From: Mariprofundus sp.
Lineage (GTDB): Bacteria > Pseudomonadota > Zetaproteobacteria > Mariprofundales > Mariprofundaceae
Length of the DNA: 36,727 nt
Reading direction: 5' to 3'
Assembly: GCA_027019785.1 (NCBI GenBank)
Contig: JALUWF010000300.1
Span: 1-36,727, forward strand
Within the stretch, counting starts at the first letter, position 1, and each line of letters begins with the position of its first letter. The notes beneath the pieces are model-generated. The model saw nothing but the letters and a program-made list of their open reading frames with translations, had not been told where the DNA came from and searched no databases. Made by a program: the position numbers and the translations under genes. Shown here piece after piece: positions 1 to 36,727 of the stretch.

Positions 1-133
1 TAACCAGCGTGTGGCCCGCATTCGGCCCCCCCTGAAACCGAGCCACCACATCGACATCCGGCGTCAGCAAATCAACAATCTTGCCCTTGCCCTCATCGCC
101 CCACTGAATTCCAATCGCAACAGTATTCGTCAT
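1..133 (-). CDS. purA: Adenylosuccinate synthetase, N-terminal part (cut by window edge)
   Basis: The first 44 codons of PurA read leftwards from an ATG at 133 and run off the window. PurA joins IMP and aspartate using GTP to give adenylosuccinate, the first committed step to AMP. The visible N-terminus carries the family's GTP-binding P-loop ([12 protein letters not shown], about residues 10-21) and, further on, GGPNAGHT, which also belongs to the conserved nucleotide-binding region. It lies 99 bp downstream of hisZ on the same strand, a neighbourhood seen in other proteobacteria. Identification is firm because of these motifs; the rest of the protein cannot be judged. Confidence 0.93.
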
Positions 134-151
134 CTCAACCCCACAAATTTG

Positions 152-226
152 AACCACGAAGGCACGAAGACACAAAGGGAAAAACCATATTCGGAATGTC
201 TGTCTTTTCTTTGTGTCTTTGTGGTT
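152..226. repeat. Imperfect inverted repeat of the CACGAAG type, copy A
   Basis: The gap between hisZ and purA holds two 18-base arms, 152-169 and 209-226, that pair along their whole length if three G-U pairs are allowed. Each arm is built from short near-repeats of the form CACGAAG or CACAAAG. Similar sequence appears at 2811-2837, 32801-32881 and 34529-34652, so this looks like a dispersed repeat family. Whether it acts as a transcript hairpin between hisZ and purA is unknown. Confidence 0.6.
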
Positions 227-232
227 AAATAA

Positions 233-1192
233 TTACCCGGCATTTATCAGCGCCCACAAATCACATGAAAAACCGGTGGCCGGCATATCCCGTCCATGCG
301 CCGCCATCATGGTGTCATAGCGGCCGCCATGTAGCAGCGCCTGGGCCACACCATCGGCGAAGCCGGCAAATAAAATGCCGCTGTGATACAGGAAACGCGG
401 CATCACGGCTGCATCGGCATAGACGCCGACATGCCCGTCCAGTTCTTTATTTAATTCCTTAACTAAATCCAGTAACTCTTTGGAAGCATTGTCGAAGTCT
501 GCATTAATCGATCCAATATGCGAGCGAACCCATGCCTCATCCGCAACACCGGTCACCATCTCCAGTAACGCCGTTGAAGCTGCATCCGAAAGCTGCTCAT
601 TCGCCAACAATTCAGATAAATCATCTGGCGAACGTCGTGAAATTTTCTTTGTCCATTGCTCCAGCGCGGTATCGCTGTCCGCCACCAGCGCCTTAAGCAG
701 GCCGATATGACCGACCTGCAAAACAGTCTTATCGAAACCGGCGGCCAGCATGGTGCGTCCGGCCAGATGCATCACGTCAATATCGCCGTCGCGCCCGGCT
801 ACGCCGAGGTATTCGACACCGGTCTGCCACTGTTGACGGGAACCGCCGCGCACATTCGGTCGCGCCAGCATTACAGTGCCGGAATAACAGAGCTTCAGGA
901 TGGGTTCGTGCTGTAAACGGGTGGCGGCGATGCGGGCGATTTGCGGCGTCATATCGGAGCGGATCGCCAGCGTACCAGCGCCGGCAGGATCGGAGAATAC
1001 CACCGTCTGATCGGCCAGAAAACGGCCTGCGCCGGATTGCATCGAATCGGGACGCTCCAGTATCGGTGGAATCACTTCCTCATAACCTGCCTCTTCAAAC
1101 AGATCGAGAATATCGCCCTGCAGGCTGCGCAAGGCTCTGGCCTGCGCACCGAACGCATCGTTCAGGCCGATAATCGGTTTATGCGTCGGCAT
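233..1192 (-). CDS. hisZ: ATP phosphoribosyltransferase regulatory subunit HisZ
   Basis: HisZ is a histidyl-tRNA-synthetase-like protein without tRNA-charging activity. It pairs with the short form of HisG to make an active, histidine-regulated first enzyme of histidine synthesis. The 319-residue product has the class II synthetase-like core: a segment with IRSDMTPQIAR, a variant of the class II motif 2 region (LKLCYSGTV), and a late GGRYD motif. I place the start at the ATG at 1192, which overlaps the serA stop as TGATG and has GGAG seven bases upstream; a GTG three bases further up (1195) is the alternative. The arrangement suggests translational coupling to serA. No hisG is visible here. 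Confidence 0.9.
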   Translation of the reverse strand: MPTHKPIIGLNDAFGAQARALRSLQGDILDLFEEAGYEEVIPPILERPDSMQSGAGRFLADQTVVFSDPAGAGTLAIRSDMTPQIARIAATRLQHEPILKLCYSGTVMLARPNVRGGSRQQWQTGVEYLGVAGRDGDIDVMHLAGRTMLAAGFDKTVLQVGHIGLLKALVADSDTALEQWTKKISRRSPDDLSELLANEQLSDAASTALLEMVTGVADEAWVRSHIGSINADFDNASKELLDLVKELNKELDGHVGVYADAAVMPRFLYHSGILFAGFADGVAQALLHGGRYDTMMAAHGRDMPATGFSCDLWALINAG

Positions 1193-2781
1193 CACATCGC
1201 TCCCAGTTCAGCATAACGCACCATCAACATATCAGGCAGTTCGGCGAGTTTAGCCAGTACGCTCCGGGTCGGCGGTGTATCCACCTGAATAATGGCGACC
1301 GCTGTATCGGCGTCTTCGCGGCGACCGAGCCGGAAATCGCCAATATTGATATTCGCTTCGGACAGCACGCTGCCCATGGCGGCAATCATGCCGGGCTTAT
1401 CCTCATTCTGAATCACAATCAGATTGCCTTCAGGCGCCATTTCTACATCGCAGGTATCAAAGCTGACAAAACGCGGACGTGACTCATCAAACAGGGTGCC
1501 GGATACGCAGCGGCAGCCTTCGTCCCCTTCCACTTCCAGCTTGATCAGGGTGGAGAAGCGATCCTGCGCTTCGCAGGCGAATTCAGCCACTTCGATACCG
1601 CGATCCTTGGCCAGCATGCCGGCATTGACCGCATTCACATCTTCCATGCTCTGCGATAACAGCCCCTGCAACATAGTGTTAATCAATGGCTTGCGATTGA
1701 TATGGGAAGCGTGCCCTTCAAAGCTGACTTTGACACGCGAATAACCCGGCTTCATGGTCTGGCCGATAAAGCGCCCCATGCGCTCGGCCAGCAACAGGTA
1801 TGGCGCCAACAAACGCTGCTCTTCTTCGGACAACGATGGCACGTTGACCGCATTTTTCACGATACCGGACAACAGATAATCGGACATTTGTTCCGCCACC
1901 TGCACCGCCACATTCTCCTGTGCCTCCTCGGTGGATGCGCCGATATGCGGCGTAAAGCTGATATTATCCAGCTCAAACAAACGATTCTCACGCGCTGGCT
2001 CGCGGGCATAAACATCGAGCGCAGCCGCACGCAAATGGCCGGATTTGCACGCATCATAGAGGGCATCCTCATCGACAATGCCTCCACGGGCGCAGTTGAC
2101 AATAATCGAGCCCTGTTTCATGCGGCCAAGAATATCAGCGTTGATCAGATTGCGGGTAGCATCAAGCAGCGGCACATGAATCGTCAGCACATCGACTGTT
2201 TCAGCCAGTTCGGCGACTGTCTCCATCTTGGTCACACCCATGGCTGCCGCGCGCTCATCAGAAATAAACGGATCATAGACAAACACGGACATGTGCAGAC
2301 CTTTGAGCCGATCACAAACAATCGCGCCAATGTTACCGGCTCCGATCACGCCAGCCTTTTTGCCTGTCAGTTCCATGCCCATAAAGCGGGTCTTTTCCCA
2401 TTTACCGGCTTTGGTCGAGGCCGAGGCCTGTGGAATCATACGAGCAGCCGCTACGATATGAGATACCGCCAGTTCCGCCGTGGTAATGGTGTTGCCGAAC
2501 GGCGTATTCATGACCACGATACCGCGCCGAGAACAGCCTTCGATATCCACATTATCCACACCAATGCCAGCCCGGCCAATCACCTTGACGCGTTTGGATG
2601 CTTCCAGCAACGCGCCTTTCAGCGTGGTCGATGAACGTACGGCAATAGCATCGTAATCACCTGCAATGGCCAGTTTATCTTCGTCCGACAGCCCAGGCTT
2701 ATCATCCACATCAATGCCGCGCGCCTTGAACACTTCAACGGCGCGACTACTCATTTTGTCCGCAATCCAGACCTTTGGCAT
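1192..2781 (-). CDS. serA: D-3-phosphoglycerate dehydrogenase
   Basis: SerA oxidises 3-phosphoglycerate to 3-phosphohydroxypyruvate with NAD+, the first step of serine synthesis. In this organism it would draw directly on a Calvin-cycle product. The 529-residue length fits the long SerA type with an inserted domain and a C-terminal ACT domain. Visible motifs are the NAD-binding GAGNIG near residue 147, the catalytic Arg in NCARGGIVDE, the Glu in DVYAREP, the His in FTPHIGAST, and the ACT segment starting at about residue 455 (NEDKPGMIAAMGS). The ATG at 2781 is preceded by AAGGAGAGGG. It is followed without a gap by hisZ. Its usual partner serC lies 2.4 kb upstream, separated by mobile-element debris. 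Confidence 0.95.
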   Translation of the reverse strand: MPKVWIADKMSSRAVEVFKARGIDVDDKPGLSDEDKLAIAGDYDAIAVRSSTTLKGALLEASKRVKVIGRAGIGVDNVDIEGCSRRGIVVMNTPFGNTITTAELAVSHIVAAARMIPQASASTKAGKWEKTRFMGMELTGKKAGVIGAGNIGAIVCDRLKGLHMSVFVYDPFISDERAAAMGVTKMETVAELAETVDVLTIHVPLLDATRNLINADILGRMKQGSIIVNCARGGIVDEDALYDACKSGHLRAAALDVYAREPARENRLFELDNISFTPHIGASTEEAQENVAVQVAEQMSDYLLSGIVKNAVNVPSLSEEEQRLLAPYLLLAERMGRFIGQTMKPGYSRVKVSFEGHASHINRKPLINTMLQGLLSQSMEDVNAVNAGMLAKDRGIEVAEFACEAQDRFSTLIKLEVEGDEGCRCVSGTLFDESRPRFVSFDTCDVEMAPEGNLIVIQNEDKPGMIAAMGSVLSEANINIGDFRLGRREDADTAVAIIQVDTPPTRSVLAKLAELPDMLMVRYAELGAM

Positions 2782-3345
2782 TAGCCCTCTCCTTCAAAAA
2801 CCTTATATCACCACGAAGCTCACGAAAAAACACGAAGCATACCTATTCGTACTTAGCATGAAAAAATTCATGCGCGTGAGTGGTGAGTTAAACGCAGACC
2901 TTGGCAAAACAAGCGCTCTGCCAGAGAGTCGGGCCAGACAGCACTTTTGCGAGCCGGAGTGCGCAGGCACTCTATAGTCGCATGCCGGAGGGTCAACTCG
3001 CCTGTCATCCTCTTACACCGGAGTTGCACGCCAAGTTTGTAGAAATGCAGGATGCTGGTGCAACTGTATGTGACATTGCGAATACCCTGAAATGCAACAA
3101 TCGACGGTTAGTTTAATGAGGAAAGAGTTGAAAGGTAGCAGGCTCGAAAGAACTTGATTGGAACCAGCGAATGGAGCACCCAATTGTCAAGCCAGGCACC
3201 GTTATTTACCGCACTAAAAATCATCCTGTTCCTTTGCAAAAGCAATATAACGATCTAAAATTTGCCATATTAAATAATCAGATACACCCAACGATGTCGG
3301 AGCCTGTCCTCTACTCTACCCAAATACGCTAATAAAATAGCATAT
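2782..3345. other. Intergenic debris upstream of serA, with no convincing gene
   Basis: This stretch begins with a CACGAAG-type repeat (2811-2837, partly pairing with 2874-2884). It then has two short plus-strand reading frames. One, about 2982-3116, has a helix-turn-helix-like end (LTPELHAKFVEMQDAGATV, then CDIANTLKC) and could be the start of a truncated DNA-binding protein or transposase. The other, 3171-3332, encodes 53 residues beginning MEHPIVKPGT and lacks a clear ribosome binding site. I recognise neither as a known gene. The region is best read as scar sequence of an old insertion. Confidence 0.4.
2811..2837. repeat. CACGAAG-type repeat, copy B
   Basis: Three near-copies of the CACGAAG unit lie just upstream of serA. 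A segment at 2874-2884 (CGTGAGTGGTG) is partly complementary to the start of this repeat. It resembles the copies at 152-226, 32801-32881 and 34529-34652. It may contribute a hairpin to the serA leader, but I see no evidence beyond the sequence similarity. Confidence 0.5.
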
Positions 3346-3391
3346 AAAATAGGGGTCAGTAAAATAGGGGTCAGAGTAAAATAGGGGTCAG
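3346..3391. repeat. Three direct repeats of a 14-base unit
   Basis: The unit aaaataggggtcag occurs at 3346-3359, 3361-3374 and 3378-3391. The GGGGTCAG core appears inverted at 3493-3500 and again, shortened, at 3509-3513. Such GGGGTCAG runs are commonly found next to REP-associated tyrosine transposase genes, and a fragment of one begins at 3523. The repeats probably mark the end of that element. Confidence 0.75.
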
Positions 3392-3500
3392 GACTTGTTT
3401 CGCGTATTTTCCATCCCTTATAACCTCACACATAAGTGAATATTAGCCTTAAAACAAACACCTTACAAACCTACTAATCCGCGAAACAAGTCCTGACCCC
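3384..3500. repeat. Perfect 21-bp inverted repeat next to a transposase fragment
   Basis: Bases 3384-3404 (starting GGGGTCAGGACTTG) are exactly complementary to 3480-3500, separated by 75 bases of A/T-rich sequence that encodes nothing. The third 14-base direct repeat overlaps the left arm. The structure resembles the palindromic ends recognised by REP-associated (Y1, HUH) transposases. It sits 22 bases upstream of a fragment of such a protein. The perfect match suggests a fairly young or maintained structure even though the transposase is broken. Confidence 0.75.
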
Positions 3501-3522
3501 TTTGGATGACCCCTTTGGATCG

Positions 3523-3623
3523 TGTTGTCTAATGACGAACCATTTCCATCTGATGATTGAGACCCCACAGGCGAATCTTAGCCGGGGAATGCGTCAACTT
3601 AATGGCGTATACACCCAGCGGCG
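3523..3623 (+). pseudogene. REP-associated tyrosine transposase (Y1/RAYT) fragment
   Basis: About 33 codons encode a typical internal piece of a RAYT/IS200-like transposase, including the HUH motif (MTNHFHLMIE, with the HFH metal ligands) and then LSRGMRQLNGVYTQR. In intact proteins this segment is flanked by well over 100 further residues, including the nucleophilic tyrosine; those are absent here. The similarity stops at about 3623, where antisense sequence matching a TraD-like protein takes over. No start codon with a ribosome binding site is present. It is a broken relic, with the inverted repeat at 3384-3500 as its likely target structure. Confidence 0.8.
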
Positions 3624-3833
3624 GAGGTTGGCGCGGTATTTGATAACACGAAGCCCCGGCACAGCACGGAAGATGGTAATGGCAATACACGTTCCGGCAG
3701 ACAACTGTGCCAGAGACCCCAGCATCAAAAACAGCGACGGCCATGTCCATAACGCCGATGCAGCAACTCCCGCAGCTATGGCGGGGACAAATTCAACCGC
3801 CGGTCGCAGTCGGCTTTCTATAGCGTTACTCAC
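3624..3833 (-). pseudogene. TraD-like conjugative coupling protein, N-terminal fragment
   Basis: A GTG at 3833 opens about 70 codons (MSNAIESRLRPAVEF..., ending FRAVPGLRVIKYRANLRR). They resemble the N-terminal membrane anchor of TraD/VirD4-like coupling proteins from integrative conjugative elements: an RLRPAVE start, two hydrophobic segments (about residues 12-35 and 36-56), then a basic stretch. The ATPase domain is missing; the frame runs into antisense transposase sequence at about 3620. The GTG overlaps the toxin stop codon as GTGA, so the fragment may still be translated behind the toxin. The family assignment rests on a short stretch and is moderately sure. Confidence 0.55.
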
Positions 3834-4174
3834 TCGTTATCCTGATAGATGCATGCATCCAGAATCCCCAGCACATCGGTTAGCATCTCTCTGGAGGCAT
3901 GCTCGACGAGCTTGACCCGGCGGCTGTTATAGTCGATGGATTTAACCTGCTCCACCATCACAAACCCCGTTATGGAGGAATGTTCCGGCACTTTAATATG
4001 GAAGGGAATATGCCGATCCGTATTGGTTATCGGACATACGATGGCAAGTCCTGTGGCTTTATTAAAGAGTATATTACTGATAACAAATGCAGGGCGGCGA
4101 CCCTTTTGTTCATGCCCTGATTGAGGGTCGAATGTGGCAATAATAAAGTCCCCCTTCGCGGGAATATAAGACAT
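3830..4174 (-). CDS. MazF/PemK-family endoribonuclease toxin
   Basis: The 114-residue product matches MazF-type toxins, which cut RNA at short sequences and arrest growth when freed from their antitoxin. It has the family's start (KGDFIIATFDP, residues 7-17), EQKGRRPAFVIS (residues 22-33) with the likely catalytic Arg27, and CPIT with the likely catalytic Thr50. The ATG at 4174 is fused to the antitoxin stop codon as TGATG, which fixes the start and implies coupled translation; longer upstream starts lie inside the antitoxin gene. The frame is intact, so the pair may be functional. It sits in a decayed insertion between serA and serC. Confidence 0.85.
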   Translation of the reverse strand: MSYIPAKGDFIIATFDPQSGHEQKGRRPAFVISNILFNKATGLAIVCPITNTDRHIPFHIKVPEHSSITGFVMVEQVKSIDYNSRRVKLVEHASREMLTDVLGILDACIYQDNE

Positions 4175-4422
4175 CACCACGCCTCCCCTCCGACAGGCTC
4201 TCCCCAATGTTCCTCCCCGATTGTGTAATCGGACGGCATGTTGCCAGCGAGAGTCTTTATGTCGAACCTTCCATGAGTTTCATGGGTGGTCTCAATGATG
4301 ATTTTTCCATCACCGAAGGATATATTCACCATCTCCCCCACCTTGATTTGTGTATGCTCAAGCATCTTTTTCGGAATCCTTATTCCCTGACTGTTTCCCC
4401 ATTTCTGAACTTTTGTTTGCAT
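4174..4422 (-). CDS. MazE-like AbrB-domain antitoxin
   Basis: The 82-residue product begins with a MazE/AbrB-type swapped-hairpin DNA-binding domain (KWGNSQGIRIPKK, residues 7-19, then a VGE turn). It ends with a Glu/Trp-containing tail of the type that wraps around MazF. It would neutralise the downstream toxin and repress the operon. The ATG at 4422 is chosen because AAGGAG lies eight bases upstream and the family motif starts within ten residues; earlier in-frame starts fall inside the promoter palindrome. It directly precedes the toxin with a 1-base overlap. Confidence 0.85.
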   Translation of the reverse strand: MQTKVQKWGNSQGIRIPKKMLEHTQIKVGEMVNISFGDGKIIIETTHETHGRFDIKTLAGNMPSDYTIGEEHWGEPVGGEAW

Positions 4423-4444
4423 GATTAGCTCCTTGTGACTACAT

Positions 4445-4485
4445 CTGTGTATATTCAAGTATATACACAGCATACGGGAACGCAA
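4445..4485 (-). promoter_or_regulatory. Promoter and palindromic operator of the mazEF-like operon
   Basis: Reading leftwards, TTGCGT (4485-4480) and TATACT (4463-4458) are separated by 16 bases and form a plausible sigma-70 promoter. A perfect 10-base inverted repeat (CTGTGTATAT at 4445-4454 and its complement at 4461-4470, 6-base spacer) covers the -10 box. A palindrome over the promoter is what an autoregulating AbrB/MazE-type antitoxin would bind. Confidence 0.65.
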
Positions 4486-4567
4486 TCATAAGATTGATCA
4501 CCCGGATTTCTCCAGCTTTGGGTTTATATCATGAAAAAAAAACGTGTCAGGCTTGACTTCTCACACT

Positions 4568-4654
4568 TCAAGCCTGATGTGTAAAAATCGCACGCACTTC
4601 ATCCAATTCGCCTGTCTCTGCAAACATCATCTCAAGTTCATCTATGGGTTTCAT
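4568..4654 (-). CDS. Small reading frame with a strong ribosome binding site (28 residues)
   Basis: An ATG at 4654 preceded by AAGGAGG opens a 28-codon frame (MKPIDELEMMFAETGELDEV...) that ends at a TGA within a short sequence resembling a hairpin. It overlaps the 3' end of the integrase relic in another frame. I do not recognise the product. It could be the start of a truncated gene whose remainder was lost, or a real small protein. The acidic, helix-prone composition and good initiation site are the only arguments for it. Confidence 0.3.
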   Translation of the reverse strand: MKPIDELEMMFAETGELDEVRAIFTHQA

Positions 4655-5110
4655 TGGCTAACCTCCTTGATTCTTTGTGGGCAAGCTGGCGTTGAATGGC
4701 ATCGGCTTTGAAGTTTTGCTCATTCATAGAGATGCTAAACATGGTTCGTACACCATGCCCAACCATTTCACCCTTATATCCCATCAGCGCATAAACTCGC
4801 CAATGCGTTTCGGTTCCGCGATGGCTGGCCAGTGTTTGGCCTTGCGAGATGGCAGAAGGTCTTTGGTGTTGCCCATCGGGATAGCATCAATCAACCCCTT
4901 ATCACAGGCATATTCCAACACCTGTCGTGTGATTTGGCTGATGCGCTTGGCGAGTTCCAGTGTGTCACGTTTGGCTATATTGGTTAAAAGGTCAGCCGTA
5001 TCGGTTTTTTTGAGAGAGTCAACGGCAATGTCGCCAATGACCGGAAAGACATGCAATTCAAAACGCCGCATAATGGTTTTGGCATGTTTGGCTGACCATC
5101 GGGCTGCACT
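4638..5110 (-). pseudogene. P4-type tyrosine recombinase (integrase), internally deleted relic
   Basis: Two pieces of one integrase family lie side by side. The upstream piece (about 5110 to 4784) gives the core-binding domain: WSAKHAKTIMRRFELHVFP, then IGDIAVDSLKKTD, ending PKRIGEFMR. It stops at a TGA that overlaps, as TGATG, the ATG of the second piece (4784-4638) in another frame. That piece has the C-terminal catalytic segment GYKGEMVGHGVRT (HxxR motif) and AIQRQLAHKE. The N-terminal arm-binding domain, the central part with the first catalytic Arg, and the nucleophilic Tyr end are missing. The protein cannot be active. It identifies the surrounding region as remains of an integrated element. 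Confidence 0.8.
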
Positions 5111-5184
5111 GCAAGAGACCGTGGAAGATCAACCTCTGCGCAATGACCTTCCGCCCTGCATGAAGTGGCTGATTTTATGCGCAA

Positions 5185-6267
5185 TCAAGCCTGATTGCTT
5201 TCAAATTCCCGCATAAAGGCAACCAGTGCATCCACGCCTGCTTCCGGCATTGCGTTGTAGATACTGGCACGCATGCCTCCGACGGAACGATGGCCTTTGA
5301 GCGTGATCAGTTCGCGCTCTGCTGCACCTGCAAGAAAAGAGGTATCCAGCCCGGGATCAGCCAGTGTGAATGTGACGTTCATCCAGGAACGGGCATGGGT
5401 AGACACCGGGTTGGCGTAAAAATCGCTGTTATCGATCACAGTATAGAGTTTATCGGCCTTGCGCTTGTTAAGCGCGCCCATGGCTGTAAGGCCGCCCTGT
5501 TCCTTGAGCCACTCGAAGACCAGGCCCGCCATATACCAGCTATAGGTTGCCGGGGTGTTGTACATCGAACCATTGTCGGCATGGGTTTTGTAGTTGAACA
5601 TGGCGGGCGTGCTCTCTGAGGCTTTACCCAGCAGATCCTCGCGGATAATCACAATGGCTAAACCGGCAGGACCGATATTCTTTTGTGAACCAGCATAGAT
5701 CACACCGAATTTTGAAACGTCAATCGGACGCGACAGAATGGTGGAAGACATGTCCGCGACAAGAGGAACATCCCCCGTTTCCGGAATATAATCGAACTCA
5801 ACACCGCCGATGGTCTCGTTCGGCGTGTAGTGAACATAGGCTGCGTCGGGATTTAGCTTCAGCTCTGCTTGCGTCGGTACTGTGGTAAAACCGTTATCTG
5901 AAGTATCTGCAACGATATTGACGCTGCAGTAGCGTTTCGCCTCGGCAATCGCCTTCTTTGACCAGATGCCTGTATTGATATAATCGGCGCTCTGCTTATC
6001 GCCCAGCAAATTCAATGGCACCATGGCAAACTGCGCCGAAGCGCCCCCCTGAAGAAAGAGCACCTTGTAGTTGTCAGGTATCTTCATCACTTCACGCAGA
6101 TCTTTTTCTGCCTTCGTTGCGATGGACATATATTCTTTACCACGATGGCTCATTTCCATGACCGACATGCCTGAGCCATTCCAGTCCAGCATTTCCTGCT
6201 GAGCGCGCTCCATTACGGCTGTCGGCAACATGGCCGGCCCTGCACTAAAATTAAATTTTCTTGCCAT
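5185..6267 (-). CDS. serC: Phosphoserine aminotransferase
   Basis: SerC converts 3-phosphohydroxypyruvate to O-phosphoserine using glutamate and pyridoxal phosphate, the step after SerA. The 360-residue length is typical. Visible features are FNFSAGPAMLP at the start, the cofactor-contacting GGASAQF near residue 75, and the cofactor lysine K196 in YAGSQKNIGPAG. The ATG at 6267 has AAGGAT upstream. The stop codon lies in a small inverted repeat (GCAATCA...TGATTGC, 5181-5198). The next gene downstream on the strand would be serA, but mobile debris intervenes, so serC and serA are probably no longer co-transcribed. Confidence 0.95.
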   Translation of the reverse strand: MARKFNFSAGPAMLPTAVMERAQQEMLDWNGSGMSVMEMSHRGKEYMSIATKAEKDLREVMKIPDNYKVLFLQGGASAQFAMVPLNLLGDKQSADYINTGIWSKKAIAEAKRYCSVNIVADTSDNGFTTVPTQAELKLNPDAAYVHYTPNETIGGVEFDYIPETGDVPLVADMSSTILSRPIDVSKFGVIYAGSQKNIGPAGLAIVIIREDLLGKASESTPAMFNYKTHADNGSMYNTPATYSWYMAGLVFEWLKEQGGLTAMGALNKRKADKLYTVIDNSDFYANPVSTHARSWMNVTFTLADPGLDTSFLAGAAERELITLKGHRSVGGMRASIYNAMPEAGVDALVAFMREFESNQA

Positions 6268-6308
6268 GGTTAGTATCCTTATCCGGGTAGATTATAAACA
6301 ATGCGCTT

Positions 6309-6336
6309 TGGAGGAGATACGATCTGCCTTCCTCCA
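6309..6336. promoter_or_regulatory. Inverted repeat in the serC leader
   Basis: TGGAGGA at 6309-6315 and TCCTCCA at 6330-6336 form a perfect 7-base inverted repeat with a 14-base spacer. It lies immediately upstream of a TATAAT-like hexamer that could be the serC -10 box (minus strand, about 25 bases before the start). It may be an operator or a leader hairpin. Support is limited to the symmetry and position. Confidence 0.3.
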
Positions 6337-6388
6337 GATTAATCGAGGCGCGAACGATAACCGTACAATGACGCTTCCTCAAGATGCA

Positions 6389-6760
6389 TCAGTCGAGCAA
6401 TTGATGAATTTCAACCAGTTCCAGTTTTAATTGGGATAGCAGCGTTTGGCTATCTTTATTTTCCACGATCGTTTCCATATCCCCGCTGAGCAAGCGTTTC
6501 TTGGCGCCTCGAATGGTAAAATTCAGGTCATATAACAGATGTTTGATTTGCAGCACTGCATACACATCGCGATGCCGATAAAAACGTCGATTACCGCTCT
6601 TCTTGACTGGCTTTATATGCTTGAATTCGGTTTCCCAATAGCGCAACACATGCGGCTCAACCGCACAGATATCACTCACTTCCCGTATGGAGAAAAATAG
6701 TTTATCAGGCAACTCGGGGACATTCAGCCCAGCTTTGACCAGCGCCTGTTCCGGATTCAC
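6389..6760 (-). CDS. MerR-family transcriptional regulator
   Basis: The 123-residue product has the MerR winged-helix domain: FFSIREVSDICAVEPHVLRYWE (about residues 22-43) followed by the wing region with NRRFYRHRDVYAVLQIKHLL. A short C-terminal helix takes the place of an effector-binding domain, as in the small MerR proteins that accompany ihfA in many proteobacteria. Its ATG overlaps the ihfA stop by four bases (ATGA), so the two are co-transcribed and translationally coupled. No metal-ligand cysteines like those of true MerR are seen. The target is unknown. Confidence 0.88.
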   Translation of the reverse strand: MNPEQALVKAGLNVPELPDKLFFSIREVSDICAVEPHVLRYWETEFKHIKPVKKSGNRRFYRHRDVYAVLQIKHLLYDLNFTIRGAKKRLLSGDMETIVENKDSQTLLSQLKLELVEIHQLLD

Positions 6761-7041
6761 GATTCTGATCCCGTCAATTTATCTTTTAACAAAGGGCTAG
6801 CGCGAAAAGTTACCACAGAGCGCGGTTCGATAGTGATGTCTGTACCGGTTTTAGGATTGCGCCCCCGTCTGGCATGCTTTTGACGTACCATAAAATGACC
6901 GAAACCGGATAATTTAACATTCTCACCCTGCTCCAGGGTGTCGCAAATCACATCCAGCACGGACTCAACAATCTGGGCTGACTCTTTTTTAGTCAGACCA
7001 ACGCGCTCATGCACAACTCTTGCAATATCAGCTTTGGTCAT
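6757..7041 (-). CDS. ihfA: Integration host factor alpha subunit
   Basis: IHF-alpha pairs with IHF-beta to bend DNA sharply in replication, recombination and transcription. The 94-residue product has the HU/IHF fold signature: MTKADIARVVHERVGLTKKE at the start, the GFGHFMVRQKHARRGRNPKTG beta-arm segment, spread over about residues 46-66 and containing the DNA-intercalating Pro, and VTFRASPLLK near the end. The presence of a following MerR gene supports the alpha rather than beta subunit. The usual upstream pheST genes are not adjacent here; lolD is. A promoter candidate lies at 7110-7137. Confidence 0.92.
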   Translation of the reverse strand: MTKADIARVVHERVGLTKKESAQIVESVLDVICDTLEQGENVKLSGFGHFMVRQKHARRGRNPKTGTDITIEPRSVVTFRASPLLKDKLTGSES

Positions 7042-7109
7042 ATTCCCCTACCTGTAAAAATTCAAATTAAAACAAGCCATTAGCCCATTTCGCTAGAAAC
7101 AACATATGA

Positions 7110-7137
7110 ACAATAGCAGAACCTGCTAATTTGTCAA
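7110..7137 (-). promoter_or_regulatory. Candidate ihfA promoter
   Basis: On the minus strand a consensus TTGACA (7137-7132) is followed after 16 bases by TATTGT (7115-7110), about 70 bases before the ihfA start. The -35 box lies inside the last codons of lolD, so ihfA-merR probably has its own promoter at the end of the lol operon. Confidence 0.45.
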
Positions 7138-7824
7138 AGATGATGACGAAACCAGCAGGCCATCATGCAGTACCAAAGTTCGATCACAGGCCTCCGCCAA
7201 TGGCAAACTGTGCGTTACCATAACAACGGCTGCATTTTCTTCCCTGCACAATTGTCTCAACAATCCGAACACTTCCTGCGCCGTATGTTCATCCAGATTG
7301 CCAGTCGGCTCATCGGCCAGCAACAATCTGGGGTGGGCAGCCAAAGCGCGCCCGACAGCCACCCGCTGCGCCTCCCCGCCTGATAATTTGGCCGGGATAT
7401 GATCTTCTCTCTGCTCCAGCCCCAGACGAGACAGTAACTCACGACCGCGTGATTCTGCAGTGGCAGTTTCCATGCCGCGAACCATCAACGGCAAGATGAT
7501 ATTTTCCAGCGCGCTCAGTTCCGGAATCAGATGATGCGCTTGATAGACAAAACCGATTTTTTGATTGCGTAAATATGCCTGTCTATTGGAGCTCAGCGAC
7601 TGTACGGGTTCAGCATCAAGGAGAATTTCACCCTGATCCGGTCGTTCCAGTGTGCCCAGTATTTGAAGCATGGTGGATTTACCTGAACCGGATTCGCCCA
7701 CAATAGCCAGAAATTCACCCTCATGTAGCGTGAATTCCACACCTTTGAGTACATGGATTGTCCCGGCAGGCGCTGCAAAGTGCTTATGCAGATTTATGAC
7801 ATTGAGCAATGCAGGCTTATTCAT
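7126..7824 (-). CDS. lolD: Lipoprotein-releasing ABC transporter ATPase LolD
   Basis: LolD powers extraction of outer-membrane lipoproteins from the inner membrane. The 232-residue ABC protein shows Walker A (GESGSGKST), the Q-loop (VYQAHHLIPELSALEN), the signature (LSGGEAQRVAVGRAL) and Walker B (LLLADEPTGNLDE), with the switch His in VMVTHS. I chose the ATG at 7824, which overlaps the permease stop by 8 bases; the frame opens earlier but only inside the permease gene. Gene order permease-ATPase on one strand supports a Lol operon rather than a MacB-type exporter. Confidence 0.9.
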   Translation of the reverse strand: MNKPALLNVINLHKHFAAPAGTIHVLKGVEFTLHEGEFLAIVGESGSGKSTMLQILGTLERPDQGEILLDAEPVQSLSSNRQAYLRNQKIGFVYQAHHLIPELSALENIILPLMVRGMETATAESRGRELLSRLGLEQREDHIPAKLSGGEAQRVAVGRALAAHPRLLLADEPTGNLDEHTAQEVFGLLRQLCREENAAVVMVTHSLPLAEACDRTLVLHDGLLVSSSSLTN

Positions 7825-9067
7825 AGCGCAACGCCTCTGCCGGCGGCACACTGGCAGCGCGCCAGGCCGGATAAAATGTTGCCGCCACTCCCATGCTCAA
7901 ACTGACCACGACAATTACTGCAACAGAAACCGGATCAATCACGGAAGGAACATGATCGATATAGTAGACATCGCCGGACATAAATTTGATGCCGGTCATT
8001 CGCTCAATCCAGGCCAGCAAGGTATCCAGTTGCCAAGCCAGCAACAGCCCCAGCGCTGCGCCAACCAGCGTGCCAATACCACATAGTAGCGAGCCCATCA
8101 GCAAAAATACGCGCATAACTGAAGCGTGCGTCGCCCCCACGGTTTTTAAAATAGCGATTTCCTTGCGCCGCTCCATTACCACCATTACCAGTGAAGCCAC
8201 CATATTGAACAGTGCCACCAGCACAATCAGCGACAGAATCACGCCCATAGCCATCCGCTCTGTTTTCAAGGCCTGGAAAAAGGAACGGTGGCGCTGCTTC
8301 CAGTCGGTAATCCACGCATCGGCAGGCAGTACCCTGCGCGCCTCAGCCACCACCGCGCCGGAACGATCCCGATCGAACAGGAACAACTCAATGCCGGTGA
8401 TACCATTGCCCATCTGATTAAGCCGCTGCACTGCTTTCAGTGGCGTAATAATCATGCCGACATCATATTCATAAAAACCGGAATCAAATATCCCCACCAG
8501 CGTAAAGCCGCGCATACGCGGCGCGGCACCGGCAGGACTGACACCGCCGGTGGGTGACATCAGTCGCACCTTATCGCCAACCTCGACGCCCAGTTTTTTT
8601 GCCAGATCCTTACCTATCACAATCTGGAATGGCGAGCCTTTATCGTTAATAAAGCGACCTTTAACGACGTGACTGGCGATTTCACCGCTCCTGTGCGTAT
8701 CCACTCCTTTCAAAATAGCGCCGAAAGCCCTGGCTCCATAGGAGGCCAGAATCTGCGTCGAAATATAGGGAGCGGCTCGCTCCACCCCTTTTAGCTTTCG
8801 AGCCTTGTCCAGCCAACTGCGCCAGTCGGTTAGTACGTCGCCGGAACCCTGAATATCCACATGGGCGGAAAAGCCGAGAATTTTATCACGAATTTCCACC
8901 GCAGCGCCATTCATAACCGACAATACGGCGATCAAGGTCATGACACCAATGGCAATACCAATGCCCGAACTCCAGCTGATCAGCGATACAAAACGCTCAC
9001 TGCGTCGGGAACGCAGATAACGCTTGGCCAGCATCCACTCATAGGAAGAAAACAGTCTCTTTTTCAA
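7817..9067 (-). CDS. Lipoprotein-releasing ABC transporter permease (LolC/LolE family)
   Basis: The 416-residue product has the LolC/E layout. A first membrane helix (about residues 30-55, ISWSSGIGIAIGVMTLIAVLS) is followed by a large periplasmic domain, then three helices near the C-terminus (about 270-300, 318-350, 375-405). The cytoplasmic coupling segment MERRKEIAILKTVGAT is typical. It extracts lipoproteins with LolD. The start appears to be TTG at 9067, with a GTGGGGA stretch upstream; the next in-frame Met is residue 12, still before the conserved RYLRSRR. Only one permease gene is present here. It may be a homodimeric LolF-type permease, or its partner may be elsewhere. Confidence 0.87.
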   Translation of the reverse strand: MKKRLFSSYEWMLAKRYLRSRRSERFVSLISWSSGIGIAIGVMTLIAVLSVMNGAAVEIRDKILGFSAHVDIQGSGDVLTDWRSWLDKARKLKGVERAAPYISTQILASYGARAFGAILKGVDTHRSGEIASHVVKGRFINDKGSPFQIVIGKDLAKKLGVEVGDKVRLMSPTGGVSPAGAAPRMRGFTLVGIFDSGFYEYDVGMIITPLKAVQRLNQMGNGITGIELFLFDRDRSGAVVAEARRVLPADAWITDWKQRHRSFFQALKTERMAMGVILSLIVLVALFNMVASLVMVVMERRKEIAILKTVGATHASVMRVFLLMGSLLCGIGTLVGAALGLLLAWQLDTLLAWIERMTGIKFMSGDVYYIDHVPSVIDPVSVAVIVVVSLSMGVAATFYPAWRAASVPPAEALRYE

Positions 9068-9088
9068 ATGGATTCCCCACTCACAAGA

Positions 9089-10429
9089 TTATGAAAGATA
9101 ACGCAGATACAGATAGGCATGGGAAATCACAATGGAAATCAACATCAGGCCAAAAGCATGCTTGAGAAACACCATAAAGGCGATCGGATGCCCTGCACGT
9201 TGCGAGAAGCCGGCCACAATCAGATTGGCTGATGCTCCGATCAGCGAGCCATTGCCGCCCAGGCAGGCACCCAGAGCCAAGGCCCACCATAGCGGCACCA
9301 GAGCATCCGGGCCACCAAATGTGGGAGCCATATTCTGAATCAGAGGAATCATCGTAGCGACAAACGGAATGTTATCGATCACGGCCGAAGCGATAGCTGA
9401 GACCCACAAAACAGCGCCAACTGTGGCGTTAAAGTCGCCACCAGTCAGCTCAAGCGTTTTATGAGCCAGCATTTCAATCACACCAGTATGTTCCACGCCT
9501 GTAACAATAATAAACAGACCGACAAAGAAAAATATTGTTGTCCATTCCACTTCGGTCATGATGGTCTCATAAGCATGATCCTTATCATGCAGCGATTGTC
9601 CGAATGTCTGCAGCAACAACAGCAGTGCAGCGCCAAACATGGCGATCGTGGCCGGCTCCAAATGAACATGGTGCGCCACAGTAAATCCACCAATCACGCA
9701 AAACAGCACAAACAGGCTCTTCTTCAATAGCGGCACATTCTCAATAGCTTCGTTCTCGTCAAATTGCATCACCAGTGACTTGTGCTCATCGGAAGCATGC
9801 AGATCCCTGCCGAACATGAACCAAATGATGCACAGCATGACAACGAAAATAACCGGGATGATTGGCGCCAGATTGACCAGAAAATCAAAAAAACTGAGCT
9901 TTGCAGCCGAACCGATCATAATATTGGGCGGGTCGCCGATCAGCGTCGCCGTACCTCCGATATTGGAAGCCAGAATCTGGGCGAAGAGGAAGGGATAAGG
10001 GCGCACATTCAGCGCATCGGTGATCAGCAACGTCACCGGCGCAATGAGCAACACCGTGGTTACATTATCCAGAAATGCAGAAAACCCTGCCGTGACCACC
10101 GACAACATCACCAGAATCCCCCATGGATTGCCGTTGACGCTCCTGGCCGCTTTGATCGCCACATACTGAAACATGCCGGTTTTCTGACTAATTGCGACGA
10201 TAACCATCATTCCGGTGAGCAGACCGATGGTATTGAAATCCACCCCGGCAATGGCTTGTTGCTGGGTAATCACGCCGCACAGCACCATCAATCCTGCACC
10301 AAGCAGCGACAGCACGGCCCGGTTGAATTTCTCCGCCATGATCACACCATAAACAAGCAGCAGAATAGCGACGGCTATCCATGTTGGTTGCAGTCCGAAT
10401 ATGACATGTGCAGCATTGGCCTCATGCAT
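9089..10429 (-). CDS. ArsB/NhaD-family ion transporter (NhaD-like sodium/proton antiporter)
   Basis: The 446-residue product is an integral membrane protein with about 11-12 hydrophobic segments and the two-fold repeat of the ion transporter superfamily. The paired re-entrant regions show as FLDNVTTVLLIAPVT with GGTATLIGDPPNIM in the first half, and VIDNIPFVATMIPLI with GGNGSLIGASANLI in the second. NhaD-type members exchange Na+ for H+; this fits a marine lifestyle, but the substrate is not proven by the sequence. I choose the ATG at 10429, which overlaps the CBS-protein stop by 8 bases and has AGGAG upstream; the frame extends further only within that gene. Confidence 0.82.
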   Translation of the reverse strand: MHEANAAHVIFGLQPTWIAVAILLLVYGVIMAEKFNRAVLSLLGAGLMVLCGVITQQQAIAGVDFNTIGLLTGMMVIVAISQKTGMFQYVAIKAARSVNGNPWGILVMLSVVTAGFSAFLDNVTTVLLIAPVTLLITDALNVRPYPFLFAQILASNIGGTATLIGDPPNIMIGSAAKLSFFDFLVNLAPIIPVIFVVMLCIIWFMFGRDLHASDEHKSLVMQFDENEAIENVPLLKKSLFVLFCVIGGFTVAHHVHLEPATIAMFGAALLLLLQTFGQSLHDKDHAYETIMTEVEWTTIFFFVGLFIIVTGVEHTGVIEMLAHKTLELTGGDFNATVGAVLWVSAIASAVIDNIPFVATMIPLIQNMAPTFGGPDALVPLWWALALGACLGGNGSLIGASANLIVAGFSQRAGHPIAFMVFLKHAFGLMLISIVISHAYLYLRYLS

Positions 10430-10895
10430 CGTCAGCAGGCTCCTGAGGGTCATGCGCCAGCCGTCGCAAAATATCACTGGATGAGATAACACCGACCAGA
10501 CGTTCATCGGCATCGGCCACCAGAGCGTATTCGAAGCGGTCATAGGTAATCAGGGCGGCGGTCACCGACAATACCGATTCATCCGCATGTACAATCGTTG
10601 GCTTGTTGTCCATCACATATGACACCTTACGCTGCATCAACTCCTTGTAATGTTTGCGCAACAGGCCGATATCGGGCGCATAGGGAATAGACTTCAAGTA
10701 TCCCTCCACAATATAACCGGGAACCAGGCTGGAAAGGACAGAGAGCGTATGCACTGCACCGAGAATCTTATGATCCGAATCAACAACCGGTATCATGCGA
10801 AATGTCTTCTCATTCAGAATGGCCGCAATATCAGCCACGGTCTGTTCCGGATGACACACCACCACATCCGTGGTCATGATATTTCTTGCATGCAT
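10422..10895 (-). CDS. CBS-domain pair protein
   Basis: The 157-residue protein consists of two CBS motifs (about residues 1-60 and 88-150). The second ends with LVGVISSSDILRRLA, a typical CBS signature. CBS pairs bind adenosine nucleotides and commonly gate transporters or enzymes. The start at 10895 has AAGGAG upstream. Its end overlaps the NhaD-like gene by 8 bases, so the two are translationally coupled, and it is reasonable to infer that it senses energy charge for that transporter. No other domain is present. The bound ligand cannot be told from sequence. Confidence 0.82.
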   Translation of the reverse strand: MHARNIMTTDVVVCHPEQTVADIAAILNEKTFRMIPVVDSDHKILGAVHTLSVLSSLVPGYIVEGYLKSIPYAPDIGLLRKHYKELMQRKVSYVMDNKPTIVHADESVLSVTAALITYDRFEYALVADADERLVGVISSSDILRRLAHDPQEPADDA

Positions 10896-10919
10896 GGGGC
10901 AGACTCCTTTTTTTTCTGC

Positions 10920-12413
10920 TTACTCCGCTCTCATCAGCGGAAACAGCAGCACGTCACGAATGGAGTGCTGACCGGTGAGCATCATCACCAGCCGATCCAC
11001 ACCAATACCGACGCCCGCAGCAGGCGGCATGCCAAATTCAAGCGCTCGCAAATAATCCTCATCCACGCCGGTCGCCTCTTCATCACCAGCGGCTTTTGCT
11101 TCCGCCTGTGCCATAAAGCGTCGGCGCTGATCGTCCGGATCGTTAAGCTCTGAAAAACCGTTGGCCATTTCACGACCAGCCATGAACAGCTCAAATCGAT
11201 CTGTCACATTCGGCTCGTCCTGATTTCGGCGCGCCAGTGGCGATACATCAACCGGATAATGCGTAACAAAAGTTGGCTGCATCAGTTCTGGTTCCACCAG
11301 CTCTTCGAACATCGCCATCAGATAATGGCCTGCTTTCCAAGTGATTAGCGGCTTAAAGTCAGGTATAACCTGAAGACAAACTGTGGCCAGCATGGCTTTA
11401 TCATTGGCGTGACCGCGTACATCAGGGCGCTTTTCAAATACAGCCTCATCTACTCTAAGACGGCGGAATGGTTGCGACAGATCAATATCCACCCCTTCCC
11501 AGTTCACCTGCATGGTGCCAAGCCCGGCTGCAATATTTCGAATCAATCCTTCTGTGGTATCCATGGCGTCGGTGAAATCAGCATAGGCCTGATAGAACTC
11601 CACCATGGTGAATTCCGGATTATGGGTGGCATCAATGCCCTCATTGCGGAAATTGCGATTAATTTCAAACACCCGCTCAAAACCGCCCACCAGTAATCGT
11701 TTCAGATACAATTCCGGCGCAATACGCAAAAATAGTTCCATATCCAGAGCATTGTGATGGGTGACAAATGGCTTTGCAGCCGCCCCACCCGGCTGGCTTT
11801 GCAGCATCGGCGTTTCCACTTCCATGAAATCGCGGGCCTCTAATCCCTGGCGCAACAGCGAAACGATTTTAGAACGTGTTTTGAAGGTATGGCGCGATTC
11901 CGGCGTCACAATCAGATCAACATAGCGTTGTCTGCAACGGGTTTCGATATCGCTCAGACCATGCCACTTCTCCGGCAACGGGCGCAGGCACTTGACAATC
12001 ATCTCCACATGCGACACCCGCACGGTCAACTCCCCGGCCCGGGTACGAAACAATACCCCCTCAGCGCCAATAGTATCACCGAGATCCCATTTTTTAGTCG
12101 GGTTGTATATGTCAGCGCCACCCAGTTCTTCACGGTTGAGGAACAGTTGAATTGATCCTGTGCCATCCTGAAGTTTGATAAAACTGGATTTACCCATCAC
12201 ACGATGCGCCATGATGCGACCGGCGATGCGCACGGACTGATTGATCTCGCTGAGTCGCTCAACATCAAACTGCCCGTACTCGCCATACAAGGCCGCCGTT
12301 GTCCGGTCTGTTCTCCAACCGTTCGGATAGGCCTCTCCAGCTTCCCGCATGCGGGCAAGCTTACTTCTCCGGACAGTAATCTGCTCGGACTGATCCGACA
12401 CCTTATGGTTCAT
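10920..12413 (-). CDS. lysS: Lysyl-tRNA synthetase, class II
   Basis: LysS attaches lysine to tRNA-Lys. The 497-residue product has the N-terminal OB-fold anticodon-binding domain (VRIAGRIMAHRVMGKSSFI, about residues 61-79) and the class II catalytic core. Motif 2 reads FRNEGIDATHNPEFTMVE and motif 3 reads GVGIGVDRLVMML close to the C-terminus. It begins 8 bases after ndk and is followed after 24 bases by the CBS-protein gene, so ndk, lysS and the CBS/NhaD-like pair may form one transcript. The ATG at 12413 has AAGG about seven bases upstream. Confidence 0.95.
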   Translation of the reverse strand: MNHKVSDQSEQITVRRSKLARMREAGEAYPNGWRTDRTTAALYGEYGQFDVERLSEINQSVRIAGRIMAHRVMGKSSFIKLQDGTGSIQLFLNREELGGADIYNPTKKWDLGDTIGAEGVLFRTRAGELTVRVSHVEMIVKCLRPLPEKWHGLSDIETRCRQRYVDLIVTPESRHTFKTRSKIVSLLRQGLEARDFMEVETPMLQSQPGGAAAKPFVTHHNALDMELFLRIAPELYLKRLLVGGFERVFEINRNFRNEGIDATHNPEFTMVEFYQAYADFTDAMDTTEGLIRNIAAGLGTMQVNWEGVDIDLSQPFRRLRVDEAVFEKRPDVRGHANDKAMLATVCLQVIPDFKPLITWKAGHYLMAMFEELVEPELMQPTFVTHYPVDVSPLARRNQDEPNVTDRFELFMAGREMANGFSELNDPDDQRRRFMAQAEAKAAGDEEATGVDEDYLRALEFGMPPAAGVGIGVDRLVMMLTGQHSIRDVLLFPLMRAE

Positions 12414-12421
12414 GTTGTACC

Positions 12422-12850
12422 TTATGCTTTGCTATGTAATTCGAGGTCAGGGAAAAAGAAGCCAATCTCAATTGCGGCATTCTCTTCGGAATCGGAGCCG
12501 TGTACGGCATTGGCATCAATCGAAGCAGCGTGATCGGCGCGAATCGTGCCGGCATCGGCTTCTTTAGGGTTGGTCGCCCCCATGAGTTGACGGTTCAGCG
12601 TGACTGCATTTTTACCTTCCAGCGCCATAGCCAATACCGGCCCTGAACTCATAAAGGCGCATAGATCCTTGTAAAATGGACGCTGGGCGTGCACGGCATA
12701 AAAACGACCGGCTTCAGCGGCAGACAGATGCACCATTTTAGCACCTATAATGGATAAACTATTTTCTTCAAAACGGCGAATAATATCGCCGATCACATTT
12801 TTTTCGACCGCATCAGGCTTGACAATGGATAGTGTGCGTTGAACTGGCAT
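12422..12850 (-). CDS. ndk: Nucleoside diphosphate kinase
   Basis: Ndk transfers the terminal phosphate between nucleoside triphosphates and diphosphates through a phosphohistidine. The 142-residue length is standard. It starts [11 protein letters not shown], has [15 protein letters not shown] in the middle, and carries the active-site His in [12 protein letters not shown] near residue 118. I choose the ATG at 12850 because the family begins within a few residues of RTLSIVKP; the frame is open for 22 more codons upstream but these are not family-like. lysS follows after 8 bases. Confidence 0.95.
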
Positions 12851-12927
12851 AAAGGATTCCCCCTTGAAAACTACGCAGCTTCCAGCTGCGGAGGCGGCAC
12901 TATAGAGGAGGCACAATCAAGTTCCAA

Positions 12928-12987
12928 GTTTAATCAACCGAGGTTTATGCAACCGGGGTTTAATCGACAGGGGTTTAATCGACAGGA
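12928..12987. repeat. Four tandem 15-base repeats at the 3' end of queC
   Basis: Units at 12928, 12943, 12958 and 12973 follow the pattern gtttaatcgacaggg with a few changes. The two right-hand copies are nearly identical, and the last one contains the queC stop codon. A period of 15 keeps the reading frame, and each left-hand unit could recreate a stop. It may be a slippage-prone tandem duplication of the gene end. No function is implied. Confidence 0.7.
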
Positions 12988-13676
12988 TAAGGGAGCGGGT
13001 CGATTTGACCAAGATCTGCAAAACCGCGACGACGATAGAAACAGGAGTCGCAATGTCCGCAAGGCAAGCCATCAGGCAAAGGATCGTAACAGGAGCGAGT
13101 CAGGCCGTAATCCAGTCCCAGTTTCAGCCCCAAAGCAATAATCTCCGATTTATCCATCTGTATCAGTGGCGCTGCAATTTCCAGTCCCCTGCCCTCGCTG
13201 CCTGCTTTGGTTCCCAGCAACGCAGTCTGCACAAACGAATCGAGAAAATCGGGCCGACAGTCCGGATAACCGGAATAATCAACAATATTCGCACCGATCA
13301 CCAGGCGCGTTGCCTGCACTGTTTCAGCTACGGCTGCAGCCAGTGACAAAAATATAAGGTTGCGGGCCGGTACATAAGTGCTAGGAATACCACCATGTTC
13401 AGCCTCATCTTTGGGCACAGGCAGGTCGGAAGTCAGTGCTGAATGACCAATACTGCGCAAATCCACCCGGATCACACGATGATCTACTGCGCCCATGTCG
13501 GGAGATACGCAAGCAGAGGCTTCCAGTTCGATGCGATGACGCTGGCCATAATCAAATGCAACAGTATGGCACCGCCAGTGCTGCTGTTTGACTGCCCATG
13601 CCAGCGCTGTGCTGGAATCAAGCCCGCCGGAAAGCAATACGACGGCTTTGATCTGTTTGCTGGTCTGTTCACTCAT
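12975..13676 (-). CDS. queC: 7-cyano-7-deazaguanine synthase
   Basis: QueC converts 7-carboxy-7-deazaguanine to preQ0 with ammonia and ATP, on the way to queuosine in tRNA. The 233-residue product shows the PP-loop ATPase motif VVLLSGGLDSSTAL (about residues 12-25) and a C-terminal zinc-binding cluster: a Cys in RSCYDPLP, then CGHCDSC. The start overlaps the queE stop by four bases (ATGA), so the pair is coupled. The 3' end runs into 15-base tandem repeats. Confidence 0.95.
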   Translation of the reverse strand: MSEQTSKQIKAVVLLSGGLDSSTALAWAVKQQHWRCHTVAFDYGQRHRIELEASACVSPDMGAVDHRVIRVDLRSIGHSALTSDLPVPKDEAEHGGIPSTYVPARNLIFLSLAAAVAETVQATRLVIGANIVDYSGYPDCRPDFLDSFVQTALLGTKAGSEGRGLEIAAPLIQMDKSEIIALGLKLGLDYGLTRSCYDPLPDGLPCGHCDSCFYRRRGFADLGQIDPLPYPVD

Positions 13677-14326
13677 ACGCCTTCTGCCTCAGATCCCCAT
13701 ATCGCTTTATGCATTTGCATCTGCATGCGCACGGGCAGATGATCTTTTAATACCCAGGCACACAGATCGCCAGGCACAATCTGCCCCCAAGCCGGCGAGA
13801 ACAGCAGTGGAATATCGCCACGGTCCAACTGATGTTCACGAATAAAATTGCGCGCCCATACATAATCACTACGGCCGGTCAGCACAAATTTAATTTCATC
13901 GCCTGCTGTCAGGCAGGCCAGATTCTCGATACAGTTGCGTTCGACTTCGCCGCTACCCGGTGTCTTGATGTCAATAATCCGGCGAACCCCTACCGGCACC
14001 TCTTTCACCGAATAAGCGCCTGCGGTTTCCAGCTGAACCATGCAATCGAGCGCCAGGAGACGCGTAAGCAGTTCTATCGAATGTCGTTGCGACAGCGGTT
14101 CGCCGCCAGTCAACAGCACCAATGGCCTGTCAGAAGCCACAACCTGTCGTATCATTGCATCAATCGCCATCGAATGGCCGCTATCAGTAGGGATGGCCCG
14201 AGGCGTATCACAATATGTGCAACGCAGCGGACATCCAGCCAGACGAATCAGCGTACACGCCATACCGGCCAGTGTACTTTCACCCTGAATGCTGTCATAA
14301 ATTTCATAAACGCGAAGGTGATGCAC
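13673..14326 (-). CDS. queE: 7-carboxy-7-deazaguanine synthase (radical SAM)
   Basis: QueE is a radical-SAM enzyme that contracts 6-carboxytetrahydropterin to 7-carboxy-7-deazaguanine. The 217-residue product has the iron-sulfur motif CPLRCTYC (CxxxCxxC, about residues 33-40), preceded by the family's YDSIQGESTLAGM, and the SAM-contacting TGGEPLSQ near residue 94. It starts 14 bases after the cpoB stop and overlaps queC. The order tolB-pal-cpoB-queE-queC is known from other proteobacteria, which supports the assignment. Confidence 0.93.
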   Translation of the reverse strand: MHHLRVYEIYDSIQGESTLAGMACTLIRLAGCPLRCTYCDTPRAIPTDSGHSMAIDAMIRQVVASDRPLVLLTGGEPLSQRHSIELLTRLLALDCMVQLETAGAYSVKEVPVGVRRIIDIKTPGSGEVERNCIENLACLTAGDEIKFVLTGRSDYVWARNFIREHQLDRGDIPLLFSPAWGQIVPGDLCAWVLKDHLPVRMQMQMHKAIWGSEAEGV

Positions 14327-14340
14327 GGAAGTTGTAATCG

Positions 14341-15207
14341 TCAGTTACCCGGTTGCTTGTCGGAACCAGCCTGTACTCTACTTAGGGCCTCGCGAGCCTG
14401 TTCGGCCAGAGAAGAATCAGCATGTTCCTGAATCAACCGTTTATAAAACAGTGCGGCTTTCTGAAAGTGTCGCCGTGATTCGGCAATCTGGCCCAGTTTC
14501 AGCAGCGCCGCAGCATGTTTGACACTGTTGGCATAGTGATCAGCCACATATTTGAATGCGTTAAACGCCCTGTCCGTATCATTCTGGGCGAAACGGGTTT
14601 CTCCCAGCCAGTACCACGCCTGGTCGGCATATTCGCCATCGGGATACAAATCCAGTTGTTTATTGAACGCATTCGCTGCTTCATCATAGCGGCCGCTTTT
14701 AAGCGCCAGATAGGCTGATGTGTAGGCATTTTTCTCAGCTTCGACCACAGCAGCTTTATCCACTTTGGGTGCAACCGGCGTAGGTGCGATGGCAGCAGAC
14801 AACGGCTTCACAGGCGTCGTGCGTTGCTTTGGTTGAAGTTTCACAGATTTTTTGGGAACTGGCCGAAACTTGGGCTTTTTGGCGACAGTTGGCTGTTGGC
14901 GTCGAGCATGTAAAAGACGACTGGAGAGCGCCTTTACCTCGGCCTGCTGAGTCTGACTCTGCTTTTCGAGCGCCTCGATTCTGCTTTCCAGTTCTGCCAG
15001 TTTACTCGCCTGCTGTTGCTGCCTAAGCTCGCCTTTTGACTGTTCACCATGCAGTTGCTGGATCGATGCGTTGATCTGCTGCTTGTCCTGAGCCCATACC
15101 TGCTCCAGGCTGATTTTCTTTTCATCGCTGGCGCATGCATTCAATGCCAGGGCGCAAAAGCAAGCGACGGCCACCGGATGAACCAGTGACCGCCTACCTT
15201 TTTTCAC
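14341..15207 (-). CDS. cpoB: Tol-Pal-associated TPR protein CpoB (YbgF)
   Basis: CpoB links the Tol-Pal system with peptidoglycan synthesis at the division site. The predicted 288-residue product starts with an export signal (SLVHPVAVACFCALALNAC). A Gln/Glu-rich coiled coil comes next (about residues 30-90), then a Lys/Pro linker, and three tetratricopeptide-like repeats at the C-terminus (from AYLALKSGRYDEAANAF). I choose a GTG at 15207 because it is placed just before the signal sequence; the frame is open up to 15318 inside pal, so the start is uncertain, and no good ribosome binding site is seen. The signal ends in LNAC, so it could be a lipoprotein rather than the usual soluble form. Confidence 0.85.
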   Translation of the reverse strand: MKKGRRSLVHPVAVACFCALALNACASDEKKISLEQVWAQDKQQINASIQQLHGEQSKGELRQQQQASKLAELESRIEALEKQSQTQQAEVKALSSRLLHARRQQPTVAKKPKFRPVPKKSVKLQPKQRTTPVKPLSAAIAPTPVAPKVDKAAVVEAEKNAYTSAYLALKSGRYDEAANAFNKQLDLYPDGEYADQAWYWLGETRFAQNDTDRAFNAFKYVADHYANSVKHAAALLKLGQIAESRRHFQKAALFYKRLIQEHADSSLAEQAREALSRVQAGSDKQPGN

Positions 15208-15217
15208 GCAATTTCGA

Positions 15218-15718
15218 CTAGCGGATGACAATATCACCGCGACGATTCTGCGCCCAGCACGCTTCTCCGGATCCTCGACATACAGGACGTTCTTCACCAA
15301 ATGATACCGTATCAACACGACCGACGCTGACGCCGCGAGAATTCAGATAATCACGTACACTGTCAGCACGGCGCTGGCCCAATGCCAGATTGTACTCACG
15401 ACTACCGCGTTCATCACAATTGCCTTCAATGGTGATATTCACACTGCGATTGGCATTCAGCCAGGCGGCATACCCATCCAGCGTGGCGCGAGCTGCGGCA
15501 TCCAGTTCGGAACGATCAAAGGCAAAGTAAACCGCATTCGAGGATGGTTTCTGAATATTGTTTGTTGACACAGGCTTCACCGTTTGATGATGCGTGGTAG
15601 TGATCGGTTTAGAAGATGTGTCCGGCGTTACTTCGACTTTCTTGGCGCAACCGGCAAAAAGCATGGCTGCTGATGCGATAACCACCAGAATTATTTTTGT
15701 TGAACACGTTCGTTCCAT
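15218..15718 (-). CDS. pal: Peptidoglycan-associated lipoprotein Pal
   Basis: Pal anchors the outer membrane to peptidoglycan and works with TolB. The 166-residue product has a lipoprotein signal ending in LFAGC (lipidated Cys about residue 24), a Thr/Ser/Pro linker, and an OmpA-like domain. That domain includes VYFAFDRSELD and the Pal hallmark EGNCDERGSREYNLALGQRR, which binds diaminopimelate. The start at 15718 is preceded by GGGAGG; longer starts would precede the signal by 19 residues. It lies between tolB and cpoB as expected, but with an unusually long 220-base gap to tolB. Confidence 0.95.
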   Translation of the reverse strand: MERTCSTKIILVVIASAAMLFAGCAKKVEVTPDTSSKPITTTHHQTVKPVSTNNIQKPSSNAVYFAFDRSELDAAARATLDGYAAWLNANRSVNITIEGNCDERGSREYNLALGQRRADSVRDYLNSRGVSVGRVDTVSFGEERPVCRGSGEACWAQNRRGDIVIR

Positions 15719-15811
15719 TGTTGCCTCCCTTGTAAAATTTTTAACACAAGTCGCATAGTGACACTTGTATACCATCAGTCAACCTTGATAACTTCACAAG
15801 AAGCCATCAGA

Positions 15812-15829
15812 GCGCCCATGCATGGGCGC
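15812..15829. promoter_or_regulatory. Perfect 18-bp palindrome between tolB and pal
   Basis: GCGCCCATG is followed directly by its complement CATGGGCGC in the 220-base tolB-pal gap. There is no T-run on either side, so it does not look like a terminator. It may be a binding site or an RNA hairpin controlling pal relative to tolB. A weak promoter-like TTGACT (15782-15777) lies closer to pal. Confidence 0.4.
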
Positions 15830-15938
15830 GAAAATCAGTGTATTCCAGTGTACACATATTGATTCGCAAGAAAAGTTAAAGAAGCATTTTTCACTTCCCG
15901 TGGAGCTTAGAAAGCCCATAGAGGGACTTCTTATGACT

Positions 15939-17216
15939 TTATCGACCAACCTCAAGGCGTGACCAGGCCGGATCGGACGCATCGATCGCTGCTGATGTGA
16001 TAGCTTCAGGCTTGCCGCCCCAGCTGGGAACGCGGTAGATTCGACGAATATGATGCTCTTCAGTAGAATATAACAGCATCTGTCCATTGGGCGCCCATGA
16101 TGGTGAGTCGATACGTTTACCTGCGGCCAGATAGCGTATATCCGAGCCATCCGGTCGCACCGTGGCAAGGGCAAACGTCCAGTTTTTAAGTGAAATCATG
16201 GCAATACGATCACCGGCAGGTGACCAGGCGGGCGATGTGTTATAACTGCCCTGGGTACTGACCAATTGCGCCTTGCCGCCTGCGATAGCTTTACGATACA
16301 CCTGAGGTCTTCCGGTTCGATTGCTGACAAATGCAATCCATTTACCATCCGGCGACCATGTAGGCGTTGTATCAATACCCTTATGGTGAGTAAATCGTCG
16401 CCATTTATTGCGTTTAATATCGTAAATATGAATTTCGCTGTTACCGGTAAACGACAATGTAGCAGCAACATAGCGGCCATCGGGTGAAAACTCCGGCGTG
16501 CTATTCAGCCCTTTGAAGTCACCAAAAACCGTGCGCTTACCATTTTTAAGATTAAAAAATTCGAGTCGGGGGTGATTGCCTACGTAGGTATTCAGAGCGA
16601 CCAGGCGTCCGTCGGGAGACCAGTCCGGAGACAACAGCAAAGTAAAGTTTTTACCAACCGTCTGACGATTGGCGCCATCCTGATCCATATAAACCAGATC
16701 AGAATAGTCACCATGCTTGCTCACATATAGCAAATGGCTGGTAAAATAACCGGGAACGCCCAACGCCGCGCTATACACCTGATCAGCCACCCGATGCGCC
16801 AGCAGACGCATATTCGATGCCGAGCTTTGCACTGTCACTGCGGCAAGCTGCTTGTTCCTGAAAGGGTCGTGAACCTGAACTTCGACCTGCATGCCGTTGG
16901 CATTCCGGTGCAGTCGGCACAGTGCCAGAATATCAGCGCCGATAATACGCCAGTCACCATAATCCAGCTGTTTCAGGCTGTCAGCAGGGCTGGCAATGAA
17001 CGCCATTGGATCAATAGCCTTGAATGACTGGCTGGAAACCAGATCATTTTCCACCACCTGATAGAGTCCGCGCCGATCCGCATCGGACACATCGCCAGCA
17101 TCGATGGCAATGGCAACCTGTAACGGTCGATAATCCGACTGGTAGATGTCAAATTCGGCCGCCATGGCTTGAAATGATGTAAGTAGAATTGGTAAAAGCA
17201 GAGCCATCCATCGCAT
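15939..17216 (-). CDS. tolB: Tol-Pal system beta-propeller protein TolB
   Basis: TolB is the periplasmic partner of Pal and TolA. The 425-residue product has a Sec signal (ALLLPILLTSFQAMAA) and an N-terminal domain. A propeller follows with at least five PD40-type blades, visible as SPDWSPDGRLVAL, TPEFSPDGRYVAA, TPTWSPDGKWIAF, SPAWSPAGDRIAM and SPSWAPNGQMLLY. I prefer the ATG at 17216, just before the signal; a TTG at 17252 would add 12 polar residues. tolQ, tolR and tolA, normally upstream, are replaced by a divergent receiver gene, so the Tol genes are split in this genome. Confidence 0.93.
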   Translation of the reverse strand: MRWMALLLPILLTSFQAMAAEFDIYQSDYRPLQVAIAIDAGDVSDADRRGLYQVVENDLVSSQSFKAIDPMAFIASPADSLKQLDYGDWRIIGADILALCRLHRNANGMQVEVQVHDPFRNKQLAAVTVQSSASNMRLLAHRVADQVYSAALGVPGYFTSHLLYVSKHGDYSDLVYMDQDGANRQTVGKNFTLLLSPDWSPDGRLVALNTYVGNHPRLEFFNLKNGKRTVFGDFKGLNSTPEFSPDGRYVAATLSFTGNSEIHIYDIKRNKWRRFTHHKGIDTTPTWSPDGKWIAFVSNRTGRPQVYRKAIAGGKAQLVSTQGSYNTSPAWSPAGDRIAMISLKNWTFALATVRPDGSDIRYLAAGKRIDSPSWAPNGQMLLYSTEEHHIRRIYRVPSWGGKPEAITSAAIDASDPAWSRLEVGR

Positions 17217-17290
17217 GGCCGGCTTTCTAGCGCCGCTATGACTGAAACACAAGTTGAAATCGCCGTCTGAAGTATTGTTAAAATAACACG

Positions 17291-17318
17291 TTGCTTTCTG
17301 TCCGTATAGGTATATTAT
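17291..17318 (+). promoter_or_regulatory. Candidate promoter of the receiver gene
   Basis: TTGCTT (17291-17296) and TATTAT (17313-17318) are 16 bases apart, 45 bases before the start codon of the receiver protein. The spacing and the A/T-rich -10 fit a sigma-70 promoter, and tolB is transcribed away from it on the other strand. Confidence 0.4.
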
Positions 17319-17362
17319 TGATATTAAAACAGGAAGCTCTCTCCTTTCAGGAGGTAAGATAT

Positions 17363-17824
17363 ATGTTTCATGTTATTGATGATATTCCTGAACTACGGGA
17401 CGTATTGAAAGAACTCATTGTCTGTTCCGGCCACCAGTCGATGCAATTCGACTCAGCCGAGTCATACCTGGAATATTTTGATTCTGATGATTTTGTCGCA
17501 CCTGTGGCTATTTTAAGCGATTATATGATGACCGGAATAACCGGATTCCAACTGATCAAGCAAGTACGGAAGGAATTGCCGTATCAAAAAGCTGTCATCC
17601 TTTCAGGCACGCCCTGCTCTGAATTTCATGCCGATATTGAGTCCCATCTCTGTTATTCATTAACCAAACCTTACAGAATTGAAAAACTGTTTTCCCTGCT
17701 GGAAGCACTGGAAAAGTGCGATCAGCACTGCCAACTGAATCGTGCCAATTTCCAGCAGCCCCGTTGCCAATATGGTCTTGAGCATGAATGCCCGTTTGGC
17801 TCTTTCAAATCCCATCCGGCATAG
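17363..17824 (+). CDS. Stand-alone response-regulator receiver protein with Cys/His-rich tail
   Basis: The 153-residue protein is a CheY-like receiver: acidic pair D6/D7 (HVIDDIPE), phospho-acceptor D53 (ILSDYMM), S81 (VILSGTP) and K102 (SLTKPYR). There is no DNA-binding output domain. Instead a 40-residue tail contains C119, H122, C123, C135, H141 and C143, a spacing that could hold a metal ion or form disulfides. The ATG at 17363 is chosen because of AGGAGG upstream and because the receiver fold starts at once; the frame is open from 17291. No histidine kinase gene is adjacent. It lies divergent to tolB. The partner and role are unknown. Confidence 0.82.
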   Translation: MFHVIDDIPELRDVLKELIVCSGHQSMQFDSAESYLEYFDSDDFVAPVAILSDYMMTGITGFQLIKQVRKELPYQKAVILSGTPCSEFHADIESHLCYSLTKPYRIEKLFSLLEALEKCDQHCQLNRANFQQPRCQYGLEHECPFGSFKSHPA

Positions 17825-17885
17825 GCTATTTTGCATTACCCTGTTCTGTGCTATTTTTGAGCCATCATGCTGATTTGACGCTGGT

Positions 17886-18455
17886 TCATTGGAACTGTGG
17901 AATAAATGCAGGAACCTGATTACGGTAGTTAGCATATTCAGGATGCTGGGCAATCATTCTCCGCTCTTCAAAACCGGATCCAATCAGAAAATAGAGACAG
18001 ACAGCCAATGCCATATTTAAACTGTTGATGCTCTGCCCGGGGTTAGCCAGTAGCACCAACATCACGCCGCTATACATCGGATGGCGCACATGCCGGTAAA
18101 CCCCGCTAACAATAAATGGGTCGACATCATTATTCTGTGGCCGAAGCCCCACAAACGCCATGCTGTCAATTGGCCGAAATGCCGCCAGCACCACGATGCC
18201 TCCAGCCAGCTGTATGCCGACAAGCAGATAAAACAGCAAACCATCGGCATGATACAACGGACTATCCGGCAACGTATGCATAAACGTCAGCCAAAGCGTC
18301 GTCAATAACAGTGACACTACGGTATAAACCATCCGGTATTGTTGTGCAGAAAGAGCCGACCGGGTGATCGCACGCTTGATGGGTTCCGTCGCCATGAGGC
18401 TATGCACCAGCGCGAACAACAGGGTAGCCAGCCAGACCTGTAGCGCCGCATTCAC
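17886..18455 (-). CDS. ICMT/NnrU-like membrane methyltransferase family protein
   Basis: The 189-residue membrane protein has five or so hydrophobic segments. Its C-terminus has the signature of isoprenylcysteine carboxyl methyltransferase-like and PEMT-like proteins (GVYRHVRHPMYSGV at about residues 120-133, then EERRM, and HPEYANYRNQVPAFIP). Such proteins bind S-adenosylmethionine at the membrane; the bacterial substrates are mostly unknown. The start is probably GTG at 18455 with GAGAG seven bases upstream; a TTG two codons earlier is the alternative. It is the last of four genes on this strand that may be one transcript. Confidence 0.75.
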   Translation of the reverse strand: MNAALQVWLATLLFALVHSLMATEPIKRAITRSALSAQQYRMVYTVVSLLLTTLWLTFMHTLPDSPLYHADGLLFYLLVGIQLAGGIVVLAAFRPIDSMAFVGLRPQNNDVDPFIVSGVYRHVRHPMYSGVMLVLLANPGQSINSLNMALAVCLYFLIGSGFEERRMIAQHPEYANYRNQVPAFIPQFQ

Positions 18456-18516
18456 CCCCAATCTCTCGTATCACAACATATCATGAAGCGATATCATGCA
18501 TTAGAAGGCGCAAAAT

Positions 18517-19218
18517 TCAACGCTTCGCCAACAACCACCCCTCATTCCTGACCCAGCAGTGGCAAAGCCATCCGAGTATGCCACCATAGACAAGGTGGGC
18601 GATGTAGACAGTCAACGGCATGGTCGGCATCTCTCTGCCCATAAAACCGATACCCAGCGCCTGTACGGGCGGACTCAGCAAGAACACAGTGCCGATAATC
18701 ACGCCATAGGCAATACCCCAGAGCATCGTTTTTCTACCCAGCAAGACGGCAAAAATGATACCGAATGATGCGCCATTCCAGTAATGGTATGCATAACCGA
18801 GCATATCCGACATATCTGACGGTCCCACCATAAATTGGTCGGTCAGAAGCACCCCCATCAGCCTTGGCAGATCACCGGGCATGCCGCCGTGATGGAAACT
18901 GTACATACGCACCGCTTCCAACCCGATTGTGGCAATGATTCCGGCACCTGCACCAGCCAACACCCTGTTGACCAGTCTTGTATAACCGTTCAAGCGGGCA
19001 AACAGCAGCGCCGCCAGCAGCACACCAATGGAGGGAAGCAGCAACCACAGGCCCGTCTCCTTCATATCGGCAATACCGGCCTGGGCCGCTACAAAAATAT
19101 TGGGAGAAACGCCTGCTGAAGCCAGAATCAGCAGGCTGGTTAATATCTCGCCCGTGCGTCCGAATGCGAACACCCCATCCAGCGACGATGCTTGTATAGA
19201 ATTAACGTGACAGGACAT
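18517..19218 (-). CDS. Polytopic membrane protein of unknown function
   Basis: I do not recognise the family. The 233-residue product has about six hydrophobic segments (near residues 22-45, 55-75, 82-100, 148-165, 168-185 and 200-222). Between the third and fourth lies a loop with MYSFHHGGMPGDLPRL and a Met/Asp-rich stretch (MVGPSDMSDMLGYAYHYWNG), which could face the periplasm and contact metal or another partner. The ATG at 19218 starts 37 bases after the DUF302 gene, suggesting co-transcription. It could be a transporter-like or sensor-like membrane protein; nothing in the sequence decides this. Confidence 0.65.
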   Translation of the reverse strand: MSCHVNSIQASSLDGVFAFGRTGEILTSLLILASAGVSPNIFVAAQAGIADMKETGLWLLLPSIGVLLAALLFARLNGYTRLVNRVLAGAGAGIIATIGLEAVRMYSFHHGGMPGDLPRLMGVLLTDQFMVGPSDMSDMLGYAYHYWNGASFGIIFAVLLGRKTMLWGIAYGVIIGTVFLLSPPVQALGIGFMGREMPTMPLTVYIAHLVYGGILGWLCHCWVRNEGWLLAKR

Positions 19219-19255
19219 CTTCAGTAAATCCCCGGTTCATTCCAACAAGCCATGC

Positions 19256-19744
19256 CTACATGCCACCCAGCATGCCTGTCATTTTCTTCAACTTGCCATC
19301 GAGCATTCCCGCCACTTTGTTAATCTTGGGATTGTGATAAACGGAGAGAACGCGCGAAGGCGGCACATAGGCGACCATGGTTGATCCATTTGCAGCTTTA
19401 TAGACATTGATGCGTACAGGCACCGCAATGCCAGCGCCGGCATTGGCTCCAAACAGCTTCTTGCCCACTGTGGCATTACCCACGAAAATACTTTCAGATT
19501 CAATGCTCAGACCGACCATGGACATCACTCGACCCTGATGCAATTCGCCCATCACCATCATGCCATTCTTATGCACCATGCCCTTGAGACGGTCAACTAC
19601 GTCGGACACTGACCCCGATGCTTTGACCTGCACGGTCAGGTCATCCGCTTGGGCGACGGCAGGTAAACCGCTCAACATACCTGCGGACAGAATCAGCGCG
19701 GCCCATGTAAGTTTTGATCGTTGTTTTTTCACTGTATTACTCAT
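19256..19744 (-). CDS. Exported DUF302-domain protein
   Basis: The 162-residue product has a clear Sec signal (LTWAALILSAGMLSGLPAVAQA, spanning about residues 12-33). It is followed by a DUF302-like domain (VVDRLKGMVHKNGMMVMGELHQG, then a core rich in Val and Gly). DUF302 proteins are small periplasmic or cytoplasmic folds found near metal-resistance and sulfur-metabolism genes; their biochemistry is not settled. The C-terminus is Lys/Met/Gly-rich. AGGAG precedes the ATG. It sits between the Met-rich exported protein and the membrane protein on the same strand. Confidence 0.72.
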   Translation of the reverse strand: MSNTVKKQRSKLTWAALILSAGMLSGLPAVAQADDLTVQVKASGSVSDVVDRLKGMVHKNGMMVMGELHQGRVMSMVGLSIESESIFVGNATVGKKLFGANAGAGIAVPVRINVYKAANGSTMVAYVPPSRVLSVYHNPKINKVAGMLDGKLKKMTGMLGGM

Positions 19745-19903
19745 TGTATTTCTCCTATGTCGGATGAATTTCCGTCAGCCGCCTGCGTTAACATGAAACA
19801 AACGCAGGATAGCTACGGCATCACCCCAAGAGTCGGGAAATGGAAATAAAGATTACACGGAACCGATGGAATCCGCGCGTGATTGCCTATCAGATCAATA
19901 CTG

Positions 19904-21091
19904 TCAATGACTAATACGTAAATCAGATCGACGCATGCCGAACATGACATGCATAAATGGCTGGCCGAAGAACTTGTCGCCTTCCATCATCGCCTGCACC
20001 ATGGACTCCTTGGTGCGCGCCATCAGCTCCTTGACCTCCATCATGCGCTTCTTCATCGCCTTCTTTTGCGACGGCGTCATGTTCTTCGACTGTTTCAGCA
20101 TCTTCATTTTTGCCATCATCAGTTTCTTGATAGCAGCGAACGGCGCATAGCCGGTTTTCACCGGTGCCAGTTCAGGGCCATGCGGGGTAATTTTATAGGG
20201 AGGAACCATCAGATGCATGGTCACGCCGTGCGGGTCCACGCCACCGTCAAATTGCAAATCCTGCTTGTCGCCTCGCACTAACTCGCCAATCATCATGTGA
20301 ACAATCTGTCCGTCATTGACCAATTTACCATTGCGATAAATCTTGCCAGTGCCCCAAAAGCCAGCATAGGTAAACTCCGTCGGCATCAAACGCGTACCAA
20401 TTCCCGTAGCGCCATGCAACAAGTGATTGGTCACCACCCCACCGAAGAACGGATAACCCATGCCGTGCGGCAGCGCCTTCTTGACCACCACGCGATAGGT
20501 AAATTTGCCATCCGGACTCTTGAACGAGGCATCAAAATCAACCTTGTCCTTGGTTCTGGCGCCATCAATGGCCGTCGCATCCACCAGATTCATCTTGACG
20601 CTGCCAACGCCCACCGTCATCCAGTCGGAGAACGGCGTGGCATGATCCACGAACGTATATTTACCGTTTTCCGACCGCAACCAACTGGGTTGCATGCCGA
20701 TCAACGGAAACGGCGCCTGTTCCCAGCCCACAGGATGCGCCGGCGTGCCGAACACAGCTGGATCGACAAAACGGGGGCCGGGCAATGTCCAGCGCGTGCT
20801 GGTATTCTTTTTCACCAGACCAACCCTGATCGGCCCGCCCAGCAAATCCGGCGGATTGGCTACCCTGGCATGGCTCATGGTGTAGGCGTACAGACCGATA
20901 TGGGGCAGCCCATTGTCCATACCTGGCATAAATCCCATATGCCTGCCTGACTCGGCCTGCGCCGCAGTAAGTGGAAGCATCCACAGGATCATCGCCATAA
21001 GACTCAGGGTGATTTTGTAGAGCAGGTTGTCTGCCCATGTAACAGGTGAAAACTTTACAGGAAAGTTGTTAAAAACGGTTGATTGACTCAT
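19904..21091 (-). CDS. Met-rich exported protein of unknown function
   Basis: I do not recognise this 395-residue protein. A hydrophobic stretch near residues 26-46 (LSLMAMILWMLPLTAAQA) after a 25-residue polar start looks like a Sec signal with a long n-region. The ATG at 21091 is supported by AAGGAGG. The mature start is Met/His/Gly-rich (GRHMGFMPGMDNGLPHIG). The middle is beta-like. The last 70 residues are Met/Lys-rich and helical (about 15 Met), for example KKLMMAKMKMLKQ and KKRMMEVKELM. Such composition can bind copper or other soft metals, but that is only a suggestion. It heads the four-gene cluster. Confidence 0.65.
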   Translation of the reverse strand: MSQSTVFNNFPVKFSPVTWADNLLYKITLSLMAMILWMLPLTAAQAESGRHMGFMPGMDNGLPHIGLYAYTMSHARVANPPDLLGGPIRVGLVKKNTSTRWTLPGPRFVDPAVFGTPAHPVGWEQAPFPLIGMQPSWLRSENGKYTFVDHATPFSDWMTVGVGSVKMNLVDATAIDGARTKDKVDFDASFKSPDGKFTYRVVVKKALPHGMGYPFFGGVVTNHLLHGATGIGTRLMPTEFTYAGFWGTGKIYRNGKLVNDGQIVHMMIGELVRGDKQDLQFDGGVDPHGVTMHLMVPPYKITPHGPELAPVKTGYAPFAAIKKLMMAKMKMLKQSKNMTPSQKKAMKKRMMEVKELMARTKESMVQAMMEGDKFFGQPFMHVMFGMRRSDLRISH

Positions 21092-21214
21092 TCCGCCCTC
21101 CTTGCATACAGCACAATATACGACGCCTGTGTATGCTTACTGCATCGCAGACGGCTCACCCTTCACATGGATGTGATGACTAGACGATACAGAGGAGGTA
21201 TTTCTTACAACGCG

Positions 21215-21400
21215 TTAGTTTCGAACAAATTTTACCAGCAGCCAACCCAACGCGACTGCCATCAGACCCGCCAAACGGATGGCATGCGGCGGGATATCCG
21301 GCAGTCGCCGGATCATGTTGATCATCTGCACGGGAAAGAGCGCATAGGCCGCGCCTTCCAGTACCATCACCAATCCCAGCGCAATCAGCAGATCATCCAT
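21215..21400 (-). CDS. DUF2065 small membrane protein
   Basis: The 61-residue product has two membrane segments (LLIALGLVMVLEGAAYALFP and IRLAGLMAVALGWLLVKFV) and matches the DUF2065 pattern, a small protein often encoded directly after hflC. Function is unknown; the location after hflK-hflC suggests a link with the FtsH-HflKC complex. It starts 54 bases after the hflC stop on the same strand. Confidence 0.8.
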   Translation of the reverse strand: MDDLLIALGLVMVLEGAAYALFPVQMINMIRRLPDIPPHAIRLAGLMAVALGWLLVKFVRN

Positions 21401-21454
21401 TCTGGAGCCATCCTCCTATCCCGGCATAGCCGGAACCAAATTGGAAAAATGTAG

Positions 21455-22327
21455 CTATCGATGTGACTGCTGGAAGAAATTGAAAAATTCGGAGTTTGGA
21501 GAAATAACCAGCTTCGTATGAGCATTAATTGACTTTTTATACGCTTCCAACGAACGGGTAAATGCATAGAATTCAGGATCCCTGTTATAAGCCTTGGCAT
21601 AAATACCGGTAGTCTGGGCATCAGCCTTACCTCGCGTAATTTCAGAATTTTTATAGGCTTCAGCCAGAATCGTCTTGCGTGTCTTTTCAGCCTCGGCGCG
21701 AATTTCCTTGGCCGCTTCCTCACCCTCGGAACGGTACTCCTTGGCAATACGATTACGCTCGGCCTTCATGCGCTTGAAGACAGCATCCGAGTTTTCCGGC
21801 GGTAGGTCAGCGCGTTTGATACGCACGTCTATAACAGATATACCAAGGTCTTTGACAGCCTTGTCAGCACGATCACGAATCGATTTCATCAATGCCACGC
21901 GCAATGTGGCATCTTTTCCACCGGAAACAATTTCAGGCAGAGTATGCTGGCCCAGCACTTCTCGCACTTTACCACGCACCACATCGTCCATACGAGCAAC
22001 CACGCCGGCCTGCGTACGCGCTACCTGATAAACCTTTAGCGGTTCGGTAATACGCCAACGGGTATAACTGTCCACCAGAATGGTTTTCTTGTCTTTGGTA
22101 ATCACCTCGTTCGGTGGCGCATCACTTTCTAGCAACCGTTTATCAAAGTTGGTGACACTCTGCCATGGTAATTTGAAGTGCAAGCCAGCCTCTTTGACAA
22201 CCTCTTTCGGGTTACCGAACTGCAGCACCAATGCCTGTTGGCGCTGATCAACCACGAAGGCGCTCATGCTGGCTACAACTGCTGCTACCACCAGAACTAC
22301 TACAATAAATACCTGTTTCAGGCTCAT
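21455..22327 (-). CDS. hflC: FtsH protease modulator HflC
   Basis: HflC joins HflK in a large cage around the membrane protease FtsH and limits its action. The 290-residue product has one N-terminal membrane helix (FIVVVLVVAAVVASMSAFVV, about residues 7-26), an SPFH/Band-7 domain (AFVVDQRQQALVLQFG onward), and a helical coiled coil with Ala/Glu repeats (about residues 185-245). Its ATG overlaps the hflK stop by four bases (ATGA). Confidence 0.93.
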   Translation of the reverse strand: MSLKQVFIVVVLVVAAVVASMSAFVVDQRQQALVLQFGNPKEVVKEAGLHFKLPWQSVTNFDKRLLESDAPPNEVITKDKKTILVDSYTRWRITEPLKVYQVARTQAGVVARMDDVVRGKVREVLGQHTLPEIVSGGKDATLRVALMKSIRDRADKAVKDLGISVIDVRIKRADLPPENSDAVFKRMKAERNRIAKEYRSEGEEAAKEIRAEAEKTRKTILAEAYKNSEITRGKADAQTTGIYAKAYNRDPEFYAFTRSLEAYKKSINAHTKLVISPNSEFFNFFQQSHR

Positions 22328-23421
22328 TTCTGCACCTCCACCTTGCTACCGAGTTTTTCCAGCGGCAGGTACGGTAGCACCCGTTTTGCCACAGCCGAAT
22401 CAATAATAATCTTGTCGGCACGACTTAACACATCCTGCATGGCGTCCAAATACAAACGTTTGCGTGTCACTTCGGGAGCCAGTTTATAGGCGGCCAGCAC
22501 ACTGTCGAAACGGGCAGCTTCACCCTTGGCATGCTCGACGACCTGCTTGGCGTAACCCTGGGCGTCCAACACCATCTTTTTAGCCTCACCGCGAGCATTC
22601 GGGATAATATCGTTGGCGTAAGCTTGCGCTTCATTTTTAGCACGTTCTTTATCTTCGCGCGCACTGGCCACATCCTTGAACTCCTTGATGACGCGCTCCG
22701 GCGGTTGTGCATCTTGCAGTTTCACAGTGCTGACCGAGATGCCCGCCTTGTAACTGTCCAGAATCGACTGAATCAGATCCTGTGTCTCCACTTCCACTTC
22801 CGCTTTTTTGGTTGTCAGCACATCATCAATCATGGTGCGACCGATGATTTCGCGAATTGCCGATTCGGCGGCATCGCGTACAGTTTTGGTAGGTCTGTCA
22901 ATATTAAACAGGTAATTTTCCACATTCTTGATTTTATATTGTACAATAAAAGAGATATCGACGATATTTTCATCCTTGGTCAACATCAGCGATTCATTGG
23001 TTCGTTTACGAACAGTTCCATCACCAAACTGACGGAAACCGATTTCCAGACGCTGAATGCGGGTAACCGGCAACTTTTCCACCGTATCAACCGGATACGG
23101 AATAGCCCAGTTCAGCCCCGGCCCTTTGGTGGTATCATATTTCCCGAAACGCAACACAACCGCTTCTTCATCGGCAGCCACTTTATAAAAGCCTGACAAG
23201 CCCCAGAACAGCACTACCGCCGCCATGATGCCGATAATAGCATTCTTATTGAGTTCAGGCGCTTTTCCCGAGCCGCCGCCTTTGCCCCCGCCAAACATGC
23301 TGCCAAAGCGTTCTTGTAATCGGCGTATCACCTCATCCAGATCCGGCGGTGTCTGGTTGCCGCCCCCACGCTTGTTACCCCACGGATTCTGATTGTGATC
23401 ATTCTGGTTGCTCCAGGGCAT
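22324..23421 (-). CDS. hflK: FtsH protease modulator HflK
   Basis: HflK is the partner of HflC. The 365-residue product has the typical Asn/Gly/Pro-rich cytosolic start (MPWSNQNDHNQNPWG), a low-complexity Gly stretch (residues 41-53), a membrane helix (about 61-79) and an SPFH domain with long helices. The ATG at 23421 is chosen because GGAGGT lies five bases upstream and the protein then starts like its family; the frame is open for 39 codons more. It is divergent from the phosphatase-family gene at 23637. Confidence 0.94.
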   Translation of the reverse strand: MPWSNQNDHNQNPWGNKRGGGNQTPPDLDEVIRRLQERFGSMFGGGKGGGSGKAPELNKNAIIGIMAAVVLFWGLSGFYKVAADEEAVVLRFGKYDTTKGPGLNWAIPYPVDTVEKLPVTRIQRLEIGFRQFGDGTVRKRTNESLMLTKDENIVDISFIVQYKIKNVENYLFNIDRPTKTVRDAAESAIREIIGRTMIDDVLTTKKAEVEVETQDLIQSILDSYKAGISVSTVKLQDAQPPERVIKEFKDVASAREDKERAKNEAQAYANDIIPNARGEAKKMVLDAQGYAKQVVEHAKGEAARFDSVLAAYKLAPEVTRKRLYLDAMQDVLSRADKIIIDSAVAKRVLPYLPLEKLGSKVEVQK

Positions 23422-23636
23422 ACCTGACCTCCATACGTTTAAAACAGCGGCGCAGTGTAACGGCCCGATTGCGTGATTGCACCCTTCGGTATTGCAAGTG
23501 TATTTCAGGGCTAATCCGGCATCCATCCTGCTGATCATTGCCCATGGCTATTATCTTACAACTTTTGCATTACGAACAGGGTTAAATCAGATCTTCAGCC
23601 ATATACTTCGCGCATTGGCTGGTAAAGGATTGCGCC

Positions 23637-24434
23637 ATGACTGATTCGAAAGGCATGCTCACAGTGATCGCCACAATTCTCAAACAGGCGGGAAAAAATA
23701 TTGTGATGCCCGCTTTTCACGCCTGCATACACGCATCTATCAAAACAGATGGCTCCATTGTTACCGAAACTGATTTATCATGCCAGTGTTTCATTCAATC
23801 GAAACTGGCAAAACTGGACGCAAGCATCCCCTTTCTTGGCGAAGAGATGTCAGAGGCAGAGCAGATGGCCTGCCTGCAACAGAGCCAGGGACGTTATTGG
23901 TGTCTGGACCCGCTGGACGGCACCAGTAACTTTGCCGCGCACTTTCCCGTGTTTTCGATCTCACTGGCGTTGATTGAGCAGGGCATTGTTCAACTGGCCT
24001 GCATTTATGATCCCGTGCGGGACGAACTATTTACTGCAGTGGCTCAGCATGGCGCTCGGCTAAATGGCACCCTCATTTCGGCCTCTTCAGGCAAGCATAT
24101 CCACGATGCTGTCGGCCTTGTGGACTTCAAACGCCTTGCACCGGGCCTGGCAACAAAACTGCTACTTCATCCGTGCTATCGCAGCCAGCGCAACATCGGC
24201 AGTTGTGCGCTGGAATGGGCCTGGCTGGCTGCAGGTCGGGGTCAGTTCATTATTCATGGTAGTGAAAAACTCTGGGATTTTGCTGCCGGCAGCCTGATTG
24301 CCAGCGAAGCCGGTTGCGTGGTCGGTGATTTTAACAGCGCCCCACTGTTCCCTGCGTCCACACTTTCCTGCTCCGTTTTAGCTGCCTCTGACCCTGTCAT
24401 TCATGCATCACTAAAACTTCAACTGGACGTCTGA
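23637..24434 (+). CDS. Inositol monophosphatase-family protein
   Basis: The 265-residue product carries the metal-binding motifs of the Li+-sensitive phosphatase family: GEEMSE (E69/E70), WCLDPLDGTSNFA (D91, D94) and, late, KLWDFAAGSLIASEAG. Members hydrolyse inositol phosphate, histidinol phosphate, 3'-phosphoadenosine phosphate or fructose bisphosphate, and the exact substrate cannot be set from sequence. It lies 143 bases upstream of glpX on the same strand. A role in sugar-phosphate metabolism is possible but unproven. Confidence 0.85.
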   Translation: MTDSKGMLTVIATILKQAGKNIVMPAFHACIHASIKTDGSIVTETDLSCQCFIQSKLAKLDASIPFLGEEMSEAEQMACLQQSQGRYWCLDPLDGTSNFAAHFPVFSISLALIEQGIVQLACIYDPVRDELFTAVAQHGARLNGTLISASSGKHIHDAVGLVDFKRLAPGLATKLLLHPCYRSQRNIGSCALEWAWLAAGRGQFIIHGSEKLWDFAAGSLIASEAGCVVGDFNSAPLFPASTLSCSVLAASDPVIHASLKLQLDV

Positions 24435-24577
24435 ACTGTCGAAAAAACTGAGCATAATTATAGCCGCCAAAATCATAGTCGCTTTTTCAGCTTTAATTCG
24501 CTAGAGTGCGCCTGCATTTTTGTAGTTGATAGTGTTCTAAACAGCACCTTTTAAACACACAAACTGGAGGGGATTAC

Positions 24578-25531
24578 ATGGGTAGCGTTAGCAATCTGAA
24601 AATTGATTTGGTAGAAGTCTGTGAGGCAGCGGCACGAGCTTGCGCTCCATTTGTCGGCTCCGGCCAGAAAGATGAGGGCGATGGTCTGGCCGTGGATGCC
24701 ATGCGCACCCGCATCAACGAAGTAAAGATGAATGGCATGATCGTGATTGGCGAAGGAGCCAAAGATGAAGCCCCTGCCCTTTACGATAACGAAAAAGTGG
24801 GTACGGGCAAAGGTATCGGCGTCGATATCGCTGTCGATCCGATTGAGGGTACCAACCTGTTCGCCAAGGATATGCCGGGCTCTATCGTAACGCTGGCTGC
24901 CGCTCCTGAAGGCGCTATGTTCCGTCCCGGTTCCTGTTTTTACATGGATAAGCAGGTGTATCCCAAGGCTGCACGCGGCCAGATTGATCCGGAAGCGCCC
25001 ATTGCGGATCGCCTGAATCAACTTGCCAAATCTTTGGATAAATCAGTTTCAGAGCTGAAGATTTTCATTCTCGACAAGCCTCGCCATCAGCAGATGATGC
25101 AGGAGGTCTATGCCACTGGTGCCAAAGTACGCCTGGCCACAGACGGCGATGTAAATGGTGCGATTCAAGCCGTATTGAATATGGGTTCCGATGCCCTGTT
25201 CGGCATTGGCGGTACGCCGGAAGGCATTGTGACAGCCTGCGCCGCTCGCGCTATGGGCGCTGAAATGTTCGGTCGCATGGCTCCGCAGAAAGATTTTGAA
25301 ATTAAACTGTGTGAAGAAGAAGGCGTTGATACCAAGCACATCCTCACCCGTGATGAGCTGGTCACATCTGATGATTGCCTGTTTATCGCCACCGGACTTA
25401 CCTCGGGCGCTTACGTGCATCACGTCAAGGCTGGACATGATGCCTTTGGCAAGTTCATGACCACGGATACGGTCGTCCTGGATGGCGGCATCGGCAATAT
25501 CCGTCACGTTATGACCACGCTGCACGTTTAA
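24578..25531 (+). CDS. glpX: Class II fructose-1,6-bisphosphatase
   Basis: GlpX removes the 1-phosphate of fructose 1,6-bisphosphate. Some homologues also hydrolyse sedoheptulose 1,7-bisphosphate, which the Calvin cycle needs. The 317-residue product has the family motifs GEGAKDEAPALY (about residues 58-69) and VDPIEGTNLFA (about 87-97), and later GIGGTPEGIV. The ATG is preceded by GGAGGGG. It is the first gene of the carbon block glpX-tkt-gap-pgk-pyk-fba. A strong hairpin follows, so it may be transcribed apart from tkt. No other sedoheptulose bisphosphatase candidate is visible here. Confidence 0.94.
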   Translation: MGSVSNLKIDLVEVCEAAARACAPFVGSGQKDEGDGLAVDAMRTRINEVKMNGMIVIGEGAKDEAPALYDNEKVGTGKGIGVDIAVDPIEGTNLFAKDMPGSIVTLAAAPEGAMFRPGSCFYMDKQVYPKAARGQIDPEAPIADRLNQLAKSLDKSVSELKIFILDKPRHQQMMQEVYATGAKVRLATDGDVNGAIQAVLNMGSDALFGIGGTPEGIVTACAARAMGAEMFGRMAPQKDFEIKLCEEEGVDTKHILTRDELVTSDDCLFIATGLTSGAYVHHVKAGHDAFGKFMTTDTVVLDGGIGNIRHVMTTLHV

Positions 25532-25543
25532 GCAATTTTAATA

Positions 25544-25586
25544 TTATTATCTTTTACATAAGATCGCCTTATGCAAAAGATAATAA
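25544..25586. terminator. Hairpin between glpX and tkt
   Basis: Arms 25544-25562 and 25568-25586 pair over 19 bases with one mismatch around a 5-base loop. The stem is A/T-rich and lacks a clean T-run on the far side, so it may be an attenuator or bidirectional terminator, or a transcript-stabilising hairpin, between glpX and tkt. Confidence 0.55.
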
Positions 25587-25662
25587 ACACTGATTAGATT
25601 TTATACTTGAAATAGATAGGGTTCATCATTCTGAATCATAGAACTCGAAGGGGAATACGCAT

Positions 25663-27648
25663 ATGAGCAACAATCGCAGACATCTGGCCAACGCCATCCG
25701 TGCTCTGGCCATGGACGCAGTACAGAAAGCCAATTCAGGGCATCCCGGAGCACCTATGGGCATGGCGGATATCGCCGAAGTCCTGTGGAACGACTACATG
25801 CAGCACAATCCGAACAACCCGAAATGGGCTGATCGTGATCGCTTCATTCTTTCCAATGGTCACGGCTCTATGCTTATTTATTCCCTGTTGCATTTGACCG
25901 GCTACGATCTGGGCATTGATGACATCAGGCAGTTCCGTCAGTTACATTCCCGCACTCCGGGTCATCCGGAATACGGCTATGCTCCGGGCATTGAAACTAC
26001 AACTGGCCCACTGGGTCAGGGTATTACCAACGGTGTAGGTATGGCATTGGCAGAAAAGACACTGGCTGCCCAGTTCAATAAGCCAGGACACAACATTGTT
26101 GATCACAACACCTATGTGTTCCTCGGCGATGGCTGTCTGATGGAAGGTATTTCACATGAAGCATGTTCACTGGCCGGTACACTGGGTCTGGGCAAGCTGA
26201 TTGCATTCTGGGATGACAATGGCATATCCATCGATGGTGAAGTAGAAGGCTGGTTCACCGATGATACTCCAGGCCGTTTCGAAGCTTATGGCTGGCAGGT
26301 CATCCGCAATGTGGATGGTCATGATGCTGATGAAATCAAGGCTGCTATCGAAACCGCCAAATCTAATTCAGACAAACCTACCATGATCTGTTGCAAGACC
26401 ATCATCGGCTTCGGCTCTCCAAATCTGGCCGGTACTCATGACTGTCATGGTGCTGCTCTGGGTGATGAAGAAATCGCACTGGTTCGTAAAGAACTGGGTT
26501 GGGAATATCCACCATTTGAAATCCCTGCTGATGTCTATGCTGGCTGGGACAACAAGGAAGCCGGCGCTGCCGCAGAATCCGAATGGGATGGCCGCTTTGC
26601 TGCATACGCGGCTGAATACCCTGCTGAAGCTGCTGAATATAAACGTCGTATTGCCGGTGAACTGGCCGCTGGCTGGGAAGCTGGTGCTGATGCATTTATC
26701 GCAGAAGTTGCTGCCAAAGGCGAAACCATTGCCTCACGCAAAGCTTCACAGAATGCTATTGAAGGCCTGGCCAAGATCACGCCTGAATTCCTGGGTGGCT
26801 CTGCCGACCTGGCTGGCTCCAACCTAACACTGTGGTCTGCTGCTGATCCTGTTCGCTGCAATGATGGCGGTAACTACGTCAACTACGGTGTACGTGAATT
26901 CGGCATGACTGCAATGATCAACGGTATTTCCCTGCACGGCGGCTTCGTACCATACGGCGCAACCTTCCTGATGTTCTCTGAGTATGCTCGCAATGCACTA
27001 CGCATGGCTGCATTGATGAAGATTCGCAACATTGAAGTCTATACCCATGATTCTATCGGCCTAGGTGAAGATGGCCCTACCCATCAGCCTGTAGAGCAGA
27101 CAGCAACCCTGCGCATGATTCCGAATATGGATGTATGGCGCCCATGTGATGCAGTTGAATCTGCTGTATCATGGAAAGTTGCTATCAAGAATACCACTGG
27201 CCCGAGTTCATTGATTTTCTCACGTCAGGGCCTGCCTCATCAGGATCGTAGCGCTGAGCAGATCAAACTGATCGAACGCGGTGGCTACATTCTGAAAGAT
27301 TGTGCAGGCACACCGGATGCAATCATTATTGCTACGGGTTCTGAAGTATCACTGGCTATGGAAGCTGCTGCCGCCTCGGACAAGAATGTACGTGTTGTAT
27401 CCATGCCATCGACCAATGCATTTGACAAACAGGATGCAGCATACAAGGAATCCGTTCTGCCAGCAGCCGTGTCCGCACGCGTTGCCGTAGAAGCCGGAGT
27501 CACCGGCTTCTGGGCAAAGTATGTCGGTCTTAATGGCAAGGTTATCGGTATAGATACTTTCGGCGAGTCCGCACCGGCTGGCGAACTATTTAAACTGTTC
27601 GGCATTACTGCGGAGGCTGTGCTTGCAGCTGTAAACGAAGTAGCTTAA
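25663..27648 (+). CDS. tkt: Transketolase
   Basis: Transketolase moves two-carbon units between sugar phosphates and regenerates pentose phosphates in the Calvin cycle. The 661-residue product has [13 protein letters not shown] near the start, the thiamine-diphosphate motif ([13 protein letters not shown]..., DDNGISIDG), and the C-terminal pyrimidine-domain segment [20 protein letters not shown] lies before the ATG. gap follows after 32 bases, so the two are likely co-transcribed. Confidence 0.95.
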
Positions 27649-27677
27649 TTTAAATAAAACTACAATAAAGGGAGTGA

Positions 27678-28679
<1,002 letters not shown>

Positions 28680-28688
28680 CAAATCATG

Positions 28689-28716
28689 CGTGGGAGTATC
28701 GAAAGATACTTCCACG
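28689..28716 (+). terminator. Hairpin after gap
   Basis: A 12-base stem (28689-28700 with 28705-28716, one G-T pair) closes on a GAAA tetraloop and is followed by TTTG. It starts 10 bases after the gap stop codon. The short T-run makes it a moderately strong Rho-independent terminator and separates tkt-gap from pgk-pyk-fba. Confidence 0.6.
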
Positions 28717-28818
28717 TTTGTCATTGTCCCCTGCCCCGCTTTATTCACAACAGAAACCGGCTAGTCGACAGCGACAAGCGTTCGCAAAGAATAAATATAA
28801 CATTGAATGTCATCCCAC

Positions 28819-28835
28819 TGTCATAATTTATGACA
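28819..28835. promoter_or_regulatory. 17-bp perfect palindrome upstream of pgk
   Basis: TGTCATAA-T-TTATGACA lies 34 bases before the pgk start, and a third TGTCAT half-site is at 28808-28813. The symmetry and its position over the likely promoter suggest an operator for pgk-pyk-fba. I cannot assign it to a known regulator; it is not the LysR-type site seen near cbbM. Confidence 0.45.
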
Positions 28836-28868
28836 CAATGAGCCATTCATGATTCCAAGGAGTAGCAG

Positions 28869-30047
28869 ATGTCTGTAACAAAAATGACCGATCTAGATCT
28901 CAAAGGAAAGCGCGTACTCATTCGTGAAGACCTGAATGTGCCGATCGTCGATGGTGAAGTAGGTGATGATACCCGCATCCGCGCCAGCCTGCCGACCATG
29001 CAGAAAGCCATGCAGGCCGGTGCTAAAGTACAGGTTTGTTGTCACCTGGGTCGCCCGACTGAAGGTGAGTATGATGAAAAATTCTCACTGGCTCCAGTTG
29101 CTCGCCATCTGTCCAAGCTGCTCGGAAAAGAAGTGCGTCTGGTTAAAGATTATCTGGATACCGCACCGGAAGTCGCTGAAGGCGAACTGGTACTACTGGA
29201 AAATATCCGTTTCAATGTTGGCGAAAAGAAAAATGATGAGGCGCTCTCAAAACAATACGCATCTCTGTGTGATGTCTATGTGATGGATGCCTTCGGCACC
29301 GCGCATCGCGCTCAGGCTTCTACCCATGGCGCTGGCAAGTTTGCACCGGTTGCATGCGCAGGCCCACTCCTGGCCGCAGAACTGGAAGCCCTCGGTAGCG
29401 CACTGGATAATCCGGCACGTCCGATGGTGGCCATTGTTGGCGGCTCTAAGGTTTCCACCAAACTGACTGTGCTGGAATCCTTATCCAAAATCGTCGATCA
29501 GTTGGTCGTGGGCGGCGGTATCGCCAATACCTTTATTGCCGCATCTGGCAAACCAGTTGGTAAATCACTGTATGAAGCGGATTTAGTCGATACCTGCAAG
29601 AAATTGACTGCTGATGCAGAAGCACGCGGCGGCAGCATTCCTGTCCCGACCGATGTGGTTTGCGCCAAGGAGTTCTCCCCGACTGCAGAAGCCACACTGA
29701 AGAGCGCGGATGACACCCTGGATGACGATATGATTTTCGATATCGGCCCTGACTCTGCTGCAGAACTGGCTGAAATTCTCAAGGGTGCCGGTACCATAGT
29801 CTGGAATGGCCCACTTGGCGTCTTCGAGTTTGACCAGTTTGGCGAAGGCACCAAGGCTGTTTCACTGGCTATTGCCGAATCCGATGCATTCTCCATTGCT
29901 GGCGGCGGCGACACTCTTGCTGCTGTAGCCAAATATGGCATTTCCGACAAAGTATCTTACATTTCAACCGGCGGTGGCGCTTTCCTGGAATTCCTGGAAG
30001 GTAAGAAACTGCCTGCGGTTGCCATGCTAGAGGAGCGAGCAGCCTAA
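28869..30047 (+). CDS. pgk: Phosphoglycerate kinase
   Basis: Pgk phosphorylates 3-phosphoglycerate with ATP to 1,3-bisphosphoglycerate, the step right after RuBisCO. The 392-residue product has [14 protein letters not shown] and HLGRPTEG in the substrate domain, the hinge segment [15 protein letters not shown], and the nucleotide-domain motifs [10 protein letters not shown] and [15 protein letters not shown] precedes the start. The gene ends with TAA directly followed by the GTG of pyk. Confidence 0.96.
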
Positions 30048-31523
30048 GTGACTCAAGAATTCCGTAGAACCAAAATTGTAGCAACATTAGGCCCCTCCTC
30101 TGAATCACCGGAGGTGTTGGATCGCTTAATCGGTGCCGGCGTCAATGTCGTACGCCTGAATTTTTCGCATGGCACGCCTGCTGAACATCGTCAGCGCGCT
30201 GAAAATGTACGCATTGCAGCCAAAAATCACGGCGTATATGTGGGCATTCTGGCTGATATGCAAGGCCCGAAAATTCGTATCGGTAAATATAAAACCGGCA
30301 AGACCTATCTTAAGCCGGGCCAGAAATATATTATTGATGGCGCGCTTGGATTGGATGACGGTGATGATGAACGCGTTGGACTGACTTACAAAGAACTGGT
30401 TGGAGATGTTGTTTCGGGTGCCCGTTTATTACTCAACGATGGATTGATTGTCATGGATGTCGATGAAATTATCGGGCAGGAAATCCATTGCACGGTCATG
30501 GTTGGTGGTGAATTATCCAACAACAAGGGCATCAATCGTGCTGGCGGTGGCCTCTCTGCCGATGCGCTAACCGAGAAAGACAAGGAAGACATTAAATCGG
30601 CTTGTGCGATTGGCGTGGATTATATTGCCATCTCCTTTCCTCGGAATGGTGCCGATATGGATTATGCCCGCTCGCTGGTGCGCGCTGAAGGTAGCAACGC
30701 TGGCCTGATTGCAAAAGTGGAACGTGCTGAAGCCGTTGAACCTGAAAATCTAACTTCGATTATGGAAGCCTCGGATGCAGTCATGGTGGCGCGTGGCGAT
30801 CTGGGTGTAGAAATTGGGGATGCTGCGGTGCCTCCCGTACAAAAGCGTATCCTGCGCGAAGCGCCCAAGCATAATACGCCAGTGATCGTAGCGACGCAGA
30901 TGATGGAGTCGATGTGCAATAATCCGATTCCAACCCGTGCTGAAGTCAATGATGTGGCCAATGCCGTACTCGACGGTACCGATGCAGTGATGCTGTCTGG
31001 CGAATCAGCAGCAGGTAAATATCCGGTAGAAGCAGTGCAAGCCATGCATCGCACCTGTATCGAAACAGAAAAACAACATGTTTTACCATCCGCCACAACA
31101 CGCGATCCTCGCTTTCCGCCACACTCTATCGATGAGTGTATTGCACGCCAGGCGATGGAAACCACACATATGATGCCGGTTACTGCGATTGCTGCATTTA
31201 CGCACAGTGGCAATACCGTATTATATATGTCTCGTCATCTGACCCGGTCGCCAATCTATGCATTGACCCCGTCCGCTGAAACAGCCGGTCGTGTGACGCT
31301 GTATCGAAATGTCATACCTAAACCTTTTAGTGAGTCATATGCGGAGACCGATGCTCCCAAAGCGACGCGGGATTGCCTGTCGATGATGCTCTATGATGAT
31401 CTGGTTACGGATGATGATCTGGTCGTCATGACGCTGGGCACACCAATGGGCAGGGCCGGTAGCACCAATGCCATGAAGATTGTCCGCGTAGGCAATGAAT
31501 TTGGCAGATTTGAACAAACATAA
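30048..31523 (+). CDS. pyk: Pyruvate kinase
   Basis: Pyruvate kinase makes pyruvate and ATP from phosphoenolpyruvate. The 491-residue product shows TKIVATLGPSS, the substrate-domain segment LNFSHGTPAEH, the catalytic-lysine region IAKVERAEAVEP, MVARGDLGVEIG and MLSGESAAGKYPVEAV, with a normal C-terminal regulatory domain. It starts with GTG immediately after the pgk stop (no gap) with GGAG in the end of pgk. Its presence in a CO2-fixing cluster suggests export of fixed carbon toward pyruvate and acetyl-CoA. Confidence 0.95.
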   Translation: MTQEFRRTKIVATLGPSSESPEVLDRLIGAGVNVVRLNFSHGTPAEHRQRAENVRIAAKNHGVYVGILADMQGPKIRIGKYKTGKTYLKPGQKYIIDGALGLDDGDDERVGLTYKELVGDVVSGARLLLNDGLIVMDVDEIIGQEIHCTVMVGGELSNNKGINRAGGGLSADALTEKDKEDIKSACAIGVDYIAISFPRNGADMDYARSLVRAEGSNAGLIAKVERAEAVEPENLTSIMEASDAVMVARGDLGVEIGDAAVPPVQKRILREAPKHNTPVIVATQMMESMCNNPIPTRAEVNDVANAVLDGTDAVMLSGESAAGKYPVEAVQAMHRTCIETEKQHVLPSATTRDPRFPPHSIDECIARQAMETTHMMPVTAIAAFTHSGNTVLYMSRHLTRSPIYALTPSAETAGRVTLYRNVIPKPFSESYAETDAPKATRDCLSMMLYDDLVTDDDLVVMTLGTPMGRAGSTNAMKIVRVGNEFGRFEQT

Positions 31524-31589
31524 ACTTTACGGTTCATACGAACTGATTTGTGGGGCATACTATGCCCGCTAAAATACAAGGAGGAAAAA

Positions 31590-32627
31590 ATGGCATTAAT
31601 TTCATTACGTCAATTGCTGGATCACGCCGCTGAGAACAGCTACGGCATGCCCGCATTCAATGTAAACAATATGGAGCAGGTGCATGCAATCATGCAGGCT
31701 GCGGATGAGACGAACTCACCAGTGATTATGCAGGGTTCTGCCGGCGCGCGCGGTTATGCAGGTGAATCATTTCTGCGTCACCTGATCTCCGCAGCGATTG
31801 AGCAGTATCCGCATATCCCTGTAGTCATGCATCAGGATCATGGTGCTGAGCCGGCAGTATGTCTGCGCTCCATCCAGTCCGGTTTCTCATCGGTGATGAT
31901 GGACGGTTCGTTGATGGCCGATGCCAAAACCCCTTCCAGCTATGAATACAATGTAGAAACCACCAAAAAAGTTTGCGACATGGCGCATGCTGGTGGCGTA
32001 TCTGTTGAAGGCGAACTCGGTTGTCTGGGTTCTCTGGAAACCGGCGAAGCCGGTGAAGAAGATGGCAGCGGTGCAGAAGGCGTTCTGACTATGGATCAAA
32101 TGCTGACCGATCCTGAAGAAGCCGCTGACTTTGTTGAACAGACCGGCGTGGATGCGCTGGCCATTGCAATTGGCACGTCCCACGGCGCTTACAAGTTCAC
32201 CAAGCCACCTACAGGTGACATTCTGGCCATTGACCGTGTGAAAGAAATTCATGCACGCCTGCCAAATACACATCTGGTCATGCACGGTTCATCTTCTGTT
32301 CCACAGGAATGGCTGTCTGTGATCAACGAGTTCGGTGGTGATATCGCCGAAACCTACGGTGTTCCTGTTGAAGAGATCGTTGAAGGCATCAAGCATGGCG
32401 TTCGTAAGGTTAATATTGATACCGACCTGCGTCTGTCTTCGACCGGTGCAGTACGCAAGTTCCTGTCCGAGAATCCGTCCAACTTCGATCCTCGCAAGTT
32501 CCTTAAGGCTTCCACCGCAGCCATGCAAAGCGTTTGCAATGCTCGCTTTGAAGCCTTCGGTTCTGCCGGACATGCATCTGATATCACTGCAAAATCACTG
32601 GAAAAGATGGTTAGCTTCTACAGCTAA
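31590..32627 (+). CDS. fba: Fructose-bisphosphate aldolase, class II (Calvin-cycle type)
   Basis: The aldolase joins glyceraldehyde 3-phosphate with dihydroxyacetone phosphate, and in the Calvin cycle can also make sedoheptulose bisphosphate. The 345-residue zinc enzyme has [20 protein letters not shown] at the start, metal-binding HQDHG, and [18 protein letters not shown] late. The length and start match the CbbA-type subgroup. I choose the ATG at 31590 because of AAGGAGG upstream; the frame is open from 31548. A strong terminator follows. Confidence 0.95.
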
Positions 32628-32644
32628 TCGGTTTTCTGTTTATC

Positions 32645-32676
32645 AAAAAGGTGGGCTGTTGCGAGCCCACCTTTTT
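32645..32676 (+). terminator. Rho-independent terminator after fba
   Basis: Arms AAAAAGGTGGGCT (32645-32657) and their complement (32664-32676) enclose a 6-base loop and end in a T-run. It begins 18 bases after the fba stop. This is a textbook intrinsic terminator. Confidence 0.9.
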
Positions 32677-32800
32677 TGTTGCCCCGCATAACTGGCAATC
32701 CTGATCTGATACCGAATCACCGACTTCAATGCCAATCTCTGCCATATTTTCAGACCTCACCTATAAAATCCAATGCCAGACCCTCGCCTCTTGAATTTAC

Positions 32801-32881
32801 CTTTGCGTTCTTTGTGTCTTTGCGCGCCATGCCTTTGAGATTCAAAACCAAAAGCGACTCACGCCAAGTCGCAAAGTCGCC
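32801..32881. repeat. CACGAAG-type repeat, copy C
   Basis: The stretch between the fba and cbbM terminators holds CTTTGCGTTCTTTGTGTC-like units and, further on, partly complementary CGCCAAGTCGCAAAGTCGCC. Both resemble the repeats at 152-226, 2811-2837 and 34529-34652. Bases 32690-32800 show no gene or other structure. The repeat lies outside both transcripts. Confidence 0.5.
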
Positions 32882-32895
32882 AGGAATTCATGATC

Positions 32896-32943
32896 CACTA
32901 CAAAAAAAGGCCTCCACTTGCGTGGGGGCCTTTTTTTGTAGTG
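32896..32943. terminator. Bidirectional terminator between fba and cbbM
   Basis: Two 22-base arms (32896-32917 and 32922-32943) pair perfectly apart from one G-T pair, with a 4-base loop. Seven A on one side and seven T on the other give a T-run in both directions. It starts 15 bases downstream of the cbbM stop (minus strand) and is the main cbbM terminator. Confidence 0.92.
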
Positions 32944-32958
32944 AGTCGAAAGTCAGGA

Positions 32959-34359
32959 TTAAGCGTGAACACCCAGAGCGTCGCGCCAGCCAGGGTAGAG
33001 CTTGTCGGCATCGCCTGGAAATGATTCGAATGCGCGTGCGAATTCTTTGTGTTCTTTCGCAAACTCAATCGGATCTGCACCCGCTGCATAGCAGTCATAA
33101 GCCTGATCCAGTGATTTACCACCGGCTGCCGGCGAATCGATATGACCGAATGCACCGCCACCACAAGTATTGATGAAGTTGCCATGACCGAGATTCTCGC
33201 AGAAACCAATCAGACGCAGTGCGTTCATGCCACCGGAGATGATTGGCGTTGTGGCTTTCATGCCATACCACTTCTGATTAAAGTAAGTACCCATGCACTC
33301 GTCGCGTTCGAGCATATAAGCCAGCACAGTATCATTGGCAGCGCCTTCCATTTTTCCGTAGCCCATGGTGCCTGTATGAATGCCGGAAGAACCCATCAAA
33401 CGCGCCATCTTCATGTGTACCAGCATGGTGAAACCACGCGGGTTGACTTCGGATGTCGCCATGCCATGACCAGCACGATGATAATGCAGGAAGTTATCCG
33501 GGAATTCCATACGGCAAGAGGTAACGCCGGCAGGGCCAGCCACAAAACCATCCACCAGGAAGGCGATATGGTTGGCGCTATTGATTTTTTCGAAAGTTTC
33601 CAGAATGAACTCACCACGCGCAACCAGTTCATTATGATAGTCAGCCGTAATATTGGCAGAGAAGAATTTCACTTCGCCGGTTTCCTGCTGGGCGCGATCC
33701 ATGGATTCTGCAATCTTCGGCATCACTTCCTTGGTCGGACAGAATACCTGATTGGCCTGTGGTTCATCATTCTTGATAAAGGTGCCGCCGAGCCAGAAAT
33801 CATAACACGCTTTGGCGAATGGTTCAGGACGCAGACCCAGTTTCGGTTTGATGATGGTGCCGGCGATATAGCCACCATCCACTTCAGGACGGCCCATGGT
33901 CTTCCACATTTCAGTAATATTGTTAGCAGGGCCAATAAAGTTGCGCACCATGCATTCTGGCATACCGAAATCAAGCAGACGCAGACCGATAATGTCGCCC
34001 ATACCCTGGTTGTTACCGATAATCATGGAGGTCATGTGAGCAATACCATAATTGCCATCAAGCAGGTTAATATCAAACAATTCCACAGGATAGGCAATTT
34101 TAATCAGGCCGCCCTTTTCGCCAAAGGCAGTTTCATCAACGTGATACACCATGGCATCAACGCCGCGTGTGAAATCATCCGTGGTGGAAACTTCAACATT
34201 GGTACCGGTTGAGGATTCTGCTGCAACATGTGCAGCTGTAGCCAAAAAGCCGAGATTCGGCTGTGGCAATAAACGGTAAGCACACAATAAATGTTTACCG
34301 CCAGCAATTAGTTCGTCTTCATTCAAGCTCAAATCAGCATAACGATTCGATTGATCCAT
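32959..34359 (-). CDS. cbbM: Form II ribulose-1,5-bisphosphate carboxylase/oxygenase
   Basis: Form II RuBisCO fixes CO2 onto ribulose 1,5-bisphosphate and consists of large subunits only. The 466-residue product shows K171/K173 in [10 protein letters not shown], the carbamylated lysine K196 with D198 and E199 ([11 protein letters not shown]), H294/R295 in LHYHRAGHG, and the loop-6 lysine K336 in [11 protein letters not shown]. The ATG at 34359 is preceded by GGAGG. The gene is monocistronic: a strong terminator lies directly downstream, and no cbbQ/cbbO activase genes or small-subunit gene follow. Form II enzymes suit high CO2 and low O2. Confidence 0.97.
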
Positions 34360-34486
34360 TAGGTCATTCCTCCAGTTTTTGTAGAAGCAGCGTCCGAGTT
34401 TGGAGCCCCTCTCATTCGCGGCAAAGCATGATAAACTTCTTTGGCGACGAGGGGAAGTCTAAAAAATTCTTCCATAATGTAAAATC

Positions 34487-34532
34487 AAAGGTTATGATAT
34501 GTTCCATCAATTTAACTTATAAAGTAACCTTT
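34487..34532. promoter_or_regulatory. Candidate CbbR operator between cbbM and cbbR
   Basis: AAAGGTTA (34487-34494) and TAACCTTT (34525-34532) form a perfect 8-base inverted repeat 30 bases apart. Inside its right half lies ACTTATAAAGT (34515-34525), an imperfectly symmetric T-N11-A type site as used by LysR regulators. The region sits between the divergent genes, nearer cbbM's start than cbbR's, in an A/T-rich patch that would suit the cbbM promoter. The rest of the 318-base gap is copy D of the dispersed repeat. Confidence 0.5.
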
Positions 34533-34652
34533 GCGTCTTGGCGAGAGTTGCTTTTGATTTTATGCTTGAATGGCAATGTCTCGCAAAGCCGCAATGAACG
34601 CAAAGGAAAACCTAAAACGACTGGGTCTGCTTCTCTTTGCGGCTCTGTGATT
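34529..34652. repeat. CACGAAG-type repeat, copy D
   Basis: CTTTGCGTCTTGGCGAGA (34529-34546), CTCGCAAAGCCGCAATGAACG (within 34579-34605 on the same strand, partly complementary) and CTCTTTGCGGCTCTGTG (from 34633) make up a repeat block upstream of cbbR. It overlaps the right end of the candidate CbbR operator. It would form part of the cbbR leader if the promoter is upstream. Confidence 0.5.
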
Positions 34653-34677
34653 AAGTCTGGTTTGGGGAGAATATCTG

Positions 34678-35589
34678 ATGAATATTACGCTGAAACAGTT
34701 CAAAATCATTGAGGCCATTGTCGACAAATGTAATTACACCGAAGCGGCCAAATCGCTATATATGACCCAGCCGGCAGTCTCCATGCAGGTAAAACAGATT
34801 GAAGAGCAGATCGGCATGCCTCTGTTCGAGCGCAAAGGAAAACAGGTAAGTGCTACTCAGGCAGGGCTGGAGCTGTTGTATTACGCTCAAAATATCCGCC
34901 AGCAGCTCAGGGAGGCATCCGAAGTCATGGAAGAGCTACGGGGACTCAAGCGCGGCAAATTGCATCTGACCATGGCATCTACAGCCAACTACTTCGCCCC
35001 GCAATTGATTGCCGCGTTTCATCATCAATATCCGGCTGCACAGGTCACGCTGGATGTCACCAATCGCACCGGACTATTACGTGCGCTGGACAGTAATACA
35101 ACGGATATGGCCATCATGGGCAGCCCGCCGGATGATCTCCAGCTGACCGGCATTCCATTTCTGGAGAACCCACTGGTGGTGGTGGCCTGGCCCGAGCACC
35201 CGCTGGCCAGCCGAAAATCCATTCGCCTGGCGGATGTGGCCGACGAAGATTTTATTGTTCGCGAACCCGATTCCGGTACCCGCATGGCCACCGAACGCTA
35301 TTTCGCCGAGCACCAACTCAGCTTGAAGCCACGCATGGAGATGAACCGTGCCGAAGCGATCAAACAGGCCGTTATGGCCGAACTCGGCCTGGGTATCGTC
35401 TCACTACACACCATAGAAATGGAACTGGCACTCAAACGGCTGGTGGTACTCAATGTGGAAGATTTTCCAATTATTCGCCAGTGGCATATCGTCCACCGTG
35501 ATGGCAAACGTTTTGCAGCCATTCCGCAGGCCTTTAAAGATTTTGTGCTCGGACATGCCGAATCACTGATTAACCTGGTTCCCTTATAG
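34678..35589 (+). CDS. cbbR: LysR-family regulator, probably CbbR
   Basis: The 303-residue product has the LysR winged helix-turn-helix (LKQFKIIEAIVDKCNYTEAA, then MTQPAVSMQVKQIEEQIGMP, over about residues 5-52) and a periplasmic-binding-like effector domain. Its place divergent from cbbM, and the N-terminal similarity to CbbR proteins, indicate control of RuBisCO transcription in response to metabolites such as ribulose bisphosphate or NADPH. The ATG has GGGGAG upstream. It could in principle regulate another target, but the context is the classic one. Confidence 0.88.
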   Translation: MNITLKQFKIIEAIVDKCNYTEAAKSLYMTQPAVSMQVKQIEEQIGMPLFERKGKQVSATQAGLELLYYAQNIRQQLREASEVMEELRGLKRGKLHLTMASTANYFAPQLIAAFHHQYPAAQVTLDVTNRTGLLRALDSNTTDMAIMGSPPDDLQLTGIPFLENPLVVVAWPEHPLASRKSIRLADVADEDFIVREPDSGTRMATERYFAEHQLSLKPRMEMNRAEAIKQAVMAELGLGIVSLHTIEMELALKRLVVLNVEDFPIIRQWHIVHRDGKRFAAIPQAFKDFVLGHAESLINLVPL

Positions 35590-35659
35590 GGTAGGATGAA
35601 GTCGTCAAAAGTCCGCCCATAGCCCCATGATGAATTCTTGCGAAGTCATCGGAGGAATA

Positions 35660-35791
35660 ATGATTGCGCGACTAAAATTGCTGGCCTATTGTTACCTTCC
35701 ACCTGACCCGGTTTATTCGTGCATGCCGGGGTTTGTGGCGTCATTGACGACCTGCCAGGTCTGTCGTCAATGTAGCCTCATAGCAATATAA
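35660..35791 (+). CDS. Possible small Cys-containing protein (43 residues)
   Basis: An ATG four bases after GGAGG opens a frame of 43 codons (MIARLKLLAYCYLPP...) ending 20 bases before sodB. It has five cysteines, including CQVCRQC near the end. It overlaps a hairpin (35742-35772), so the sequence may instead be conserved as a regulatory leader. I do not recognise it; it could be spurious. Confidence 0.2.
   Translation: MIARLKLLAYCYLPPDPVYSCMPGFVASLTTCQVCRQCSLIAI
35742..35772. promoter_or_regulatory. 10-bp inverted repeat upstream of sodB
   Basis: CATTGACGAC (35742-35751) and its exact complement (35763-35772) flank an 11-base loop, 39 bases before the sodB start. A TATAAT hexamer at 35787-35792 lies between it and the start. 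It may be an operator or a leader hairpin for sodB, or a terminator-like end for cbbR, although no T-run follows. Confidence 0.45.
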
Positions 35792-35811
35792 TAATTTACA
35801 GGAGAATCATC

Positions 35812-36390
35812 ATGACATTTGAATTACCGGAATTACCTTACGATAAAGACGCACTGGAACCGACCATCTCTGCTGAAACACTGGAATATCATCACGATAA
35901 ACATCATGCTGCTTATGTCACCAACCTGAATAAACTGGTCGAAGGCACTGAATTCGCAGATAAAACGCTGGAAGAGATTATTACATCAGCACCGGTGGGC
36001 GGCATCTTCAACAATGCAGCGCAAGTCTGGAATCACACCTTTTATTTCAGCGCCCTGAGTCCGGATGGCGGTGGCGCTGCCAGCGGTGAACTGGCTGATG
36101 CCATCGCCGCCACCTTTGGTTCCTTTGATGATTTCAAAGCTAAGATGAACAGCGCCGCTGCCGGCAATTTCGGCTCCGGCTGGACATGGTTGGTAAGACA
36201 TGCAGATGGCGAACTGGCTATTGTAAACACCAGCAATGCGGGCAACCCGCTCTGTGACGGGGATACCCCTCTGCTGGCTATCGATGTTTGGGAGCATGCC
36301 TATTATATCGATTATCGTAATGCGCGCCCGAAATATCTGGATGCGATATGGGGCATTATTAACTGGGATGTAGTCGCATCGCGTGGCTGA
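35812..36390 (+). CDS. sodB: Iron superoxide dismutase
   Basis: SodB converts superoxide to hydrogen peroxide and oxygen, important for a cell living with ferrous iron or microaerobic oxygen. The 192-residue product has all metal ligands: H27 (LEYHHDKHH), H75 (QVWNHTFYF), D158 and H162 (DVWEHAYYIDYRN). Gln71 in AAQVWNH and AAAGNFGSGW point to the iron rather than the manganese type. CAGGAG precedes the ATG. A terminator follows at 36426-36462. Confidence 0.95.
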   Translation: MTFELPELPYDKDALEPTISAETLEYHHDKHHAAYVTNLNKLVEGTEFADKTLEEIITSAPVGGIFNNAAQVWNHTFYFSALSPDGGGAASGELADAIAATFGSFDDFKAKMNSAAAGNFGSGWTWLVRHADGELAIVNTSNAGNPLCDGDTPLLAIDVWEHAYYIDYRNARPKYLDAIWGIINWDVVASRG

Positions 36391-36425
36391 CTGATATCCG
36401 ATTCCGCCAACATGGAATAGAGAGG

Positions 36426-36462
36426 AGCGCCGCTGTTTAAAATGGAAATGGCGGCGCTTTTC
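36426..36462 (+). terminator. Rho-independent terminator after sodB
   Basis: AGCGCCGC (36426-36433) pairs with GCGGCGCT (36451-36458) around a 17-base loop and is followed by a short T-run. It lies 35 bases after the sodB stop. Confidence 0.7.
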
Positions 36463-36727
36463 ACCCGTGTAAACATTTGGCGGCTGTTTAACGCTTAACG
36501 CGCATGGACTTTTTCATTGCATGATAAGCAGGCCTTGTGCGATAGCGAGCATTGCTTCTCAGGATACAGGAATCCAACCGTACATAACGTGAGGAACGCG
36601 CTAGCCTGTCGAAATACCACCCCCAAACAAAGTTACATACCTCCCGCTATTAGGCTTTTATTTCCAGAGAAAAAAACTTGGCGCTTTCTTTGCATAGTAT
36701 ACGGTATATTTTCTTGTTCCCAGCGTT
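36463..36727. other. Right end of the window, no gene seen
   Basis: Neither strand has a reading frame with a credible start here. The last 50 bases contain TTGGCG followed 16 bases later by TACGGT and an A/T-rich TATATT, a weak promoter-like pattern that could serve a gene beyond the window. Confidence 0.4.

Follow-up and report, generated by a model that had tools for sequence, protein, structure and literature searches.

Gene content of the locus

The window, a 36,727-nucleotide stretch of Mariprofundus sp. DNA, corresponds to contig C300 of genome G000, an assembly of 413 contigs that totals 2.87 Mb and is 94.6% complete. The four open reading frames of the original prediction, designated A to D, were all found in place on the minus strand. 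Gene A (19904–21091, 395 aa) encodes a predicted exported, methionine-rich protein of an unnamed family, gene B (19256–19744, 162 aa) a predicted exported DUF302 protein, gene C (18517–19218, 233 aa) a polytopic membrane protein divergently related to DUF6789, and gene D (17886–18461, 191 aa) an NnrU-type membrane protein. The gaps of 159 bases between A and B and 37 bases between B and C agree with the earlier description, and the C-D gap is 55 bases, the 61 bases given originally corresponding to a start of D at the GTG codon at position 18455.

The A protein contains 8.1% methionine, an N-terminal hydrophobic stretch, and no cysteine, in line with the predicted export and methionine-rich character, and no Pfam or NCBIfam family was found for it over the cut-off. 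The B protein likewise has an N-terminal hydrophobic stretch, suggesting export, with 8.0% methionine and no cysteine, and its assignment to DUF302 (PF03625) was upheld by a score of 31.3 against the cut-off of 23 bits. The B profile matched the solved DUF302 structures 7tj1 (E 7.5e-6) and 1q9u (E 2.9e-4), from which B differs in being exported and methionine-rich; the names of these two entries give no function for B. The hydrophobic stretches of C were accompanied by the predicted His/Met/Gly loop (FHHGGMPGDLPRL), which is the same in G007, the closest relative with these genes, and is kept in part in G039. Since C itself scored below the Pfam gathering cut-off for DUF6789 (PF20587; 22.6 vs 27.1) and its homologue in G039 scored above it (33.1), C was named only as DUF6789-related. 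For D, originally proposed to be an ICMT-like methyltransferase, the ICMT cut-off was not reached (PF04140; 20.2 vs 24); D exceeded the Pfam gathering cut-off for NnrU (PF07298; 42.6 vs 24.7) and fell below the NCBIfam cut-off for the methanethiol S-methyltransferase MddA (68.3 vs 270). A cupredoxin domain was not found in any of the A–D proteins with Pfam or NCBIfam.

Genomic context of the A-B-C genes

In G007, A-B-C lies at another site, and D is located between genes for a DUF2065 protein and a response regulator. The gene order there is GlpX, IMPase, HflK, HflC, DUF2065, D, response regulator, and TolB (DUF2065 and the response regulator were named by family match; GlpX, IMPase, HflK, HflC, and TolB by eye), and the interval between DUF2065 and D is empty. 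In the window, A-B-C occupies exactly this junction. Matches between the window and the DUF2065 and D regions of G007 stop at 21214 and restart at 18479, the corresponding points of the empty site (locus L077) being 7768 and 7825. The inserted stretch, to which no strand is assigned, thus extends over 18480–21213, with limits that are the ends of local alignments and are precise to a few bases at best. Since G007 carries A-B-C elsewhere and has D in place, the A-B-C genes of the window represent an insertion, a cassette of roughly 2.7 kb, and D belongs to the resident flank.

The G007 cassette is flanked by genes for a peptidyl-prolyl isomerase and a cmoB-like protein (both named by eye). At the equivalent site G000 harbors a lone second DUF302 gene, B', without A or C; the B' and B proteins share 82.5% identity over 126 residues. 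DNA homology between the cassettes of the window and G007 starts at 21209, at the promoter-like site of A described below, and ends at 18517, at the stop codon of C, with an identity of 82% over 2,459 columns and 75% over 267 columns at the 5' end. The B proteins of the two cassettes are 91% identical, and A of G007 contains 152 additional residues after the signal region. Judging from these alignments, A-B-C is one unit, from the promoter-like site to the C stop codon, present at two sites in two genomes.

Among 78 genomes of the class, C had matches in five at E 0.001 and strong matches in only three (G000, G007, and G039), and in all three of the latter it was adjacent to B. Close copies of B (E 5.2e-82 or better) were found in the same three genomes, and weaker matches at 12 places in 12 other genomes. 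The B-C pair is present in G039, where A was not found; by gene content, B-C is therefore also a pair in its own right, occurring without A.

The grouping of all four genes in one cluster was retained for A-B-C, which are together in both the window and G007, and abandoned for D, which is separated from them in G007. Scattering in relatives, the original ground for refutation, was thus seen for D and not for A-B-C. A single operon with one function, D included, would agree with the shared strand and the short C-D gap, and we consider it highly improbable: D had strong matches (E < 1e-15) in 46 of the 78 genomes and matches at E 0.001 in 58, against the three genomes with strong matches to C, and no match to D was found in G018, G019, and G255, which carry A (G019 and G255 are 78% and 68% complete, respectively). 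Such an operon as the ancestral unit was rejected, being contradicted by D standing apart from A-B-C in G007. The best explanation of these data is that A-B-C forms a self-contained, relocatable envelope-stress cassette with D outside it.

Distribution of gene A and its cupredoxin neighbors

Gene A was detected in six of 61 genomes and in nine of 398 genomes of the phylum, G000 being included in both counts; eight of the nine belong to the same family, and the remaining one is the distant G184. Of the 23 genomes of the same genus, four carry A, including that of the window, and among 293 genomes around G184 it was found in G184 alone. A tblastn search of 72,556 plasmid records with A returned four records, all haloarchaeal. 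Short peptide patterns picked out 31 stretches in a contig collection, of which two were relatives, and 17 matches in viral contigs, none of them a relative. The A family thus appears to be rare, and it has no Pfam or NCBIfam model.

Six residues of A (H226, H265, M267, H293, H381, and M383) were invariant in all 12 aligned homologues, an alignment from which N. thermotolerans and G032 were left out. The methionine-rich helical tail of A is missing from the homologues in G184 and haloarchaea. Structure prediction for A yielded two weak models, with mean pLDDT values of 44.5 and 56.5. A Foldseek search with the latter gave nothing at E ≤ 0.001, and the best VIA match of a weak model was AlkL (Z 5.7, rmsd 4.5, 112 aligned residues). 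The low-Z fold matches of these models were a mix of beta-barrel and long-helix proteins, and with such models a missing match proves nothing. The A1 profile had a single match among solved structures (E 0.29), and the tail of L040 matched one antibody chain (E 0.0042), which was taken as chance.

Outside the B-C loci, 11 A loci could be read on the 3' side, and in every one of them a cupredoxin was either encoded next to A (seven bacterial loci and one haloarchaeal) or fused to it (three haloarchaeal). In the bacteria, a cupredoxin gene came next on the strand after A in seven of seven cases (G018, G019, G031, G255, G097, MAG locus L012, and G184, the last being taken from an ORF listing down to 40 aa), a count that leaves out the two B-C loci, in G000 and G007, and the truncated locus of G032, whose contig ends within A so that the 3' neighbor is unreadable. 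All seven of these cupredoxins scored over the PF00127 cut-off of 21.2 (25.3–40.1). In H. mediterranei the gene after A is annotated as a cupredoxin and scored 34.3 with PF00127. The cupredoxin is fused to the C-terminus of A in Natrinema sp. SYSU A 869, Halomontanus rarus, and N. thermotolerans; all three excised tails exceeded the same cut-off (26.6–29.5), and whole-protein Pfam scans of the Natrinema sp. SYSU A 869 and Halomontanus rarus fusions gave no match at E 0.1. In G018 and G019, a gene for an outer-membrane protein follows A and the cupredoxin, the G019 copy matching Alginate_exp.

A profile of the bacterial A-type cupredoxin (A2) had seven matches in six of the 78 class genomes. 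The five spanning at least 93 of 123 positions adjoin A, and the other two, in G255 and G182, are short (45 and 27 positions) and located away from A. With this profile, no A-type cupredoxin was found in G000 or G007, and in these two genomes B-C follows A at the place where other loci have the cupredoxin. By gene order and fusion, the A family is otherwise tied to cupredoxin, outside the B-C loci.

Promoter-like sites and a candidate sigma factor

The motif TGTAA-N16..18-CG[ACT]CT was present within 250 bases upstream of seven of nine bacterial A genes, those of G032 and G097 being the exceptions; G184, also without the motif, was counted apart. It also precedes three of four B genes (B' lacks it, and the G039 site reads CGCCT) and a DUF6789 gene of G014, and it was absent upstream of three C, two D, five cupredoxin, and three haloarchaeal A genes. 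In the window, the promoter-like site of A (21182–21209, minus strand) reads TGTAA-N18-CGTCT, and that of B (19831–19857, minus strand), located in the A-B gap, reads TGTAA-N17-CGACT. The same promoter-like sites precede A and B in G007. Dinucleotide shuffles contained the motif in 0–12 of 2000 cases per region, including 4 of 2000 for the region upstream of A in the window and 1 of 2000 for that of B. These counts are not independent, because the motif was spotted by eye in the same regions before the test and several loci are close relatives.

Across 511,512 bases of strand in 20 sequences, selected as mostly carrying A, B, or C genes, 12 sites were found, against about 3.3 in simple shuffles. 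Of these, ten are upstream of A or B, one is upstream of the G014 DUF6789 gene, and one is at the start of the ArsS ORF of G031. A protein with Cys/Met/His repeats shares the motif with ArsS, and regulon membership is not claimed for either. The motif was not enriched genome-wide: in G000 the reversed control gave 8 sites to the 4 of the exact form and 24 to the 12 of the relaxed form, and in G007 it gave 17 to the 11 of the relaxed form. Many other relaxed sites were inside predicted ORFs or had no convincing downstream gene. A genome-wide regulon defined by motif count was therefore rejected, given the lack of enrichment over the reversed control.

The consensus of the meningococcal sigma-E promoter is GTMAGBWTT, a spacer of 12–13 nt, and CGTCTAAH (PMC2893595). 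The promoter-like sites agree with it at 6–8 of 9 and 5–7 of 8 positions with spacers of 12–13 nt. The A site of the window (GTAAGAAAT, 13 nt, CGTCTAGT) matches at 7 of 9 and 7 of 8 positions, and the B site, with a spacer of 12 nt, at 8 of 9 and 5 of 8. The -10 element is mostly CGACT, versus CGTCT in the consensus. At the level of sequence, the promoter-like sites of A and B thus resemble the meningococcal sigma-E promoter.

The G000 genome encodes an ECF sigma factor (G000:C264, 5114–5719) that exceeds the TIGR02943 cut-off (178.1 vs 162.2), overlapped by a gene for an 85-residue anti-sigma factor (4860–5117) with a zf-HC2 score of 29.0 against 22.2; by eye, the latter protein has no membrane span. 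In G031, a sigma/anti-sigma pair lies beside the cupredoxin and A genes, convergent with them, its anti-sigma factor being under the zf-HC2 cut-off (20.6 vs 22.2). The TIGR02943 sigma factor of G031 had one match in G000 (E 2.1e-75) and matches in 71 of the 78 class genomes at E 0.001. Among the A loci examined, such a pair was near A only in G031, and no motif site was found on the 8.6-kb G000 contig with the sigma gene. We infer that the TIGR02943 sigma factor reads the promoter-like sites.

Comparison with known systems

Meningococcal sigma-E is held by a zinc-type anti-sigma factor, MseR (PMC2893595), and its regulon is described as small, the named targets being the sigma operon itself and msrA/msrB (PMC2893595, PMC3240639). 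Both this system (NMB2144/NMB2145) and G000 combine an ECF sigma factor with a zinc-type anti-sigma factor, similar -35 and -10 elements, a 12–13 nt spacer, and a small stress regulon, putative in G000; the two G000 proteins were assigned by family profile. The sigma-E targets, as named in these sources, do not include A, B, or C, and G000 lacks a site by its sigma gene.

Gig of Cupriavidus metallidurans is described as a small module, induced by copper and gold, that adjoins a sigma/anti-sigma pair and comprises the putative envelope proteins GigPABT (with a small periplasmic GigP, the DUF2063 protein GigB, and the DoxX-like GigT); its anti-sigma factor RsqA is predicted to be membrane-bound, and control of gig by RpoQ is unproven (PMC10304878). 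The type of module is like that of A-B-C, but the Gig proteins so described differ from A, B, and C, and no GigA- or GigB-type gene was found among A–D, which match other families or none. CopI-type proteins are reported as cupredoxin-like, with His/Met-rich regions and a role in copper tolerance (PMC13308877); in contrast, A belongs to a different family, and no cupredoxin accompanies it in the window. Among the paper titles and opening lines of abstracts listed, neither A-B-C nor A with a cupredoxin was described. The main text of PMC12452194 contained no ECF, DUF302, cupredoxin, or DUF6789. Literature found for DUF6789 was a nematode paper, and that for TIGR02943 was unrelated by title.

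Proposed function

The handling of a metal or redox cofactor at the envelope, suggested originally, finds support in the cupredoxin neighbors and fusions, the invariant His and Met residues, and the ECF-type promoter-like sites. The link to iron lithotrophy suggested with it is not supported, given the presence of A in so few genomes of the phylum and genus and also in haloarchaea, and copper probably fits A-B-C better than iron. We see about an even chance that A-B-C is an envelope module under ECF control, that it deals with copper or another thiophilic metal, and that B-C has taken the place of the cupredoxin in it. Its strongest support is the fusion to and neighborhood with cupredoxins together with the invariant His and Met residues, and its weakest links are the apparent lack of an A2-type cupredoxin in G000 and the unreliable models of A. 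In such a module, thiol or metal stress would free the sigma factor from its anti-sigma factor, and the freed sigma factor would turn on A and B-C. The A protein would then enter the periplasm, where its invariant residues could bind copper or another thiophilic metal. At other A loci the cupredoxin would receive from A either the metal or an electron, and in the lineage of the window B and the membrane protein C would assume this role.

Three other readings were weighed against this module. The relatives of Mariprofundus are iron oxidizers, a cupredoxin follows A, and an outer-membrane protein does so too in G018 and G019, as could be expected if A-B-C took part in electron transfer during Fe(II) oxidation. 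An iron-oxidation module was nevertheless rejected on the sparse presence of A in the genus, the haloarchaeal homologues, and the stress-type promoter-like site, and we consider it very unlikely. If A and B instead served as sacrificial periplasmic oxidant absorbers, repaired by methionine sulfoxide reductase, with any metal being secondary, their methionine content of about 8% would be explained, and meningococcal sigma-E, which acts at a similar promoter, drives msrA/msrB in the source cited (PMC3240639). The residues under constraint, however, are four His and two Met and not the methionine-rich tail, which the G184 and haloarchaeal proteins lack, and the partner of A is a cupredoxin; this makes oxidant absorption a rather unlikely primary role. 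We give a similarly small chance to A and B-C being unrelated stress genes that share a regulator and site by accident: they are also found separately, and B has a promoter-like site of its own, but two genomes have A together with B-C, each at a different site, which argues against coincidence.

Returning to the metal module, a more specific and more tentative version is that A represents a new family of periplasmic metalloproteins of bacteria and haloarchaea, which may bind copper via the invariant His and Met residues and work with a cupredoxin partner, the latter having been replaced in Mariprofundus by the DUF302/DUF6789-like pair. The archaeal fusion and the Mariprofundus partner swap lead to a specific prediction, namely that A works with a copper protein and that B-C can substitute for it. 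Three families without a function, A, DUF302, and DUF6789, are placed in one regulon-like setting with testable chemistry, in an envelope-stress unit that would have moved as a promoter-to-stop cassette. If the metalloprotein version is true, the widespread DUF302 and DUF6789 families would for the first time have a role assigned to them, namely in metal stress at the envelope.

Promoter-like sites and neighboring genes outside the cassette

The genome containing the window (G000) encodes a short exported Cys/Met/His-repeat protein (locus L125 591-929, contig C370), and immediately 5' of its gene lies a promoter-like site (L125 950-976) with the same motif as that of cassette genes A (exported Met-rich protein) and B (exported DUF302 protein). 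The repeats of this protein are of the MNPCNPCGMHHKM type, and ArsS-ArsM-like genes are located upstream. In genome G031, the ArsS, ArsM-like, A, and cupredoxin genes form a row (L014 3646-7699), with promoter-like sites at the start of the ArsS ORF and 5' of A; an ECF sigma/anti-sigma pair adjoins this row. The exact motif was also found in G000 87 bases 5' of the gene for an exported TIGR04073-family protein (L124 5033-5410, contig C24), where it may be a chance occurrence.

The cupredoxin gene is followed by an outer-membrane protein gene in G019 (L015 9988-11388) and G018 (L016 2128-3486); the G019 product, the copy tested, matched Alginate_exp. The fused A-cupredoxin gene of Natrinema thermotolerans lies directly downstream of a gene for a DUF7405/Dyp-peroxidase-like Tat protein (L147 2401-3684).

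In genome G007, A (L011 948-2642) carries 152 additional residues C-terminal to the signal region, and a 168-aa piece spanning them had no Pfam match at E 0.1. The G000 site corresponding to the location of A-B-C in G007 contains only a second DUF302 gene, B' (L018 8443-9060, contig C232); the start of B' looks lipoprotein-like by eye. The resident NnrU-type gene D flanking the cassette is convergent with a receiver-domain response regulator gene (window 17291-17824), and D adjoins such a gene in G007 as well.
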